Source: Chitinophaga agri
GTDB taxonomy: Bacteria > Bacteroidota > Bacteroidia > Chitinophagales > Chitinophagaceae
Reading direction: 5' to 3'
Length of the DNA stretch: 64,000 bases
Assembly: GCF_010093065.1 (NCBI RefSeq)
Contig: NZ_CP048113.1
Location: forward strand, 3,534,001 to 3,598,000
Positions within the stretch are counted from its first letter, which is position 1; the number at the start of each line of letters is the position of its first letter. Under the pieces are notes generated by a model, which was not told the DNA's origin, searched no databases, and worked only from the letters and a program-made list of their open reading frames with translations. Positions 1 to 64,000 of the stretch are shown piece by piece. The position numbers were made by a program, and so were the translations under genes.

Positions 1-663
1 ATACTGTAACTGGATCTGGGAAGGATCAGCACCTGGTTGAACGATCAGATCATATTTGAGGACAGAAGATTCTGAATAGACCTGCATATCAATACCGGGA
101 TATAAACCCTTGTAATTCACCAGCTGATAAGACCTGACGTCTGATTTCCATTTGGAGGGATCATTACCAATAAAATAGTTAGCATAGCTTTCCGATCCCT
201 TTTCAGCAGATATTTCCGGGTTACCAGCGTTCAGGAAAGTTACGTTATACGCATGTCCGCGTACAGTTGGCAGCTGCATTTCACCATCACCGTTACCCGC
301 ACCGGAAGATGCGCTGGCTGTAGTTACAGCAGCGTTACGGGAGGCATTATCATTGCGCGGTGCCGGGTCATGATGCCAGGTAGTATCATTGGTATGCGCA
401 TGGCCGTGCAGTTTCGCCGCCAGTTCATATCGCTGTTTTCTGTCTTGCAGCAGGAAGGTAAAACCAGTACGCTTCAGGAAGGCCGCACCTCCGCCCATAT
501 CTGTTTTATAAAGGAAATCTCCATCCCACTGTCCTTTATTCTCTGTGAACTGCAGCGGTTTATTATCGTAAAGTTCCTGTACCTGCACCTGCGCACTAGC
601 TGTTACGCCTGAACAAAGCGAAAAAAGGAAAGCTAAACAGCCTATAGGGAAAGTAAAATTCAA
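1..663 (-). CDS. DUF7948-type secreted protein, N-terminal part (runs off window edge)
   Basis: The minus strand is open from 663 to the window edge (221 codons) and has no in-frame ATG. The best start is a TTG at 661-663, because it gives a clean signal peptide (hydrophobic core, then an ASAQ cleavage region at about residue 25). An in-frame stop lies about 39 bases further upstream. Soon after the signal comes LQFTENKGQWDGDFLYKT. ENKGQW is the hallmark of the N-terminal domain of large Bacteroidota surface proteins (DUF7948), which often carry beta-propeller or PKD repeats and a C-terminal sorting domain. Those parts would lie outside this window. Function is unknown; export across both membranes is likely given the type IX components elsewhere here. 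I am confident that it is coding and fairly confident of the family, but the start codon is inferred. Confidence 0.8.
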   Translation of the reverse strand, partial: MNFTFPIGCLAFLFSLCSGVTASAQVQVQELYDNKPLQFTENKGQWDGDFLYKTDMGGGAAFLKRTGFTFLLQDRKQRYELAAKLHGHAHTNDTTWHHDPAPRNDNASRNAAVTTASASSGAGNGDGEMQLPTVRGHAYNVTFLNAGNPEISAEKGSESYANYFIGNDPSKWKSDVRSYQLVNYKGLYPGIDMQVYSESSVLKYDLIVQPGADPSQIQLQY

Positions 664-886
664 CGGAGTAGATTTAAAATGTTTATTCCTAGTTCTTTAT
701 CTCTATTACGTAATAACGCAGACGACGGTACATTTGTTACCGCAATAACAGCGCCAATTCAATTAATAGTATCATCCCAAAAACAACGGCAGCGACAATA
801 TTTTGATGGCGGAAAAATGCCGGAGTTTAATGAAGGCCATATACCAATTAGCCGGGGCGCATTTAGATAATAAACGTAAAAGTGGC

Positions 887-2998
887 TCAGGAAATTTTAC
901 TCCACTGAGATTTTCCTTGCTGAGCAGCAAGAAATTGCTGTAAGGATTGATTCTCAGGCATTGACAAGTCGGGGTCCTCCCCTAATATCTTCTCCGCACT
1001 GGCGCGGGCTGCTTCAAGGATGGGCCGGTCTTCTACAATATCAGCCAGTTTAAGGTCAATCAAACCACTCTGGCGGGTACCTTCTATATCTCCGGGGCCT
1101 CTCAGTTCCATGTCTTTCTCAGATATCACGAAACCGTCATTTGTCTGCACCATTACCTGGATCCTTTCTTTGGAATCGGCGCTGACCTTATTACCGGTCA
1201 TCAGGATACAGAATGACTGTTCGGCGCCCCTCCCTACACGTCCGCGTAGCTGATGCAGCTGGGAAAGGCCGAAGCGTTCGGTACTTTCAATAACCATTAC
1301 GGAGGCATTCGGTACATTCACCCCTACCTCTATCACGGTAGTAGCGACCATTATCTGAGTGTCTCCGTTTACGAAACGCTGCATATTGGTTTCCTTCATG
1401 TCCACTGGCTGACGGCCGTGTACCATGCTGATGTAATATTGAGGTTCAGGGAAAAAGGCTTTCACTTCCTCATACCCTTTCATGAGATTCTCGTAATCCA
1501 GTGTCTCAGAATCTTCAATCAATGGATACACGATATACGCCTGGCGTCCCTTCCGTATTTCATCTTTTATAAAATCCATGACCTGTGGACGCTGAAACTC
1601 GGTGCGGTGTACGGTCGTAATCGGTTTTCGGCCGGGCGGCAGTTCATCGATAACTGATACATCCAGGTCTCCATATACCGTCATGGCGAGTGTCCGGGGA
1701 ATCGGCGTAGCAGTCATGACAAGTATATGTGGGGGTATTGTGTTCTTTTGCCACAGGCGGGCACGTTGCGCTACGCCGAAACGATGCTGCTCATCGACAA
1801 TGGCCATCCCCAGGTTTTTGAAAATCACCTGGTTTTCCAGCAGGGCATGTGTACCGATGAGGATCTGTATCGTTCCTTCTTCTGTCTCCTTCAATATCTG
1901 TTTACGGGCTTTCCCTTTCACATTACCTGTGAGCAAAGCCACTTTCACCGGCATGTGCTCCAGTAGTCCGGCGATACTTTTATAGTGCTGCTGGGACAGG
2001 ATCTCGGTAGGCGCCATGAGACAGGCCTGAAAACTATTATCTACTGCCAGCAGCATTGTCAGCAGGGCGACCATGGTCTTTCCACTGCCTACGTCTCCCT
2101 GGATGAGCCGGTTCATCTGTCTGCCGGTAGTGGTATCCTGCCGGATTTCCTTTAACACCCTTTTCTGGGCGCCTGTCAGTGAAAACGGCAGGTGCTCATT
2201 ATAAAAAGTGGTAAATGCATCTCCCACACTATTAAAGACAAAGCCATGGGATGCCAGCTGTCTTTTGATCTTCAACCGGCAGATCCTGATCTGGGCAATG
2301 AACAGTTCTTCAAATTTCAACCGGCGACGTGCCATATTAGCATCTTCCTCATTGGCGGGCAGGTGTATTTTAAAGTGTGCTTTTGCCCTGTCCATGAGCC
2401 GGTATTGCTGCAGGATGGACACAGGTATATTTTCAGGTATCTCTCCCGGAGACATTTGCTCCAGCAGGGCCTTGGTAAGTTTGCCGATGGCTTTGGCTGT
2501 CAGCCCGCGGGCTTTCAGCTTTTCAGTGGTGTAGTATACTGGCTCCAGGTGTTGCTTTCCGGTGGCTGTTTCTTCTGTAACCAGGTCCATTTCAGGATGG
2601 GACATCTGCAAATAGCCATTAAAAACAGTCACTTTTCCAAATACGAGGTACAATACGTTCGTCTGCAATGACTTTTCCACCCACTGCCAGCCCTGGAACC
2701 ATACCAGGGAGATCTCTCCGGTTTCATCACGCAGGGTCGCTACCAGACGTTTTGCACGTTTGTCACCTATGACTTCCATTCTCGTGATCTTTCCGCGTAT
2801 CTGCACATAGTCCATCTGCATATGCAGACTGATAACCTTCTCCACTTTCGTGCGGTCCACGTATCTGAACGGGTAATAATACAGGAGGTCTCTAAAGGTA
2901 TGTATAGCAGCTTCCTTACGCAGTAATTCTCCGCGTGCAGGCCCTACTCCTTTCAGGTATTCTATCGGGTTGGATAATATGGCGTTCCTAAAGTCCAT
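887..2998 (-). CDS. recG: ATP-dependent DNA helicase RecG
   Basis: RecG remodels stalled replication forks and branch-migrates Holliday junctions in the cytoplasm. The 703-residue protein has the family's usual length and layout: an N-terminal helical region with LKGVGPARGELL near residue 15, an OB-fold wedge domain at about 60-160, then two helicase domains. Visible motifs are Walker A GDVGSGKTMVA near residue 300, the RecG-type motif II DEQHRFG near 400, motif III MTATPIPRT, and QLRGRVGRG (motif VI) in the second helicase domain. The start is an ATG with a -7 promoter element about 40 bases upstream. It lies downstream of citrate synthase on the same strand, separated by a strong terminator, so it is probably transcribed alone. 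No defect is seen. Confidence 0.97.
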   Translation of the reverse strand: MDFRNAILSNPIEYLKGVGPARGELLRKEAAIHTFRDLLYYYPFRYVDRTKVEKVISLHMQMDYVQIRGKITRMEVIGDKRAKRLVATLRDETGEISLVWFQGWQWVEKSLQTNVLYLVFGKVTVFNGYLQMSHPEMDLVTEETATGKQHLEPVYYTTEKLKARGLTAKAIGKLTKALLEQMSPGEIPENIPVSILQQYRLMDRAKAHFKIHLPANEEDANMARRRLKFEELFIAQIRICRLKIKRQLASHGFVFNSVGDAFTTFYNEHLPFSLTGAQKRVLKEIRQDTTTGRQMNRLIQGDVGSGKTMVALLTMLLAVDNSFQACLMAPTEILSQQHYKSIAGLLEHMPVKVALLTGNVKGKARKQILKETEEGTIQILIGTHALLENQVIFKNLGMAIVDEQHRFGVAQRARLWQKNTIPPHILVMTATPIPRTLAMTVYGDLDVSVIDELPPGRKPITTVHRTEFQRPQVMDFIKDEIRKGRQAYIVYPLIEDSETLDYENLMKGYEEVKAFFPEPQYYISMVHGRQPVDMKETNMQRFVNGDTQIMVATTVIEVGVNVPNASVMVIESTERFGLSQLHQLRGRVGRGAEQSFCILMTGNKVSADSKERIQVMVQTNDGFVISEKDMELRGPGDIEGTRQSGLIDLKLADIVEDRPILEAARASAEKILGEDPDLSMPENQSLQQFLAAQQGKSQWSKIS

Positions 2999-3036
2999 TG
3001 TCGTCGATCCACAAACTGTTTCTCTTAAGCAGGCTA

Positions 3037-3044
3037 CAAAAATA
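3037..3044 (-). promoter_or_regulatory. Predicted recG -7 promoter element
   Basis: TATTTTTG on the minus strand matches the Bacteroidota -7 consensus TAnnTTTG, about 40 bases before the recG ATG. It directly follows, and shares its T-run with, the terminator palindrome at 3045-3074. No clear -33 TTTG was found. Confidence 0.45.
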
Positions 3045-3074
3045 AAAGGTAAATAGCATATGCTATTTACCTTT
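3045..3074 (-). terminator. Terminator of citrate synthase gene
   Basis: A perfect 30-base palindrome with 15-base arms (AAAGGTAAATAGCAT and its complement) is followed on the minus strand by TTTTATTTTTG. It sits 25 bases after the gltA stop codon. As RNA the centre would open into a small loop. Confidence 0.8.
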
Positions 3075-3098
3075 CAGTAATTTATTGACAAATGTCGG

Positions 3099-4418
3099 TT
3101 ACTCCGCTTCTACTTTACCGGCAACGAACTGCTTCATCCACTCAGTCGTTACAGATTTCGGTCTTTCCAGAGAGAACCCAAGGGCACGGTCCCAGCAGAG
3201 GGAAGCCAGTACACCCAGTGCACGGGAAACACCGAATAATACGGTATAGAATTCATATTCTACCAGGCCATAGTGTACAAGTAACGCACCGGAATGTGCA
3301 TCTACGTTAGGCCATGGATTCTTCACCTTACCCAGGCTTTCCAGGATCGGCGGAACTGTTTCATATACCAGCCATACAATTTTCACCAGTTCATCATCTG
3401 CGAGGTGTTTCTTCGCGAACTCCATCTGTGCAGTGAAACGAGGATCGGTCTTACGCAGTACGGCGTGACCGTAGCCTGGTACTACTTTACCTTCTGAAAG
3501 GGTTTTGCGTACGTAATCTTCGATCTGCTGTTTGGTAGGGGTACCACCACCCAGTTCCTCACGCATTTCCAGTATCCATTTGATCACTTCCTGGTTAGCC
3601 AGGCCATGCAGCGGACCAGCCAGACCGTTCATACCTGCTGCGAATGACAGATAAGCGTCACTCAGTGCAGAACCTACCAGGTGGGTAGTATGCGCACTTA
3701 CGTTACCACCTTCATGGTCAGCATGGATCGTCATATAAAGACGCATCAGTTCCCTGAATCCTTCGTCGTCGTAGCCCAGCATGTGAGCGAAGTTACCAGC
3801 CCAGTCCAGGAGACCATTAGGCTGAATATGAACGTTGTTCTTGTATTTACGACGGTAGATATATGCGGCAATACGTGGCAGACGCGCAATGAGGTCCATT
3901 GAGTCGTCGTACATATAGCTCCAGTAGTCTTTCTTATTCATCCCTTCCGCATATGCTTTTGCGAAAGTAGATTCAGTTTGCAGCGCCATTACACCTACGG
4001 TGAACATGGTCATCGGATGCGTGCTTACCGGCAGTGCATCGATTGCTGCAAATACGTGATTAGGTACATGAGAGCGGCGTGCCCACTGGTTAGACAGGTG
4101 TTGCACATCTTCTTCAGCCGGCAGCTCTCCAATCAACATCAGGTAAAATAATCCTTCCGGTAAAGGCTCAGCGCCACCTTTTACTTTCGGCATTTTCTCC
4201 CGCAGTTCCGGAATGGAATATCCGCGGAAACGGATCCCTTCATTTGCGTCCAGTAATGATGTTTCAGTCACCAGACCAGTGATGCCACGCATCCCCTGGT
4301 AAACCTGCGCCAATGTAACATCCTCTATTTTCTTATTGCCATGGTTCTTCACGAGGTCCTTTACTTCCGCATTGAGCTCATCGGCCTTTACCTTGAATTT
4401 TTCTTTTATATACCCCAT
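3099..4418 (-). CDS. gltA: Citrate synthase
   Basis: Condenses acetyl-CoA and oxaloacetate to citrate at the entry of the TCA cycle. The protein resembles the mitochondrial-type (Si) enzymes. The three catalytic positions are present in context: SAHTTHLVGSALSD (first His), VPGYGHAVLRKTDPR (second His) and NVDAHSGALL (Asp). The ATG at 4418 gives MGYIKEKFKVKADEL and 439 residues. A longer reading frame begins at a TTG at 4466, but that codon lies inside the predicted -7 promoter element, so the shorter form is preferred. It is monocistronic: a long AT-rich gap lies upstream and a terminator downstream. Confidence 0.96.
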   Translation of the reverse strand: MGYIKEKFKVKADELNAEVKDLVKNHGNKKIEDVTLAQVYQGMRGITGLVTETSLLDANEGIRFRGYSIPELREKMPKVKGGAEPLPEGLFYLMLIGELPAEEDVQHLSNQWARRSHVPNHVFAAIDALPVSTHPMTMFTVGVMALQTESTFAKAYAEGMNKKDYWSYMYDDSMDLIARLPRIAAYIYRRKYKNNVHIQPNGLLDWAGNFAHMLGYDDEGFRELMRLYMTIHADHEGGNVSAHTTHLVGSALSDAYLSFAAGMNGLAGPLHGLANQEVIKWILEMREELGGGTPTKQQIEDYVRKTLSEGKVVPGYGHAVLRKTDPRFTAQMEFAKKHLADDELVKIVWLVYETVPPILESLGKVKNPWPNVDAHSGALLVHYGLVEYEFYTVLFGVSRALGVLASLCWDRALGFSLERPKSVTTEWMKQFVAGKVEAE

Positions 4419-4463
4419 TTTAAACTGTTGATTAGGTAATGTAACAAAAATCGGATCAATGGT

Positions 4464-4471
4464 CAAAAGTA
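4464..4471 (-). promoter_or_regulatory. Predicted gltA -7 promoter element
   Basis: TACTTTTG on the minus strand fits TAnnTTTG and would start transcription about 35-40 bases before the gltA ATG. A T-rich stretch lies further upstream, but there is no exact -33 TTTG. Confidence 0.4.
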
Positions 4472-4613
4472 ATGATTTGTTGAAAAAGTTAGCTGCTTAC
4501 AATCATAGTTTTACAGGTAGCAATAAACATCATAACTTTCAACCAACTGATTACCAATATACAACCAAGTAAATATTAATAATTACACTATTAATTAAAG
4601 AAATGTGAATTTT

Positions 4614-5693
4614 TTATTTCGGCGCTCTCAGGTATAGCCAGAAGGCGAGCAGGCCAAAGATGAAATTCGGGATCCACACGGCCAGTAGCGGGTTTAGATC
4701 AGCTTTCACCGAGAATACCGTGGAAAACTGCAGGAAGATAATATAGCTGGCACTGATCACAATTCCCACCGCCAGGTGCAGCCCACTTCCCCCTCTCACC
4801 TTCTTGGAGGCAATGATCCCGCCGATCAGCGTCAGGATCACGACGGCGCCGGAAGAAGCGGTCCGTCTGTATTTTTCAACGTAGAATGTATTGAGCCCCT
4901 CAGCCCCTTTCAGTTCCTCCCTGGCTATATACTTATCCAGTTCGGGTGTGGTCATGGCCTCCTGAATGTTACGTTCCTCGTACATCTCACTCGGATTCAA
5001 CGGTATTTTGATCGTCGTATCCGTTTTAGACCACCACCGTTCTTTCAGCCCGTTAATGGAACGCATGGTCACGTAATCGAGCTTCCAGCTGCTGGTAGTT
5101 GAATCCCAGGTCACCCGGTCAGCTTTCATTTTGAAGCGGATGTTCTGTGCCCGGACATCCTCGTACAGGAAATTACCGCCACTTTTATAGTTGGGATCGT
5201 AGGAGCCGAAAGTCACATATGTGAAGCTGTCCACCCGGATCGTCTTATCATATATATTCAGCTGCGTTTTTTTCTTATGTACATATTCAGCTTCAAACTT
5301 CGTCCTGATCTTATTGGCGATCGGTACTGTCCATCTGTTTCCCAGCCACAGCAGTCCTCCAAAAAGAAAGGCGCCTACCCAGTAAGGGCGTAAAAAACGG
5401 CGGAAACTCACCCCACTACATAAAATTGCCACGATCTCTGTACGATAGGCCATTTTAGAAGTGAAGAAGATCACAGAAATAAAGATGAACAGGGGAAACA
5501 GCAAGGCGGCAATATGCGGGATAAAGCCGAAATAGTAATCTACCACGATCGTGTAGAAAGACAGATTGTTGGTCATGAAATCATCAATCTTCTCCGTCAC
5601 GTCTATCACCACGGAAATGACGAGCAGGATCATGAGGGAGTAAATGAAGGTACCTATGAACTTACGTAGGATATACCAGTCTATCTTTGTCAT
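4614..5693 (-). CDS. LptF/LptG (YjgP/YjgQ) family permease
   Basis: Probable inner-membrane permease subunit of the LPS export machine, which extracts lipopolysaccharide from the inner membrane and passes it to the periplasmic bridge with the LptB ATPase. The 359-residue protein has the family layout: transmembrane segments near residues 12-33, 50-80 and 98-118, a large periplasmic beta-rich domain at about 125-270, and three C-terminal membrane segments from about 275. The N-terminus MTKIDWYILRKFIGTF is typical. It begins 22 bases after tgt and is probably co-transcribed with it. Sequence alone does not settle whether it is the LptF-like or LptG-like partner, so no symbol is given. Confidence 0.9.
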   Translation of the reverse strand: MTKIDWYILRKFIGTFIYSLMILLVISVVIDVTEKIDDFMTNNLSFYTIVVDYYFGFIPHIAALLFPLFIFISVIFFTSKMAYRTEIVAILCSGVSFRRFLRPYWVGAFLFGGLLWLGNRWTVPIANKIRTKFEAEYVHKKKTQLNIYDKTIRVDSFTYVTFGSYDPNYKSGGNFLYEDVRAQNIRFKMKADRVTWDSTTSSWKLDYVTMRSINGLKERWWSKTDTTIKIPLNPSEMYEERNIQEAMTTPELDKYIAREELKGAEGLNTFYVEKYRRTASSGAVVILTLIGGIIASKKVRGGSGLHLAVGIVISASYIIFLQFSTVFSVKADLNPLLAVWIPNFIFGLLAFWLYLRAPK

Positions 5694-5715
5694 ATAACGG
5701 CAAGATAATATAAAT

Positions 5716-6846
5716 CTAAAGTCTTTGTTTCAACTGTGGCACCATACTATTTTTCCAGGCGGCATAGTTTCCGGCAAGGATCTGTTTTCTGGCTTCCTGT
5801 ACCAGTTCCAGATAAAAAGCGATATTATGGATACTTGCCAGCTGCATACCCAGGATCTCGCCTGCTGCAAATAAATGACGCAGATAAGCCTTCGAATAGC
5901 GGTTGCTGGCGAAGCACGGGCTGTTTTCATCCACTGGCGTGAAGTCAGTCGCCCATTTCTTATTCTTTATATTGATCACTCCGTTCCAGGTAAATAACAT
6001 ACCGTTACGTCCGTTACGGGTTGGCATTACACAGTCAAACATATCTACACCCAGCGCGATATTCTCCAGGATGTTCCAGGGTGTACCCACCCCCATCAGG
6101 TATCGCGGTTTCTCTACCGGCAGGATCTCACACACCAGTCCGCACATTTCATACATGTCCTGCTCCGGCTCGCCTACGCTCAATCCGCCGATCGCATTAC
6201 CTGCACATTCACGGGCAGCAATTTCTGTCGCGGAAATGGTACGCAGGTCTTTAAAGGTACTACCCTGTACGATCGGGAACAGGGTCTGTTCATGACCATA
6301 TACAGGCTGTGTTTCTGCCATACGTTTGATACAACGGTCCAGCCAGCGATGGGTCAGTTCCATTGATTTCTTTGCATAGCGGTATTCGGAAGGGTATGGC
6401 GGACATTCATCGAACGCCATTATAATGTCGGCACCAATGGTACGCTGGATGTCCATGACATTTTCCGGCGTAAAGAGATGGCGGGAGCCATCAATATGGG
6501 ACTGGAACAGGCAGCCTTCTTCCTTTATCTTCCTGTTGGCCGCCAGGGAGAACACCTGGTAACCACCACTATCGGTCAGCATGGGTCTGTCCCATCCGTT
6601 GAACTTATGCAGTCCGCCGGCTTTTGACAATACGTCCATGCCGGGACGGAGGTACAGATGATAGGTATTTCCCAGAATGATCTGCGCTTTCACATCATCG
6701 CGCAACTGCTCCTGCGTCACGGCCTTCACACTACCTACTGTACCTACAGGCATGAAGATAGGCGTTTCGATTGTCCCGTGGTCAGTGGTGAGCACGCCTG
6801 CCCGGGCTTTACTGTTGCTGTCTGTTGTTGTCAGTTCAAAAATCAT
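5716..6846 (-). CDS. tgt: tRNA-guanine transglycosylase (queuine/preQ1 tRNA-ribosyltransferase)
   Basis: Exchanges guanine at position 34 of GUN-anticodon tRNAs for preQ1, the key step of queuosine insertion. The 376-residue protein has the two active-site regions: LTDSGGYQVFSL near residue 92 and DMFDCVMPTRNGRNG near 270. The usual zinc site is CxCxxC plus a later His. Here the aligned segment is DENSPCFASNRYSKAYLRHL, so only the middle Cys is kept and the outer two are Ser, although SIHN keeps the His. The zinc site is therefore altered or absent. The gene is followed after 22 bases by the LptF/G permease. queD, folE and queE of the same pathway lie elsewhere in the window. The ATG start is supported by a TATTTTTG element about 50 bases upstream. 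Confidence 0.95.
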   Translation of the reverse strand: MIFELTTTDSNSKARAGVLTTDHGTIETPIFMPVGTVGSVKAVTQEQLRDDVKAQIILGNTYHLYLRPGMDVLSKAGGLHKFNGWDRPMLTDSGGYQVFSLAANRKIKEEGCLFQSHIDGSRHLFTPENVMDIQRTIGADIIMAFDECPPYPSEYRYAKKSMELTHRWLDRCIKRMAETQPVYGHEQTLFPIVQGSTFKDLRTISATEIAARECAGNAIGGLSVGEPEQDMYEMCGLVCEILPVEKPRYLMGVGTPWNILENIALGVDMFDCVMPTRNGRNGMLFTWNGVINIKNKKWATDFTPVDENSPCFASNRYSKAYLRHLFAAGEILGMQLASIHNIAFYLELVQEARKQILAGNYAAWKNSMVPQLKQRL

Positions 6847-6893
6847 CTCGGTAATACTGAATGCTTGAGGCTATTCCTGCCATTTTCAGGGGG

Positions 6894-6901
6894 CAAAAAT
6901 A
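6894..6901 (-). promoter_or_regulatory. Predicted tgt -7 promoter element
   Basis: TATTTTTG on the minus strand matches TAnnTTTG and implies a leader of roughly 40 bases before the tgt ATG. It would drive tgt and the LptF/G permease. Confidence 0.4.
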
Positions 6902-7025
6902 AGGGGAAATATGCAGAACGCCGCATGCAGGCACCGGAAGCAATCAGCTGCTGTATTCGAAAAAGCAGACTTTGACTTCCAAAAATCTTTTTTTCCACAG
7001 GCTTATACAGATAATCAAAAACGTA

Positions 7026-7033
7026 TATATTTG
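7026..7033 (+). promoter_or_regulatory. Predicted -7 element of glycosyltransferase gene
   Basis: TATATTTG matches TAnnTTTG and ends only 7 bases before the first of two consecutive ATG codons, so the message would have almost no leader. Confidence 0.4.
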
Positions 7034-7040
7034 CTATGCT

Positions 7041-8174
7041 ATGATGTATAACTTGGGCTTAGTAGCCTTTTACGCTTTTGCTACCGTGGCAGCCATACAA
7101 ATATTGTATTACCTGATCTTCTTTTCCCGCGTAGCTTTTTATCGCCGTACCTTCGAGAATGATATCGCTCCGGATACAGAATGCTCTGTTATCATCTGTG
7201 CCAAAGACGAGGAGCTGAATCTTCAGAAAAATCTGCCGTCGGTCCTGCAACAGCGCTATCATGGCAAAAAGAAACCGGCTTACGAGGTGATAGTTGTCAA
7301 TGACAATTCTGAGGACGACACTAAATATTACCTTCGTTCTATCGAACCAGGATACCCACATTACCGCCATATCGAGATCAAACAAGCCGCCAAGTTCATA
7401 CCCGGCAAAAAATTCCCGCTCTCAATGGGCATCAGAAGTGCCAAAAACGAAAACATATTACTGACGGATGCGGATTGCAAACCTTCCAGCACCTATTGGT
7501 TAGCACTGATGAGCCAGGGATTTACCGATGGGAAAGAGATCGTCCTGGGTTACAGCCCATATGAGAAAAAGCCTGGTCTGCTGAACAAAGTGATCCGTTA
7601 TGAGACTTACTTCAGCGCCTTACAGTACCTCTCCTTCGCACTCAGCGGTATTACATATATGGGTGTCGGCCGTAACCTGGCTTATAAACGCGAACTGTTC
7701 AACCGTCATAAAGGCTTTACAGCTCACCATCATATAGCATCCGGCGATGATGATCTGTTTGTGAATGCTGCTGCCAACCGTCATAACGTAAGCGTAGTGA
7801 TCGACAAGCAGGCATTTACCTACTCAGAGCCAAAGACTACCTGGAGAAAATGGTTCCAGCAGAAGACCCGGCATATGTCAACCGGAAAACACTACCGTTT
7901 CAGCCATAAAGTGCTCCTGGGGTTATTCTCGCTGACACATTTCCTGTTCTACCCACTGTTCTTCGGCTGCCTGTTTTATGAGCCATTACGGGTATATACA
8001 CTGAGCGTATTCGGTGGCAAAATGCTGCTGCAGTCCGTAATATCCTTTATGGCCATGCGTAAACTGGATGAGGGAGATCTTTTCAAGTTCAGCTGGTTCA
8101 TGGATTTCTTCATGTTCATTTACTATTTGATCTTCACGCCAGCCCTGCTGTTCAAGTCAAAAAACAGATGGTAA
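7041..8174 (+). CDS. Membrane-anchored family 2 glycosyltransferase
   Basis: Likely transfers a sugar from a nucleotide donor at the inner membrane; the acceptor is unknown. After one N-terminal membrane helix (residues about 5-25 of MMYNLGLVAFYAF...) comes a GT-A domain with SVIICAKDEELNL, VVNDNSEDDT, the metal-binding DAD in LLTDADCKPS, and GDDDLF followed by QQKTRHMSTGKHY, a QxxR-like motif. Three or four hydrophobic segments end the protein. The frame stays open upstream to a TTG at 6972, but the ATG at 7041 (or 7044) lies just after a -7 promoter element and gives a normal N-terminus. It is followed by a strong terminator and is probably monocistronic. Polysaccharide or glycolipid synthesis is an inference from the family. 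Confidence 0.88.
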   Translation: MMYNLGLVAFYAFATVAAIQILYYLIFFSRVAFYRRTFENDIAPDTECSVIICAKDEELNLQKNLPSVLQQRYHGKKKPAYEVIVVNDNSEDDTKYYLRSIEPGYPHYRHIEIKQAAKFIPGKKFPLSMGIRSAKNENILLTDADCKPSSTYWLALMSQGFTDGKEIVLGYSPYEKKPGLLNKVIRYETYFSALQYLSFALSGITYMGVGRNLAYKRELFNRHKGFTAHHHIASGDDDLFVNAAANRHNVSVVIDKQAFTYSEPKTTWRKWFQQKTRHMSTGKHYRFSHKVLLGLFSLTHFLFYPLFFGCLFYEPLRVYTLSVFGGKMLLQSVISFMAMRKLDEGDLFKFSWFMDFFMFIYYLIFTPALLFKSKNRW

Positions 8175-8197
8175 TAAGATCTTAAAAAATACATTGG

Positions 8198-8227
8198 CGG
8201 CCGTCTCAACAGAGACGGCCGTTTTTT
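8198..8227 (+). terminator. Terminator after glycosyltransferase gene
   Basis: Perfect 10-base stem CGGCCGTCTC/GAGACGGCCG with loop AACA, followed by six T residues. Confidence 0.9.
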
Positions 8228-8243
8228 ATTGCGGCAACCTCTT

Positions 8244-8251
8244 TACATTTG
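8244..8251 (+). promoter_or_regulatory. Predicted rsmG -7 promoter element
   Basis: TACATTTG matches TAnnTTTG, 26 bases before the rsmG ATG. The T-run of the upstream terminator lies at the -33 distance and may serve as the upstream element. Confidence 0.45.
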
Positions 8252-8277
8252 CACCAATTTACAGCGCATAATATATC

Positions 8278-8901
8278 ATGGAAATCGTACTCAAATACTT
8301 CTCAGACTTTACGGATACACAGTTACAGCAATTACAGGCATTGAGCGGCCTTTACCAGGAATGGAACGAGAAGATCAATGTAATATCCCGTAAGGATATT
8401 GAATCACTATACGAGAAACATGTACTACACTCCCTCAGTATTGCGGCTGTAGCCGAGTTCCCGGACGGTATGCAGATCCTGGACCTGGGTACCGGTGGTG
8501 GATTCCCGGGTATTCCCCTGGCTATCTTTTTCCCGCAGGTGAAGTTCCACCTGGTAGATTCTATTGGGAAAAAGATCAAGGTGGTGCAGGGCGTATCTGA
8601 GGCACTGGGCCTGCAGAACGTTACTTACCAACATACCCGTGTGGAAGAGATCAAAGACCGTAAATTCGACCTGGTCGTGTCCCGTGCGGTAGCACCCCTC
8701 AAAGATCTGTGGCGCTGGAGCAAACCAGTACTGAAAAAAGCCCCGGCCCACGAACAACAACCTGGCCTCATATGTCTCAAAGGTGGTGACCTCACCGAAG
8801 AAGTAGCCGAAAGTGGTGTACGCCCCCGCCTCACCAATATCTATAAGTTGTTCCCGGAAGATTTTTTCCTGGAAAAACATATTGTTGTGGTAAATAAATA
8901 A
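8278..8901 (+). CDS. rsmG: 16S rRNA (guanine-N7) methyltransferase RsmG
   Basis: Methylates N7 of guanine 527 (E. coli numbering) in 16S rRNA, using S-adenosylmethionine. The 207-residue length is normal. Family motifs are YQEWNEKINVISRKD near residue 30, the SAM-binding loop LDLGTGGGFPGIPLAI near 70, VDSIGKKIKVV, and VVSRAVAPL near 135. The ATG start lies 26 bases after a -7 element. The next gene on the strand, a sigma factor, has its own 98-base upstream gap, so rsmG is probably a single-gene unit. Confidence 0.96.
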   Translation: MEIVLKYFSDFTDTQLQQLQALSGLYQEWNEKINVISRKDIESLYEKHVLHSLSIAAVAEFPDGMQILDLGTGGGFPGIPLAIFFPQVKFHLVDSIGKKIKVVQGVSEALGLQNVTYQHTRVEEIKDRKFDLVVSRAVAPLKDLWRWSKPVLKKAPAHEQQPGLICLKGGDLTEEVAESGVRPRLTNIYKLFPEDFFLEKHIVVVNK

Positions 8902-8999
8902 CTGATAATCAAACTCCATCCTGAATCAGCGCTAAAAATCTTACAAAAACTTTGTAAACTGTAAAATATCGATCCGGTTTTTTCGTCTCCCTTAGTAAG

Positions 9000-9593
9000 A
9001 TGAAAGAATTGCTCCTTAAAAAAACGCCTCTGGCTATGGCTGCAGAACAAAATGAGCGCATCCAGGAAACGGTGCGACAGGAGCGCAAACGCTTGCTTCA
9101 CTTTATCCGGAAACGGGTGAACAATGTAGCTGACGCAGAAGATATTTTACAGGACGTTTTTTACCAGTTCACAGAATACTCAAGAGTAGGCAGTCAGATA
9201 GACTCTATCACCGCCTGGCTGTTCACTGTGACCAGGAACAAGATCACTGACTGGTTCCGTAAGAAACGTGAATCTACGTTTAGCGAACATACCCACGAAT
9301 ACGACGGAGAAGAAACGCTCTTCCTCTCAGAACTGATAGCTGACCCGGGTGCGCTAAGTGATGCGCCCATGACCCGTAAAGTAATAGCCGAGTCTATTAT
9401 GGAAGCTGTTGATGAATTGCCGGAAGACCAGCGTTTTGTGTTCCTGCAACATGAGATTGAAGGCAAGTCCTTTAAGGAGATGTCTGCTGAAACAGGTGTG
9501 TCCGTCAACACTTTATTATCCAGAAAAAGATATGCAGTGCTGTACCTCAGGGAACGGCTGGCGGAACTGTATAAAGAACTTTTAAAAGATTAA
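9000..9593 (+). CDS. ECF-type RNA polymerase sigma factor
   Basis: Alternative sigma factor that would direct RNA polymerase to a dedicated promoter set. Region 2 is seen at about residues 30-90 (NVADAEDILQDVFYQF and AWLFTVTRNKITDWFRKKR). Region 4 is at about 135-190 (LPEDQRFVFLQHEIEGKSF, then a helix-turn-helix EMSAETGVSVNTLLSRKRYA). At 197 residues it has a normal length for the class. It is followed after 10 bases by a small membrane protein and then a second small protein, so the three look like one operon. No classical anti-sigma (FecR-type) gene is adjacent. The membrane protein may play that role, but this is only positional inference. Confidence 0.93.
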   Translation: MKELLLKKTPLAMAAEQNERIQETVRQERKRLLHFIRKRVNNVADAEDILQDVFYQFTEYSRVGSQIDSITAWLFTVTRNKITDWFRKKRESTFSEHTHEYDGEETLFLSELIADPGALSDAPMTRKVIAESIMEAVDELPEDQRFVFLQHEIEGKSFKEMSAETGVSVNTLLSRKRYAVLYLRERLAELYKELLKD

Positions 9594-9603
9594 AACATTG
9601 TAT

Positions 9604-9993
9604 ATGAGACGAGGTAACAAGGTCGCACATATATTCAAGTTTATATTCCTGGCTGGCCTGTTCTGTTTTGCGATCGGTTTTGCTGTGCAGTTCCTGTGGA
9701 ACTGGCTTATCCCGGAACTTTTCCATGGTCCGGTGATAACGGTATGGCAGGCGCTGGGTCTCTGCCTGCTGGGTAAATTACTCTTCGGCTGGCATGGTGG
9801 CGGTGGTGCTCCCTGGAGTGCAAGAGCCAAGCAGAAATGGCGTTCAAAAATGATGGAGAAAATGGAGCATATGTCGGAAGAAGAGAAGCATAAGCTGCGT
9901 GAAAAGTTACGTAAATGTGGCATGGGCGCCCGCTGGGGACAAAACCCATTCAATGACGAACCTAAACAACCAACGTCCGAAACCAATCTGTAA
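9604..9993 (+). CDS. Small membrane protein in sigma-factor operon, function unknown
   Basis: Not recognised as a named family. The 129-residue product begins with a basic N-terminus, then two hydrophobic segments (about residues 12-34 and 42-60) joined by a short WNWLIPELF turn. After a GGGG linker comes a strongly charged, probably helical cytoplasmic tail (MMEKMEHMSEEEKHKLREKLRKCG). The ATG at 9604 is preferred over an in-frame TTG at 9598. It starts 10 bases after the sigma factor stop, and its own stop overlaps an ATG of the next frame (TAATG at 9991-9995), which suggests translational coupling. Position makes it a candidate modulator of the sigma factor; nothing in the sequence proves this. 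Confidence 0.75.
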   Translation: MRRGNKVAHIFKFIFLAGLFCFAIGFAVQFLWNWLIPELFHGPVITVWQALGLCLLGKLLFGWHGGGGAPWSARAKQKWRSKMMEKMEHMSEEEKHKLREKLRKCGMGARWGQNPFNDEPKQPTSETNL

Positions 9994-10031
9994 TGCATAG
10001 CATAGCCATTAACCACCTAATACCATTTGAC

Positions 10032-10241
10032 ATGATAGGTATATTCAAAACCAACATTGCCACCCGGGAAGACAGCCAGCATATACTGGAAGCGATCCGT
10101 GGACGATTTCAGGTAGGGCAGTGTCATGTAGATCTGGAAGATTGTGATAAAGTACTGCGCATCACTGAAATGAAAGTCCGGGAAGATGAGATGATCAGTT
10201 TTGTGAAGGGACAGGGGTTTGATTGTGATGTGCTTGAATAA
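10032..10241 (+). CDS. Small unknown protein, ferredoxin-like fold suspected
   Basis: Sixty-nine residues from the ATG at 10032 (MIGIFKTNIATREDSQHILEAI). An in-frame ATG at 9993 overlaps the previous stop and would add 13 residues. The order strand (IGIFKTNI), helix (EDSQHILEAIRGRF), strand (QCHVDLEDCDKVLRITEM), helix (EDEMISFVKGQGF) and strand (DCDVLE) resembles the beta-alpha-beta layout of heavy-metal-associated domains. The CxxC metal site is missing, so metal binding is not claimed. It is third in the sigma-factor operon. The region ends in the hairpin at 10275-10306. Confidence 0.7.
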   Translation: MIGIFKTNIATREDSQHILEAIRGRFQVGQCHVDLEDCDKVLRITEMKVREDEMISFVKGQGFDCDVLE

Positions 10242-10274
10242 ACGCTTGTTTTTTTAGATAGATAGACTATAAAA

Positions 10275-10306
10275 AAACGCTGCTTCCTTTCCAGGAAGCA
10301 GCGTTT
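10275..10306. terminator. Terminator between convergent genes
   Basis: Perfect 13-base stem AAACGCTGCTTCC/GGAAGCAGCGTTT with a 6-base loop. The A-run on the left becomes a T-run on the minus strand, so it best serves the peptidase gene at 10325-12211, but it can act on both strands. Confidence 0.85.
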
Positions 10307-10324
10307 CCATTCTATCCACAAATA

Positions 10325-12211
10325 CTATTGTTCAAACACGTTATTCCCCCGGTTCATATCGGCCATACGTTCACTCGGATCGATCTCAGCCGACCTGATC
10401 TCACTCAGCGGCATATTCACTTCCACTTCATACGTCCTGTTCGTCCATGGCCAGTAGTCATGCACCACACGCTGCATCTTTGTATCTTCATTCGGCTTGC
10501 TGCCAAACATGAGCGACATCGGCACATAATGCATCACCTGCTTGCCATCTTTACCTGTCACTACCAGATCGATCGGCATAGGCATGTTATCAACACGACG
10601 TAACCTGAAAATTGTTTTGCCATTGCTTTCATACACGCTATCAATACCGTAATCAATGTGCTTCAGACTATAAACGAAATACTGTTTATACCAGTCTAGC
10701 TGTAAGCCACTTTCCTTCTCCATCACACGAATGAAATCATTTACATTCGGATGTTTAAAACGCCATTCCCAATAGTATTTCAACAGCCCTTTATCACGCG
10801 CTTCCGCTCCAATGATATAACCCAGCTGCTCCAGGAATACAGCCCCTTTTGAATACGCTGTAATGGAGTAACCATAGTTGGTGTTAAAGTGATCGGAATG
10901 TGTACTCATGGGTTCTTCGTAACCGCTTTTTACCAGCGAGAAGTAGCTGCTGTATGCACTTGACTGCGCCGAAGGAGTCTTTGTAGAGTCAAGTGTATGA
11001 TATACGACATTGTTCTCGCCGAAAGTAGTGAAACCTTCGTCCATCCAGGGATACAGGCTTTCATTTGTACCCAGCATGCCCTGATACCAGGTATGCATCC
11101 ACTCATGACACGCCAGTCCGTACAGTCCTTCCAGTTTACCATTACCCATGATCAGCGTAGCCATTGGATATTCCATTCCGCCGTCGCCGCCCTGAATAAA
11201 GGAGTAGCTCTTATACGGATAAGGGCCATAATGTGCCTTGATATATTTGTACGCAGCAGGGATCATTTTCGCCAGCTCCGGCCATGTTTCCTTTGTCGTC
11301 TCATTTTCTATGTAGAAGAAATGCGCGGTGAATCCGTCTACCTGTTGTGTAATGTGCTTGTAATCCGGATCAGCAGCCCATACAAAATCGTGTACGTTCT
11401 GCGCAGAGAAGTGCCAGGTCAGTTTATTACCTGCAGGGCGTAACACTTTGCTACCCGCCATTTCATAGCCATAACCGATCTGGTTAGGGTTCTGGAGATA
11501 ACCGGTGGCAGCTACCACAAATTTCTTATCGATAGAGATCTTCACATCATAATCACCCCATACACCGTAGAACTCACGTGCGATGTAAGGTGTAGGATGC
11601 CAGCCTTCATAATCGTATTCACACATTTTAGGATACCACTGTGCCATGGAATAATCCACCCCTTCCGCGTTATTGCGGCCGCTACGACGGATCTGCACAG
11701 GCACCTGTGCTTCAAACTCCATATCAAATGTAACAGTCGTATGTGGCAGTATCGGCCTGGCCAATGGCACTTCCAGGATAGTGCCTATGACATTATATGT
11801 CTGTGCTGCACCATCTCTTTTCAGGGAAAGTATCTTCTGATAACCGATCTGGTCAGGCTGCAGTTTAGAGATACGGTCGGTTACACGACCATCCCAGTCA
11901 CGTCTTTCGTTACCGTTCTTATCTCTGTACAATACTGTCTTTCCCAGCTCGCGGCTACGCACGTCCATCATGCTGCCTGGCTGAAATGCATTCCAGTACA
12001 GATGATAAAACACCTTCGTCAGTGTATCAGGCGAGTTATTGGTATATTGTAATTTCTGCTTGCCGCTGAAGCGGTTAGCTGCAACATCCATGTTGATGTC
12101 CATATTGTACTTTACTCTCTGCTGCCAGCGGTCAGACTGGGCATTTGCACCTTGCCAGCCAGCAAAAAAAAGACAAGCCAGCAGACATTTCTTAACTGTC
12201 ATTTGCATCAT
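10325..12211 (-). CDS. M1 family zinc metallopeptidase, exported
   Basis: Aminopeptidase-like zinc protease, probably periplasmic or outer-membrane facing. The N-terminus carries a signal peptide (CLLACLFFAGWQGANAQ). The catalytic region has GGMEYPMATLI, the family's GxMEN-like substrate motif with Tyr in place of Asn, followed by the zinc site HEWMH and a downstream Glu in WMDEGFTTF, which together make HExxH-x18-E. The length of 628 residues fits the Bacteroidota members that have an N-terminal beta domain and a shorter C-terminal part. The first three codons include two ATGs (12211, 12208) and another follows at 12202. It precedes no close partner, and rsmI upstream is 37 bases away on the same strand. 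Confidence 0.92.
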   Translation of the reverse strand: MMQMTVKKCLLACLFFAGWQGANAQSDRWQQRVKYNMDINMDVAANRFSGKQKLQYTNNSPDTLTKVFYHLYWNAFQPGSMMDVRSRELGKTVLYRDKNGNERRDWDGRVTDRISKLQPDQIGYQKILSLKRDGAAQTYNVIGTILEVPLARPILPHTTVTFDMEFEAQVPVQIRRSGRNNAEGVDYSMAQWYPKMCEYDYEGWHPTPYIAREFYGVWGDYDVKISIDKKFVVAATGYLQNPNQIGYGYEMAGSKVLRPAGNKLTWHFSAQNVHDFVWAADPDYKHITQQVDGFTAHFFYIENETTKETWPELAKMIPAAYKYIKAHYGPYPYKSYSFIQGGDGGMEYPMATLIMGNGKLEGLYGLACHEWMHTWYQGMLGTNESLYPWMDEGFTTFGENNVVYHTLDSTKTPSAQSSAYSSYFSLVKSGYEEPMSTHSDHFNTNYGYSITAYSKGAVFLEQLGYIIGAEARDKGLLKYYWEWRFKHPNVNDFIRVMEKESGLQLDWYKQYFVYSLKHIDYGIDSVYESNGKTIFRLRRVDNMPMPIDLVVTGKDGKQVMHYVPMSLMFGSKPNEDTKMQRVVHDYWPWTNRTYEVEVNMPLSEIRSAEIDPSERMADMNRGNNVFEQ

Positions 12212-12248
12212 CCTGCGTTCGGTTTATATTTATGAGTTGATGAATGGT

Positions 12249-12917
12249 TTACGATTTGCCTTCGACGATCAGGACGATTTCCCCTTTTACGCCTTTCTCA
12301 TTAAAGTAGTCATGTACTTCCTGTAACGTGCCCCTTTTATTCTCTTCAAACATTTTAGTCAGTTCTCTGCTTACGCAACACTGACGCTCTGGTCCGAAGT
12401 AGGTGATCAGGTCTCCCAGGGTTCTCACCAGCCGGTGTGGAGATTCGTAGAAAACCAGTGTACGCTCATCCGTGGACAGTTCAGTAAACAAAGTATGCCG
12501 TCCTTTCTTCAATGGCGGGAAGCCCTCGAAGGAGAAACGGGTCATAGGAAGCCCGCTGTTGACCAGTGCAGGCACAAATGCGGTAGCCCCCGGCAAACAT
12601 TCCACAGGCACACCTGCACGCACACACTCACGTACCAGCAGGAAGCCCGGATCAGATACGCCAGGTGTGCCCGCGTCGGTGATCAGGGCCATGGTTTTCC
12701 CGGCCTGCATCTGTTGTACCAGGTGTTGCAGTACTTTATGTTCGTTATGCTGATGGTAAGGTGTAATGGGCTTATTGATATTGTAATGCTTCAATAGCAC
12801 CCCGGATGTACGGGTATCTTCCGCGAGTATCAGTGCGGCTTCTTCCAGCACTTTCACAGCGCGGTAGGTAATGTCGGCCAGATTGCCTATAGGAGAAGGA
12901 ACGAGATATAATTTCAT
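12249..12917 (-). CDS. rsmI: 16S rRNA (cytidine-1402-2'-O) methyltransferase RsmI
   Basis: Adds the 2'-O-methyl group to cytidine 1402 in the ribosomal P site using SAM. The 222-residue protein begins with the diagnostic LYLVPSPIGNLADIT. It continues with LILAEDTRTSGVLLKHY, then ALITDAGTPGVSDPGF (the SAM-binding core of the tetrapyrrole-methylase fold), LPGATAFVPALVNSG and VFYESPHRL. It is shorter than E. coli RsmI, as is common in this phylum. The ATG start is unambiguous. The 107-base gap to purS upstream holds an inverted GAATTAC-type repeat. Confidence 0.96.
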   Translation of the reverse strand: MKLYLVPSPIGNLADITYRAVKVLEEAALILAEDTRTSGVLLKHYNINKPITPYHQHNEHKVLQHLVQQMQAGKTMALITDAGTPGVSDPGFLLVRECVRAGVPVECLPGATAFVPALVNSGLPMTRFSFEGFPPLKKGRHTLFTELSTDERTLVFYESPHRLVRTLGDLITYFGPERQCCVSRELTKMFEENKRGTLQEVHDYFNEKGVKGEIVLIVEGKS

Positions 12918-12922
12918 ACAAC

Positions 12923-13013
12923 TACGAATTACAAATTACGAATTACGAATGAAATGTAGCGATGATCATAGATGCTATAAGCTCATTCGTAATTCGACAT
13001 TCGTAATCCGTGA
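12923..13013. repeat. Inverted pair of GAATTAC-periodic repeats
   Basis: The left arm (12923-12951) contains ACGAATT repeated with a 7-base period. The right arm (12983-13013) is its imperfect inverse (ATTCGTAATTCG...ATTCGTAATCCG). About 31 bases separate the arms. It lies between purS and rsmI and can fold into a long AT-rich hairpin. Similar 7-base-period sequences occur at several other gene ends in this window. Confidence 0.7.
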
Positions 13014-13024
13014 TTGCTAATATG

Positions 13025-13270
13025 TTACTGGATAGTTACTTCAAAAGACTCCATTACCTGGTTCGCCAGCAGCTTCTGACAGGCGTTCTCCGCCATTTGC
13101 CTTGCTTCTTCCTGGTTGGCAGCCTCTATCTGTAAAGTGATGTGTTTGCCAATTCTTACGTCATGTACATTATTGATGCCCAGGTTCTTTAATCCAGTCA
13201 TTACTGCTTTCCCCTGAGGATCCAGTAACTCCTTTAACGGCATCACATTAATATGTGCAGTAAACGTCAT
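13025..13270 (-). CDS. purS: Phosphoribosylformylglycinamidine synthase subunit PurS
   Basis: Small subunit of the three-part PurLQS enzyme of purine synthesis, which converts FGAR to FGAM. PurS helps move ammonia from PurQ to PurL. The 81-residue protein shows FTAHINVMPLKELLDPQGKA, then LGINNVHDVRIGKHITLQI and a final EVTIQ strand, the expected short ferredoxin-like pattern. The frame extends back to a TTG at 13291, but that lies inside a TAGGTTTG promoter element; the ATG at 13270 matches the family start. No purL or purQ is nearby. pssA ends directly upstream on the same strand. Confidence 0.92.
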   Translation of the reverse strand: MTFTAHINVMPLKELLDPQGKAVMTGLKNLGINNVHDVRIGKHITLQIEAANQEEARQMAENACQKLLANQVMESFEVTIQ

Positions 13271-13288
13271 TTTCTGAAAATTTTGACG

Positions 13289-13296
13289 CAAACCTA
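13289..13296 (-). promoter_or_regulatory. Predicted purS -7 promoter element
   Basis: TAGGTTTG on the minus strand matches TAnnTTTG and lies 18 bases before the purS ATG, in the gap after pssA. Confidence 0.4.
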
Positions 13297-13318
13297 AGAT
13301 ATAAATCCCAAAAAACCA

Positions 13319-14092
13319 CTACTTAACGGCATTACCGGTAGGTGGTTTGGACACCAATGATAACAGCACGTAACAGATAAATACGAACGGTACCGTAGCA
13401 AACTGCAGGAACGGAATACCGATCAGTGACAATACTACCAGTAAAAAACGGGCCCAGTTCGGTTTTAGTTGTAAACTCTTGAATTTCAGACTGAGCATAG
13501 GAATTTCCGCAACCATCAGGTAACACAGCAGCGCAATAATGACATACAATACCCAGATGTTCTGCAGCCAGTGCGCCAGGTTAAAGGGATTGTACAGGAT
13601 GATCAGCGGGAAAGACGCCACCAGTAGTCCTACAGCAGGTGTAGGTATACCAATGAAGTTCTCTGACTGACGGGTATCCAGGTTGAATTTGGCCAGTCTG
13701 TAAGCTGCAAAGCATGGGATCAGTAATGCAGGCGCCAGGTTTACATAAGATACGTCAAATACATCCGGCATGCCCATGTATGCGCTTTTCAGCAGGCGGA
13801 AGAGCATCATACCCGGTACCAGTCCAAAACTGATCACATCTGCCAGAGAATCCAGTTCACGGCCAAAAGGAGACTGCAGCTTTAGCCAGCGGGCTGCCAG
13901 TCCGTCGGTAAAGTCAAATAAGGCTGCCAGTACCACCATTGCGGATGCCCAGTAAATAGGGGCAGGATTGGTGATCATGTACTCCGCGCCATTAAATTCC
14001 GCTCTGTACTCCGGAGAATGCAGGATGTAAATAACGGCCAGTGCACCACAAAACAGGTTGCTGAGCGTAAGGATATTAGGAAGTTGCTTCAT
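13319..14092 (-). CDS. pssA: CDP-diacylglycerol--serine O-phosphatidyltransferase
   Basis: Makes phosphatidylserine, the precursor of phosphatidylethanolamine, at the inner membrane. The 257-residue protein has the CDP-alcohol phosphotransferase signature DG-x2-AR-x8-G-x3-D-x3-D, seen as DGLAAR followed by GRELDSLAD near residues 63-87. About seven hydrophobic segments surround it, starting with LPNILTLSNLFCGALAVIY. The type is the PssA/Pgs family rather than the E. coli phospholipase-like enzyme. The ATG start at 14092 is clean. purS follows after a short gap with its own promoter. Confidence 0.95.
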   Translation of the reverse strand: MKQLPNILTLSNLFCGALAVIYILHSPEYRAEFNGAEYMITNPAPIYWASAMVVLAALFDFTDGLAARWLKLQSPFGRELDSLADVISFGLVPGMMLFRLLKSAYMGMPDVFDVSYVNLAPALLIPCFAAYRLAKFNLDTRQSENFIGIPTPAVGLLVASFPLIILYNPFNLAHWLQNIWVLYVIIALLCYLMVAEIPMLSLKFKSLQLKPNWARFLLVVLSLIGIPFLQFATVPFVFICYVLLSLVSKPPTGNAVK

Positions 14093-14104
14093 CTGTATTC
14101 AAGC

Positions 14105-14138
14105 CGATCGTCTATGGAGTCACCTCCATAGACGATCG
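14105..14138. terminator. Perfect inverted repeat between pepP-like gene and pssA
   Basis: A 15-base stem CGATCGTCTATGGAG/CTCCATAGACGATCG with a 4-base loop lies just after the aminopeptidase gene and just before pssA. Neither side has a T-run, so it may be a transcription attenuator or mRNA end rather than a classic terminator. Confidence 0.6.
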
Positions 14139-14174
14139 CATGGTTTAGCATTAAATATTTAGTAAATATATATA

Positions 14175-15467
14175 CTATTTCTTCATCAACGACTCTATCT
14201 CGTCAGCCGTAATAGGAATATTCTTCATCAGGTCAATATTCCCTCCCGCTGTCAGCCATACATTGTTCTCTATACGGATGCCCATTTTCTCTTCCTCAAT
14301 ATAGATACCCGGCTCAATGGTCATCACGGAATTTTCCGGTATCGGCTGGTGGAAGGACGGTCCCAGGTCATGTACACCTACGCCCAGGTGATGGGAAATA
14401 CCATGATACAGGTATTTACGGTAAGCAGGTACTTCAGGGTCCTGGTTTTTGATATCTTCCTCTTTTAACAGTCCGATCCTGACGAACTGCTTACCGGCTT
14501 CCACGCCAACCATCTCATGGTATTGGGCAATCGTAATACCCGGACGCAGGATAGTTTTGCAGTAGTTATGCAGGTGCAGGCAGGCATCATATACCTCACG
14601 CTGACGGGCAGTGAACTTACCATTGACCGGCACAGTACGGGTAAGGTCCGCATTGTACCCACCGTAGGCAGCACCAAAGTCCATCAGTATCAGTTCGCCA
14701 TCCTTACATTCCTGGTTATTGAAGATATAATGGAGAATACGTGCGCGGTCGCCACTGGCAATGATAGAACCATATGCCTCTCCATCCGCCCTGTTACGCA
14801 GGAATTCATGCAGGATCTCCGCGTGGATCTCATGCTCCCACACACCAGGACGAATGAACTGCAATAAACGACGGAAAGTCTTTTCAGTAATATCTATCGC
14901 ATGCTGGAGTACCTGTACTTCTTCCGGTGTCTTCACCGCACGCAGTTTCTTCAGGATCACAGCTGCACGCAGGTAGTTGTGCAACGGATAACGGCGCCGC
15001 ATCTCTTCCGCGTAACGGTAATCTCTTACCGGTACCAGACTTGATTTACGGTTATTCTCGTTGGTATTCAGGTAAATATTGGTCACATCGTGGATCCATG
15101 GCTGCAACAGCCCATCCAGGGTATCCAGCCAAACGACCGTCGTAATACCGGAAATGGCAAAAGCCTCCTCCTTACGCAATCTGTGACCATCCCACTTTTC
15201 TTTCAGCTCGTTAGGACGTACCAGTACCAGTACTTCCCTGTATTTCGGGTCCGGATTATCAGGATATAAAATAACCATCGTATCCTCCTGCTCAATACCG
15301 GTCAGCCAATACAGATCTGCATTCTGCTGGAATTTGTGCAGTGCATCCCCATTGGTAGGCAACTCATCATTGGAATTAATGATCGCAATGGAATCCGGTT
15401 GCATTGCCGCAATAAAACGCTGGCGATTCTTAATGAAGATCTGTGAGTCTAATGGTAAATTTTTCAT
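14175..15467 (-). CDS. Aminopeptidase P family protein (Xaa-Pro aminopeptidase)
   Basis: Removes N-terminal residues that precede proline, using a two-metal site. The 430-residue protein has an N-terminal creatinase-type domain (residues 1-170) and a pita-bread catalytic domain. The metal ligands are in place: Asp in MDFGAAYGGYNADLTRT (two Asp), His in HGISHHLGVGVHD, and two Glu in MTIEPGIYIEEEKMGIRIENNV. Length and motifs match the E. coli PepP group. There is no signal peptide, so it is cytoplasmic. The start ATG is at 15467; a 480-base divergent region lies between it and pckA. Confidence 0.94.
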   Translation of the reverse strand: MKNLPLDSQIFIKNRQRFIAAMQPDSIAIINSNDELPTNGDALHKFQQNADLYWLTGIEQEDTMVILYPDNPDPKYREVLVLVRPNELKEKWDGHRLRKEEAFAISGITTVVWLDTLDGLLQPWIHDVTNIYLNTNENNRKSSLVPVRDYRYAEEMRRRYPLHNYLRAAVILKKLRAVKTPEEVQVLQHAIDITEKTFRRLLQFIRPGVWEHEIHAEILHEFLRNRADGEAYGSIIASGDRARILHYIFNNQECKDGELILMDFGAAYGGYNADLTRTVPVNGKFTARQREVYDACLHLHNYCKTILRPGITIAQYHEMVGVEAGKQFVRIGLLKEEDIKNQDPEVPAYRKYLYHGISHHLGVGVHDLGPSFHQPIPENSVMTIEPGIYIEEEKMGIRIENNVWLTAGGNIDLMKNIPITADEIESLMKK

Positions 15468-15571
15468 ATTCTTATTTTACGGTGGCAATGAAAAATGCGG
15501 GTCAAACCTACTTAATTTTCACAATACCACCCCTTGTCTCTTTTGCAGCCAAACTGTTAATGTTTGTATAG

Positions 15572-15604
15572 CGCTTGTTCGTCGCTTGTTCGTCGCTTGT
15601 TCTA
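15572..15604. repeat. Three tandem 11-base repeats
   Basis: CGCTTGTTCGT occurs twice in full at 15572-15582 and 15583-15593, with a third copy at 15594-15604 ending TA instead of GT. The 11-base period is about one helix turn, which suits cooperative protein binding but could also be slippage. Confidence 0.8.
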
Positions 15605-15892
15605 CCCTTCCGGCCCCGGACACTTTTTGCCAGTATATTGTTCTATATAAACAGCTGCAGTGTCAGCATATTTTACGGAAACAGCGCAACTAATAATAGA
15701 AAATATAGCTTAACATCTACCGGGCTGTAATATAATGAAATATACAGGGGCTTCGGCAGGATTAAGCGTACAGAACGCACCTCATTCTTTACTGATTCCT
15801 GCAAAACAAACAGATCAGCTTTAGATAATTATCAAACAAACACCGATTCCACTACCTCATTTTCTAAATTTACCCGAAATCACCGGCTTTAA

Positions 15893-15922
15893 TTTGATAA
15901 TATCAAAAATGCACTAGATTTG
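15893..15922 (+). promoter_or_regulatory. Predicted pckA promoter (-33 and -7 elements)
   Basis: TTTG at 15893-15896, an 18-base spacer, then TAGATTTG at 15915-15922. Both Bacteroidota consensus elements are present, 25 bases before the pckA ATG. It is the best-formed promoter in the window. Confidence 0.7.
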
Positions 15923-15947
15923 CTTACTACACCAAAACAATCTTACT

Positions 15948-17549
15948 ATGCAAGTCAGCAGTGTAAGGAATCCTGTCGCCGACCTATTAGAGCTGGGTAT
16001 TCGGCAAGCGAACCGCATTTTCTATCAACTCGATCCGGCTGATCTGATAGCACAGACGGTCGCATCAGCACAAGGCGCCCTCCTTAGTAATGGCGCCCTC
16101 GCAGTGAACACGGGTCAATTTACCGGCCGGTCTCCAAAAGACAAATTTATTGTAAAAGATGAGCTGACAGCTTCCTCCATTAACTGGAATGATTTTAACA
16201 TTCCCATCTCTCCTGAAAGCTTTGATAAGCTGTACAACAAGATCACCCGCTATTTCACCGGTAAAGATGTATGGGTACGCGATGGCTTTGCCTGTGCCGA
16301 CCAGTCCTATCGTGTGAACCTCAGGGTCATTACAGAAACGCCATGGGCCAACCTGTTTGCCTACAACATGTTCTTACGCCCGGCTGAAGAAGAACTGGAT
16401 GATATTCATCCGGAATGGACCATCATCCAGGCGCCCGGCTGCCTGGCCGATCCGGCTACTGATGGCACCAGACAGCCAAACTTTGCCGCTGTCAGTTTCA
16501 GCCGTAAAACTATTATCATCGGTGGTACGGCCTACACCGGCGAGATCAAAAAAGGCGTTTTCACCATCCTCAATTATCTGCTCCCACACGAGCACGACGT
16601 ATTGAGCATGCACTGTTCCGCCAACGTCGGCGCCCAGGGCGATACCGCTATTTTCTTCGGATTGAGTGGTACAGGTAAAACCACCCTCAGCGCTGATCCT
16701 GCAAGGAAACTGATCGGGGATGATGAACATGGCTGGACAGACCACAACATCTTCAATTTTGAAGGTGGTTGTTATGCTAAATGTATAGACCTCAGCGAAG
16801 AGAAAGAACCACAGATCTTCCATGCCATCCGTGAGGGTGCTCTCCTGGAAAATATCATGTGCCATCCGGGCACCGCTGATGTGAACTACGCTGATAAATG
16901 CATCACGGAAAACACCCGTGTGTCCTACCCGCTTCATTATATCGATAATGCACAGATCCCTTCTGTTGGCAATATTCCTGATAATATCTTCTTCCTGACC
17001 TGCGATGCCTACGGTGTACTGCCGCCTGTATCGCGGCTTACGCCGGAACAGGCCATGTACCAGTTCATCTCAGGTTATACAGCCAGGGTAGCCGGTACGG
17101 AAGCCGGTGTGACAGAACCTACCGCTACTTTCAGCACCTGCTTCGGTGCGCCTTTCCTGCCATTACATCCGGTGAAGTATGCCGCACTGCTGGGCGAGAA
17201 GCTTCGCCAGCATAAGGCTACTGTATGGCTGATCAATACCGGCTGGACCGGCGGCGCCTATGGCATGGGACAACGTATCAAGCTGTCTTACACAAGGGCA
17301 ATGGTAACGGCTGCATTGAACGGGCAACTGGACAAGCTGGCGTACAAAGATCATCCGGTATTCGGATGCTCCATTCCTGAATCCTGTCCGGGCGTGCCTT
17401 CCGACATACTCGACCCCCGGAACACCTGGGAGGATAAAGAGTTGTATGATCAACGGGCGAATGAGCTGGGTGTTAAGTTTGTACGCAATTTCGAAAAATA
17501 TGCGGCACAGGCAACCCCGGAAATATTGTCCGCTTCTCCAAGAATTTAA
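15948..17549 (+). CDS. pckA: Phosphoenolpyruvate carboxykinase (ATP)
   Basis: Converts oxaloacetate and ATP to phosphoenolpyruvate, CO2 and ADP, linking the TCA cycle to gluconeogenesis. The 533-residue protein carries NTGQFTGRSPKDKFIV near residue 55, the kinase-1 loop GLSGTGKTTLSADP near 240, LIGDDEHGWTD (kinase-2 region) and NTGWTGGAYGMGQR near 430. These are features of the ATP-dependent class. The ATG start lies behind a well-matched promoter, and it is probably a single-gene transcript. Nothing is missing. Confidence 0.97.
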   Translation: MQVSSVRNPVADLLELGIRQANRIFYQLDPADLIAQTVASAQGALLSNGALAVNTGQFTGRSPKDKFIVKDELTASSINWNDFNIPISPESFDKLYNKITRYFTGKDVWVRDGFACADQSYRVNLRVITETPWANLFAYNMFLRPAEEELDDIHPEWTIIQAPGCLADPATDGTRQPNFAAVSFSRKTIIIGGTAYTGEIKKGVFTILNYLLPHEHDVLSMHCSANVGAQGDTAIFFGLSGTGKTTLSADPARKLIGDDEHGWTDHNIFNFEGGCYAKCIDLSEEKEPQIFHAIREGALLENIMCHPGTADVNYADKCITENTRVSYPLHYIDNAQIPSVGNIPDNIFFLTCDAYGVLPPVSRLTPEQAMYQFISGYTARVAGTEAGVTEPTATFSTCFGAPFLPLHPVKYAALLGEKLRQHKATVWLINTGWTGGAYGMGQRIKLSYTRAMVTAALNGQLDKLAYKDHPVFGCSIPESCPGVPSDILDPRNTWEDKELYDQRANELGVKFVRNFEKYAAQATPEILSASPRI

Positions 17550-17667
17550 CTATATTGGGGATTCTTACCCTGCCTTTAAAATTTCCACTACTATTACAAG
17601 TTCTGATTATGTACAGGTGCCCCTGTAGCAAAACAAGTGACCTATTCATTGTTGACGGGGAACTTGT

Positions 17668-17700
17668 TTTGCAGAACTTGAAAGGAAATACCTACCTTTG
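17668..17700 (+). promoter_or_regulatory. Predicted folD promoter abutting the start codon
   Basis: TTTG at 17668-17671 and TACCTTTG at 17693-17700 with a 21-base spacer. The -7 element ends only 3 bases before the folD ATG at 17704, so the message is probably leaderless. Confidence 0.5.
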
Positions 17701-17703
17701 CGC

Positions 17704-18588
17704 ATGCAAATTTTAGACGGTAAACTTGTTTCAGCGGCTGTTAAAGCCCAATTGGCAGAAAAGGTAACTGAATTGAAAGCGTTGGACAAAAAAGTCCCTC
17801 ACCTCGCAGCTATCCTGGTAGGTAACAATCCGGCCAGCGAAACTTATGTGGCTTCCAAGGTGAAATCATGCGCCGAAATTGGTTTCCATTCCACCCTCTT
17901 ACGCTTCGATGAGAAGATCTCTGAAAAGCATCTACTGGACAATATCACACTACTGAACGAAAATGCTGATATTGACGGTATCCTTGTACAACTTCCTCTT
18001 CCTAAACATATCAACGAAGAACTGGTGATCAACGCGATTGATCCCAGCAAAGACGTAGATGGTTTTCATCCCACGAACGTAGGTAAAATGGTGATCGGAT
18101 TACCTACCTACATTCCTGCTACTCCCTATGGCATTATGCTGATGCTCGAACACTATAACATTCCTACCAAAGGAAAACACGCTGTAGTGATCGGACGCAG
18201 TAATATCGTAGGTACGCCTATGAGTGTCCTGCTGAGCCGTAACGCAAATCCAGGCAACTGTACCGTAACGCTTACGCACTCACAGACCACCAACCTGAAA
18301 GAACTCTGTCTCCAGGCAGACATTATCGTAGCAGCGATCGGCCGTCCTAACTTTGTCACTGCTGATATGGTGAAAGAAGGCGCCGTTGTAATCGACGTGG
18401 GTATCAACCGCATCGAAGACGCCAGCAAAAAATCTGGTTTCAGACTGGTAGGTGACGTTGACTTCAACGCTGTTGCTCCTAAATCCAGCTTCATCACACC
18501 GGTTCCGGGTGGTGTTGGTCTGATGACGATCGCAGCCCTGCTGAAAAATACCTACAACGCTGCCAGCCAGAAAGTAAATATGAACTAA
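17704..18588 (+). CDS. folD: Bifunctional methylenetetrahydrofolate dehydrogenase/cyclohydrolase
   Basis: Interconverts 5,10-methylene-, methenyl- and 10-formyl-tetrahydrofolate for one-carbon supply. The protein of 294 residues has the catalytic Tyr and Lys in ETYVASKVKSCAE, then DGILVQLPLPKH near residue 98, the nucleotide site VVIGRSNIVGTPMSVLL near 163, and TPVPGGVGLMT near 268. The ATG at 17704 is preferred; an upstream TTG at 17698 falls within the -7 promoter element. A long structured inverted repeat follows the stop and precedes queE. Confidence 0.97.
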   Translation: MQILDGKLVSAAVKAQLAEKVTELKALDKKVPHLAAILVGNNPASETYVASKVKSCAEIGFHSTLLRFDEKISEKHLLDNITLLNENADIDGILVQLPLPKHINEELVINAIDPSKDVDGFHPTNVGKMVIGLPTYIPATPYGIMLMLEHYNIPTKGKHAVVIGRSNIVGTPMSVLLSRNANPGNCTVTLTHSQTTNLKELCLQADIIVAAIGRPNFVTADMVKEGAVVIDVGINRIEDASKKSGFRLVGDVDFNAVAPKSSFITPVPGGVGLMTIAALLKNTYNAASQKVNMN

Positions 18589-18602
18589 TTCAATATCCTG
18601 TA

Positions 18603-18697
18603 AAACGCTTAACGCTTTTTGCACCGTTTACCTGAGCCCCACCCCTGTCTGTAAACAGGAAGAAGGCTCAGCAGCCGGCACAATGCGTTAAGCGTTT
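18603..18697. repeat. Nested inverted repeat between folD and queE
   Basis: The outer stem AAACGCTTAACGC (18603-18615) pairs perfectly with 18685-18697. Inside it CTGAGCC (18632-18638) pairs with GGCTCAG (18665-18671), and CCTGT with ACAGG (18644-18648, 18655-18659). It ends 9 bases before the queE -7 element. It could be the folD transcript end or a regulatory structure. Confidence 0.7.
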
Positions 18698-18706
18698 GCA
18701 TTTTCG

Positions 18707-18714
18707 TAACTTTG
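18707..18714 (+). promoter_or_regulatory. Predicted queE -7 element abutting the start codon
   Basis: TAACTTTG ends 4 bases before the queE ATG at 18719, which predicts a leaderless message. Confidence 0.45.
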
Positions 18715-18718
18715 TATC

Positions 18719-19348
18719 ATGTCAACTATTACAGCCGATATCGCAACAGCTCTCCAGCTTCCTGTCATGGAACGTTTCTACACGCTTCAGGGTGAAGGTA
18801 ATTACTGGGGACAAGCTGCTTATTTCATTCGTCTTGGCGGATGTGATGTTGGCTGTCACTGGTGTGACGTGAAAGATAGCTGGGATATGGCCCGTCATCC
18901 GCTCGTTGATATAGACGAACTGGTACGTGACGCTGCTGTACACCCTGGTCGTATTGCCGTTATTACCGGTGGTGAACCCTTACTGCATAACCTGGATGCC
19001 CTGACCACTGCCCTGCAGGCAGCCGGCTTCCGTACACATATGGAAACATCCGGCTCCTCCCCGCTCAGCGGTAACTGGGACTGGATCACCCTCTCTCCTA
19101 AAAAGTTCAAGGCACCGTTACCGGACATCTGTAAGGTGGCCCATGAACTGAAAGTCGTTATTTTTAACAAAAGCGATTTTGCCTGGGCAGAACAACATGC
19201 TGCACTGGCCGGTCCGGATTGCAAACTCTACCTGCAGCCAGAATGGGATAAAGCCGCTCAAATGACGCCACTGATCGTTGACTACATCAAGGAAAATCCG
19301 AAGTGGCAGCTTTCCCTGCAAACCCATAAATACATCAACGTCCCTTAA
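18719..19348 (+). CDS. queE: 7-carboxy-7-deazaguanine synthase QueE
   Basis: Radical SAM enzyme that contracts 6-carboxytetrahydropterin to 7-carboxy-7-deazaguanine in queuosine synthesis. The 209-residue protein begins with RFYTLQGEGNYWGQAAYFIRLGGC. Its iron-sulphur cluster motif is C-x3-C-x2-C in GGCDVGCHWCDVKDSW near residue 40, followed by ITGGEPLLH and METSGS. YLQPEW is in the C-terminal part. It stands alone in its own transcription unit, away from queD and folE at 55-56 kb and tgt at 6 kb. The ATG start is fixed by the -7 element 4 bases upstream. Confidence 0.95.
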   Translation: MSTITADIATALQLPVMERFYTLQGEGNYWGQAAYFIRLGGCDVGCHWCDVKDSWDMARHPLVDIDELVRDAAVHPGRIAVITGGEPLLHNLDALTTALQAAGFRTHMETSGSSPLSGNWDWITLSPKKFKAPLPDICKVAHELKVVIFNKSDFAWAEQHAALAGPDCKLYLQPEWDKAAQMTPLIVDYIKENPKWQLSLQTHKYINVP

Positions 19349-19378
19349 GAGCCTGCACCATACATCATTTTAGCACAT

Positions 19379-19386
19379 TACATTTG
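19379..19386 (+). promoter_or_regulatory. Predicted -7 element of PorE-like gene
   Basis: TACATTTG matches TAnnTTTG, 32 bases before the preferred ATG at 19419. Confidence 0.4.
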
Positions 19387-19418
19387 TGCTTTTTTTCATA
19401 TATTGGGCCCCAAGCCCA

Positions 19419-21323
19419 ATGAATGTTATGATGAGAGTCCTCCTATTGATGAGTAGTTGCCTGCTGTTGAGCCTTGACATGAGCGCTCAGGTAGTGACAT
19501 ATGACAAAGCGAAGAAAAAAGCACAGAAAAGTTTTGATGATGCGCAGATGGCCATCAGGGAATATCGCATGACGGATGCGGTGGACCTGCTGAAAGATGC
19601 TGTCAGACAGGAACCTGGCTTCACAGACGCCTACGGACAGATGACCATCACTTATGTAGAACTGAAGAAGTATAAGGAAGCCATCACCAACTACGAAACG
19701 CTGAAAAGACTGGACAGTCCCTCTGTGCGTCCTGCCATGCTGGCCTATTCAAAAGCACTCGCAGGTGAAGGCCGTTTCGCAGAAGCCCTGGCTACTGTGA
19801 CACTTTACAATCAGACGTCCAAATACAAAAGCCCAAAAGCGGAAGCACTGATCACTGCCTATACTTTCGCTACGGAAGCGGCCAAGAAGCCCGTGCCATT
19901 CAAGCCGCACAACCTGGGAGACAGTATCAACACCAAAGACCCTGAATACTTCCCTTCCCTGACCATCGATGGTCGTACGCTGGTATTTACCCGTCGTGTG
20001 AACAGCAAGAACGAAGACTTTTACGTGTCGGAAAAAGATGACAGCCTCGGATGGATGCCTGCATACAGTTTTGGCTCTCCCGTGAACACGGCTAACAATG
20101 AAGGTGCACAAAGCCTGTCACAGGATGGTAACATGCTGGTATTTACAGGATGTAACTTCCCCGGTGGCAGAGGTAGCTGCGACATCTACTATACCATCCG
20201 TACAGAAGAAGGTCTGTGGGTGGAACCGATGAACATGGGTTCTCCTATCAATACCCGCGACTGGGATTCTCAGCCGAGCCTCTCGGCGGATAAATCAACG
20301 CTTTACTTTGCGCGCGAAACACAGGACGCTGGTTCGGAGATATTCATGAGTAAGTTGCAGCCAAATGGTAAATGGGGATACCCGGAAAGACTGGGCCCCA
20401 ACATCAATACACCCGGCCGCGAAACCACTCCTTTCATACACCCGGATAACCAGACACTCTATTTCTCGTCTAACGGTCACCCGGGATTTGGTGATATGGA
20501 TATCTTCTATTCCCGCCGTCAGCCCGATGGTACCTGGGGACCTGCTATTAACTTAGGTTATCCTATTAACACCGTTGATGAAGATGCAAGTCTCATCGTT
20601 GCTGCAGATGGTAAAACGGCATATTTCGCTTCTGACAGATCTGACAGCCGCGGACAACTCGATATCTACAGCTTCGAACTGTATCCGGAAGCAAGACCAC
20701 AGAAAACACTCTTCGTACGTGGATATGTATACGATGCGAAAACCAAGAAACGTTTGATGGCGAATATCGAAACCTACGATATCTCTACCGGGCAGGTAGC
20801 TGCAACCATCCGTACAGACAGGGTAGGCGACTTCATGGCGCCGTTACCAGTTGGTAAAGACTATGCATTCAGCGTAAACCGCAAAGGCTATCTGTTCTAT
20901 TCAGATAATTTCTCGCTGAAGAATGCTACTGCCGACTCTTCCTTCTACAGAGAGATCGCATTACAGCCACTCGATACAAGTGCTGTACTGATCTTACATA
21001 ACATCTTCTTCGACACCAGACAGTTCTCCCTGAAAGCAGGCTCCGAACTGGAACTGAATCGCCTCGTGGCATTGCTGAGAGAGAATCCTTCTATCATCAC
21101 GGAGATCAGTGGTCATACTGACAATGTTGGTAATGATAAAGATAACCTGCTGCTCTCTGAACGTCGTGCACAGGCAGTAGTGAAATACCTGGTGGATAAA
21201 GGCATTGCGCCGGAAAGATTACAGGCAAAAGGCTATGGTAAGACAATGCCGGTGGAAGATAATAGTACCGCAGCAGGAAGAGCGGCGAACAGGCGCACGG
21301 AGTTTAAGATCCTGGCGTTGTAG
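19419..21323 (+). CDS. PorE-like envelope protein: TPR, beta-propeller, CRD-like and OmpA domains
   Basis: Probably anchors type IX secretion machinery to peptidoglycan. The order of parts matches PorE of Porphyromonas: signal peptide (ends MSAQ), TPR helices (about residues 30-150), WD40-like PD40 repeats recognisable as TKDPEYFPSLTIDGRTLVF and QPSLSADKSTLYFA (about 170-410), a carboxypeptidase-regulatory-like beta domain (VRGYVYDAKTKKRLMANIE, about 425-510), and an OmpA peptidoglycan-binding domain at the end (ISGHTDNVGNDKDN and LLSERRAQAVVKYL). The frame begins further back at a GTG that overlaps the promoter element; ATGs at 19419, 19428 and 19431 all give a good signal. The PorE identity is by architecture only; many Bacteroidota encode several such OmpA proteins. 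Confidence 0.85.
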   Translation: MNVMMRVLLLMSSCLLLSLDMSAQVVTYDKAKKKAQKSFDDAQMAIREYRMTDAVDLLKDAVRQEPGFTDAYGQMTITYVELKKYKEAITNYETLKRLDSPSVRPAMLAYSKALAGEGRFAEALATVTLYNQTSKYKSPKAEALITAYTFATEAAKKPVPFKPHNLGDSINTKDPEYFPSLTIDGRTLVFTRRVNSKNEDFYVSEKDDSLGWMPAYSFGSPVNTANNEGAQSLSQDGNMLVFTGCNFPGGRGSCDIYYTIRTEEGLWVEPMNMGSPINTRDWDSQPSLSADKSTLYFARETQDAGSEIFMSKLQPNGKWGYPERLGPNINTPGRETTPFIHPDNQTLYFSSNGHPGFGDMDIFYSRRQPDGTWGPAINLGYPINTVDEDASLIVAADGKTAYFASDRSDSRGQLDIYSFELYPEARPQKTLFVRGYVYDAKTKKRLMANIETYDISTGQVAATIRTDRVGDFMAPLPVGKDYAFSVNRKGYLFYSDNFSLKNATADSSFYREIALQPLDTSAVLILHNIFFDTRQFSLKAGSELELNRLVALLRENPSIITEISGHTDNVGNDKDNLLLSERRAQAVVKYLVDKGIAPERLQAKGYGKTMPVEDNSTAAGRAANRRTEFKILAL

Positions 21324-21371
21324 GCATCAGGTATTAAGCATGAGGAATTAAGACGCATAATATAGCAGACA

Positions 21372-21416
21372 ATAAAGCAAGCGCCTGATCAGTAACTGAT
21401 CAGGCGCTTGCTTTAT
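21372..21416. terminator. Bidirectional terminator between convergent genes
   Basis: A perfect inverted repeat with 22-base arms (21372-21393 and 21395-21416) around a single A. It lies between the ends of the PorE-like gene and the phosphatase gene. GAATTAAG-type repeats flank it on both sides. Confidence 0.9.
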
Positions 21417-21492
21417 GAGGAAGCAAATAAGTTGTCAGAAGAAACGCACCGACTGCTCAATCCTCATTCTTCCTGCTTAATTCCCAATTGCA

Positions 21493-22305
21493 TTAATAGC
21501 TGATAAGTTGTCTTATCAACAGACTATCCATCTCTCCTGCGCTACGCTTGTAATTATACTCAAACATCGCCGGCAGCCAGTCACCATACATGGGATTAGG
21601 TAATACAATAAACCTGTTACCAAAATCAGCGGCTGATTGTTGCGTCAGCGCAGTTCGTTTATCCACTACCTGTTTGTCAAACATTTCAGCAAAGTCCCCC
21701 AGATTATCTCCCAGTAGCAATACGATCCGGTGTGTTTGCGCGACCTGTGTACGGCGCGCTTCTTTACCGGAAGTAGTTGTTTTCAGTAGCAGGTGTTCAT
21801 TATCTGCAAAAGGAAAATGCCATTGCTGTAAGTTCTTTAATGTAACATCACGTTCTGTGGCAGAACGGTTACTGATGTAAAATACCTGTACCCCTCTAAC
21901 AGCAGCATATTGCAGAAAAGACAGGGCGCCGGGTACAGTATCAGCGGCTGCTTTTGCTGTCCATTCCTTCCAGGTCTGCTCACTATATGCCTGTCCTTTT
22001 AAAGCGATATGCACATTATACGCACTGTTATCCAGCACTGTTTCATCAATGTCAGTGACGATGGCCAGCGGCTGTGAGCCAGCCTGTGCGAGGCTTTCAT
22101 CCAGCCGTATCCTTGCAATATTGTATGCCTGAAAACACAACGCTTTATACTCTGATGATCTTTGCTGCCATAGTGCAGCCCACGCAGGGCCGTAAGGTTG
22201 CATAATGGTGGAAGGGCTTGTCTGTGAAACAGGCTGCTGCGCAGTTTTACAAGCCATCATGCCGGCAAATAATGCAGATGTGAGTAAAATGTTTTTGTAT
22301 TGCAT
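21493..22305 (-). CDS. 5'-nucleotidase, lipoprotein e(P4) family (class C acid phosphatase)
   Basis: Outer-membrane or periplasmic HAD-type acid phosphatase that can release phosphate from nucleotides. From the ATG at 22305 the protein has 270 residues and starts with a lipoprotein signal (ILLTSALFAGMMACK), with the lipid-modified Cys about residue 18. The paired-Asp catalytic motif is VTDIDETVLDNSAYN near residue 88, and the second acidic motif is LLGDNLGDF near 200. The frame extends 52 codons upstream to 22461, but those residues look non-coding and the lipobox fixes the shorter start. It is divergent from dprA and convergent with the PorE-like gene. Confidence 0.92.
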   Translation of the reverse strand: MQYKNILLTSALFAGMMACKTAQQPVSQTSPSTIMQPYGPAWAALWQQRSSEYKALCFQAYNIARIRLDESLAQAGSQPLAIVTDIDETVLDNSAYNVHIALKGQAYSEQTWKEWTAKAAADTVPGALSFLQYAAVRGVQVFYISNRSATERDVTLKNLQQWHFPFADNEHLLLKTTTSGKEARRTQVAQTHRIVLLLGDNLGDFAEMFDKQVVDKRTALTQQSAADFGNRFIVLPNPMYGDWLPAMFEYNYKRSAGEMDSLLIRQLISY

Positions 22306-22360
22306 GGGAGTAATGTGAAGATGTTTTAACTTAGATATGTTAACCACAAACATAAGCAAT

Positions 22361-23473
22361 ATGCAGGAGGAATTACGCCACCAGATTGCACTTACACAAA
22401 TTCCACAGATAGGAGATATTGTCGCCAAGAAGCTATTGGCACACTTCGGTACAGCGGGCAATGTACTACATGCATCACGAAGAGAATTAGCGCATACACC
22501 TGATATCGGTAGTGTCAGAGCGGATGCGATTTTTCAGTTCCGTGATTACCGGCGGGCAGACAAAGAGATTGAATTCATGCAACAAAATGACATCCGGCCG
22601 GTGTTCTACACCAGCGATGATTATCCACAACGGCTGCGTCATTGTGCGGATAGCCCGGTGATGTTGTATTATAAAGGCAATGCCAATCTGAATGCCGGAA
22701 AGATCGTCAGTATTGTCGGCACGCGCGCACCTGGTGAATATGGTAAGATGATCTGCGCACAACTGGTAGAAGAACTGGCTGCACATCATGTCACTATTGT
22801 AAGCGGAATGGCGTATGGCATAGACATCATTGCACATAAACGGTCTATCCAGCATGGCATTCCGACGATCGGCGTACTGGCGCACGGGCTGGACCGCATT
22901 TATCCACCGCAGCATAAGAGTATCGGAACAATGATGACGGATAATGGCGGACTGCTCACAGAGTTCCTGAGTTATACACAGCCGGACAAACAGCATTTCC
23001 CGATGCGTAACAGGATCGTAGCCGGTATTGCGGATGCTACAATCGTCATTGAGAGCGGTATCCAGGGAGGTTCTATGATCACTGCGGATATTGCCAACAG
23101 CTATAACAGGGATGTCTTTGCTATTCCCGGCCGGATCGGTGATCCGCATGCTGCCGGTTGTAATGAACTGATACGCTCGAACCGGGCGATGTTGCTGTCA
23201 GGTGCCGGGGACCTGCTGCAGGCAATGGGATGGGATACGGATATGCAAAAAAGCCCTCCCCGCCACAACCCGCAAACAGAATTGTTCGTTACACTGGATG
23301 AAGCCGAGCAACATATTGTTACCTTATTCAATAATGGTGAACAGAAACATATTGACCAGTTACGGCAGGAAAGCCATCTGCCTGGCAGTCAGGTCAGTGC
23401 ACTGGTATTAAAACTGGAGATGCTGCATGTATTGAGAAGCCTTCCTGGTCAAAAATATCAGCTGGTATCCTAG
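22361..23473 (+). CDS. dprA: DNA-processing protein DprA
   Basis: Binds incoming single-stranded DNA in transformation and loads RecA. From the ATG at 22361 (MQEELRHQIALTQIPQIG) the protein has 370 residues. A SAM-like N-terminal helical domain leads to the Rossmann-like core with VSIVGTRAPGEYG near residue 117, VSGMAYGIDIIAHK near 146, ATIVIESGIQGGSM and VFAIPGRIGDPHAAGCNELI. A winged-helix domain closes the protein. Another in-frame ATG at 22337 would add 8 residues. No other competence gene is adjacent. Confidence 0.95.
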   Translation: MQEELRHQIALTQIPQIGDIVAKKLLAHFGTAGNVLHASRRELAHTPDIGSVRADAIFQFRDYRRADKEIEFMQQNDIRPVFYTSDDYPQRLRHCADSPVMLYYKGNANLNAGKIVSIVGTRAPGEYGKMICAQLVEELAAHHVTIVSGMAYGIDIIAHKRSIQHGIPTIGVLAHGLDRIYPPQHKSIGTMMTDNGGLLTEFLSYTQPDKQHFPMRNRIVAGIADATIVIESGIQGGSMITADIANSYNRDVFAIPGRIGDPHAAGCNELIRSNRAMLLSGAGDLLQAMGWDTDMQKSPPRHNPQTELFVTLDEAEQHIVTLFNNGEQKHIDQLRQESHLPGSQVSALVLKLEMLHVLRSLPGQKYQLVS

Positions 23474-23925
23474 ATACCTCTATTTCAGGGAGTACGCACG
23501 CATAGTTATTCCTGTACAGGGAGATGACCAGGATGCTTTATGGGAATAACCTGCATATCGCATTATAGCCTTATTATACCTGCATTCCCCCCTTACTGCT
23601 CCCTTCCTGAAGGGAAATAAAGGCGTAATGTGGGTGTGGTAAGGGTGAATGGGAAGTATATCTCCTCAATAAGGGAACTGTCAGGAGTTGCAGTATGGTT
23701 AGTAACACATGAAATACACGCGGTTTCCTCCCGGGAAATTGCCGCATCTGATAAATAACCTACCGTTAACATCCTTCGTTCCCCGCTATCAGCGGGCCTA
23801 TGCTGATCTTTCTTCACACCGTTAACAAGTTTCCCTTCCTGCTCCTCCGCAGCAACATTTTTCTATTTACTGAAATAGGCGTACATTTGCGTGCAATTAT
23901 TTAATAACTGACAAATAGTTGCAAC
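23474..23925. other. Noncoding interval between dprA and guaB
   Basis: 452 bases without a convincing gene. A 74-codon minus-strand frame at 23593-23817 has no recognisable features. The only signal I can support is the guaB promoter near the right end. Confidence 0.6.
23882..23889 (+). promoter_or_regulatory. Predicted guaB -7 promoter element
   Basis: TACATTTG matches TAnnTTTG, 36 bases before the guaB ATG. A TTTTT run lies at roughly the -33 distance. Confidence 0.5.
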
Positions 23926-25401
23926 ATGCCTGCCGGAAAATCGAAACCGAAATTTGTAGAGGACGGACTTACCTTTGATGACGTACTCCTGGTTCCAGCC
24001 TACTCTGAGGTACTTCCTCGAGACGTAAACATCTCAACGCAACTTACCAAAAACATACGCCTTAACATACCAATGGTGTCAGCCGCCATGGATACTGTTA
24101 CTGAAGCTAACCTGGCCATTTCACTGGCTCGTCAGGGAGGCATTGGTATTCTGCATAAAAACATGAGCATTGAGAAACAGGCAGAACTGGTGAGAAAAGT
24201 AAAGCGCAGTGAAAACGGCCTTATTATCGATCCGGTAACCCTGCACGCCAATGCGACAATCGGTGAAGCACTCCGCCTGATGAAGGAAAACAGCATCGGT
24301 GGTATCCCGATCGTGGATGAGAGCAACAGCAAACTGGTTGGTATCCTCACTAACCGCGACCTGCGCTTTGAGAGAAATCACAAACGCCTGGTAAGCGAAG
24401 TAATGACTTCTGAAAACCTGATCACTGCGCCGGAAGGCACCGACCTGAAGAAAGCAGAAAAGATCCTTCAACAGAATAAAATCGAGAAACTGCCTGTAGT
24501 TGCCAAAAATGGTAAACTGGTAGGACTCATTACCTACAGAGATATCCTGCAGGTATCCAGCTATCCGAATGCTGTGAAGGACGCCTATGGTCGTCTGATA
24601 GTAGGTGCTGCGCTGGGTATCACTCCGGATGTTCTTGACAGGGCACAGGCACTGATCAATGTAGGTGTAGACGTAGTTTGTCTGGATAGCTCACATGGTC
24701 ACTCCATCGCGGTTATTAACAGTCTGAAGAAACTGAAGAAAACCTTCCCTAAACTGGAAGTGATCGCAGGTAACGTAGCTACCGGCGAAGGTGCTGCTGC
24801 ACTGGCTGCTGCTGGCGCTGATGCGGTAAAAGTAGGTGTCGGACCTGGTTCCATCTGTACAACCCGCGTTGTAACCGGTGCAGGTTTCCCTCAGCTGTCT
24901 GCTGTACTGCTGGCTGCTGAAGCACTGAAGAAGTCAGGTGTTCCCGTTATCGCTGATGGTGGTATCCGCTACACTGGTGATATGGTGAAAGCCCTGGCTG
25001 CAGGTGCTTCCTGTATCATGGCTGGTTCTATCTTCGCGGGTGTGGAAGAAAGCCCTGGAGAGACTATCATCTACGAAGGACGTAAATTCAAATCCTACCG
25101 GGGTATGGGCTCTCTGGAAGCAATGGTAGAAGGTAGTAAAGACCGCTACTTCCAGGAAGACGACGATATTAAGAAACTGGTACCGGAAGGTATCGTAGGC
25201 CGCGTTCCTTATAAAGGTATGCTGGCAGAAGTGATCCAGCAGTTTGTAGGCGGTTTGCGTGCTGGTATGGGTCTGACAGGCTCTAAAGATATCAAGACCC
25301 TGCAGGCTGCACAGTTCATTAAGATCTCTCCTGCTACGGTAAAAGAAAACCACCCGCATGATGTGGTGATCACTAAGGAAGCACCAAACTACAGCAGATA
25401 A
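23926..25401 (+). CDS. guaB: IMP dehydrogenase
   Basis: Oxidises IMP to XMP with NAD, the committed step to GMP. The 491-residue protein starts with the family's [21 protein letters not shown]. It has two CBS domains at about residues 100-215 ([22 protein letters not shown] and [21 protein letters not shown]). The catalytic loop is [15 protein letters not shown] with the active Cys near residue 310, and the C-terminal flap contains [10 protein letters not shown]. It is a single-gene unit ending in a strong hairpin terminator. Confidence 0.98.
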
Positions 25402-25509
25402 TTATTTTGCTGTACGACGGCTGTGAACAGTCCCGATAATGATCTGAAGTGGTTGATGTGTGATGATATACAGTTGACAGATAATTGACGATTGACCATC
25501 GCAGTTCAC

Positions 25510-25557
25510 AATAATGATAAAGCCTCCTGCATTGAGCCAGGAGGCTTTATCATTATT
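25510..25557 (+). terminator. Terminator after guaB
   Basis: A perfect 20-base stem (25510-25529 with 25538-25557) and an 8-base loop; the core is AAAGCCTCCTG/CAGGAGGCTTT, followed by an AT-rich tail. Confidence 0.85.
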
Positions 25558-25680
25558 TAATAATTTATTTGCCCGAGTACTTTTATATTCGCCCTTTCCC
25601 GACCCAGTAATCCGGGCCGTCAGACAATAACTACGGTCATCCATGTACCGTCATAGGTGACCTCACAAAACACATCGACT

Positions 25681-27297
25681 ATGAACCGCTGGTTACCCAT
25701 ACTCATAAGCCTTGCCGGAGCATTGCTGTTATGGGCCGCATGGCCAACCGCACCCTTTACCTTTCTGATATTTATTGCATTTATTCCCCTGCTGCGCCTT
25801 GCAGATATCGTGCCCCATAGACCGAAATTCTTTGGTTGCATCTTCCTGGCCCTGTTCCTTTGGAACCTGGCCACCACCTGGTGGGTAGGCAATACGACCG
25901 TACCTGCCAGCGGCGTAGCGGCAAATCTGATCAATACCCTCGTAATGAGCGTTCCCCTGCTGGCATACCATCGCTCCAGGCAGAGACTGGGCAGAACTGC
26001 AGGGTATTTTGCACTGGTAGTATACTGGCTGACCTTTGAATACGTACACCTCAACTGGGAGTTCAGCTGGCCATGGCTCAGTCTGGGTAATGTATTTGCC
26101 ATGCACCCTTCCTGGGTCCAATGGTATGAATATACCGGCGTGAGTGGTGGCACCCTGTGGGTACTGGTCACAAATATCGTGATCTATGAAACCTGGCGCC
26201 AGCGCAAAAAGTATCCCGTTCCATTATCCACCTTTATGTGGAAAACTGCCTGGAAACCGGCAGCCCTGATCATCATTCCACTGCTGCTCAGTTCACTGGT
26301 GCAGTATAACTTCAAACTGCCTGAAGGACCTGCGTCAAAAGTAGTGATCGTACAACCGAACATTGATCCGTACGACAAATTCGCAGAAGAGAACGAACGG
26401 GTACAGCTCGAAAAGATGATCGAATTATCCGCTAAAGCAACAGATAGTACCACCTCGTATATTATTTGGCCGGAAACAGCGTTATTCACACATGGCGTAT
26501 GGGAACACAAGCTGGCGTATGAAGATGAAACAGAACGTATCCGCCAGTTCCTGCGTAGTCACCCGAAGGCGACGCTGATCAGTGGTGCGACAACACTGAA
26601 GCGCTATGATGTGGTGGATGAAGCACCTGCAATGTCGCGTAGTGCAGAAGATGGCAATATCAGATATGATGCATTCAATGCTGCTATACAGATCGATACG
26701 TCTTACAGTGTACAGGTGTATCATAAAGCGAAACTGGTACCCGGCGTTGAACTCATCCCCTATGCACGGTATCTCTCCTTTATGAAATCACTGGCCCTCG
26801 ATATGGGTGGCATCAGCGGTGGATACGGATTGACACCCGGTGTGACATTACTGGAAGATACCCGTACACATATTAAAGTATTACCTACTATCTGCTACGA
26901 ATCGGTATACGGTGAATATGTTGCGGAACACGTGCGACTGGGCGCGAACCTCGTATTCATCATCACTAATGATGGCTGGTGGGGCGATACAGAAGGACAT
27001 CGGCAGCATGCACAATATGCCAGGTTACGTGCGATCGAAACCCGCCGATGGGTAGCGCGCAGCGCCAACACCGGCATCTCGTGTGTAGTGGACCCGATGG
27101 GCAGACTGCAACAGCCACTCCCTTACTGGAAAGAAGGAGTTATCTCCGCAACTGTAACACCAGGGGATACTTTTACGTTCTATGTAAGGTTCGGGGACTT
27201 AATTTCTAAAGCAGCTATTGCATTTTGCCTTATCGTCATCATATATAGCTACTATCTGAAGTTCACTAAAAAAATAAGGGTTACGGATGATGAATGA
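25681..27297 (+). CDS. lnt: Apolipoprotein N-acyltransferase
   Basis: Inner-membrane enzyme that adds the third acyl chain to lipoproteins, taking it from phospholipid. From the ATG at 25681 it has 538 residues; a GTG at 25657 is also in frame but less likely. About six to seven hydrophobic segments fill the first 210 residues. The C-terminal nitrilase-like domain has the catalytic Glu in IWPETALFTHG, Lys in VYHKAKLVPGVELIPY and Cys in TICYESVYGEY, followed by ITNDGWWGDTEGHRQH. A last membrane segment closes the protein. It fits with the several lipoproteins encoded in this window. Confidence 0.96.
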   Translation: MNRWLPILISLAGALLLWAAWPTAPFTFLIFIAFIPLLRLADIVPHRPKFFGCIFLALFLWNLATTWWVGNTTVPASGVAANLINTLVMSVPLLAYHRSRQRLGRTAGYFALVVYWLTFEYVHLNWEFSWPWLSLGNVFAMHPSWVQWYEYTGVSGGTLWVLVTNIVIYETWRQRKKYPVPLSTFMWKTAWKPAALIIIPLLLSSLVQYNFKLPEGPASKVVIVQPNIDPYDKFAEENERVQLEKMIELSAKATDSTTSYIIWPETALFTHGVWEHKLAYEDETERIRQFLRSHPKATLISGATTLKRYDVVDEAPAMSRSAEDGNIRYDAFNAAIQIDTSYSVQVYHKAKLVPGVELIPYARYLSFMKSLALDMGGISGGYGLTPGVTLLEDTRTHIKVLPTICYESVYGEYVAEHVRLGANLVFIITNDGWWGDTEGHRQHAQYARLRAIETRRWVARSANTGISCVVDPMGRLQQPLPYWKEGVISATVTPGDTFTFYVRFGDLISKAAIAFCLIVIIYSYYLKFTKKIRVTDDE

Positions 27298-27367
27298 TGA
27301 GAGACATTCACTATCAACCAAATAACGTTCGTAATTCGTCATCTGTTAACTGAAAAAATTAATTCTC

Positions 27368-28153
27368 GTGTCAAATAAACCTTCGGCCCATCCTAACCAT
27401 CTAACTGAAAAGCCGCCTGTGCTGTTAATCCATGGTTTTTCTGAGAATAACCAGATATGGCAACATCAGTTGGATACCTTAAGCGAACAGTTTAATGTGA
27501 TCGCACCCGATCTTCCGGGTACTGGCAATACGCCGGTCACTACCCCGTTGAGTATTGAAAGTATGGCCGAATATGTATATGGCCTGTTACAATCAGCAGG
27601 TATTACAAGAGCGACGGTCATCGGGCATTCCATGGGCGGCTATGTGGCGCTGGCACTGGCAGAGAAGTATCCGTCACTGATACAGGGACTGGGATTATTT
27701 CACTCTACTGCTTTAGCAGATACAGAAGAAAAAAAAGAAGCCCGCCGGAAATCGATCAACATGATTGAGAAGTATGGCAATGAATCCTTTGTAAAACAGA
27801 CAATGCCTAATATGTTCAGTCCCGCCTATAAAAAGGAACATCCTGAACAAATAGAATCGTATATTCAGATGTGTTTGCAGTGCCCGCAGTCTTCGCAGAT
27901 CGCTTATTATGAAGCCATGATCCGGCGTCCGGACCGCACAGCGGTATTATCATCTGTATCCGTGCCTGTATTGTTTGTGATCGGAAAAGATGATAATGCT
28001 ATTCCCATGCAGCAGGTGATACCGCAGATATCTTTGCCACACATCAGCAGCATTCACATATTTGAAGATACGGGACATATGGGCATGTGGGAAATACCGG
28101 AAACCAGTTTACAATTACTAGAACAGTTTATTCTTTTCTGCCAACAATACTGA
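27368..28153 (+). CDS. Alpha/beta-fold hydrolase, substrate unknown
   Basis: A 261-residue cytoplasmic hydrolase of the general alpha/beta family. The oxyanion region is LLIHGFSENNQIW near residue 25 and the nucleophile elbow is GHSMGGYVALALAEKYP with Ser near residue 86. The catalytic His is in DTGHMGMWE near 240. It has no signal peptide and no feature that names the substrate. The start is a GTG at 27368; the next in-frame ATG is about 60 codons on and would remove the oxyanion strand. Its stop lies 2 bases before the GTG start of the PKD protein, so the two genes are probably translationally coupled. Confidence 0.88.
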   Translation: MSNKPSAHPNHLTEKPPVLLIHGFSENNQIWQHQLDTLSEQFNVIAPDLPGTGNTPVTTPLSIESMAEYVYGLLQSAGITRATVIGHSMGGYVALALAEKYPSLIQGLGLFHSTALADTEEKKEARRKSINMIEKYGNESFVKQTMPNMFSPAYKKEHPEQIESYIQMCLQCPQSSQIAYYEAMIRRPDRTAVLSSVSVPVLFVIGKDDNAIPMQQVIPQISLPHISSIHIFEDTGHMGMWEIPETSLQLLEQFILFCQQY

Positions 28154-28155
28154 AC

Positions 28156-30804
28156 GTGAAAAGGACCCTTATACTATTGCTATTTATTCTCCTGATCGGA
28201 AACATGACCAAAGCCTCCCATATTATCGGAGGCGAAATGTATTATGAATACGTCAGCCGCAACGGCGATAATATTACCTATAAGGTAACATTAAAGCTGT
28301 TCCGTATCTGTGGTAGCGGGGCGAATATAGCAGAGTTACCGGACAAGGTATACTTCAGTATTTTTAATAAGGGCAATAATACCATGCACAGTTCTCCGCT
28401 GGTAGACAGGTACAATAAAGTGACTAAAAATCTCGGCCAGGTGGACCCCTGTATCGTAAATCCGCCTAATATCTGTTTTCAGATCGGTACCTACGTACAG
28501 GACATCACACTTCCTGTCAATTCAGCTGGCTGGCTGATCTCCTTTCAGAGCTGCTGCCGTGATAACTCTATGCAGAATATAGTGGATACCCGCAATCCCA
28601 ACAACGAGCAACAGTTTCCGGGTAATGGTGCGACCTATTTCACGGAACTACCTGGTTCAGGCGGCATACTGGATAACTCCAGTCCTCACTTTGCGAAAGA
28701 TGAAGCCGTACTGGTATGTGCCAATAAGAAGTTCTCCTACGACTTCTCTGCAATAGATCCTGACAGCGATAGCATTGTCTATAGTTTCTGTGATGCTTAT
28801 GGTGGTGGATATACGACTAACCAGACAGGTATACCCCAGCCATCTGACCCGCCTCCATATGGCAACATTCCTTATAAGAGTCCGTTTACCGGTGGAAGTC
28901 CGCTGGGTATTGAGGCGGTGATTGATCCGAAAACAGGGGTTATTTCCGGCATTGCACCGAGTGCAGGTAAATATGTGGTGACGGTTTGTGCCTATGAATA
29001 CCGGAATGGTACCTTACTTGGCATTCACCGTAAAGACTTCCATGTGAACGTGACCACCTGTGTGCGGGAAGTAGTGGCAGCCATGCCGGAAAAGTATAAT
29101 GATTGTTCCAGCTATACCGTCACCTTTATCAACAACAGTACAGAGGGTAAGACCTATACCTGGGATTTCGGTGATGGCACGACGCTAACCACTACCAGTA
29201 CGGAGCCGTTACCACATACCTACACCAGGGATGGTAACTACAATGTGAAACTGTGGGTGGATAAGGAAAGTAATTGCGGCGACAGTGCTATGGCGGTTGC
29301 GTATGTCTATCCGATGCTTAGACCTGACCCACGTATCAGTGGTTTCTGTACCAATACCACAACGGTCTTTACAGATAACTCTACCACTTCCAGTGTGACT
29401 GATGCTATTAACTACTACCGCTGGGATTTTGGAGATGAGACGACGGATACAGATACATCCCGCCAGAAGAACGCAAGTTATCAGTATTCTGGACCAGGGA
29501 ACTATGATGTCATTCTCCAGCTGAAGACAACCCAGGGGTGTGAGCGCTCTGATACGACACACATTGTTATATATGACAGACCACCATTAACTACTACCGG
29601 CGACACGCTGCTTTGTATCAGGAACTCTCTTCAGTTAAATGCGGAGAGTGTCGTGGATGGGAATGTAGTGAATGGTACCTACACCTGGACACCTGCTTAC
29701 AATATCAATAACGCCAATACTGCCACACCAACGATCTATCCTAAAATAGATACGGCATACACCGTCACCTTCAGGGATGCTACCGGCTGTACCAATTCAC
29801 AACGGATAGCAATAGACGTAAGAGATACACTCATTATCAGGACCAGCGCCGACAGTACCGTTTGTACAGGCGATGAAATACGGTTAAGGGCGTATCCTGA
29901 TGGCGATTATCCGCTTACCTGGTATAATGCGGGTAACAATACCGCTATCGGTGAAGGAGAGGTACTGACAATTGTTCCACCCGCGCCGGCTGTTACCTAT
30001 ATTGTAAGAGGAGAACTGGGCGGTTGTGATGGTTTTGATGATGTAAAACTGACTATTGTTGATCCACCTGCCGCTTATGCCGGCGAAGATACTACCATCT
30101 GTTACGGCGAGCAGCTGATGCTACAGGCATCAGGCGGCAGTAACTATCAGTGGACACCAGCAGTGACGCTGACATCTCCGAGGAGTGCCAATACAATGGC
30201 CCGTCCTACAGATACAACACAATATATAGTTACCGTTACGGATGTACTGGGGTGTCCGAAACCCATATATGATACGGTACAGGTGAATGTGGTACCACCC
30301 GTAGCAGCTTTTGCGGGTAATGATACCATCGTGATGCTGAACCGCCCGTTCCAGCTGAATGCTTCCGGTGGTATTTCCTATATCTGGACACCGGTAGACG
30401 GTCTGGACGATCCGAATGTCTTCAATCCGACGACTACCATCAACCACGATTTTACTTATACCGTCACTGTCTACACGGCTGAAGGCTGTGTAGGTACAGA
30501 TAATATCAAGATCCGCTTTATCGAGGGCCCGGATATCTATGTGCCAACCGGCTTCTCTCCTAACGGAGACGGCCAGAACGACATCTTCCGACCGCTGCCT
30601 GTAGGTATTGTACAAATGGATTTCTTCAGGGTGTATGACCGCTGGGGAAAACTGATGTACAGTTCCACCCAGTACCTGCAGGGATGGAATGGTTACTACA
30701 ATGGTGAACCTGCATCAGTAGGTACATACGTTTGGGTAGTGCAGGGTAAAAATATCGATAATGAGACAGTGATCAGAAAGGGAACAGTGACCCTGGTGAG
30801 ATAA
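28156..30804 (+). CDS. Large secreted PKD-domain protein with type B (gliding-motility) C-terminal sorting domain
   Basis: Predicted cell-surface or secreted protein exported by the type IX system. The GTG at 28156 gives 882 residues with a signal peptide (LILLLFILLIGNMTKAS), followed at once by HIIGGEMYYEYV, a motif shared with the paralogue downstream. PKD-like domains follow (YTWDFGDGTTLTTT near 335 and YRWDFGDETTDTD near 420), then Ig-like repeats with TYTWTPAYN and YQWTPAVTL strands. The end is a TIGR04131-like sorting domain: VPTGFSPNGDGQNDIF, FFRVYDRWGKLMYSS, GTYVWVVQG, IRKGTVTLVR. Adhesion, matrix or motility roles are possible; none is shown. An earlier in-frame ATG at 28087 overlaps the hydrolase and is rejected because it pushes the signal peptide inward. 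Confidence 0.9.
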   Translation: MKRTLILLLFILLIGNMTKASHIIGGEMYYEYVSRNGDNITYKVTLKLFRICGSGANIAELPDKVYFSIFNKGNNTMHSSPLVDRYNKVTKNLGQVDPCIVNPPNICFQIGTYVQDITLPVNSAGWLISFQSCCRDNSMQNIVDTRNPNNEQQFPGNGATYFTELPGSGGILDNSSPHFAKDEAVLVCANKKFSYDFSAIDPDSDSIVYSFCDAYGGGYTTNQTGIPQPSDPPPYGNIPYKSPFTGGSPLGIEAVIDPKTGVISGIAPSAGKYVVTVCAYEYRNGTLLGIHRKDFHVNVTTCVREVVAAMPEKYNDCSSYTVTFINNSTEGKTYTWDFGDGTTLTTTSTEPLPHTYTRDGNYNVKLWVDKESNCGDSAMAVAYVYPMLRPDPRISGFCTNTTTVFTDNSTTSSVTDAINYYRWDFGDETTDTDTSRQKNASYQYSGPGNYDVILQLKTTQGCERSDTTHIVIYDRPPLTTTGDTLLCIRNSLQLNAESVVDGNVVNGTYTWTPAYNINNANTATPTIYPKIDTAYTVTFRDATGCTNSQRIAIDVRDTLIIRTSADSTVCTGDEIRLRAYPDGDYPLTWYNAGNNTAIGEGEVLTIVPPAPAVTYIVRGELGGCDGFDDVKLTIVDPPAAYAGEDTTICYGEQLMLQASGGSNYQWTPAVTLTSPRSANTMARPTDTTQYIVTVTDVLGCPKPIYDTVQVNVVPPVAAFAGNDTIVMLNRPFQLNASGGISYIWTPVDGLDDPNVFNPTTTINHDFTYTVTVYTAEGCVGTDNIKIRFIEGPDIYVPTGFSPNGDGQNDIFRPLPVGIVQMDFFRVYDRWGKLMYSSTQYLQGWNGYYNGEPASVGTYVWVVQGKNIDNETVIRKGTVTLVR

Positions 30805-30958
30805 AAATATTCATCTAACGACATACTTTCAACTGTAAAGAACTATTCTACAGATAGTTCCAAAACCCGCGTGTACACTGGGAAAAATGATTGTTTATAA
30901 GGTATTTTTTTTGTAAATTCCTATACGAAAGTCATTTTACAGATTTGCACCCCTTTGA

Positions 30959-32887
30959 ATGTATAGATTCCTTATTCTGGCTATTTGCTGCACCTTTGTC
31001 CACGTTAGAGCAGACGCCTATCACATAATTGGTGGCGAAATATATTACACTTACGTGGGGACTGCCGGTGACGGAATATACCGTTACGAAATTGTGCTGA
31101 AATTATACCGGGACGCTGATTTCACCTGCGGACCGATACAGGGATGTCTGGACCATTTTGAAGACCCGGTGCCAATAAACATCTACAATTCCAACGGTAC
31201 CCGGATCACCAACGCCCTGCAACTGCGCATCAAACAGACCTTACCATTACGCGATACACTTAAAAACCCCTGCCTCGCTCCCCGAACGCAAAATCTTGAA
31301 GTCGCCTTTTACCGGGATACGATTGATCTGCCGGCCAGCCCGGGCGGATATTATGTCACATACCAGCGTTGCTGCCGGGGAGAAAAACTGATCAACATCT
31401 ATGACTCCGAACATGAAGGATCTACGTTTTATACTGTCATACCGGGAACAGATAAAAAACCGACCAACAGCAGTGCACGTTTTAAGCATGATGGTGCTAT
31501 CGTGATCTGTAACCTGCTGCCATTCACCTTTAACTATTCCGCCTTTGATCCGGATGGAGATAGTCTGACCTATACATTGTGCAGTGCCCTGACAGGAGGT
31601 TCCACACGTAGCGAGGCGATGGCCACCAGTCCGCCGCCCTATACCAATACGGTCAACTACGTCACGCCTTATTCCGGCGCCAATCCGATGGGTGGTTCCC
31701 CGCAGATCACCATCGACAATAACGGTATGCTCAAGGGTACACCCACCCGGGAAGGCAAGTTTGTGATCTCTGTTTGTGTCAATGAATACGACCGGGCGAC
31801 AAAAATGCTGATCGGTACACACCATAAAGACCTGCTGCTAACGGTCTTTAACTGTAAGACCAGTATCAAGGCAGGCTTCCCTTCTATACTGATGAACTGC
31901 GTGGCCAGCCCTGATCTGAGTGTGACCATTCCCAATTACAGCAATGCAGGATTTACCTCCAGCTATTACTGGCAGCTGGGGGATGGTACAGACACCGTGA
32001 CTTTCGATAAGACTGTATTCACACACACCTATCCCGATACAGGCATTTATAAGGTCAAATTGGTCGTTAATCCCGGTTTAAGCTGTACGGACAGCGTAAC
32101 GGGGTTTGTGCACAATTACCCCGGTCTAAAAGCCGATTTTACGGTAGAAGGTTTATGCCGGGGAGAACCAATACGGTTTAATGATAATTCGACCTATACC
32201 TATGGCAAGATCACCAGCCGGCGATGGGACATAGGTATACCCAACGGACCACAGTTTGCCAGTGCTGTCAGCACCCAGCTGAATTATGTCTACCAGGATG
32301 GCGGTACCTATACTGTCACGATGAATATACTAACGGACAGATCCTGCAGTGCGGAAATTATCAAGGAAATCACTGTGTATGAGGTAAACCCGTTTGCAGG
32401 AAATGATACCATTCTGGCAAAAGGACAGCAACTGCAACTGACTGCCAGCGGTGGCGAGTTCTATGCCTGGTCGCCTCCTGACGGCTTAAGCAGCATCAAT
32501 ATTCCGGACCCTGTTGTCAGCGGGGATCAGGATATGACCTATTATCTGAAAGTCTCCAATTCCCAGGGCTGTTTTGGCTATGACAGCATCAGCGTGAAGT
32601 ACTATGCGGGCCCTGAAGTATATATACCCACTGCCTTTAGTCCTAATGGCGACGGACAGAACGACAAGTTCCGCTTCATACCTGTCGGCATTACAGCATA
32701 TGAATTCTTCCGCATCTTTAACAGATGGGGACAGGAAGTGTATTCTTCCACTGATTTCCGGAAGGGATGGGACGGTACGATCAAGGGTGAACCAGCACCA
32801 GTAGATACATACATCTGGATCCTCTCAGGAAAAGATTTCACCGGTAAAAGTATTTTAAAGAAAGGCACTGTAACTTTGGTGAAATAA
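30959..32887 (+). CDS. Second PKD-domain protein with type B C-terminal sorting domain
   Basis: A 642-residue paralogue of the preceding gene. Its signal peptide (FLILAICCTFVHVRADA) leads into YHIIGGEIYYTYV, and both proteins then share the pattern YEIVLKLYRD, CCRGEKLINI and FDPDGDSLTYTLC. One clear PKD domain contains YYWQLGDGTDTVTF near residue 335, with a more divergent one after it. The sorting domain again shows IPTAFSPNGDGQNDKF, RIFNRWGQEVYSS and KKGTVTLVK. It is shorter mainly because it has fewer Ig-like repeats. It begins 154 bases after its paralogue, in a gap with only a weak 7-base hairpin (30840-30860), and the SDR gene starts 1 base after its stop. Confidence 0.9.
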   Translation: MYRFLILAICCTFVHVRADAYHIIGGEIYYTYVGTAGDGIYRYEIVLKLYRDADFTCGPIQGCLDHFEDPVPINIYNSNGTRITNALQLRIKQTLPLRDTLKNPCLAPRTQNLEVAFYRDTIDLPASPGGYYVTYQRCCRGEKLINIYDSEHEGSTFYTVIPGTDKKPTNSSARFKHDGAIVICNLLPFTFNYSAFDPDGDSLTYTLCSALTGGSTRSEAMATSPPPYTNTVNYVTPYSGANPMGGSPQITIDNNGMLKGTPTREGKFVISVCVNEYDRATKMLIGTHHKDLLLTVFNCKTSIKAGFPSILMNCVASPDLSVTIPNYSNAGFTSSYYWQLGDGTDTVTFDKTVFTHTYPDTGIYKVKLVVNPGLSCTDSVTGFVHNYPGLKADFTVEGLCRGEPIRFNDNSTYTYGKITSRRWDIGIPNGPQFASAVSTQLNYVYQDGGTYTVTMNILTDRSCSAEIIKEITVYEVNPFAGNDTILAKGQQLQLTASGGEFYAWSPPDGLSSINIPDPVVSGDQDMTYYLKVSNSQGCFGYDSISVKYYAGPEVYIPTAFSPNGDGQNDKFRFIPVGITAYEFFRIFNRWGQEVYSSTDFRKGWDGTIKGEPAPVDTYIWILSGKDFTGKSILKKGTVTLVK

Positions 32888-32888
32888 A

Positions 32889-33653
32889 ATGGGATTTATG
32901 GCAATAGTTCTAGTGACCGGAGCTACCTCAGGCTTTGGTGAAGCATGCGCAAAAAAGTTTGCAGCGAACGGGTATGATTTGATCATCACGGGAAGAAGAC
33001 AGGAGCGATTAACAGCATTACAACAGCAATTGCAGCAGGAACATCACATTGCCGTATTGCCACTTTGTTTTGATGTAAGAGATGCACAGGCAGTCAATGA
33101 AATACTGAACAATATACCTGACAACTGGAAAGCGATCGACATACTGGTAAACAATGCCGGACTGGCCCTCGGAATGAGCTCCATTGAAGACGGCGACCTG
33201 TCTGACTGGGACACTATGATCGACACCAACGTTAAAGGACTGTTATACGTATCCAGAGTGGTCATGCCATGGATGAAACAGGCACGTAAGGGACATATCA
33301 TCAACCTGGGTTCTACTGCCGCCAAACAGGTGTATGCCAAAGGACATGTATACTGTGCGACCAAAGCTGCGGTAGACGCTATTTCCCAGGGTATGCGCAT
33401 TGACCTCCTTCCCTACCGTGTCAAGGTAACCGCTATCCATCCCGGCGCCGCAGAAACTGAGTTTTCGGAAGTACGCTTTAAAGGCGACAAGGATAAGGCG
33501 GAAAGCATTTATAAGGGTTTTACGCCGCTTTCCGCACAAGACGTGGCTGATACGATCTATTATTGCGCTACCCTGCCACCACACGTATGCATTAACGACC
33601 TGGTGATCACCTGTCTCCAACAGGCCAATGCCTACTATTTTGATAAAGAGTAA
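32889..33653 (+). CDS. SDR-family NAD(P)-dependent oxidoreductase, YdfG-like
   Basis: Short-chain dehydrogenase of 254 residues, closest in pattern to the YdfG group that oxidises serine and small hydroxy acids. The cofactor site is VLVTGATSGFGEACA at residues 6-20, and LVNNAGLALG is near 92. The catalytic set is Ser in NLGSTAAKQVY and Tyr and Lys in YCATKAAVDA. VTAIHPGAAETEF follows the active site as is usual. The ATG at 32889 is 1 base after the previous stop; MAIVLVTG at 32898 is an equally good start. Co-transcription with the surface-protein genes is likely, but I see no functional link. Confidence 0.9.
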   Translation: MGFMAIVLVTGATSGFGEACAKKFAANGYDLIITGRRQERLTALQQQLQQEHHIAVLPLCFDVRDAQAVNEILNNIPDNWKAIDILVNNAGLALGMSSIEDGDLSDWDTMIDTNVKGLLYVSRVVMPWMKQARKGHIINLGSTAAKQVYAKGHVYCATKAAVDAISQGMRIDLLPYRVKVTAIHPGAAETEFSEVRFKGDKDKAESIYKGFTPLSAQDVADTIYYCATLPPHVCINDLVITCLQQANAYYFDKE

Positions 33654-33704
33654 AAAAGCATAATATAACACATAGATGTTATTTCATGTGAATTGTTTTG
33701 TGGT

Positions 33705-33712
33705 TAAATTTG
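33705..33712 (+). promoter_or_regulatory. Possible -7 element upstream of small gene
   Basis: TAAATTTG matches TAnnTTTG. It would start a transcript with a leader of about 130 bases that contains a small hairpin (ACCTC/GAGGT, near 33770-33785) before the 46-codon frame. A second match, TACTTTTG, lies at 33853-33860. Confidence 0.3.
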
Positions 33713-33847
33713 ATACACGTAATGATATGAGGACTATTGTGATGTGATGTAATTGTGGGAGAATACCTCCGGACCGAGGTGATACTAACTATGACTGTTT
33801 TTTAATGTTTCCAATGCCGACTATCTATCCTAAAAAACCATATCCCT

Positions 33848-33988
33848 ATGCTTACTTTTGCAACACTGTATTTGTTGCGCCTCTACTATCCAAGATGGAA
33901 AGCAGAATGGCGCTTCCACTCCGACAAATCTAAAAGAAATAACTACGGTCGCTGGGCTACGCGTCAGGACCTGAGTTGGGGCTTTTAG
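33848..33988 (+). CDS. Candidate 46-residue small protein, unknown
   Basis: Not recognised. An ATG at 33848 opens 46 codons ending in TAG at 33988. The product starts hydrophobic (MLTFATLYLLRLYYP) and becomes very rich in Trp, Arg and Tyr (PRWKAEWRFHSDKSK, then NNYGRWATRQDLSWGF). Four Trp, seven Arg and four Tyr in 46 residues give a basic peptide that could sit at a membrane or nucleic acid. It is followed after 17 bases by a strong terminator, which supports a real plus-strand transcript. A -7-like TACTTTTG overlaps the first codons, so translation could instead begin at a TTG at 33872. Confidence 0.45.
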   Translation: MLTFATLYLLRLYYPRWKAEWRFHSDKSKRNNYGRWATRQDLSWGF

Positions 33989-34005
33989 TGCTGAAAAATG
34001 AAACT

Positions 34006-34040
34006 AATCCCGCTGGTGCAAGCCAGCGGGATTTTATTTT
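34006..34040. terminator. Terminator after small gene, shared with convergent lipoprotein gene
   Basis: Perfect stem ATCCCGCTGG/CCAGCGGGAT with a 6-base loop, extended by an A-T pair, then TTTATTTTATT on the plus strand. It reaches the stop codon of the convergent gene at 34039. Confidence 0.88.
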
Positions 34041-35250
34041 ATTCCCGTATCAGCATACACTTTACCTGCTGCACATCTCCTGCCCGCTGGGTATAAGCCA
34101 TGACAGCCGTCCTGTCTCCCATGCCCCTGATCACCGGATAGGTAGAATAGGCAGCATCACTGGTAAGTACCCCTGTATCCAATACCTTACCTGCACCATC
34201 CCTCAATTGAAAACCGACCCGGCTGTTAAAGTTGTTACCAGGTAGTTTCACCGGCTCATCCCATACCATCAGTACCCTGTCATCATCCAGCATAGTGATC
34301 TGCGGATGTTTCGCCATAGGCGCCTGACTCACTTTCTGTTTCCGGGTGTAGGTCTGACCGTTATCGGCAGACTGGCAATAATACACGCCTTCTCCTCCTC
34401 CCATCGTAAACCACGCAAAGTGCATTCCCTGTTTATTCTTCACCATCGCGGGCCCTGTATGTGGACAACCTCTCACTACCCAGTTATCAGCACTGATACG
34501 GTTCAGTGCCGAAAAGGTATTCCCTCCATCCACAGAGACCATATGCACCATGTCCCGGATAGAATCATTGATGATATCGCGGAAAGCAATGTGAATAGCG
34601 CCCTGTTCATCGGTATACAGGTCCGTACGGCAACACTGACAGACAGTCTCCGCCAGCGACCTTTCACTTTTAAATCCCTCATGCCCGTTGGTCACAGCGA
34701 AGTAAAGTGAAGACCCTTCCGCGTCAACATCTTTCCTGTTATCCAGCCAGATAGCGGCGGCTTCTCCCCCGGGTAGCAATGCCACATCAAAATAACGCTG
34801 GTCATAGCTACCCGTATCTGTTACGAGGGGTTGTGCCGGCAACCAGTTCTTACCTCCATCCAGCGAACGCGTATAAAACACCCTTCCTGCGTACTTATTA
34901 CGCTCATCGTTCTGCTCTACCCCATAAATGGCGATCACCTCCCCATCGGGCTTAAAAACCATTTTTGGCATATTCTCCGCATGTGGCAGGATGCCATTAG
35001 CGGTGGAGACCCGTTGCGGAGCAGAAAAGGTCTGTCCCTTATCCGCAGATACTGCATAATACAATGTACCGGTATCAGCTCCTTTAACTGTTTCCACCCA
35101 GCTGATCACCGTACGCCCATCAGCCGTTCCTGCCACGAAAGGACAGGAAGCATCCTGTGTGGCATGTGACAGCAAATGTTCTTTTCGTGTGGCACTGTTA
35201 CAGGCAATCGTACCCAGTGCGATCCATACCATCCATTTCCCTATCCGCAT
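34039..35250 (-). CDS. Sialidase-like (BNR/Asp-box) lipoprotein
   Basis: A 403-residue envelope lipoprotein: the signal MRIGKWMVWIALGTIACN has its lipidated Cys at about residue 17. The rest folds as a beta-propeller with repeated Asp-boxes, seen as SADKGQTF, SLDGGKNW, SVDGGNTF and SADNGQTY. I cannot place the Arg triad and nucleophile of true sialidases, so enzyme activity is not claimed; Asp-box propellers also occur in non-sialidase binding proteins. It starts 5 bases after the TonB-dependent receptor stop and is surely co-transcribed. That suggests a surface accessory of the receptor. Confidence 0.85.
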   Translation of the reverse strand: MRIGKWMVWIALGTIACNSATRKEHLLSHATQDASCPFVAGTADGRTVISWVETVKGADTGTLYYAVSADKGQTFSAPQRVSTANGILPHAENMPKMVFKPDGEVIAIYGVEQNDERNKYAGRVFYTRSLDGGKNWLPAQPLVTDTGSYDQRYFDVALLPGGEAAAIWLDNRKDVDAEGSSLYFAVTNGHEGFKSERSLAETVCQCCRTDLYTDEQGAIHIAFRDIINDSIRDMVHMVSVDGGNTFSALNRISADNWVVRGCPHTGPAMVKNKQGMHFAWFTMGGGEGVYYCQSADNGQTYTRKQKVSQAPMAKHPQITMLDDDRVLMVWDEPVKLPGNNFNSRVGFQLRDGAGKVLDTGVLTSDAAYSTYPVIRGMGDRTAVMAYTQRAGDVQQVKCMLIRE

Positions 35251-35255
35251 AACGT

Positions 35256-37535
35256 TTATTTTTTACCATTGAAAGTGTAGCCAAGACCAATATTGAAAGT
35301 ACGTTTCGGTCCCGGTCTGTAAGTAGTGCTATATGTTGTTTTCTCAGCTGTAGTGGCGTAGATCGCATCCGCTGCATTACGACAGTTCACCCAGCAGTCA
35401 AACTGTTTCCAGCTGTAACCTGTGCGGAAATTCAGCAGATCATATCCGGCGTAGGTAGCAGTATTCTGCGGGTCCATGTAATAGCTACTGATATGCTGCC
35501 ATTCTCCGGCAAGGCGGAATCCTTTCAGGCAAGCCGGCTTCCAGGTAAGTTCTGTATTAGTGATCACCTTCGGCGCACCCGACATTTTATTATCCTCATA
35601 ACTCACGCCTTTTTCCACATACTGATTGAAGAAATGTTCTGCATACTGTCCGCTGCTACGAATCCATAGCGCAGGTAAGATCGCATAGCGCACATTCCAT
35701 TCAATACCTCTGTGTGTGGTATGTCCCGTGTTCCTGTTTTCATAGGAACCATCATCCAGTTTTACACTGATGATCTCATTCGTACCTTCCATATTATACA
35801 CGCCGATATCCGCATATCCCTTGTCATCTGCAAATCCGAACCAGCCACCGGCTTCATAGTTGCGGTAAGTAGCCGGTTTCAGTACAGGCACTTTTACCCC
35901 CCTGTATAACTCTGAGATATTGGGCGGCGCAAAGCCTACACTGTAATTCACGTACATACCACGATGCTGGCCGAAGTCGTATGTCAGGCCCAGCTTTGGT
36001 GTCAGCTTGTTGAAATGATTGGTTTCATCGGGAGCACCGGTGAAGGCAGAAGGGGGCAGATGATTATCAAAATCGTAATCCATCCTGTCATAACGTACTG
36101 CGGCTACAAATTTCAGATGACGCAGCAGCTCCATATCAAACTGTGCATAGGCAGCTGTGTTCAGTAAGCCAACGTTGTAGTTGGTCAATACAGAATCTGT
36201 CGTCTGGTAACTGCGGAAATAACCTGCGGCATCTTTTGTCACATCGATAAACTCCGCATAATATGTTGCCGGACTATAGTCTGCGCTTACCCCTGCAATG
36301 ATGGATGCATTTTTCCAGGAGAACTGTTTTTTATGCTGTATGATCAGGCCATAACTATTAAAACTATCATCATTGATCTCGCCTGCCGCCTTCAGCGGAT
36401 TGGACAATGTCTTCAATGCATAGAAAGGATTCTGTTCAATGGTATTGTTACGGAAGAAGCCTGTTATAGTTGTCCTGTCAGTATTATTCCACGTATGCTC
36501 CAGCGTACTTCTGTAACGCAGTGCATTTACCTTACGATAAGAGAACGTCTGGAAATTGCGGTAGTCTTTTGCGTAGAAATGTGCGCTGTCAAGTCCTCCT
36601 ACCTGGTCGGTGTAGTAGTCGGTCAGTGTCATGGAATTGATCCACTTTGTACGGTCACTGATCTGGTAATCGACTCTCCCGGTCAATGCCAGTTTATGGA
36701 AATCACTATGATCCATATAACCATTCCGCTGATCTGCATAATAACCACCTATCGAGATACCTACCTTATTAAAGGTGCTGGATGCATTGAAATCAGCCCG
36801 CTTGTATCCACGGTCACTGATCTCCACCTGTGCCCTGGCTGTTGGTTGTAAGGAAGGTGCTACAGTAATAAAATTCACCGCACCACCTACCGCCTCACTA
36901 CCATAGAGGGAAGAAGCAGGTCCTCTCACTACCTCGATATTGCGCAATGCAGCCATATTGATCTCGATCAGCGCGTTGTGATTGAAATCGCCGGTAGTAC
37001 GGATGGGAATGCCATCTTCCATGTACAGGAAAAGGCTCTTGTAACCTATTGGCTGACGGATCGCCATGGTATGTTGTTCATTACCCAGGTCGACCATGTA
37101 TACACCGCTTACCTTATTCAGCAACTGCTCAAGCGATGTTGCTTTGGTATCTCTTATCTCCTGTGTAGAGATGGTACTGATCGCGACAGGTGCATCTGTA
37201 CGTGACTGTTTATCACGGCTGGTGGTTACAATGATCTCGTTCAGACTGGCAGTGGCAGGCGTCAGTTGTATAATTGCTGATGACTGGGAAGATAAGGTCA
37301 GCCTCCGGGTTTGATAACCGACAAAAGAGACTTTCACAGAATCACCGGGATGCGCCTGCTGTAAGGCAAATCGTCCGCGTGCATCAGTCTGGCACCCTTT
37401 ATCTCCGTGGAGCAACTGCACCGTCACACCTGGCAATACTTCACCTGTCTGCGCATCGGTCACGCTGCCCTGCATCTGTGCGTGTGACTGAATAAATAAT
37501 AATACGCCCGTTATTATCAGTAATAAATGTTTCAT
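35256..37535 (-). CDS. TonB-dependent receptor with carboxypeptidase-regulatory-like N-terminal domain
   Basis: Outer-membrane active transporter, 759 residues. After a signal peptide (LLLIITGVLLFIQSHAQ) comes a CarboxypepD_reg-like domain at about 20-105 (GSVTDAQTGEVLPGVTVQLL and SFVGYQTRRLTL). The plug domain follows at about 110-225 (ATSLEQLLNKVSGVYMVDLG and VRGPASSLYGSEAVGGAVNFIT), and then a 22-strand-type barrel that ends FNIGLGYTFNGKK. It lacks a SusD partner, so it is not a typical glycan locus. The substrate is unknown; a small Cys-rich membrane protein upstream hints at a metal. Three GATSAGACAT motifs lie in the 248 bases upstream. Confidence 0.93.
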   Translation of the reverse strand: MKHLLLIITGVLLFIQSHAQMQGSVTDAQTGEVLPGVTVQLLHGDKGCQTDARGRFALQQAHPGDSVKVSFVGYQTRRLTLSSQSSAIIQLTPATASLNEIIVTTSRDKQSRTDAPVAISTISTQEIRDTKATSLEQLLNKVSGVYMVDLGNEQHTMAIRQPIGYKSLFLYMEDGIPIRTTGDFNHNALIEINMAALRNIEVVRGPASSLYGSEAVGGAVNFITVAPSLQPTARAQVEISDRGYKRADFNASSTFNKVGISIGGYYADQRNGYMDHSDFHKLALTGRVDYQISDRTKWINSMTLTDYYTDQVGGLDSAHFYAKDYRNFQTFSYRKVNALRYRSTLEHTWNNTDRTTITGFFRNNTIEQNPFYALKTLSNPLKAAGEINDDSFNSYGLIIQHKKQFSWKNASIIAGVSADYSPATYYAEFIDVTKDAAGYFRSYQTTDSVLTNYNVGLLNTAAYAQFDMELLRHLKFVAAVRYDRMDYDFDNHLPPSAFTGAPDETNHFNKLTPKLGLTYDFGQHRGMYVNYSVGFAPPNISELYRGVKVPVLKPATYRNYEAGGWFGFADDKGYADIGVYNMEGTNEIISVKLDDGSYENRNTGHTTHRGIEWNVRYAILPALWIRSSGQYAEHFFNQYVEKGVSYEDNKMSGAPKVITNTELTWKPACLKGFRLAGEWQHISSYYMDPQNTATYAGYDLLNFRTGYSWKQFDCWVNCRNAADAIYATTAEKTTYSTTYRPGPKRTFNIGLGYTFNGKK

Positions 37536-37560
37536 GATCGCAATAAGTTCCTCACCTGCT

Positions 37561-37681
37561 GATCAGACATAGCGATGCCGGGCAGCTGATGAGACATCAC
37601 CGCCGGATACGCCAGTGCCCATGATCACAGGCAATAGCTGTTGATTAGTAAATAAGAATGGAATGATAACAGATGAGACAT
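37561..37681. repeat. Three copies of a 10-base motif upstream of the TonB receptor
   Basis: GATCAGACAT at 37561-37570, GATGAGACAT at 37588-37597 and again at 37672-37681. The first two are preceded by GCT and lie 27 bases apart. They may be operator sites for the receptor gene. No riboswitch pattern was recognised here. Confidence 0.6.
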
Positions 37682-37783
37682 GTGATAGCATACAGCTATT
37701 ACATCACTCATTGTAAAGTACATCAGATAACATGCCATGACATATGGCATCCAGCATAAATAATAAAATGAACAGAGAAGCGG

Positions 37784-38146
37784 TTAAGCCTGGGGTGGGT
37801 GGAAGATGGATATTAACGGGGTATGGAGTGCAGGATCCTGATAATGTACCAAAAGATCAACAGCAGGAGCGATAGGCGCAAAGTTAAACTCCTGCAACAC
37901 GTTGATATATGACACTTCATATTTCTCTTTGGCAGTAGTACCATTCTGCTGTTGCTGCTCGTCCTGTTTAAGTTGTTTTCTCAGGTAACATTTACCATTA
38001 CAGTGCATATCAGGTTTGTCCCTGTTTTCACACAGTACGCTGGCAATGTACGCCTGATCGATCTTGTATTTCACCATAATGATCACCTGGCTGAAGTTTT
38101 GCAACAACAGCCCGCATAACACGATTATGGCGAAGAGATATCTCAC
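37784..38146 (-). CDS. Small membrane protein with conserved-looking Cys/His motif, unknown
   Basis: The protein has 120 residues from the GTG at 38146: MRYLFAIIVLCGLLLQNFSQ, a signal or membrane anchor. After it comes a short segment with C-x9-C-x3-C and an adjacent His (LCENRDKPDMHCNGKCYL), which could bind a metal or form disulphides. Next is a Gln- and Lys-rich stretch and a hydrophobic C-terminal part. A TTG six codons upstream is in frame, but a TACTTTTG promoter element lies directly before the GTG, so the GTG is preferred. It is the first gene before the TonB receptor and the sialidase-like lipoprotein on the same strand. A role in metal sensing or uptake is inference only. Confidence 0.75.
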   Translation of the reverse strand: MRYLFAIIVLCGLLLQNFSQVIIMVKYKIDQAYIASVLCENRDKPDMHCNGKCYLRKQLKQDEQQQQNGTTAKEKYEVSYINVLQEFNFAPIAPAVDLLVHYQDPALHTPLISIFHPPQA

Positions 38147-38150
38147 GCTG

Positions 38151-38158
38151 CAAAAGTA
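38151..38158 (-). promoter_or_regulatory. Predicted -7 element abutting the GTG start of the Cys-motif gene
   Basis: TACTTTTG ends 4 bases before the GTG start at 38146, which predicts a leaderless or nearly leaderless message. Confidence 0.45.
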
Positions 38159-38242
38159 GCGCAATAGTGAGGCAATTGCAAATGATATATGTCATGAGAA
38201 TTAAGAATTTGGGAATTAAGACCTGAGTTAGCCATACAACAC

Positions 38243-38273
38243 AAAGGGTCTGATCGCCATGATCAGACCCTTT
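38243..38273 (-). terminator. Terminator after sprA
   Basis: Perfect 13-base stem AAAGGGTCTGATC/GATCAGACCCTTT with a 5-base loop, 33 bases past the sprA stop. GAATTAAG-type repeats flank it. Confidence 0.8.
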
Positions 38274-38305
38274 CTATATTCAGACTCATTTATTCCTAAT
38301 TTCCC

Positions 38306-41300
38306 TTACTGTGCGAGCATGAATCTCAACGTCAGTCCTCCTCTTGTATTTGTGATCGGATACGCTGTTGAAATAACCGGTATCGTCTGGCGGCGGTCGT
38401 AGAAGAAACGCAGGTTTAAACGATTATTCACTACGTAGTCGATGGATGGAGAGATACCGATCACCTTCTGACCACTGGTAGGTATGACCAGATCAGCATC
38501 CAGTCGGTTGTTCACCGTCCGGTCATCACGGAAGCTCATATCCAGCCGGAAGTTCATATCATTCTGTACCTTCTTGCCATCTTTCTCCTGGCCGAGGAAT
38601 GCAAACTTCACATTACGCAGGCGGTAGCTACCACCCAGTGTCAGCTCGGTAGAGCGGAGCTCAGTCAGCTGGTAGTCGATCAGGCTAAGACTTAATGAAC
38701 GGCTCTTCTTGAATTCCACACGCAGGTTAAGGCTGCTCACGAACGTTACATCTATACCCAGTAACGGTGCAAACTGTTCCGTCATAGTGATGTTCGGGAT
38801 CAGGAAGTAAGGGATGTAGTTACCAGATACGGTATCCACAAATCCCGGATAACCTGCCAGACGCGGATCCTCGTACAGCAGTGCAGAGTTATAGGAACTC
38901 ATACTCAGCGTACCGACATAAGCATGTGTCAGTGATACATTGGTGAAGAGCGATTTGAAAGGTTCCAGTTTTGTCAGACCATTATAAGCCACACGCCAGT
39001 TCGGGCGAGGTATATAGTTACTGAACGGATTGCTACGGACATTTGACAGGCCTGCACTTCTCAGTAATCCGATCTTCGAAGGATCTTTACCTGTATATGC
39101 TGCTAGGAATGCCGGCACGAGTACATCCTGTGCATAACGGCCGTAACCATAAGCATATAAAGGATCTTTCGGGTTACGGTCAAAGCCGGCATTATAAGGG
39201 TTTGCTCCACCCAGACGGTCTGATATGGTCAGACGGTACCGCTGGAAGTCGTTAAATGTCTTTGTCGAACCAGTTATTTTATCAATACCACCGAACAGCG
39301 TTTTCACTGCCATATAAGAGATCTCAAATCCACCGGCATCATACGGACTTAAATGCTGGTAACCGGAATCACCGAGGTTCTTGAATAACTCTGTATGCGT
39401 CTTGCTGAATGATTTGGTCATGCTCAGGTCAATACGCAGGTCATTGGCAGGCTCCAGTTGCGCCTGTATCTGCCAGCGCTGCGTGAACTGTTGCTGGTAT
39501 TGAATATTGAATAATGTGTCTGGTGTGATCAGGCCTTTCTTCGCAAAGTTGTCCAGCCACGCTTTATCGGGTTGTTTACCAAACACGAATGGCACACCTG
39601 GCTGCCAGCTGGCCCAGTTCATACCCAGCACCTTGGTACTATCGATATAACCTGGTAAGCGGGTATTACCATTTTCAGAGTAATCCAGACTGACACGTTT
39701 CAGGGCGAGTAATGGTTTCATCACTGCTTTCAGTATTGGCGATACCTCTACTGATTTTTCCTGTTTGACTGGTTGCTTATTAGGTCCTGTACCGGGTCGG
39801 TTATTATTATTCTGCTGCGGTCGTTTCTTCTGCTGCGTACCAGTGATGGCTCGCAGGAAGGCCGATTTACTATATAATTCCGAGAACTTGAACTCCGCCA
39901 TAACGGTTTTCTGGTTGGAGTTCTCTATTGCATTACCCAGATATCTGGCCAGGAGGGAAGCACCTGTCCAGCGGTAGTCTGTTGAATAACCGATCGCGAT
40001 GCTTGTCCAGCTAAGCGCAGGTATTTTAGAGGTAGGTAATGTATAGGTCACATTCGCCGTATGATAGTAGTTGGTCGTTCTGCCCAGTTTAAAGAAGTTA
40101 TTCCACAAACTGTCTTTCTTCTCTTTCGAATTGATACGCCCCTGTGGCTCATCAATACGTGCGTTATTCACCGCGTTAAAGTCGATTGTCAGACTACGGG
40201 AGAGATCCCACTTCAGACCGTAGTACCTGTCGAAGGTGAAGTACTTGTTGTAGGTCTCCGGTAACTTATAATTAGAATCATCACCACCAACATTACGGAT
40301 ACGGGTAGCACCGAACTGACGGGTCACGTCTACCCGGAAGCTGATGAGGGATGGTATATAGTTAAAGTTAAAGTCACGGATCAGGTCCAGCCATGGCGTC
40401 TTCGCCTTGAACAGCTTTTTGAACGGTGTTATGAACTTACTCTGTCCGGTGAAGGTATAGCCCAGACCACCTCTGTGTTTGGTCAGTTCATCACTTTCAA
40501 TGATCGGGTTATGGCTGGTAGTCTGTGTAAAGGAATAGCTGATATCAAAGTTTTCGATATCCCACAACCGGTTACGTTTTCTATTCATATTCAGACGACG
40601 CACGTTTGTGAAGTTCAGACTCTTGATAGCCGTAAAATCCTGTGCAGCCTTGCGGATTGAGTCACGTTCATAATCACTGCGCGCCATTCTGAGTTTATCT
40701 TTCAGTTTGATGTCCAGGTCATACGGATCGTATTCCGGAGAGCTGACAGCTCTTGAATAACCGGCATATACCGGGATGGAGAGGCTGGCTTTCTTCGGCA
40801 GGAGTTTACCCAGGTCGAGGTTCGCTGCTGCATCATATTGCAGGTAGTTGTCACGGAAACGTTCATTTACACGCTGGTCAAGATTACCGAAACCAGCAGT
40901 GTGCATATTACCCGATACACTGATCGTACCCAGGTCAGCCAGTTGAACGTCCACACGGCCCATACCGGCATAACCACCTTTTTCATCCAGACCGGAGAGA
41001 CGCAATTCGTTGAACCAAACCTCACCACATCTTTGGAGACCGTCATCTTTCGGGTTTGTCACACCGAGCATGATCGTTCTCACATCACCCAGGTTCGGGT
41101 TACCTACTACGCTCATATAGTTACCCAGTTCATCAGGAACAGTATATGGCAGTAATGGGGAACAGGTATCACACTGGTTACGCTGTAGTTTCAGATTGGT
41201 CAGTTTGCTCATCAACAGGTTCACATCATTCTTTTCCGGCCATACTTCCATTGGCTGGTTATGGTTCCACTCTGTTACTTTCAGTGGGATCTGATATTCG

Positions 41301-44300
41301 TAGTAGTTTTCTACGAAGTCGCTACCCATACGGATCACCGCACGCAGTTGTCCGTCTTTCAGAGAGTTCGGATCATTAGAAGGCTCAGCGTGCAGGTACA
41401 TCTGAATCGTTTTGTACTGACGCAGGTCCATGTTCAGGTTTTTGGTTACACCACGGGTGTCACCATCGGCGAGATCGCACACCTGGATGGACATCGCCTG
41501 TTCGTTCAGCTGCAGTACGGTACTGTTGGTGCTGAGCGTGTTCTGACGTACCACGCCCGGAGGCAGTACGTAGTTGACAGGTTTACGGGTAGAGTTTTCT
41601 TCAATGTTAACTGCTGAGGTATTGAAGAGGGTATTATCATCATTCGGAACAGGGTCGCCTGCCTGCAGTTTATAATTATACTGACGCCACTGGTTACGGA
41701 TGAGTTGCAGTTTACCGAAACGTACTACGATCGAATCTTCAAATCCTGTCAGGAACATACGCATGAAACGGATGGACTTGAAGTCTGGGATATTACCTAC
41801 TTTCTTGTCGAAGTTGTTGATCGGAATTTTGAACTGATACCAGTTTTCCAGTCTGCTCTGACCATTCGCCAGTAAGATATTCCTGGTCACTTTATCCACA
41901 ATGTAGTTGGTACCTACACCCATTTTCGGACGGAGGTTCACACGGTACTGGAAGTATTCTTCGGTTTCGTTGAGTGTGTTGTCCCTGTTCAGGTCTTCAG
42001 ACTCGGGTATGTTGGTAGCTGCAGAAGAGTAAATGCTGTTACCGGTAGATACAGGTGAGTTACCTTCCGGATTACTGAAATGCTTATAACGTGAAAGGAT
42101 GTCTATTCCCTTGTGGTCATAATCGGCATTCCTGTAATGCTTATAGTCATCGTTAGAAGGGTCTCTGGCTGCATCTTTATAAACGTCAGAGTTAATACCG
42201 AAGTTAGCCGCCAGTCTGTCCAGGTAAGACCTGCGGAAATTTACCTCATCACCACTCTGCAAACCATCATATCCCACGTCCTGATAACGGCGGATCTCAG
42301 GGTCATTGTCAAATGCCTGTGTGATCTGCTGCTGGAATTTAGGGATACGGCCCCAGATAGAAGAGTCAGTCTTATTTAGTTCGGTAGTTGGATTTGGTAA
42401 ACCGTTCTCGAAGAACTTACGGGAGTCTTTCAGGATATCCTCAGACACGTTACCCAGGTTGAAATACAGTTGACCACCAGGATTCGTAGAATCGACAATG
42501 AAAGGGTCCTGGATCCAGAACTCGATGAACTCCACGTTCTGGGTCTGGAAGTCACTGTTATCGATCGCACGCATGATACCCGCCCATTTCTTTCTTGGAT
42601 TCAGCAGTTTTCCGGCGGCAGTAATACTGTCTCTGCCAGCCGTAAAGTTATATGGACCTCTGTCCTGCGGATAATATGCCAGGTCAAGGGTACTCAGCTG
42701 GCTCTGTCCGAAGTCGGTAGAACGATTTGGGAAGATCTCCTGCTGATACACCAAACGGGTACGGGGGTCAGACTGCATTTCCCCATCAATCCCTTCCGGT
42801 AACGCAGGCGATTTTGGTATCTGCAAAGTCGGTTCTATAATATACCAGGCCAGTTTTGCCCTGTTGGCCCCATAGCTCAGCTGATCGTTACGGTCAGCCT
42901 CAGGGAAGAGGATAGTGCCGGCACTGTCAGACGCATCTTTCGGCGTAGAAGCCAATGCCCAGGCAGTAGCCGGGAACTTCAGGTCGTAACCACTCTGAGA
43001 ACCTTCAAAGTCATCGATGAAGATCTGTCCCTGGTTGCTACCCGCTGCATTCACCAGTTTACTATGCCCGGGGAATAACTTGGCCACCTCACCGGTGAAC
43101 ATGATATTGGAAGGCGTATTACTCTGGAAGTTAGGCAGTTTATTCAGGAAGCGGGTCAGTCCTTTCCACTGTGAGTTATAGTTTACGTCGAAGCCTACCA
43201 CCGTGTTCTTGATCGGGTCTTCGCCATAGTTCACTTTTTGGTAGTAAGGTCTTTCACTCATTCTGGCGATCGTCGATCCAAGGGTCAGGTTATCATTGAC
43301 CACATAGTCAAAGCGGGTACCGAAGTAGTTCCGCACCTGGGTACCAAATGCGGCATTGTTCTCAAACTGCACGTTGATAGCGACACCTGAGTTGAGGATA
43401 CCTGCGTTGATGATCTTGATACGACCCAGATTATAATCAATAATGTAATCTACATTCTCACGCAGTTGCTGGCCACCGGCAGTTACTGTTACAGATCCCG
43501 GCGGAATGTTATAACCACCGAGTGTGATTTCGGAAGAGTTACTTGATTTATAGGAGCCTTTTACGATATACCTGTTCAGCTGCGGGAACTGTTGTGCTAC
43601 CACTTTGATGGAATCATACAGTACCTTATACATATACTGTCGTTCCAGGGCGGCATTTCCACCGAAGGCTTTCTGAATACCCTGGGCGAATGGTTCCAGT
43701 ACGGGGAACATGATCCTACCCGTCTGTGAGTTGATCGTATAGCCTTCCACATAGTCAAACACACCATCCGGCTGCGGGTCATTCTGGTTATTCAGTCTGT
43801 CCAGGTTAAGGATGGATATCAGTGGAGCACCTTCCCATACCCCCTGTGCATCCGGCAAATAACGTTTATCACTTGGCGCACGGGAATCTGTACCAGGATC
43901 TTTATAATATACGTCCAGTTTAAAGTCGGCCCTGTTGATCTGATAAGCGCCTGTAGAATAGACGTTTTTCATCATCAGGTCCCAGATAGGGAGGTTTGGA
44001 CGGGCGGAAGTAGCTTTCAGCATTTTGAGGAACAGGATACGCTGGTTAGCGCTGTTGTTCTGATCTGGCGGAACATCCTGAGAGAACTCACCCACCTGGT
44101 ATACACGACCATTGTAGGTATACTGGTAGGCAATAGCTAAAACTTCATCTGCCTGTAGCTGCTGGTTCAGGGAGATGAAGCCGAGTTGTCTGTTGATCGT
44201 ATATTCAGTGGAATCCAGTTTTCTGGCAAACGTCTTTTCGTATTCCTGTACGGCCTGTAGGCCGAGGCTCTGCAGGCGGCTGACCACCGTTCCCGTATAT

Positions 44301-45550
44301 CGGCTCATGGGGTCAGAAATAATTTTAGCGTAGAGATCGTTCAGCTTGTTATCAGTAAGCCTGGAGTTAGACAATACATTAATGGAGGTATTATAGGGAG
44401 CGTATTCACCAAGGTCCATCAAACCGACGATATCCCTGGTATTGGTGGTGGCGCCTGTCTTGTTGGTCACCCACACCTCGATACGGTTCACATAGGCAAG
44501 GGAGCGTATCACCGGCAGGTTGCTCATTGCGTAGTTAAAGGTATCGCGGAAGAACTGCCCCATGAGGAAGTGACGGTTATCTTCATACTCGTCAGCCTTG
44601 AGGTTGAAGTCCTGTACCTGGGTACCGCCCTTGATCATCATATTCTGTTTCTGCGACTTCTGGTTAGATAGTACGCTGGTAACGGTCAGACGGCCAAACT
44701 GCAGCTGGGTCTTGATACCGAACAGGGATTGTACCCCCGAGATGAGCGAGCTACGTAGGGGGAAGCTCACGTTACCGGCTTCTATCTTTTTAATGATCTC
44801 ATCATCATAGCCGGTATATTCCAGTTTGATCTGGTTTTCGAAGTCGAAGGTGGACTGGGTGTTATAGTTAGTGATCAGTTTCAGTTTGTCCCCTATCTTA
44901 CCGGTCAGGTTCATATTGATATTCATATCAAATGCGAAACCTCCCGTTTTACGGGCCTGTTCTGTCAGCACGGGGTTTTTGATATTCTGCCCTTCATAAC
45001 CGAAGGTCAGTTCCAGGCTACCCTGGGGCTTGATATCCACCTTGTTACCACCGAATATCCTGTCAAACAGTTTACTGCCTTTATACAGGTCAGGACCGTT
45101 TCCTTTCTGGTTAAGCGATCCGAGGGTACTGGCACGTTTCATCCAGTAATCCTGTTCGCTTTTGGCAGACTGGATCTTATAATACTCATCGAAGCTGAGG
45201 TAGGTAGGATTACGGTAGTAGTGGTCGCCTATCTTTTCTGTTACTGTGTATTGTTTTGTTACCGGGTCATAATCAACAGTACGGGATATACCAGCAGGAT
45301 CCTTCAAATCTATCTGATTCTTAACGGGATCGGTCATACTGGTCCCATGCCTGTCCCGGATAGGGTACTTTAAGGTATCCTTCTTTACGGTATCAGGAGC
45401 AGGAGGTATGGTATAATTTTTGTTTGGTTGCCAGTATCTGTTAGTATAGTTGTTATTATAACCCGAACGATTCCTTGCCGCAGTGTCGAAAATAAACAAT
45501 GAAACAACTCCTATTACTGCAATAGCACCATAATATGTCTTCCTTGACAA
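38306..45550 (-). CDS. sprA: SprA (Sov): outer-membrane translocon of the type IX secretion system
   Basis: Forms the very large outer-membrane barrel through which type IX cargo leaves the cell; it is also needed for gliding in motile relatives. At 2414 residues it has the size expected for SprA. The N-terminus has one hydrophobic export signal (YYGAIAVIGVVSLFIF). Characteristic stretches include GSLELTFGYEGQNIKNP near residue 180, FIDDFEGSQSGYDLKFPATAWALAS near 860 (written here only as the motif FIDDFEGSQ), many amphipathic strands, and a C-terminal GGLTLRFMLAQ. No ATG exists near the 5' end; a TTG at 45550 gives MSRKTYYGAI and is the best start. It follows ruvA after 38 bases. Secreted type B proteins at 28-33 kb are likely clients. 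Confidence 0.95.
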   Translation of the reverse strand: MSRKTYYGAIAVIGVVSLFIFDTAARNRSGYNNNYTNRYWQPNKNYTIPPAPDTVKKDTLKYPIRDRHGTSMTDPVKNQIDLKDPAGISRTVDYDPVTKQYTVTEKIGDHYYRNPTYLSFDEYYKIQSAKSEQDYWMKRASTLGSLNQKGNGPDLYKGSKLFDRIFGGNKVDIKPQGSLELTFGYEGQNIKNPVLTEQARKTGGFAFDMNINMNLTGKIGDKLKLITNYNTQSTFDFENQIKLEYTGYDDEIIKKIEAGNVSFPLRSSLISGVQSLFGIKTQLQFGRLTVTSVLSNQKSQKQNMMIKGGTQVQDFNLKADEYEDNRHFLMGQFFRDTFNYAMSNLPVIRSLAYVNRIEVWVTNKTGATTNTRDIVGLMDLGEYAPYNTSINVLSNSRLTDNKLNDLYAKIISDPMSRYTGTVVSRLQSLGLQAVQEYEKTFARKLDSTEYTINRQLGFISLNQQLQADEVLAIAYQYTYNGRVYQVGEFSQDVPPDQNNSANQRILFLKMLKATSARPNLPIWDLMMKNVYSTGAYQINRADFKLDVYYKDPGTDSRAPSDKRYLPDAQGVWEGAPLISILNLDRLNNQNDPQPDGVFDYVEGYTINSQTGRIMFPVLEPFAQGIQKAFGGNAALERQYMYKVLYDSIKVVAQQFPQLNRYIVKGSYKSSNSSEITLGGYNIPPGSVTVTAGGQQLRENVDYIIDYNLGRIKIINAGILNSGVAINVQFENNAAFGTQVRNYFGTRFDYVVNDNLTLGSTIARMSERPYYQKVNYGEDPIKNTVVGFDVNYNSQWKGLTRFLNKLPNFQSNTPSNIMFTGEVAKLFPGHSKLVNAAGSNQGQIFIDDFEGSQSGYDLKFPATAWALASTPKDASDSAGTILFPEADRNDQLSYGANRAKLAWYIIEPTLQIPKSPALPEGIDGEMQSDPRTRLVYQQEIFPNRSTDFGQSQLSTLDLAYYPQDRGPYNFTAGRDSITAAGKLLNPRKKWAGIMRAIDNSDFQTQNVEFIEFWIQDPFIVDSTNPGGQLYFNLGNVSEDILKDSRKFFENGLPNPTTELNKTDSSIWGRIPKFQQQITQAFDNDPEIRRYQDVGYDGLQSGDEVNFRRSYLDRLAANFGINSDVYKDAARDPSNDDYKHYRNADYDHKGIDILSRYKHFSNPEGNSPVSTGNSIYSSAATNIPESEDLNRDNTLNETEEYFQYRVNLRPKMGVGTNYIVDKVTRNILLANGQSRLENWYQFKIPINNFDKKVGNIPDFKSIRFMRMFLTGFEDSIVVRFGKLQLIRNQWRQYNYKLQAGDPVPNDDNTLFNTSAVNIEENSTRKPVNYVLPPGVVRQNTLSTNSTVLQLNEQAMSIQVCDLADGDTRGVTKNLNMDLRQYKTIQMYLHAEPSNDPNSLKDGQLRAVIRMGSDFVENYYEYQIPLKVTEWNHNQPMEVWPEKNDVNLLMSKLTNLKLQRNQCDTCSPLLPYTVPDELGNYMSVVGNPNLGDVRTIMLGVTNPKDDGLQRCGEVWFNELRLSGLDEKGGYAGMGRVDVQLADLGTISVSGNMHTAGFGNLDQRVNERFRDNYLQYDAAANLDLGKLLPKKASLSIPVYAGYSRAVSSPEYDPYDLDIKLKDKLRMARSDYERDSIRKAAQDFTAIKSLNFTNVRRLNMNRKRNRLWDIENFDISYSFTQTTSHNPIIESDELTKHRGGLGYTFTGQSKFITPFKKLFKAKTPWLDLIRDFNFNYIPSLISFRVDVTRQFGATRIRNVGGDDSNYKLPETYNKYFTFDRYYGLKWDLSRSLTIDFNAVNNARIDEPQGRINSKEKKDSLWNNFFKLGRTTNYYHTANVTYTLPTSKIPALSWTSIAIGYSTDYRWTGASLLARYLGNAIENSNQKTVMAEFKFSELYSKSAFLRAITGTQQKKRPQQNNNNRPGTGPNKQPVKQEKSVEVSPILKAVMKPLLALKRVSLDYSENGNTRLPGYIDSTKVLGMNWASWQPGVPFVFGKQPDKAWLDNFAKKGLITPDTLFNIQYQQQFTQRWQIQAQLEPANDLRIDLSMTKSFSKTHTELFKNLGDSGYQHLSPYDAGGFEISYMAVKTLFGGIDKITGSTKTFNDFQRYRLTISDRLGGANPYNAGFDRNPKDPLYAYGYGRYAQDVLVPAFLAAYTGKDPSKIGLLRSAGLSNVRSNPFSNYIPRPNWRVAYNGLTKLEPFKSLFTNVSLTHAYVGTLSMSSYNSALLYEDPRLAGYPGFVDTVSGNYIPYFLIPNITMTEQFAPLLGIDVTFVSSLNLRVEFKKSRSLSLSLIDYQLTELRSTELTLGGSYRLRNVKFAFLGQEKDGKKVQNDMNFRLDMSFRDDRTVNNRLDADLVIPTSGQKVIGISPSIDYVVNNRLNLRFFYDRRQTIPVISTAYPITNTRGGLTLRFMLAQ

Positions 45551-45588
45551 GAGAAATAGGTTTTTATAGAGGTCAGGGTAATAAATGT

Positions 45589-46176
45589 TTATAGACCTTT
45601 CAGCGCCTTTTTAATAAGGCCTTCCAGGTCCTGCAATAGTGGTTCAGCTTTTAGCACCTTGTTTATAGCCGTTTCGGCCACATTTCTGGCTATTCCCAAA
45701 GTGACTAAAGCATTTAACGCGTCTTCCTGAATTGTATTGTTTGGTGTTACAGATATTTGGTTGCCAATGATCTTTTGTTTCCCGATTTTATCCTTTAATT
45801 CCAGAATGACCCTTTTCGCCGTCTTGGCGCCAATACCTTTGATGCTTTCCAGCATCTTTTCATTTTCCATGGCGATCGCCCGCTGAATATCTTCTGGTTG
45901 AAGGGAAGATAACATCATCCGGGCTGTGTTTGCGCCTATACCTGAGACACTTATCAGCAGCAGGAACATCTGACGTTCTGCGTCATCAGCGAAACCATAT
46001 AAAGTATGCGCATCCTCTTTAATATGGAGATAGGTCAGCAGTTTGCAGCTTTCCTGTCCCTGTATGCGGGAGTAGGTATTAAGACTGATCTGCACTTCGT
46101 ATCCAACCCCTTGTACGTCAATATGTACCATGGCAGGGGATTTATAGGACAGTTTTCCGTTGAGGTAAGCAATCAT
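45589..46176 (-). CDS. ruvA: Holliday junction branch migration protein RuvA
   Basis: Tetrameric junction-binding subunit that loads the RuvB motor. The 195-residue protein has the OB-fold start MIAYLNGKLSYKSPAMVHI, then LHIKEDAHTLYGFAD. Two helix-hairpin-helix motifs follow (SVSGIGANTARMML near 82 and SIKGIGAKTAKRVILELKDK near 117), and a C-terminal domain III near 150-195. The length is normal. The ATG start is clear. ruvB and ruvC are not in this window; sprA follows closely on the same strand. Confidence 0.97.
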   Translation of the reverse strand: MIAYLNGKLSYKSPAMVHIDVQGVGYEVQISLNTYSRIQGQESCKLLTYLHIKEDAHTLYGFADDAERQMFLLLISVSGIGANTARMMLSSLQPEDIQRAIAMENEKMLESIKGIGAKTAKRVILELKDKIGKQKIIGNQISVTPNNTIQEDALNALVTLGIARNVAETAINKVLKAEPLLQDLEGLIKKALKGL

Positions 46177-46314
46177 ACAGGAATAGAGTGGTTTCTAATT
46201 GTTTGGCAAACCTAGTAAAAATTTAGCAAGAACGGGGCAGTCAGTAACCTTATACTTACATTTACAAATTCTTATGTATTTTTACGGCTCGTTTAAAACA
46301 TCTATTTTATTAAT

Positions 46315-47313
46315 ATGAACAAAATAACGGCCGCTATCACAGCGGTAGGTGGTTATGTACCTGACTACGTGCTCACTAATAAGGAGTTAGAGAAACTGGT
46401 AGATACAACAGACGAATGGATCATCACCCGTACAGGGATTACCGAAAGAAGAATTCTGAAGGGAGAACGTAAGGGAACATCTGAGTTATGTGTACCAGTA
46501 GCGCAGGAAATATGCCGTAAAAGAGGGATCAGCCCGGAAGAAATAGACTTGCTGATCGTGGCCACCGTTACACCAGACATGGTGTTTCCCGCCACTGCCA
46601 ACATTGTAACAGATAAAATAGGTGCTAAAAACGCCTTCGGCTTTGATATCAGTGCTGCCTGCTCCGGCTTCCTGTATGCCCTGGACACAGGCGCACGCTT
46701 CATCGAAAGCGGCCGTTACAAAAAAGTAATGGTTATCGGCGCTGACAAAATGAGTTCTATTATTGATTATACCGACCGTACCACCTGTATCATCTTTGGT
46801 GATGGTGGCGCAGGCGTGCTGCTGGAACCTAACTATGAAGGTCTGGGTGTAATAGACAGCGTGCTGAAAAGTGATGGTCATGGCCGTGAATACCTGCACA
46901 TGAAAGCAGGTGGTTCCGCACAGCCTGCCAGCATTGAGAGCGTTACCAACAGAGAACACTACGTATACCAGGAAGGTAAAATGGTATTCAAATATGCCGT
47001 AGCTAACATGGCGGATGCTGCTGCGCAGATCATGGAGCGTAACAAGCTGACTGCTGACGATATCGCCTGGCTGGTACCTCACCAGGCTAACAAGCGTATC
47101 ATCGATGCTACCGCACAGCGTATGGGCCTGCCAGAAGAAAAAGTAATGATGAACATTCAGCGTTATGGTAATACCACAGCAGGTACTTTACCACTCTGTC
47201 TGTGGGATTACGAAAAGCATCTGAAAAAAGGTGATAACCTGGTACTGGCTGCATTCGGTGGTGGATTCACCTGGGGTGCGAGCTATTTGAAATGGGCATA
47301 CGATCCTAAATAA
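46315..47313 (+). CDS. fabH: 3-oxoacyl-ACP synthase III (KAS III)
   Basis: Starts fatty acid chains by joining an acyl-CoA primer to malonyl-ACP. The 332-residue protein has the Cys-His-Asn triad in context: Cys in [16 protein letters not shown] near residue 116, His in [10 protein letters not shown] near 255, and Asn in [11 protein letters not shown] near 285. It stands alone, divergent from ruvA, and ends in a hairpin terminator. fabD lies 6 kb away. In this phylum KAS III often uses branched primers, but the sequence does not show this. Confidence 0.95.
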
Positions 47314-47337
47314 CCAGGAATTAAAAATCAGAATAAT

Positions 47338-47382
47338 AAAAAAGGACAGGCCTTTCTCTTACGGAAAAGCCTGTCCTTTTAT
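47338..47382 (+). terminator. Terminator after fabH
   Basis: Stem AAAAGGACAGGC/GCCTGTCCTTTT around a 17-base loop, with T-rich sequence following on the plus strand and A-rich sequence preceding, so it may also serve the convergent gene at 47432. Confidence 0.8.
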
Positions 47383-47431
47383 TGTTTTGAATATTATACT
47401 TACTGAAGACTTTCCAGCGCCTAATTCACAA

Positions 47432-49306
47432 TTATCCAAATGACGGTAAACTATATCCCAGCTTCAGCTTTCCTTCCACCACATCTGCACTGATCTGGCC
47501 TCCCATTTTATCCATAAAGTCTTTACAGATCACCAGTGTCACCGACAGATCGTCTCCTTTTCTGTATTCAAACAAGTGAGCGCCCATATCAGGGGTAAAT
47601 GCAGGCGCTTCGAACAGGATACTGACTTTTACCAGGTCATCGACCGCTGCACGCACCTGGATAATACCGATTCCCCTGGAAATCACTGTTGCACCATGTA
47701 GCAGACTTCTGTTAATGAATAGCAGCATTTCCTGGTCACCAGCCAGGCACAATCCGGACGGTATATCCAACACTACCTGCTGCTGATCTGCCGAATGTGC
47801 CACCTGTTCAAATAACAATTTGAGATCGCAGGGCGCCGGGCTATACACGAAGCCTGATAACTGAGACCTGATCCAGCGGAGGATGTTATCAAAGATAACC
47901 AGCGTTTTCCGGGAGGACATCACCGCTTCGTCAATGGTCCGTTGCATAGCCGCCTGGTCCATATCCTTGTTCCGAAACAGCGCCGAGACGTTGATAATAT
48001 CATTCAGCGGCTCCCTGAAATCCCTGGCCAGTATAGCGATCAGTTTATTCTTAAAGTCATCATGTACACTCAGTTGCTGGTTCTTTTCGGAGATCGCATC
48101 ATTCATTTCCCGTAATAATTCTTCCTGACGACGAAGATTTTTGTACGACCTGTAACGGGCCAGTGTAAAGCCAGCCATCAATAGCAGGCATCCGGCCAGG
48201 AAACCTATCAGCTGCAAACGGCTTTTATGTTTCATATTACTATGCGCGATCCTTTGTTCCTGCACCTTGTTGCTCAACTGCCACTCATTGAGCTCCTGCT
48301 CTTTCAGGAAGTAATCCAGGTAGTTCATATGATTGCTGGACCTTAGCTTCAGCCGTTGCCTGACTATATCCAGCAGCGCTTTCCCATAATATGCTTTCTT
48401 GGCTTCATTATTTCCTTTTGCATAATAACGGTACAGACTGACCACCGTTGGCAACATCACATTCAGGTATCCTGCGCGACTTCCTATTGCGAAGGCCTTC
48501 TCTTTGGCAGGTAAAGCATCGGCAGGATATCCATGCTGTTTATATACCTCAATATGGTCCAGCAGATCAATGGCTACTCCGATCAGTCCTTCCTTCAGTG
48601 CCTTATCGGCCAGCTCGTTGATACGATGCACTGCCTTTGCCCCTTCTCCGTCCCGCATCCATTCATCGGCTTCAAAAGCCTGGATGTAATAAATATCCCT
48701 GCTACCGGGATATTTACGAATGATCTCTTTGGATTTCTCCAGGGCCCATTTCACGGAATCTCTGCGGGTACTGTCTTCTTCATACCGGGAGGCGAAATTG
48801 ATCAGTACCAGGCTGTAAATAGAATCCTGTGTCAGTGACTGTCCCAGGTTCATAGCCTGATACAGGTACTGGTCAGCTTCAGGCTTCATACCTTCAAAAA
48901 AATGGAATACGCTTAGGTTCATCAGCACCTGACACACGTTCGGCTGATCATTCAGTTCACGGTAAAGCAACAGCGCCTTAAATCCATATTCTATAGCCTG
49001 CTTCTGATTATCCTTCAATGCATAGAATATACTCAGGTTATTCAGGGCGCCAGCCAGTCCTCTGCTATCATGCAGCCGTGTGGCAATACCACGCGCTTTA
49101 ACAGCATACCAGAAACAACTGTCGATATTGCTCAGGTGGTACTGCATACCCAGCTGGTTGAGTACATCAGTGTACCGGATACTGTCCGTTTGTTGTAACA
49201 GACTGCTCCTTAGCTGGCGGATGACATTGTCCTGTGCATACACTTTCCCGCAGGTCAGCAAACCTGCCAGTAGTATAAAAACGATATGTATGGATCCTTT
49301 CTTCAA
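47432..49306 (-). CDS. TPR-domain histidine-kinase homologue with degenerate catalytic core (pseudokinase)
   Basis: A 624-residue paralogue of the next gene upstream. It has a signal peptide (ends KVYAQ), TPR helices at about 40-330, one membrane helix near 370-387 (LIGFLAGCLLLMAGFTL), a short coiled coil, and a kinase-like C-terminal half. The phosphoacceptor position is Arg (LARDFREPL, Arg428) where the paralogue has His. The N-box is INRSLLHGATVIS, without the Asn-x-x-x-Phe core, and the G1 box DxGxG is replaced by EAPAFTP. Yet LFEYRKGDD and VICKDFMDKMGG remain. It therefore probably cannot autophosphorylate or bind ATP normally. The TTG start is 7 bases after the paralogue's stop, so the two are co-transcribed. 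A role as partner or brake of the active kinase is inference. Confidence 0.88.
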   Translation of the reverse strand: MKKGSIHIVFILLAGLLTCGKVYAQDNVIRQLRSSLLQQTDSIRYTDVLNQLGMQYHLSNIDSCFWYAVKARGIATRLHDSRGLAGALNNLSIFYALKDNQKQAIEYGFKALLLYRELNDQPNVCQVLMNLSVFHFFEGMKPEADQYLYQAMNLGQSLTQDSIYSLVLINFASRYEEDSTRRDSVKWALEKSKEIIRKYPGSRDIYYIQAFEADEWMRDGEGAKAVHRINELADKALKEGLIGVAIDLLDHIEVYKQHGYPADALPAKEKAFAIGSRAGYLNVMLPTVVSLYRYYAKGNNEAKKAYYGKALLDIVRQRLKLRSSNHMNYLDYFLKEQELNEWQLSNKVQEQRIAHSNMKHKSRLQLIGFLAGCLLLMAGFTLARYRSYKNLRRQEELLREMNDAISEKNQQLSVHDDFKNKLIAILARDFREPLNDIINVSALFRNKDMDQAAMQRTIDEAVMSSRKTLVIFDNILRWIRSQLSGFVYSPAPCDLKLLFEQVAHSADQQQVVLDIPSGLCLAGDQEMLLFINRSLLHGATVISRGIGIIQVRAAVDDLVKVSILFEAPAFTPDMGAHLFEYRKGDDLSVTLVICKDFMDKMGGQISADVVEGKLKLGYSLPSFG

Positions 49307-49313
49307 AATAGTT

Positions 49314-51287
49314 CTATGACGGCTTATTTACCAATGGTAAAGTGTAGGTAAACGTACTGCCTTTACCCACATTATTAACTCCTCTGATCACACCTCCCAT
49401 TTTATCCATAAAGTCTTTACAGATGATCAGTGCCAGTCCGGCCCCTCCCTTGTGCTTACTACTACCCTTTTCCCGGTTCCGGTATTCAAACAGGTGCAGC
49501 AGCATATCGGGATCAATACCCCGGCCTTCATCGATAAAAGCAATAGTAACATGGTCGCCTGAGATGGTGGAAGTGATCCGCAGTTCGCTACCGGCAGGAC
49601 TAAATTTGATCGCATTGTGCAACAGGTTACGGTGTACGAACTGTAGCATTTCCTGATCTGCCAGCACCGTCACCTCTTCAGAGATGGCCACTGTCACCCG
49701 TATCCTTTTTTCGATACAGTTATCTCTCAGTATTTCCAGCGCATCCTTTACCATGGTGGCTGGTACACATGCTACGGGTGTGTATACAAACCCGCTCAGC
49801 TGCGACCTGATCCAGCGCAGGATACTGTCGAATATGTGAAGGGTATGGGCTGACTTGGTTTCCAGTTGCCGGAACAGTGCCGTCGCCTCTTCATAGGAAA
49901 GTGAATGATCTTTGAGCAGATTGGTAATATCTATGATGTGATGCAGGGGTACACGGAAGTCATGCGCGATAAGGGATATCAGTTTATTCTTGAAGTCGTC
50001 CTGGGTTCGCAGTAATGCATTCTTCTCGCTGATCTCCCGGTTCTTTTCTCCCAGCCGTGCTGCATGCTGGCGGGAACGGCGGTGAGAGCGGTTCACATCG
50101 GCTAACAACAGGATGATCAGGATCAGCATAACACTAAGGAAGATAATTACCGCATAGCGGTTACGGCTTTCCATCGCTTTCTTGTCCAGGATCTGTTGCT
50201 GATAATCATGTTGGAGCTGTAATGCACGCAGTTTCTTTTCCTGCATGTAATAGTCAATATAATCCAGCTCCCCCTGTGTCTTACTCTGTTCTTCCTTTTC
50301 CACAATATCCAGCATCATATTAGCATACAGATGGGCCGAATCTTCATCATGCCTGGCATCATACCATGTATAAAGCTTTGATACAACCGGCAGGGCCAGT
50401 TCCCGGAACCCACCGATCATTGCCAGGCGGGCCATTTGCCGCTGGGCAGCCAGTGAGTCCGGCAGGTGATTACGAATGCGGTAGGTAGCCAGGTGGGAAT
50501 ATCCATACATGGCGTGGTAGACGTAGCCTTTTCTTTCGGATTCAGCGATCAGTGAGATCAGGCGGGCGATCCCCTCCGTTACGTCCATTTCAGCATAAAT
50601 AAGCTCCTGGGCCTGCAACATGCCGGTATAGATCAGCAGTCTTTCATCAGCCGCTTTTACAGCCATACGCCGGGCTGTTGTCAACGCCAGATAAGCCTGT
50701 TTTCTGTCTACAAAATCACTACTATGGTGGTTGCGGAGGTCATTGGCGTAGATAAAGTAGTAGTTAGCCAGTAATGTACGCAGGAGCGTGTCATTCTTCA
50801 GCCGGGTGCTCATGGACATTGCCCGTTTCATGTAGGTAGCCGCTTCCTGGTACTGTTTTTCAAACTGATAATATACACCCAGGTGCATGCTGGTCTGACA
50901 TATGCCTGTACTGTCACCCAGCTGCTTATACAAATTCAGTGCATCTGTGTAAAAACGGAAAGATAAGTAGCTGTTATCACGATAAGTATAGTAGCTACCG
51001 AGGCCGCGGTAGGCGGCGGCTTCACCTGATTTATAACCTATCCGCTGAGCCACCTCTCTGGCGCGGCAGAGGTAAAAAAAACAGGTATCCAGCTGGCGGT
51101 GCTGATACTGTCCCGCCAACTGATTCATGAGGTCGACATACTGCACGCTATCTGTTGTACCTTTTACCGCTGACTTCAGCTGGTGGATGATATTGACTTG
51201 TGCGTTTGCCTTATTTTGCCGGATAATGCACCCGGCCAAAACGATCATGAGGCAGATTAATATGTTTTTGTTACCGAAGATGTACAA
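49314..51287 (-). CDS. TPR-domain sensor histidine kinase
   Basis: Predicted membrane sensor kinase of 657 residues. Layout: export signal (to about residue 30, ANAQ), periplasmic TPR-like helices at about 35-330, a membrane helix near 378-396 (VIIFLSVMLILIILLLADV), a coiled coil, then HisKA and HATPase domains. The phosphoacceptor is His442 in LIAHDFRVPLHHI. The ATP site has N-box NLLHNAIKFSPAG, G1 DEGRGIDPDM and G2 GGAGLALIICKDFMDKMGG. No receiver or output domain is fused and no response regulator gene is adjacent, so it is an orphan kinase. The start used is a TTG at 51287. An ATG at 51248 lies within the signal. A lipobox-like LAGC near residue 20 leaves the signal type open. Confidence 0.9.
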   Translation of the reverse strand: MYIFGNKNILICLMIVLAGCIIRQNKANAQVNIIHQLKSAVKGTTDSVQYVDLMNQLAGQYQHRQLDTCFFYLCRAREVAQRIGYKSGEAAAYRGLGSYYTYRDNSYLSFRFYTDALNLYKQLGDSTGICQTSMHLGVYYQFEKQYQEAATYMKRAMSMSTRLKNDTLLRTLLANYYFIYANDLRNHHSSDFVDRKQAYLALTTARRMAVKAADERLLIYTGMLQAQELIYAEMDVTEGIARLISLIAESERKGYVYHAMYGYSHLATYRIRNHLPDSLAAQRQMARLAMIGGFRELALPVVSKLYTWYDARHDEDSAHLYANMMLDIVEKEEQSKTQGELDYIDYYMQEKKLRALQLQHDYQQQILDKKAMESRNRYAVIIFLSVMLILIILLLADVNRSHRRSRQHAARLGEKNREISEKNALLRTQDDFKNKLISLIAHDFRVPLHHIIDITNLLKDHSLSYEEATALFRQLETKSAHTLHIFDSILRWIRSQLSGFVYTPVACVPATMVKDALEILRDNCIEKRIRVTVAISEEVTVLADQEMLQFVHRNLLHNAIKFSPAGSELRITSTISGDHVTIAFIDEGRGIDPDMLLHLFEYRNREKGSSKHKGGAGLALIICKDFMDKMGGVIRGVNNVGKGSTFTYTLPLVNKPS

Positions 51288-51491
51288 TAAATAAAACAGA
51301 TGTGGTGGCGCTATCTGCTGATAGCATATTTTTCTTTAGGGCCATTCCTTGCGATCCGACCTTGTCAATAAAAACCGCTGTCACCAACTGCCTCCGCTTA
51401 CTGCCGAAACGGCTATAGCATCCTTTTGCCGGCTGGAGCGTCATTGTCAGGTCATTTCATGACTTACCTTCTTACAAGTTACAAGATACAG

Positions 51492-52187
51492 CTATATCTC
51501 AAACACTAATCCCCTTCTCTTTAATTCTTCATATTTCTGTTTATCAAAGCGGTATAGGTGTGCGCCTTTCTTTGAGGTTGTTTTATCCTTTTCTTCCAGT
51601 TTCTCGAGCACGTCCATTGACAGGATCTTCTTCCGGAAATTACGTTTATCCAGTTCTTTCTGGTAGATCTCTTCATACAGACTACGAAGCTGTGAGAGTG
51701 TAAATTTTTCAGGCAGCAGTTCGAATCCGATGGGGTGGAAATGTGCGTTATCTCTCAGTTTTTTCAATGCGTCAGCGATCATCTGACGGTGGTCAAAGAT
51801 CAGGTCCGGGATCTGATGTAATTCCAGCCAGTGCGCACTAAATTGCTGTGTAGGATTTTGTTCGTGTTCCCGGATACGGATAAGCGCATAATAAGCCATG
51901 GAGATAACACGTGCACCCGTATCACGCCCCACATCACCATAACAGGCGAGTTGGTCCATGTAAATATTTTCGAGACCTGTTGTCTGCTTCAATACCCTGG
52001 CCGCAGCGTCGTCCATACTTTCGCCGTCCTGGAGGAACCCGCCCATGAGCGACCATTCACCTTGCATGGGGTCTACTTTTCGCTGCATGATCAGCAGCTT
52101 GAGCTTACTGTTTTCAAATCCAAAAATGATACAATCTACAGCTACCAGATGTCGAGGTACATTCGCATAAAATGATTGTGCGCTCAT
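51492..52187 (-). CDS. Nudix-related transcriptional regulator (NrtR/AraR-like)
   Basis: A 231-residue protein with an N-terminal Nudix fold and a C-terminal winged-helix region. The Nudix domain covers about 10-145 (VDCIIFGFENSKLKLLIMQR and WSLMGGFLQDGES). The Nudix box should read GX5EX7REUXEEXGU. Here it is GFLQDGESMDDAAARVLKQTTGL, so the leading G and E are kept but the metal-binding RE-x-x-EE becomes RV-x-x-QT. Hydrolase activity is therefore unlikely. The C-terminus (FTLSQLRSLYEEIYQKELDKRNFRKKI) is the DNA-binding region of the NrtR family, to which the Bacteroides arabinose regulator belongs. The effector and targets are unknown; the neighbouring DinB and GNAT genes give no clue. Confidence 0.85.
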   Translation of the reverse strand: MSAQSFYANVPRHLVAVDCIIFGFENSKLKLLIMQRKVDPMQGEWSLMGGFLQDGESMDDAAARVLKQTTGLENIYMDQLACYGDVGRDTGARVISMAYYALIRIREHEQNPTQQFSAHWLELHQIPDLIFDHRQMIADALKKLRDNAHFHPIGFELLPEKFTLSQLRSLYEEIYQKELDKRNFRKKILSMDVLEKLEEKDKTTSKKGAHLYRFDKQKYEELKRRGLVFEI

Positions 52188-52233
52188 TGAAATATAATTG
52201 TCTGCCTTTGTGCTGACCAGCGGCCGGGAGGTG

Positions 52234-52728
52234 TTATTTTTTCCCTCTTGTGAAGGCGCTGTAATCAGTAACGGGAATTTTAGTAATACCGGCCTGCCGT
52301 AACAGGGTTACCAGCTGACCGCGATGATACGTGGCATGATTGAACACCTGCATCAGTATTTCTATAACGGTTGATTTACAATATTGTTTCCGGGTGTTGT
52401 AATAAGCTACCACGTGATTCAGCCTGGCAGGCTGTACATCTCTGACCCAGTCCGCCAGCTGGGCTGACTGCCTGAGCCAGTGCGTGCAGGCGTCCGCAAA
52501 GGAGCCTTTGAAGCCGGTTGCCGGTTTAACGGCCTGTTCTGCCAGTTCTAAACGCTGATACCAGAGACTTTCCGCATCCCACATATGGTAAATGGTCTTA
52601 CGCAAGGTGCCAAAGCTGCTACCTGTTTCCTGATCCAGCTGTGTATCCGGTAACTTTTTTAATACATCCGCTATCCTATTGTTAGCCCAACGGTTATAAG
52701 CTGCATAGCTGAGCAGGATATCCTTCAT
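52234..52728 (-). CDS. DinB-family four-helix-bundle protein
   Basis: A 164-residue member of the DinB/YfiT superfamily. It is predicted to be a four-helix bundle with a three-His metal site: His in RKTIYHMWDAESLWYQR near residue 49, and two His in FNHATYHRGQLVTLLRQAG near 135-139. Members are metal-dependent thiol transferases or hydrolases, or are uncharacterised; the substrate cannot be read from the sequence. It is divergent from the GNAT gene with an 85-base gap. Confidence 0.9.
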   Translation of the reverse strand: MKDILLSYAAYNRWANNRIADVLKKLPDTQLDQETGSSFGTLRKTIYHMWDAESLWYQRLELAEQAVKPATGFKGSFADACTHWLRQSAQLADWVRDVQPARLNHVVAYYNTRKQYCKSTVIEILMQVFNHATYHRGQLVTLLRQAGITKIPVTDYSAFTRGKK

Positions 52729-52813
52729 GGATAAATTTTAGTTTACTATCTTCACCAAAATACCAAAAATATTGCACCTGCCACCAGTTGCAGCCAAATA
52801 ATCCTCAGGGACC

Positions 52814-53278
52814 ATGGAAAAAATTACTATCAGGGACGTACGAAAAGAGGACTGTCCAAGGATCATGGAGCTTATAATGGAGCTCGCAGCGTATGAAAAA
52901 GCACCTGAAGCGGTGACCGTTACACTGGAAGAATTTACAGATGCGGGATTCGGTCCGCATCCGGTCTGGAAAGCATTTGCTGCTGTCAGCACCGATAATG
53001 GCCAGGAGACCATTGTGGGTTTCGCACTCTATTATGTTCGGTATTCCACCTGGAAAGGATGCAGGTTATACCTGGAAGACCTGGTGGTTACCGAGAGCTT
53101 CCGCGGTAAACGCATCGGTCACATGCTGTTTGAAAGACTGTTTGAGGAAGTGAGGGCGAAAAATTTCAAAGGCATGAACTGGCAGGTATTGGAATGGAAT
53201 GAACCTGCGATCAACTTCTACAAAAAACATAATGCCTCGTTTGATCCGGAATGGTGGAATGCGGCGATTGACTTTTAA
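52814..53278 (+). CDS. GNAT N-acetyltransferase, diamine-acetyltransferase-like
   Basis: A 154-residue GNAT protein. It starts ITIRDVRKEDCPRIMELIMELA, typical of the spermidine/spermine (SSAT-like) branch. It carries the acetyl-CoA loop ESFRGKRIGHMLFERL near residue 97 (R-x-x-R-I-G) and the usual end ..EWNEPAINFYKKHNAS.. with the Asn-x-x-x-x-x-Tyr pattern. Polyamine or another small amine is the likely acceptor, by resemblance only. It is followed by a strong terminator shared with fabD. Confidence 0.88.
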   Translation: MEKITIRDVRKEDCPRIMELIMELAAYEKAPEAVTVTLEEFTDAGFGPHPVWKAFAAVSTDNGQETIVGFALYYVRYSTWKGCRLYLEDLVVTESFRGKRIGHMLFERLFEEVRAKNFKGMNWQVLEWNEPAINFYKKHNASFDPEWWNAAIDF

Positions 53279-53331
53279 CTTAGCGATTAAGCAGCAGGAA
53301 TTCCTTATACTAAAAGCCGTTCCTATCATAC

Positions 53332-53366
53332 AAAAGCGCTCCCGACCAATGGTCAGGAGCGCTTTT
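53332..53366. terminator. Terminator between GNAT gene and fabD (convergent)
   Basis: Stem AAAAGCGCTCC with GACC/GGTC above a C-A mismatch, then GGAGCGCTTTT. It can act on both strands and shares its core with the terminators at 55052 and 57732. Confidence 0.9.
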
Positions 53367-53413
53367 GCTGTATTAGCAGGAATCTGTGTTACTCGATTCC
53401 TGGTGCTGACTAT

Positions 53414-54307
53414 CTAGTTGATTCCGTTCACAACAGCATCCTTCTGGATCTTTACTACGAGTCCCTGTAATACCTTACCCGGACCCACTTCTGTGAATGT
53501 TGTTGCACCATCAGCCACCATTGCCTGTACGGACTGTGTCCAGCGTACGGCGCCAGTGAGCTGATCGATCAGGTTTTGTTTAATCTCTGCAGGATCATTT
53601 ACCGCCTTAGCTACCACGTTCTGGTATACAGGGCAGGTTGGCACACTGAAAGTAGTCTTGTCGATAGCTGCTTTCAGTTCCTCTTTGGCAGGCGACATCA
53701 GCGGAGAGTGGAATGCACCACCCACTGGCAGTACCAGTGCACGTTTCGCACCAGCCGCCTTCATTCGTTCGCAGGCAACTTCGATACCTTTGACAGAACC
53801 GGAAATAACCAGCTGACCAGGGCAGTTGTAGTTAGCGGCAACCACTACTTCTCCGGTCTCTGCACTTACAGCAGCACAGATCTCTTCTACCTTTGCATCA
53901 TCCAATGCCAGTACAGCGGCCATAGTAGACGGCTGCAATTCACAGGCCTTCTGCATAGCGGTCGCACGGATAAATACCAGGCGTAAAGCATCTTCAAATG
54001 TCAATGTACCATTTGCTACCAGGGCGGAAAATTCACCCAGGGAATGGCCTGCTACCATATCTGGCTTTGCTGCCGGCTCTGCACACAGAAAAGCGATCAC
54101 ACTGTGCAGGAACACAGCTGGCTGTGTTACTTTTGTCTGTTTCAGGTCCTCTTCAGTACCGGTAAACATGACATCTGATATACGGAACCCTAATATCTCA
54201 TTTGCTTTCTCAAAAAGCTCTTTCGCCTTTGGATTGCTATCGTACAGATTCTTGCCCATACCCGGGAACTGAGAACCCTGTCCTGGAAAAACGTAAGCGT
54301 GTTTCAT
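53414..54307 (-). CDS. fabD: Malonyl-CoA:ACP transacylase
   Basis: Loads malonyl groups onto acyl carrier protein for fatty acid synthesis. From the ATG at 54307 it has 297 residues and starts KHAYVFPGQGSQFPGMG, the family N-terminus. The catalytic Ser is in VAGHSLGEFSALVA near residue 89, the conserved Arg in VFIRATAMQKA, and the catalytic His in VGGAFHSPLMSPA near 198. An ATG nine codons upstream (54334) is in frame but adds atypical residues. It ends at the shared terminator. Confidence 0.96.
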   Translation of the reverse strand: MKHAYVFPGQGSQFPGMGKNLYDSNPKAKELFEKANEILGFRISDVMFTGTEEDLKQTKVTQPAVFLHSVIAFLCAEPAAKPDMVAGHSLGEFSALVANGTLTFEDALRLVFIRATAMQKACELQPSTMAAVLALDDAKVEEICAAVSAETGEVVVAANYNCPGQLVISGSVKGIEVACERMKAAGAKRALVLPVGGAFHSPLMSPAKEELKAAIDKTTFSVPTCPVYQNVVAKAVNDPAEIKQNLIDQLTGAVRWTQSVQAMVADGATTFTEVGPGKVLQGLVVKIQKDAVVNGIN

Positions 54308-54495
54308 CTGATTTGGTTTACAATGACCTGACATCCATATGCATTATTATTAATACATATATCTTGGTAATTGGATTGCAAATATTCATACTCTTTATGA
54401 TATATCAAAATTCCGGGCTCAAAAGCAGCTATAATTAACACCTGTTCAGTAAATTGCATCGGGATAGCGTGAAAAAATCACCCCCTCTGTCCGCT

Positions 54496-54511
54496 CCGGT
54501 AGACTTACCGG
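54496..54511. other. Short perfect hairpin upstream of the unknown gene at 54584
   Basis: CCGGTA and TACCGG with the loop GACT. It lies in the 276-base gap between fabD and the next gene and may be an operator or attenuator; no T-run follows. Confidence 0.4.
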
Positions 54512-54583
54512 GTACCTTGCCCCACTTATACCTGCACTGTTGACTTATCATCGTAACGAAAAATGCTATTTAAACGGATTTAA

Positions 54584-55030
54584 ATGACTGAGACCATGAT
54601 AACAGGAAATGATTACAGCATTATTTCAAATAAGGGATTTGACGAGTTCTTTTCGTCTTTTATTAATGATCTGAAGACGATTGATCCACAGCTCATTGCC
54701 GAAAAGATCGAGGTGATCGAAGATGAGGTATATGAATATGTGCTGGCCAGAGACCAGGAAACATACGACGACTATGCAGCGCACGGATATGTCTCTACTG
54801 CACGTGGTGAGGGCTGCTTCCGCATGCTGGCCAGAAGAGTGAATAACCTGGAGTACAAGATGGAGATTATGAATAAGGCGGAAGAAGAAGTGGAAGAAGC
54901 AGTGGATCCTTATCCGGCAGTGCTCATATTACATGATACCTGGAATTATACACTTGTATTCCCGGTAGCTGTTGAAGACAGTCGCTATTGCCGGCTGGTA
55001 TATGATACAGCCATCAGGGCACTGAAATAA
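54584..55030 (+). CDS. Conserved-looking protein of unknown function
   Basis: Not recognised. The 148-residue acidic protein has no signal or membrane segment. The first half is probably helical (DEFFSSFINDLKTIDPQLIAEKIEVIEDEVYEYV). The middle has an Ala-Arg-rich helix (GEGCFRMLARRVNNLEYKMEIM) and an EEEVEEAVD acidic turn. The last third (PAVLILHDTWNYTLVFPVAVEDSRYCRLVYDTAIRALK) looks like beta strands then a helix. A second ATG at 54596 could also be the start. It ends in a strong terminator, and codon use resembles its neighbours, so I take it as a real gene. Confidence 0.7.
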   Translation: MTETMITGNDYSIISNKGFDEFFSSFINDLKTIDPQLIAEKIEVIEDEVYEYVLARDQETYDDYAAHGYVSTARGEGCFRMLARRVNNLEYKMEIMNKAEEEVEEAVDPYPAVLILHDTWNYTLVFPVAVEDSRYCRLVYDTAIRALK

Positions 55031-55051
55031 TTAACAAGACAATCTATACGA

Positions 55052-55079
55052 AAAGCGCCCGACTCCCGTCAGGCGCTCT
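55052..55079. terminator. Terminator between unknown gene and folE (convergent)
   Basis: Stem AAGCGCC and GACTCCCGTC with a C-A mismatch, then GGCGCTCTT, followed by a T-rich tail. The same design occurs at 53332 and 57732. Confidence 0.88.
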
Positions 55080-55103
55080 TCATTTTTTATTATAGCAAGA
55101 AGA

Positions 55104-55691
55104 TTATTTCGTAATCAAACGCATGAACTCATTTCTGGTCCTGCCATCTTCAAACTGACCAGAGAAAGCTGAAGTAGTTGTTACAGAGTTCTGTTTCTGC
55201 ACGCCACGCATCATCATACACAGATGCTGTGCCTCAATCACTACGCCTACGCCAAGCGGCTGTAGCGTTTCCTGTATAGCGTCCAGTATCTGATGTGTCA
55301 GACGTTCCTGCACCTGCAGCCGGCGGGCGAATACATCTACCACACGGGCCAGTTTGCTCAAACCGGTGATATAGCCATTTGGTATATAAGCGATATGCGC
55401 TTTTCCAAAGAAAGGCAACATATGATGCTCACATAATGAATATAATTCTATATCCTTCACGATCACCATTTCGCTGTAAGCTTCCGTAAACTTGGCGCCT
55501 TCCAGGATAGCTTTCGCATCCATCTGATAGCCTGTGGTCAGGAATTGCATAGCCTTGGCCACACGTTCAGGTGTTTTTTGTAAACCCTCTCTATCTACAT
55601 CCTCGCCCAATAATTCTATGCTACTCCTGTAATGATGAATAAGGTCATTAGTTACCTTTTCATCATACGTTTCGATTTTATTATAAGCCAT
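55104..55691 (-). CDS. folE: GTP cyclohydrolase I
   Basis: Converts GTP to 7,8-dihydroneopterin triphosphate, the entry to folate and to queuosine. The 195-residue protein has the zinc ligands in [20 protein letters not shown] (Cys and His near residues 87-90) and in [19 protein letters not shown] (Cys near 158). It also has [19 protein letters not shown] and [23 protein letters not shown]. It lies directly after queD, 70 bases downstream on the same strand, so its product probably feeds QueD here. Confidence 0.97.
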
Positions 55692-55761
55692 TTCTATAAT
55701 TAACTTAGTCTGATAATCAACATTCCTGAATGCCCATTCAAGGTAGGGAAACTATGAAAGC

Positions 55762-56175
55762 CTACTTGCCTCCGAAATATTCCACATAAATACGTGGCGT
55801 TTCATACAGTTTGATACAATGCAGCTGCACACCTTCCGGCAGATGCGGGGTCAGCTGGTCCCAGATACCGATAGCAAGGTTTTCAGCAGAAGTGAACTTG
55901 CCCACCATAAAATCAACGTCCATATTCAGGTTACGGTGATCGATCTTTTCTACTATATGGTCCTTGATCAGAACGCCCAGCGTTTTTGCGTTGAAGACGA
56001 ATCCGGTTTCCGGATCAGGGGAACCTTTTACGGTTACGTGTAATTCGTAATTATGACCGTGCCAGTTCTCATTAGCACACTTGCCAAACACTTCCTCGTT
56101 CTTTTCCTTACTCCAAGCGGGATTGGATAACTTATGCGCCGCATTGAAGTTCTCCACACGCGTTAAATAGATCAT
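55762..56175 (-). CDS. queD: 6-carboxytetrahydropterin synthase QueD
   Basis: Converts dihydroneopterin triphosphate to 6-carboxytetrahydropterin, the second step of queuosine synthesis. The 137-residue protein has the zinc His residues in FNAAHKL and ENWHGHNYEL, the catalytic Cys in FGKCANEN near residue 32, the His in KIDHRNLNMDV near 79, and the Glu in KLYETPRIYVEY near 128. All active-site residues are present. In this family a pyruvoyl-tetrahydropterin synthase cannot be fully excluded, but the adjoining folE and the presence of queE and tgt support QueD. Confidence 0.93.
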   Translation of the reverse strand: MIYLTRVENFNAAHKLSNPAWSKEKNEEVFGKCANENWHGHNYELHVTVKGSPDPETGFVFNAKTLGVLIKDHIVEKIDHRNLNMDVDFMVGKFTSAENLAIGIWDQLTPHLPEGVQLHCIKLYETPRIYVEYFGGK

Positions 56176-56242
56176 TATTAACTCTATATTTTCCGCAAAG
56201 TTACAATAATTCGATCATAGTCGATCGCTGCCCCAAAAGCCC

Positions 56243-56250
56243 TACCTTTG
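56243..56250 (+). promoter_or_regulatory. Predicted mqnB -7 element abutting the start codon
   Basis: TACCTTTG ends 4 bases before the mqnB ATG at 56255, the same arrangement as folD and queE. Confidence 0.45.
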
Positions 56251-56254
56251 CTCC

Positions 56255-56905
56255 ATGAAAATATTGGTCACCGCTGCCACTCCCTTTGAAATACAGCCAC
56301 TTATAGACCATCTGGCCGGTCGCCAGTACCAGCATTGCCAGGTAAGCACACTTATAGGCGGCATTGGTATGATGCATACCGCCTACCAGCTGGGCCGGCA
56401 CTTTGGCGGTTCGAAACCGGACCTGGCCATACAGGCAGGCATAGCCGGTTGTTTTGACCATTCCTGGGAAATGGGAAAGGTGGTGATCATCGACCGCGAA
56501 CAGCTCGGAGACCTGGGTGTGGAAGACGATCAGTCCTATAAAGACCTGTTTGACATACAACTATGGCAACCTGACCAGCCCCCTTTTACGAACAGGCAAC
56601 TTATCAACACTTTTAATGGCGTTCCTGACCTGCCGGCATTACCTGTCGCTTCGGGTGTCACTATCAACACTGTTAGTGGCAGTGAACGTACCCGTCAGTT
56701 ACTGCTGGATAAGTATCAACCAGCGGTAGAAAGTATGGAAGGCGCCGCTTTTCATTATGCCTGTCTGCAGGAGAATATTCCTTTTTTCCAGCTGCGCAGC
56801 ATATCGAACTATGTGGAGGTAAGAGATAAGAGCAAATGGAAAATTCCATTGGCGATACAGACTTTGAATGATGCATTGATTAAATATATTGAACGATGGA
56901 ACTAA
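56255..56905 (+). CDS. mqnB: Futalosine hydrolase
   Basis: Removes hypoxanthine from futalosine in the alternative menaquinone pathway. The 216-residue protein belongs to the nucleoside phosphorylase/MTA nucleosidase fold: VTAATPFEIQPLIDHL at the start, IGGIGMMHTAYQLGRHF near 35, AIQAGIAGCFDHSWEMGKVVII, then VESMEGAAFHYACLQENIPFFQLRSISNYV with the ribose-binding Met-Glu and the catalytic Asn-type region. It overlaps mqnD by 10 bases (56896-56905), so the two are translationally coupled. Confidence 0.93.
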   Translation: MKILVTAATPFEIQPLIDHLAGRQYQHCQVSTLIGGIGMMHTAYQLGRHFGGSKPDLAIQAGIAGCFDHSWEMGKVVIIDREQLGDLGVEDDQSYKDLFDIQLWQPDQPPFTNRQLINTFNGVPDLPALPVASGVTINTVSGSERTRQLLLDKYQPAVESMEGAAFHYACLQENIPFFQLRSISNYVEVRDKSKWKIPLAIQTLNDALIKYIERWN

Positions 56906-57681
56906 CACTGGGATTCTCACCGTGCCCGAATGATACTTTCATTTTCGATGCGATGGTGAACAACAAAATTGACACGAAAGGCTTAACGTTCAAAACGCAA
57001 CTGGAAGATGTTGAAACACTGAACAAATGGGCTATGCAGGGCAAACTGGCTATTACAAAACTGAGCTTCGGCGTTTATCAGAAAGTAAAAGATCAGTATG
57101 AACTACTGAACAGTGGCAGCGCACTTGGAAGAGGCTGCGGACCACTGCTGATCGCTAAAAAAGATATTCCGCACGATAAGATCAAAGACGTGAAGATCGC
57201 CATCCCCGGCGAGAACACTACTGCCAATCTTCTTTTCTCTATTGCATTTCCTGAAGCAAAGAACAAAGAAGTACTGTTATTCTCTGATATTGAAAATGCT
57301 GTGCTGGACGGTCGCGTTGATGCAGGTGTTATCATTCATGAAAACAGATTTACCTATCAGCAGAAAGGACTGGTAAAGATCATTGACCTGGGTGAATACT
57401 GGGAAAGTACTACCGGCAGTCCTATCCCGCTGGGAGGCATCTTTATCCGTAAGGATATTCCGGATGAGATCAAACAACAGGTAGACGATCTTATTCATGA
57501 AAGTCTGCAATACTCTTTCCGTCATTATCCGGCGCTGTCTTCCTATGTGACGGAACACGCGCAGGAAATGGATGAAAAGGTAATGCGCCAGCATATCGAC
57601 CTTTATGTGAATGATTTCAGTCTTGGACTGGGAGAAGCAGGCAAGGCTGCAGTAGACAGGCTCATGTCTGTATATGCATAG
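56896..57681 (+). CDS. mqnD: 1,4-dihydroxy-6-naphthoate synthase
   Basis: Acts after MqnC and forms 1,4-dihydroxy-6-naphthoate in the futalosine route to menaquinone. The 261-residue periplasmic-binding-protein-like enzyme (no signal peptide) starts TLGFSPCPNDTFIFDAMVNNKID. It has ITKLSFGVYQKVKDQY near residue 55 and GRGCGPLL near 77. DAGVIIHENRFTYQQKGL is near 140 with the catalytic-type His, and WESTTGSPIPLGGIFIRKDI near 170. It overlaps mqnB. mqnA, mqnC and mqnE are not in this window. Confidence 0.95.
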   Translation: MELTLGFSPCPNDTFIFDAMVNNKIDTKGLTFKTQLEDVETLNKWAMQGKLAITKLSFGVYQKVKDQYELLNSGSALGRGCGPLLIAKKDIPHDKIKDVKIAIPGENTTANLLFSIAFPEAKNKEVLLFSDIENAVLDGRVDAGVIIHENRFTYQQKGLVKIIDLGEYWESTTGSPIPLGGIFIRKDIPDEIKQQVDDLIHESLQYSFRHYPALSSYVTEHAQEMDEKVMRQHIDLYVNDFSLGLGEAGKAAVDRLMSVYA

Positions 57682-57731
57682 AAATAATTAGGAATTAGGA
57701 ATTTCCTGTCCTGAAAGCCTTTCGCATCGAC

Positions 57732-57768
57732 AAAGAGCGCTCCGACTAATACGTCAGGAGCGCTCTTT
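57732..57768. terminator. Terminator between mqnD and photolyase gene (convergent)
   Basis: Stem AAAGAGCGCTCC-GAC, loop TAATAC, then GTC-A-GGAGCGCTCTTT with a single bulged A. Its core matches the terminators at 53332 and 55052. Confidence 0.9.
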
Positions 57769-57807
57769 ACTTTAAGGAAGATCTGATCTACTCAATTCCT
57801 GATTACT

Positions 57808-59112
57808 TTAAGACGCCAGTGCCGCCTTGTATACTTCCAGTACTCTTTTTCGGGCCTGTTCATGTACCACCATCGGCTTCACATATGTCAGTTCCTGGAA
57901 CTCGGGTACCCACTTTCTGATGTAATCAAAATCCGGATCAAAACGTTGCGTTTGTAATGTCGGATTGAACACCCTGAAATAAGGTGCCGCGTCGCAGCCA
58001 CAACCTGCCGCCCACTGCCAGTTTCCATTGTTGGCAGCCAGATCGTAGTCCAGCAGTTTCTTTGCAAAATAAGCTTCTCCCCAGCGCCAGTCTATCAACA
58101 AATGTTTGGTCAGGAAACTGGCAGTGATCATACGGACGCGGTTATGCATAAACCCGGTTGTATTGAGTTCCCGCATACCTGCATCTACGATCGGATAACC
58201 CGTTTGTCCATCGCACCATTGCTGAAATTCCTTTTCATTATTCCGCCACTGGATGTTGTCATATTCCCTGCGGAATGCCATTGTCACCACATGTGGAAAA
58301 TGCCAGATGATCATCTGGAAGAAATCGCGCCATATCAGCTCATTCAGGAAGGTTTCATTCAGCGAATTTGCACGGTCAGCCAGTTCCCGGATGCTGATCG
58401 TTCCAAAACGCAGATGTACCCCATAATGTGTCGTACCTTCTATTCCCGGGATGTCGCGCGTCTTATCATAATTTTTGATAAGACTGTCTTTGATCTTTAC
58501 AGGAGGAAAACCTCTGAATCCTGCCTGAAAACCGATAGCGCGCAGACTAGGCACTTTCTTTGCCTTCTGGCGGTAGAAGTTCCTGAAATAGTCTTCAACG
58601 GGGTAAGGTTTTAAGTAGAAATCATTCAACAGGCTTTTCCATTTTTTACTGTAAGGAGTAAATACCGTGTAAGGCTGACCGTTATCTTTTAACACCTCTG
58701 ACGGAGCAAAGATCACGTGGTCTTTGTAGAGATGAAAGGTGATGTCTTTCGCTTTGAGTCTTTGTGCAATATCCGCGTCCCGCTTCATTGCATAAGGCTC
58801 GTAATCGATGTTGGCAAACACCTCTTTCACATCATACACGGTGGTAAAATGATCAAATGCCTGCTCTGGCGTTCCATAAAACACGTCGAGTGTACTTCCC
58901 AGTTTACTTAGTTTTTCCTGCAGATCTTCCAGTACATCATGAATAAAGGTGACACGTCTGTCATGCTTATCATCCAGATCGTTCAGGATGTTAGTATCAA
59001 ATACAAACACCGGCACGACAGGATTGTCTGATTTTAATGCATGGTATAATGCTGCATGATCAAGCAAACGCAGATCACGCCGCAACCAGCACAAGTTTAC
59101 AGTTGGAGGCAT
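57808..59112 (-). CDS. phrB: Deoxyribodipyrimidine photolyase (cryptochrome/photolyase family)
   Basis: Repairs UV-made pyrimidine dimers with light. The 434-residue protein has the antenna-binding N-terminal domain (LCWLRRDLRLLDHAALYHAL) and a C-terminal FAD domain. Visible are THYGVHLRFGTISIREL near residue 225, LNELIWRDFFQMIIWHFP, QWCDGQTGYPIVDAGMREL near 300, GFMHNRVRMITASFLTKHLLIDWRWG, and DYDLAANNGNWQW, all typical of class I CPD photolyases. The Trp residues of the electron chain lie in these segments. Monocistronic. The gene symbol follows the family; a cryptochrome-like role cannot be excluded. Confidence 0.92.
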   Translation of the reverse strand: MPPTVNLCWLRRDLRLLDHAALYHALKSDNPVVPVFVFDTNILNDLDDKHDRRVTFIHDVLEDLQEKLSKLGSTLDVFYGTPEQAFDHFTTVYDVKEVFANIDYEPYAMKRDADIAQRLKAKDITFHLYKDHVIFAPSEVLKDNGQPYTVFTPYSKKWKSLLNDFYLKPYPVEDYFRNFYRQKAKKVPSLRAIGFQAGFRGFPPVKIKDSLIKNYDKTRDIPGIEGTTHYGVHLRFGTISIRELADRANSLNETFLNELIWRDFFQMIIWHFPHVVTMAFRREYDNIQWRNNEKEFQQWCDGQTGYPIVDAGMRELNTTGFMHNRVRMITASFLTKHLLIDWRWGEAYFAKKLLDYDLAANNGNWQWAAGCGCDAAPYFRVFNPTLQTQRFDPDFDYIRKWVPEFQELTYVKPMVVHEQARKRVLEVYKAALAS

Positions 59113-59265
59113 AAGAGTGGTTAGTTTTGCATTCTCGTTAATAGATAGCTAGTTATTGCGGTACCAAGATAAATCGGAAAAGTATAAAATAGTTCCGCTA
59201 AAAATGTGCCACTGCCGTGCGGTTTCAGCACTAATCTGTAAATGAATAGAGGTCGTTGTAACTAT

Positions 59266-60111
59266 CTATAATCCTTCATGTATCAGCTCGTGTAATATCA
59301 CTGCGGTTGCATTGCCATAACTGCTGTCACGGAATGCGCTGACCCAACGGATACCTGTTACAGCATTTGTGAGAAAGATCTCATCAGCATTTTCCAGATC
59401 GGCCACCGTAAGGGATTTCTCAGCTACACTAAAAGGCAGATCCATGCGCAACAGGTGTTTGCGCATTACACCACATACGCCACCTTCTGATAATGGCGGC
59501 GTAATAATGTCACGGCCGTGTACAATAAAAAGATTAGCGATAGTAGTGTCAGCTACCCTTCCACAGGGATTCAGCAGCACTGCTTCATTAATGCGGTGTT
59601 GTTTAGCATACATGGCAGCCATCACATAGGGCAGACAATTATTAGATTTGATAGCGGAGTATTTGTCACTTGTTTTTCTGACATCAGGAAAGACATCCAG
59701 CACGAGTCCCGTTTCGTTCAGTTCCAGGATCTGCCGGTTCAGTTCCCAGCTCTGGATAATGAAATTAGGGAGGTTGTTAATGGGATCATATAGTCCGCCA
59801 TCCGACCTGAAGACTGTCAGCCTTACCCTGGCCAGCTGCTCATTGCCATTGCGGGCACACAACTCTGATATCAGTTTGGTAAAATACGCTTTTGTGAAGT
59901 GGTGGGGAACGTCGAAGTGAAGCAGGTTCATACTTGCCATCAACCTTTCAAAGTGAAGGTCTGCAAGCAGGATCCGTCCCTGGTAAACCCGCATGGTTTC
60001 AAAACAACCATCTCCATAACGGAAAGAACGGTTATCGGCCGTTAAAATAGGTTCGGACGCCCCAATAAATTTACCATTATAGACTAAAAACCCCGGTTGC
60101 ACTTCGAACAC
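59266..60111 (-). CDS. Class IV PLP aminotransferase/aminodeoxychorismate lyase-like
   Basis: PLP-dependent fold-type IV enzyme, 281 residues. Signatures are SFRYGDGCFETMRVYQGRI near residue 28, RVRLTVFR, the PLP Lys in YSAIKSNNCLPYVMAAMYAK near 153, and EAVLLNPCGRVADTTIANLFIV near 175. A last region reads DEIFLTNAVTGIRWVSAF. It may act as 4-amino-4-deoxychorismate lyase (folate) or as a branched-chain or D-amino-acid transaminase; the sequence does not decide. The start is a GTG at 60111, since no ATG precedes YNGKFIG. An unusually long, hairpin-rich noncoding stretch lies upstream. Confidence 0.9.
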   Translation of the reverse strand: MFEVQPGFLVYNGKFIGASEPILTADNRSFRYGDGCFETMRVYQGRILLADLHFERLMASMNLLHFDVPHHFTKAYFTKLISELCARNGNEQLARVRLTVFRSDGGLYDPINNLPNFIIQSWELNRQILELNETGLVLDVFPDVRKTSDKYSAIKSNNCLPYVMAAMYAKQHRINEAVLLNPCGRVADTTIANLFIVHGRDIITPPLSEGGVCGVMRKHLLRMDLPFSVAEKSLTVADLENADEIFLTNAVTGIRWVSAFRDSSYGNATAVILHELIHEGL

Positions 60112-60882
60112 TTTAGCGTTTAATTGGACTGTTAAGTTACGGAAATTTCACGGGGTAAAAATGGGTAGCGGTTACCCGGTATAACACCGGATAACCGTCT
60201 TTTTTTGCATAGGACAGGGGTCCTTCCCGGTCACCGACCCGGACGAACGCCTGCTAATGGCGAATAACCCTGTATAGATAACTGTTAATTACACAGACCC
60301 GGTCCCGGGTCAGACTTCGCATGAATAGCCTGCTGGCTTATGCACACCATGACATGTTAGACAGTATTACTTCACAATTAAACAGTATAGGATAAATAAG
60401 ACACGAACAGACAGTTACATATTGAGACATATATATCTCTTCAATATATCAATCAAAATCAGTAACTGTTCAATAATCTTTCACCTGTGTCTGCAGGTGT
60501 ATACGTGGTAATTAATTCATAGTGTGTTGCTTGATTCTCTAAAGTTCACAGACGGTTCACAATGTTTCCATTGTACGATTTATTAATTTTGGCTTCTTTC
60601 CTGGAGAACTTTTTTCTCCGTATATACGAATAGTTAGACTTTCTGTTTTGCGTTCATTGCCAGTGCTCTCGTTGCTATCATCAGTTCGATAAAGCAAAGA
60701 TGCTGAATTAGTTTTACACTACAATAGCAAGTTAAGGGTATTGCAAATATGAGGGAGAATACTTATGAAAACAGAAAAAATTTGTGAATGATGTGTAGAT
60801 GACTTAATAGTGACGGGTAAGGAATTAGGAAATGATTCCCTGTACTTCATGGCTTCAATTCCTAATTCCTTATTCCTCATTC
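60112..60882. other. Hairpin-rich noncoding interval
   Basis: 771 bases with no supported gene on either strand, the longest such gap in the window. Local perfect hairpins include 60296-60311 (GACCCGG/CCGGGTC), 60482-60499 (CACCTG/CAGGTG), 60559-60574 (ACAATG/CATTGT) and 60603-60619 (GGAGAA/TTCTCC). A possible three-way junction is closed by CAGGG/CCCTG at 60215-60272. A nested stem-loop runs from 60413 to 60471 (ACAGTTAC/GTAACTGT enclosing ATATTGA/TCAATAT). It may encode structured RNA or a long leader; no known family was recognised. Confidence 0.6.
60169..60206 (+). terminator. Orphan plus-strand terminator
   Basis: CGGTTA-c-CCGGT, loop ATAAC, ACCGG-a-TAACCG, then TC and a long T-run. It is well formed on the plus strand, but no plus-strand gene lies upstream; 59266-60111 is coded on the minus strand. 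It implies a short or antisense plus-strand transcript. Confidence 0.75.
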
Positions 60883-60897
60883 CTAATTTAACTTCAT
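60821..60897. repeat. GGAATTA-periodic inverted repeat after scoB
   Basis: GGAATTAGGAA on the left and TTCCTAATTCC, then further TTCCTCATTCCTAATTT copies on the right, extending into the last codons of scoB. It belongs to the same 7-base-period family as those at 12923-13013, 21329-21490, 38193-38295 and 57683-57702. Confidence 0.6.
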
Positions 60898-61542
60898 TTC
60901 CGGTATCTCACCTTCTACCACGAGACGTCCTGCTGTTTTAGCTATTATCTCTTCCACACTTACGCCCGGTGCTCTTTCCAGCAGTCGGAAACCGGCAGGT
61001 GTTACATCAAGTACAGCCAGTTCCGTTACGATCTTCTTTACGCATGATACCCCTGTCAGCGGCAACGTACATGATGGTAATAACTTGCTCTCTCCTTTTG
61101 GGTTAGTATGCATCATGGCCACTATAATATTCTTGGCGGCAGCTACCAGATCCATCGCTCCCCCCATTCCTTTTACCATCTTACCGGGTATTTTCCAGTT
61201 GGCAATATCACCAGTATCAGAAACTTCCATAGCGCCCAATACGGTAAGATCAACCTTACCAGCCCTGATCATGCCGAAGCTTTCAGCAGAATCAAAGAAC
61301 ACGCCTCCCGGTAATACAGTGACTGTTTCCTTACCTGCATTGATCAGGTCCGCATCTATTTCATGTTCGTCAGGATAAGGCCCCATTCCCAGTAGTCCGT
61401 TTTCTGACTGCAGCATAATAGATATACCAGGAGGAATAAAGTTAGCAACGAGGGTAGGAATACCTATACCCAGGTTCACATACATTCCATCACGCAGCTC
61501 CTGTGCTATTCTTTTGGCAATGCCATATTTATCTAAAGACAT
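60883..61542 (-). CDS. scoB: 3-oxoacid CoA-transferase subunit B
   Basis: Beta subunit of succinyl-CoA:3-ketoacid CoA-transferase, which moves CoA between succinate and acetoacetate or similar acids. From the ATG at 61542 it has 219 residues: [17 protein letters not shown], then the catalytic Glu in [13 protein letters not shown] near residue 45, [27 protein letters not shown], and [18 protein letters not shown]. The frame extends back to a TTG at 61575, but [16 protein letters not shown] is the family start. It follows scoA on the same strand after 41 bases. Confidence 0.94.
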
Positions 61543-61583
61543 AATGATTTTCCTGTTTGAGGTTGCAGTAAACAAAAGGTGGA

Positions 61584-62279
61584 TTAACCCATTTTAACCG
61601 TCTTCCTTTCTATACGTTTTTCATAATTACTTCCCTGGAAGATGCGGTGTACATAGATACCGGGTACATGTATCTGATCAGGATCCAGTTCGCCTGGCTG
61701 TACCAGGTGTTCCACTTCGGCAATAGTGATGTTGCCTGCTTTGGCCATAGAAGTACTGAAATTACGCGTTGTCTTCCGGAAGACCAGATTCCCCATCGTA
61801 TCGCCTTTCCAGGCTTTTACGATAGAAAAATCAGCGTGCAGGGCCATTTCCATGAGATAGTGTTTACCATTGAACTCGCGCACCTCTTTTCCGGCAGCGA
61901 TCTCTGTACCGTAACCTGCTGGTGTGAAGAATGCAGGGATGCCCATACCAGCCATCTGAATACGGGTAGCTAATGTACCCTGCGGGATCAGGTCTACTTC
62001 CAGTTCGCCTGAAAGCAGCTGTCTTTCAAATTCTGCATTTTCGCCTACATAAGATGATAACATCTTTTTGATCTGCCGTGTTTTCAACAGCAATCCGAGG
62101 CCAAATTCATCTACACCGGCATTATTGGAAATACAGGTCAGTTGCTGTGTACCTTTCCGTACCAGCGCGGCAATACTGTTTTCGGGGATGCCGCACAAAC
62201 CAAATCCGCCCAGCATCAGGGTTGCGCCATCGCGGATGTCATGCAATGCCTCATCGGCATTCGCTACAACTTTATTCAT
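61584..62279 (-). CDS. scoA: 3-oxoacid CoA-transferase subunit A
   Basis: Alpha subunit paired with ScoB. The 231-residue protein has [19 protein letters not shown] near residue 20, [42 protein letters not shown] and [31 protein letters not shown], all standard for the subunit. The two subunits form one operon. It would allow acetoacetate or branched-chain acid CoA exchange for growth on lipids or amino acids; this is known of the family, not shown here. Confidence 0.94.
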
Positions 62280-62306
62280 GTTTTGGTGATGTTTATCAAG
62301 CGCAGG

Positions 62307-62846
62307 TCAGGGCCTTAGCTTCACAGGCTTCGGTTGTGACAACCTCGAGCCTATTGGAAGGGGTGGAGAGACGATGCGCTTATCTTTCTTAACAAATGGA
62401 ATTATTGTATCCTGTCCACTCCAAATTATTGGATTATTATTAACCGGCAAAAGCGAATTGATATTGGAGCCGTACTCCCTGTTCCGCACATTGACATCCA
62501 ATGACTCTTTATCTTCTGATACAATAGCAAACATCATATCATATATGCCTTTGAACTTATCAGGATGGGACTCGTAATAAGCATAACTGTGGTTAAATTC
62601 TTCCGGGGTTAGTTTATGCAGATCGAGGATCTGGCGGTAATACACCTTCAGACGTTCCTTCCGCACTGAATCGGTGACCACGACATTTATGCCATCCTCT
62701 TCAAGACCAGCATAGGAATCGGCCAGATTCATATCCAGCAATACATCACGCATTTTTTCCTTCGGCAATACGTCACCCGGTACCTTGTCCGCTTCCCCGC
62801 ATGCTGTGATCAACAGCACCAGGCAAACCGCTAATATTCTATACAT
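62307..62846 (-). CDS. DUF4296-family lipoprotein
   Basis: A 179-residue lipoprotein with signal YRILAVCLVLLITACGEAD; the lipidated Cys is residue 16. LPKEKMRDVLLDMNLADSYAGL near residue 30 is the recognisable start of DUF4296, a Bacteroidota family without a known role. The middle (YYRQILDLHKLTPEEFNHSYAYYESHPDKF) looks helical and also belongs to the family. The C-terminal 45 residues are Pro- and Asn-rich and probably disordered. It is 27 bases from scoA and 29 bases from porD on the same strand. Confidence 0.88.
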   Translation of the reverse strand: MYRILAVCLVLLITACGEADKVPGDVLPKEKMRDVLLDMNLADSYAGLEEDGINVVVTDSVRKERLKVYYRQILDLHKLTPEEFNHSYAYYESHPDKFKGIYDMMFAIVSEDKESLDVNVRNREYGSNINSLLPVNNNPIIWSGQDTIIPFVKKDKRIVSPPLPIGSRLSQPKPVKLRP

Positions 62847-62875
62847 ACAGTGTTTTCTTCTTCAAAGATGCAAAG

Positions 62876-63850
62876 CTATTTCATCTGCTGGTATTTTGCA
62901 GCATTGGTGACATCCATTTGTGCAAGTAACTGGGCTGCGCGGGTCCTCTCCTGGGGAGGAGACTTTGCAAAGATCTTCTGCAGTTCATCCGATTTGGCAC
63001 TGAAGAACACCGCCATCAGCATAGAGTTGGGTATATCCTGGTATACGGCATATAACATATTCAGGCAGTTCATGATGGAATTGCGCCCCTTATTCATATC
63101 CTCATACATCATATCCATTCCCTGACGATGGTACTGATACATCACATCATGGAAGCGGCTGAACTTCACATTCAGGAGATTATCCTGTAACCAGTAGCGG
63201 TTACGGTTGCCCTCGAAAGGTTTCCATCCTGAGATCTCCTTTGCATCTGGTGCATTACTCACGATGTTCAGTGCTTTCTTAAAATAGTCATCGCCTCCTT
63301 TTGCAGCAAAAGAGTCAGCGTCCAGGCCGAGTATGATATACGTGTAATACGCCAGGATAGCTGTCAGATTAGAGGCCAGCGGATCATTCCCTACAACACG
63401 GTTATCGCTGAATTCCAGCGGCTGGAACTCTACATAACGGAAGGCCACATTCACATCCTGCATATTCAGCGTACTGCTGAGGTATCCGGAATTGTAAACA
63501 GGGCGGGTAGACTGAATGGTCAGGTTAGCCCTGAAAGTATTATTACCCAGGTCTTCTGTGACCAGTAAGAGGAAGTTACATTCAATGCGCTCAGCAGGAG
63601 TATAGGCGTCGTCCGTCCATCTGCGGCCATTCAGAAATTCCTTCATAGCGTTCTGAAGGGTGGTGAAAACTTTTCTGCTGGTATTGTTGTTCAGCTTCGC
63701 GCCGGTAGTGACGGTCACATTTGCGCGAAGTTCCTGTGCCTGTGCGGCAGATAGTTCCAGGAAAATAGCCATCATCGACATCAGCAGCGCAAAGCAGTGG
63801 GTTTTATGCCTTGCACACCATAAGTAAGCGTTTGTTGCCATTGTGATCAT
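62876..63850 (-). CDS. porD: DUF4835-family protein, PorD-like type IX secretion component
   Basis: A 324-residue exported protein. After a long signal (LMSMMAIFLELSAAQAQ) comes LRANVTVTTGAKLNNNTSRKVFTTLQNAMKEFLNGRRWTDD, with PAERIECNFLLLV, typical of DUF4835. The family includes PorD, listed among type IX secretion genes; its exact job is unclear. Further family stretches are FQPLEFSDNRVVGNDPLASNLTAILAYYTYIILGLDADSF and WKPFEGNRNRYWL. It directly follows coaBC, an arrangement I recall from other Bacteroidota. ATGs at 63850 and 63841 are both possible starts. The name rests on family membership. Confidence 0.85.
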   Translation of the reverse strand: MITMATNAYLWCARHKTHCFALLMSMMAIFLELSAAQAQELRANVTVTTGAKLNNNTSRKVFTTLQNAMKEFLNGRRWTDDAYTPAERIECNFLLLVTEDLGNNTFRANLTIQSTRPVYNSGYLSSTLNMQDVNVAFRYVEFQPLEFSDNRVVGNDPLASNLTAILAYYTYIILGLDADSFAAKGGDDYFKKALNIVSNAPDAKEISGWKPFEGNRNRYWLQDNLLNVKFSRFHDVMYQYHRQGMDMMYEDMNKGRNSIMNCLNMLYAVYQDIPNSMLMAVFFSAKSDELQKIFAKSPPQERTRAAQLLAQMDVTNAAKYQQMK

Positions 63851-63872
63851 TCTGAGTTATAAGAGCAATGAT

Positions 63873-64000
63873 TTATACGATGAGGTGGGCGCCATTGGCA
63901 GGTAGCATTTCAACAATGCTATTCACAATATCCTGCGCAACCTCCAGTTTGGATTTTAGTGGTAGCTCCCTGGCATCACCGTTTTTGTTAAACAAGGTCA
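63873..64000 (-). CDS. coaBC: CoaBC C-terminus (phosphopantothenoylcysteine synthetase/decarboxylase), truncated by window edge
   Basis: The last 41 codons of a minus-strand gene ending in TAA at 63873. The sequence reads TLFNKNGDARELPLKSK, then LEVAQDIVNSIVEMLPANGAHLIV. That matches the end of CoaBC, which makes 4'-phosphopantetheine from phosphopantothenate and cysteine in coenzyme A synthesis. Only the tail of the synthetase domain is visible, so the catalytic sites cannot be checked. It ends 22 bases before the porD start on the same strand. Confidence 0.75.
   Translation of the reverse strand, partial: TLFNKNGDARELPLKSKLEVAQDIVNSIVEMLPANGAHLIV

What the first reader, a model, noticed from the sequence alone, without database searches (positions are those of the whole stretch)
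47432..51287. Tandem sensor kinase and pseudokinase with shared TPR sensor architecture
Two adjacent, co-transcribed paralogues share signal, TPR, membrane helix and kinase-like regions, down to matching strings such as ILRWIRSQLSGFVY and ICKDFMDKMGG. The upstream one keeps His442, N-box and G boxes. The downstream one has Arg428 at the His position (AGG codon), has lost the N-box Asn and has no DxGxG. Because flanking structure is retained over full length without frameshifts, this looks like a maintained pseudokinase rather than decay. Inference: it could regulate its partner by heterodimerisation, with TPR domains sensing the same or different signals. No response regulator is nearby.
Basis: partly seen in the sequence, partly recalled or inferred. 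Interest (0 to 1): 0.75.

Follow-up and report, generated by a model that had tools for sequence, protein, structure and literature searches.

The report
Conserved kinase–pseudokinase sensor pair in Chitinophaga
Many Chitinophaga bacteria carry a membrane sensor kinase next to an apparently non-catalytic twin that evolution has kept; the two evolve in step, which suggests that they work as one mixed receptor.

Summary
Window 49314–51287 (−) encodes an intact TPR–TM–histidine kinase (hk, 657 aa). Seven nt downstream, 47432–49306 (−) encodes a full-length paralogue (ps, 624 aa, 33% identity) with Arg428 (AGG) at the His site, no N-box Asn and no G boxes. The genus is Chitinophaga. The pair sits beside NUDIX, normally before fabH, in 53 of 79 genus genomes; five have an extra pair elsewhere. 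In 57 loci analysed, every array starts with a kinase keeping His, N-box and G1 (G2 in 56), followed by one or two ps. All 66 ps lack the N-box Asn and G2 pattern; 54 lack His (N24, R22, T6, S2), so CA decay most simply came first. ps is under purifying selection (ω 0.078; hk 0.091), most strongly in the DHp (0.030). hk and ps relative rates correlate more than any other of 21 gene pairs at the locus (rho 0.72; next 0.52). No receiver domain lies within 94 kb. Best reading: a regulatory pseudo-subunit that dimerises with its kinase through TM/DHp, as proposed for FasB–FasC. Heterodimerisation and output are inferred, not shown.

The parts
49314..51287 (-). TPR sensor histidine kinase (hk), 657 aa; His442, N-box Asn, DEGRG and GGAG motifs intact
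50250..51212 (-). hk TPR region, predicted periplasmic (about residues 26-346)
   Evidence: Pfam TPR_12 2.5e-9; AlphaFold2 helices; TPR matches in PDB
49782..50003 (-). hk DHp (residues 429-502) with phosphoacceptor His442 at 49964-49962
49317..49781 (-). hk CA/ATPase domain (residues 503-657)
   Evidence: HATPase_c 4.8e-21
47432..49306 (-). Pseudokinase paralogue (ps), 624 aa, TTG start 7 nt after the hk stop
48317..49240 (-). ps TPR region, predicted periplasmic (about residues 23-330)
   Evidence: model; TPR_12 2.2e-5, below cutoff
48155..48214 (-). ps transmembrane helix (about residues 365-384, read from the sequence), running into a coiled-coil linker
   Evidence: sequence; long helix in the model
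47843..48064 (-). ps DHp (residues 415-488); Arg428 (AGG, 48025-48023) in place of His; most constrained part of ps (omega 0.030)
47435..47842 (-). ps pseudo-CA (residues 489-624): CA fold kept in the model, N/G1/G2 boxes lost, lid region short
47340..47380 (-). Terminator-like hairpin (17 bp stem) after ps, before the convergent gene labelled fabH

Best explanation
A dedicated kinase-pseudokinase receptor pair. One duplication, at or near the base of Chitinophaga, produced ps downstream of a TPR sensor kinase. ps lost ATP binding early and was kept as a non-catalytic subunit. Proposed working: ps sits in the inner membrane beside hk with TPR repeats in the periplasm; the TM/coiled-coil/DHp segments of one hk and one ps pack into a mixed four-helix DHp bundle; ps gates autophosphorylation of hk allosterically; the phosphate is carried on hk His442 and passed to a response regulator encoded elsewhere. 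Because ps no longer needs a phosphoacceptor, its His site has drifted (His/Asn/Arg/Thr/Ser) while the surrounding DHp base stayed fixed. Shown here: kinase motifs intact in hk, degenerate ATP motifs in ps, purifying selection, one ps clade, strict pairing, rate covariation. Inferred: physical heterodimer, allosteric gating, cis phosphorylation, the target regulator and the sign of regulation.
Against: No direct evidence of physical contact. Shared rates could come from co-transcription or common expression rather than binding; the control genes are not in the same transcription unit. A cruder version of the rate test was less clear-cut: partial correlation of pairwise distances gave hk-ps 0.83 but also 0.78 for ruvA-nudix. 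Six of 66 ps lack most of the TPR array while their hk keeps it. Twelve of 66 ps keep His, so a phosphoacceptor role in those is not excluded. No cognate response regulator is known. DHp and linker have low model confidence (block pLDDT 51-63 in ps, 50-67 in hk for residues 401 to 490 or 500), and no complex could be predicted. Searches scored a limited number of candidates per genome (8), and one pair was missed at first, so stand-alone ps may have escaped.
Confidence: 0.68

Rival explanations
1. DivL-like decoy: ps does not dimerise with hk but binds a response regulator (or its phospho-form) through its DHp, as sensor or sink.
For: The DHp segment is kept and the His is dispensable, as in DivL (passages read).
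Against: The distal DHp half, where regulator specificity usually lies (recalled), is the variable part of ps (0.44), but it is variable in hk too (0.51), so this weighs little. DivL keeps its N and G boxes; ps does not. Strict pairing and hk-ps rate covariation point to hk as the partner.
Confidence: 0.13
2. FasC-like phosphoacceptor subunit: hk CA phosphorylates the His of ps in trans, and ps passes the phosphate on.
For: 12 of 66 ps keep His in register with the H+1 Asp column; FasB-FasC is a proposed precedent (passages read). L076 (His) lies inside an otherwise Asn clade, which suggests a regain.
Against: 54 of 66, including the window protein, cannot accept phosphate at that site, and His and non-His states change at least 4 times on the tree, so it cannot be the general mechanism.
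Confidence: 0.1
3. Dispensable duplicate in slow decay.
For: CA is the least constrained domain (omega .166); most of the TPR array is lost in six short ps.
Against: All 66 counted ps are open reading frames (six of them short forms; they were selected as open frames, so broken copies would not have been counted; fragments seen in L114, a 65%-complete genome, were set aside); omega 0.078 overall; DHp omega 0.030, lower than in hk; no analysed paired-clade kinase stands without a ps.
Confidence: 0.03
4. Membrane TPR scaffold: only the periplasmic TPR and TM matter, and the kinase-like part is a passive anchor.
For: TPR omega is low (.065); TPR-TPR is the highest cross-domain rate correlation.
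Against: Short ps drop most of the TPR and keep TM-DHp-pseudo-CA (6 of 66), and a further genome drops it in both partners. The kept part is the transmitter, not the TPR.
Confidence: 0.06

Closest known systems
FasB-FasC (group A Streptococcus FasBCA; PMC12675982, search listing and passages)
   Same: Two sensor-kinase-like proteins in one locus; two-hybrid heterodimer; one partner (FasC) proposed to be a pseudokinase whose kinase domain is dispensable.
   Different: FasC H246 is a likely phosphorylation site; here His is gone in 54 of 66 ps. Fas has its regulator FasA in the locus; here none was found. No TPR sensor was named in the passages read.
RocA-CovS (PMC7028121, passages read)
   Same: Membrane pseudokinase with degenerate CA and a dispensable His that interacts with an intact sensor kinase and modulates it.
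   Different: RocA has six putative TM helices and a different sensor. That rocA lies apart from covRS is recalled, not read.
[not shown]
   Same: Conserved pseudo-histidine kinase with a substituted phosphorylation site.
   Different: DivL has Tyr and keeps the N, G1, F and G2 boxes; it senses DivK~P. ps has lost the ATP boxes and sits beside its own paralogous kinase.
FimS-type TPR sensor kinases (Porphyromonas FimS/FimR; PMC11053733, search listing and passages; NCBIfam NF053520)
   Same: Periplasmic TPR sensor and TM before a kinase part; best NCBIfam match of both proteins.
   Different: Scores 127 and 79.8 bits against a cutoff of 600, so not members; FimS acts with FimR, and no pseudokinase partner was named in the passages read.
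ChrS CA-frameshift pseudokinase with HrrS (PMC9491836, passages read)
   Same: A CA-dead kinase that alters signalling through a paralogous kinase without needing its own His.
   Different: Laboratory-evolved mutation, not a conserved gene; the truncated form did not show significant heterodimerisation in two-hybrid.

Membership tests
Histidine-kinase pseudokinase | Homology to a histidine kinase over the transmitter | tested here: met
   [not shown]
Histidine-kinase pseudokinase | Loss of ATP-binding motifs | tested here: met
   0/66 N-box Asn, 0/66 G2 pattern, 4/66 DxGxG, 27/66 a DxG remnant; lid span median 16 against 25 in hk, though 10 of 66 have 25
Histidine-kinase pseudokinase | Loss of phosphoacceptor His | tested here: met
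   Arg in the window; lost in 54 of 66 across the genus, kept in 12
Histidine-kinase pseudokinase | Maintained by selection | tested here: met
   omega 0.078, 12 genomes, one-ratio model without confidence interval
Histidine-kinase pseudokinase | No kinase activity | not testable with these tools
   needs biochemistry; inferred from motifs only
FasBC-type kinase/pseudokinase heterodimer | Adjacent genes, one catalytic and one non-catalytic | tested here: met
   57 loci with 57 hk and 66 ps
FasBC-type kinase/pseudokinase heterodimer | Physical heterodimerisation | not testable with these tools
   only indirect: rate covariation
FasBC-type kinase/pseudokinase heterodimer | Phosphoacceptor His retained in the pseudokinase | tested here: not met
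   window ps has Arg428; 12 of 66 keep His
DivL | Tyr at the His site with N and G boxes otherwise retained | tested here: not met
   no Tyr among 66; N and G2 boxes lost
FimS (NCBIfam NF053520) | Score above curated cutoff 600 bits | tested here: not met
   hk 127, ps 79.8 bits
Classical two-component operon | Cognate response regulator adjacent | tested here: not met
   no PF00072 match in the window

The most novel reading that the evidence does not exclude
An obligate, asymmetric receptor in which every signalling dimer contains one kinase and one catalytically dead paralogue, comparable in logic to HER2-HER3 (comparison recalled). In arrays of one kinase and two differently substituted pseudokinases (Thr/Ser copy and Arg copy), the kinase could choose between partners. 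Presence or absence of His in natural ps would be an evolutionary read-out of whether phosphorylation runs in cis or in trans.
Probability: 0.4. Interest if true: 0.72.

Novelty: new variant of a known kind. Interest (0 to 1): 0.52.

Why it matters
The histidine-kinase pseudokinases met in the papers read here are single cases (DivL, RocA, FasC). This is a genus-wide set of at least 57 loci with an intact partner, an old origin, measured constraint and natural variation at the lost His. It allows a direct test of whether bacterial sensor kinases can be obligate heterodimers, and of what a DHp domain does when it can carry neither ATP nor phosphate. Several ps proteins carry names such as 'sensor histidine kinase' or 'signal transduction histidine kinase' in public sources, so kinase counts in this genus are probably inflated by them.

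Tried and rejected
Strain-specific decay was rejected. A nearby response regulator was sought and not found in the window, nor among 20 neighbour proteins sampled at seven off-site loci: five extra-pair loci (L063, L065, L068, L070, L079) and two lone-kinase loci (L066, L071). One of the 20 is an AraC-type protein, one an ECF sigma factor and one a cNMP-binding protein; none has a receiver domain at E 0.001. The rest of those neighbourhoods was not scanned.

Whether the duplication predates the split from the lone-kinase clade is unresolved (ps + paired hk held as one clade: p-AU 0.0535). A link of His retention to hk hairpin length or the H+4 residue was looked at by eye and gave nothing: where the pattern matched, the DHp segment is 71 residues in all but two proteins (70 and 72).

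The statement 'ps has no DxGxG' holds for the window but not everywhere: 4 of 66 keep DxGxG and 27 of 66 a DxG string in the zone. The zero at the G1 Asp column is affected by a one-residue alignment shift in that clade. One regex hit for an N-box-like string (L069) lies in the G1 zone, not at the N-box. Among paired hk, one (L064) has GKDAG at the G2 position.

Rate covariation was computed three ways: pairwise distances (hk-ps partial r 0.83, ruvA-nudix 0.78), branch rates on a tree that included hk and ps (rho 0.645, next 0.425), and branch rates on a tree from the five flanking genes only (0.721, next 0.517). The last is quoted. It used 37 of 52 syntenic loci, those with one full-length ps and all flanking genes.

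Genomes first listed without the pair at this site: 27 of 79. In 20 of 27, the NUDIX and fabH matches lie under about 1.1 kb apart. In the other 7 the stretch was read: one (G074) holds a divergent pair that the first search had not brought up; in the remaining 6 no open frame matched hk or ps, save a 103-aa frame in G077 with a weak hit to the over-long N-terminus of one hk.

Outside the genus, 195 Chitinophagaceae genomes were searched (that set includes 4 or more genus genomes; 6 candidates scored per genome): 13 had a match at E 1e-20 or better, 3 of them in the genus. Ten loci from 9 of the other 10 genomes were read: all 10 show His, N-box and G1 patterns, 5 of 10 the G2 pattern as written; no second family gene was found beside them. 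One partial match (G161) was not read.

Rows dropped before counts: three fragments in L114 (genome 65% complete) and two unrelated 722-723 aa kinases in L110/L113. The L191 pair was found after the counts and is in none of them except '53 of 79'. In L089 the contig ends before fabH would appear.
Full report
WHAT IS THERE. The interval holds two genes on the − strand: hk (49314–51287, 657 aa) then ps (47432–49306, 624 aa). ps starts with TTG 7 nt after the hk stop, and a terminator-like hairpin at 47380–47340 follows it, before a convergent gene. Both have a signal-like N-terminus and one TM helix (read from the sequence), a TPR region, a long helix into a DHp, and a CA-like end. They align over nearly the whole length at 33% identity, E 5.9e-95; the next relative in the genome scores 7.1e-10. 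hk has HATPase_c at 4.8e-21; ps has none. hk His442 corresponds to ps Arg428, codon AGG. The labels fabH, fabD, ruvA, dinB, gnat and SprA are mine, recalled from the sequences; only the NUDIX label has a call behind it.

GENUS-WIDE PICTURE. Named contigs of the same lengths identify the genus as Chitinophaga, and species names below rest on that match. A search of 148 genomes, 79 of them in the genus counting the window's own, was followed by reading 80 loci. The order NUDIX – hk – ps – (convergent) fabH is kept in 52 genus genomes, mostly with fabD and ruvA in place; in L089 the contig ends before fabH, and L053, L110 and L113 have extra DNA or a gene in between. A later check added one more genome, G074 = C. 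terrae. Five genomes have an additional pair elsewhere, and nine loci have hk followed by two ps. The counted set is 57 loci with 57 hk and 66 ps. All 66 ps follow a family gene on the same strand, at −92 to +25 nt measured from the first possible start codon, and every array begins with a kinase.

CATALYTIC RESIDUES. hk: 57/57 His, N-box Asn, G1 Asp and G1 Gly; 56/57 first G2 Gly. ps: His site N24, R22, H12, T6, S2; N-box Asn 0/66; G2 pattern 0/66 against 56/57 in hk; DxGxG 4/66 and a DxG remnant 27/66. The H+1 Asp (65/66), H+5 Pro, and the Trp and Gln of helix α2 (66/66 each) remain. The span holding the ATP lid is 16 residues at the median against 25 in hk, although 10 ps have 25. On a tree made without the His column, the site changes state at least 8 times, and between His and non-His at least 4 times; parsimony does not fix how many are losses and how many regains, but L076 (His inside an Asn clade) looks like a regain. 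Because all ps lack the N-box and G2 box but not all lack His, loss of ATP binding is most simply the shared, older event.

SELECTION. One-ratio codon models on 12 close genomes give ω 0.078 for ps and 0.091 for hk. By domain, ps/hk: TPR .065/.083, TM-linker .038/.082, DHp .030/.054, CA .166/.119. No confidence intervals were computed, and the first 30 residues were left out. The pattern is opposite to decay: the segment that lost its phosphoacceptor is the most constrained in ps. Across 27 divergent ps and 29 divergent hk, the DHp base stays conserved in ps (.82 and .77; hk .91 and .78), whereas the N-box–G2 zone falls to .40 against .62.

ORIGIN. ps form one clade and paired hk another (with 100/99 and 100/98 support). 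By eye the two subtrees run largely parallel, and the extra pairs of four genomes (L065, L068, L070, L079) cluster together on both sides, so kinase and pseudokinase were copied together. Whether the duplication came before or after the split from the lone-kinase clade is not resolved (p-AU 0.0535). Outside the genus only kinases with intact motifs, without a second family gene beside them, were found in what was read (10 loci).

PARTNERSHIP. Relative branch rates on a tree built from five neighbouring genes correlate between hk and ps with rho 0.72 (65 branches, 37 genomes), the highest of 21 gene pairs; the next, 0.52, is fabH–fabD, two enzymes of one pathway by their recalled names and so a fair positive control. 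Leaving out the fastest lineage (L105) gives 0.71. Two other versions also put hk–ps first but with smaller or less distinct margins (0.83 against 0.78; 0.645 against 0.425). By domain, TPR–TPR is 0.68 and TM/DHp–TM/DHp 0.57. In C. silvatica (L105) both proteins have long terminal branches (share 0.10 each; the five other genes 0.03–0.06). In its relative C. terrae (L191) both have lost most of the TPR array but kept TM–DHp–(pseudo)CA. Against a simple TPR–TPR partnership, six short ps have lost most TPR repeats while their hk keeps full length. Co-transcription may itself cause rate similarity, so this is support, not proof.

NO LOCAL OUTPUT. 132 receiver-domain matches exist in the genome, none in the window. 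Two other matches of the ps query, one over its kinase part (7877355–7878029) and one over its TPR part (3193656–3193988), lie about 0.2 and 1.0 kb from a receiver domain; whether those two are TPR kinases was not checked. At the present locus no receiver gene follows the kinase; a pseudokinase does.

MECHANISM. The most economical reading is a regulatory non-catalytic subunit. A heterodimer through TM and DHp is inferred from paralogy (histidine kinases dimerise through DHp; established knowledge), from the conserved DHp base and from rate covariation. In a mixed dimer of the window's proteins only hk can bind ATP and only hk His442 can take phosphate, so the pair must work in cis or within hk–hk dimers that ps modulates. 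The sign of regulation is unknown. That no ps-less kinase was found inside the paired-kinase clade favours an obligate co-receptor over an optional inhibitor.

COMPARISON. FasB–FasC, RocA–CovS, DivL and the evolved ChrS pseudokinase show that the kind exists; of these papers I saw passages. RcsD, an inactive kinase domain with an Hpt (passages), is a further relative in logic, but there the authors consider a 1:1 heterodimer with RcsC unlikely, which warns against assuming mixed dimers. Full-text searches for 'Chitinophaga' + 'histidine kinase' + 'pseudokinase' (0 papers) and 'Bacteroidetes' + 'histidine kinase' + 'pseudokinase' (2 papers, unrelated by listing) found no report of this pair; subscription journals are mostly not held, so this is a limited statement. 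I class it as a new variant of a known kind.

Noticed in passing
   Followed up: partly
L066, L071, L075, L077, L083-L085, L087, L088, L091, L093, L095, L096, L098, L103, L104: Lone relatives of hk in genus genomes without ps sit at another site, with PNPOx, amino-acid-kinase-family and EF-Ts genes nearby where checked; 20 of 23 unpaired kinases have Asn instead of Asp in the G1 box.
   Followed up: partly
L072, L086, L090, L094, L097, L099, L101, L102, L063: Nine loci with one kinase followed by two pseudokinases; in the eight at the fabH site the two copies have different His substitutes (Thr/Ser and Arg).
   Followed up: partly
L110:3992-6160, L113:3998-6169: An additional, unrelated histidine kinase (722-723 aa, NMSHEMRTPL) between the short ps and fabH.
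   Followed up: no
   Followed up: no
window 51492-52187: NUDIX protein with best NCBIfam match to an ADP-ribose-responsive Nudix repressor (135.5 bits, cutoff 400); neighbour of the pair, also matched in the 27 genus genomes first listed without it.
   Followed up: no
window 38306-45550: 2414-aa ORF that looks like a SprA-type gliding/type 9 secretion protein (name from recall).
   Followed up: no
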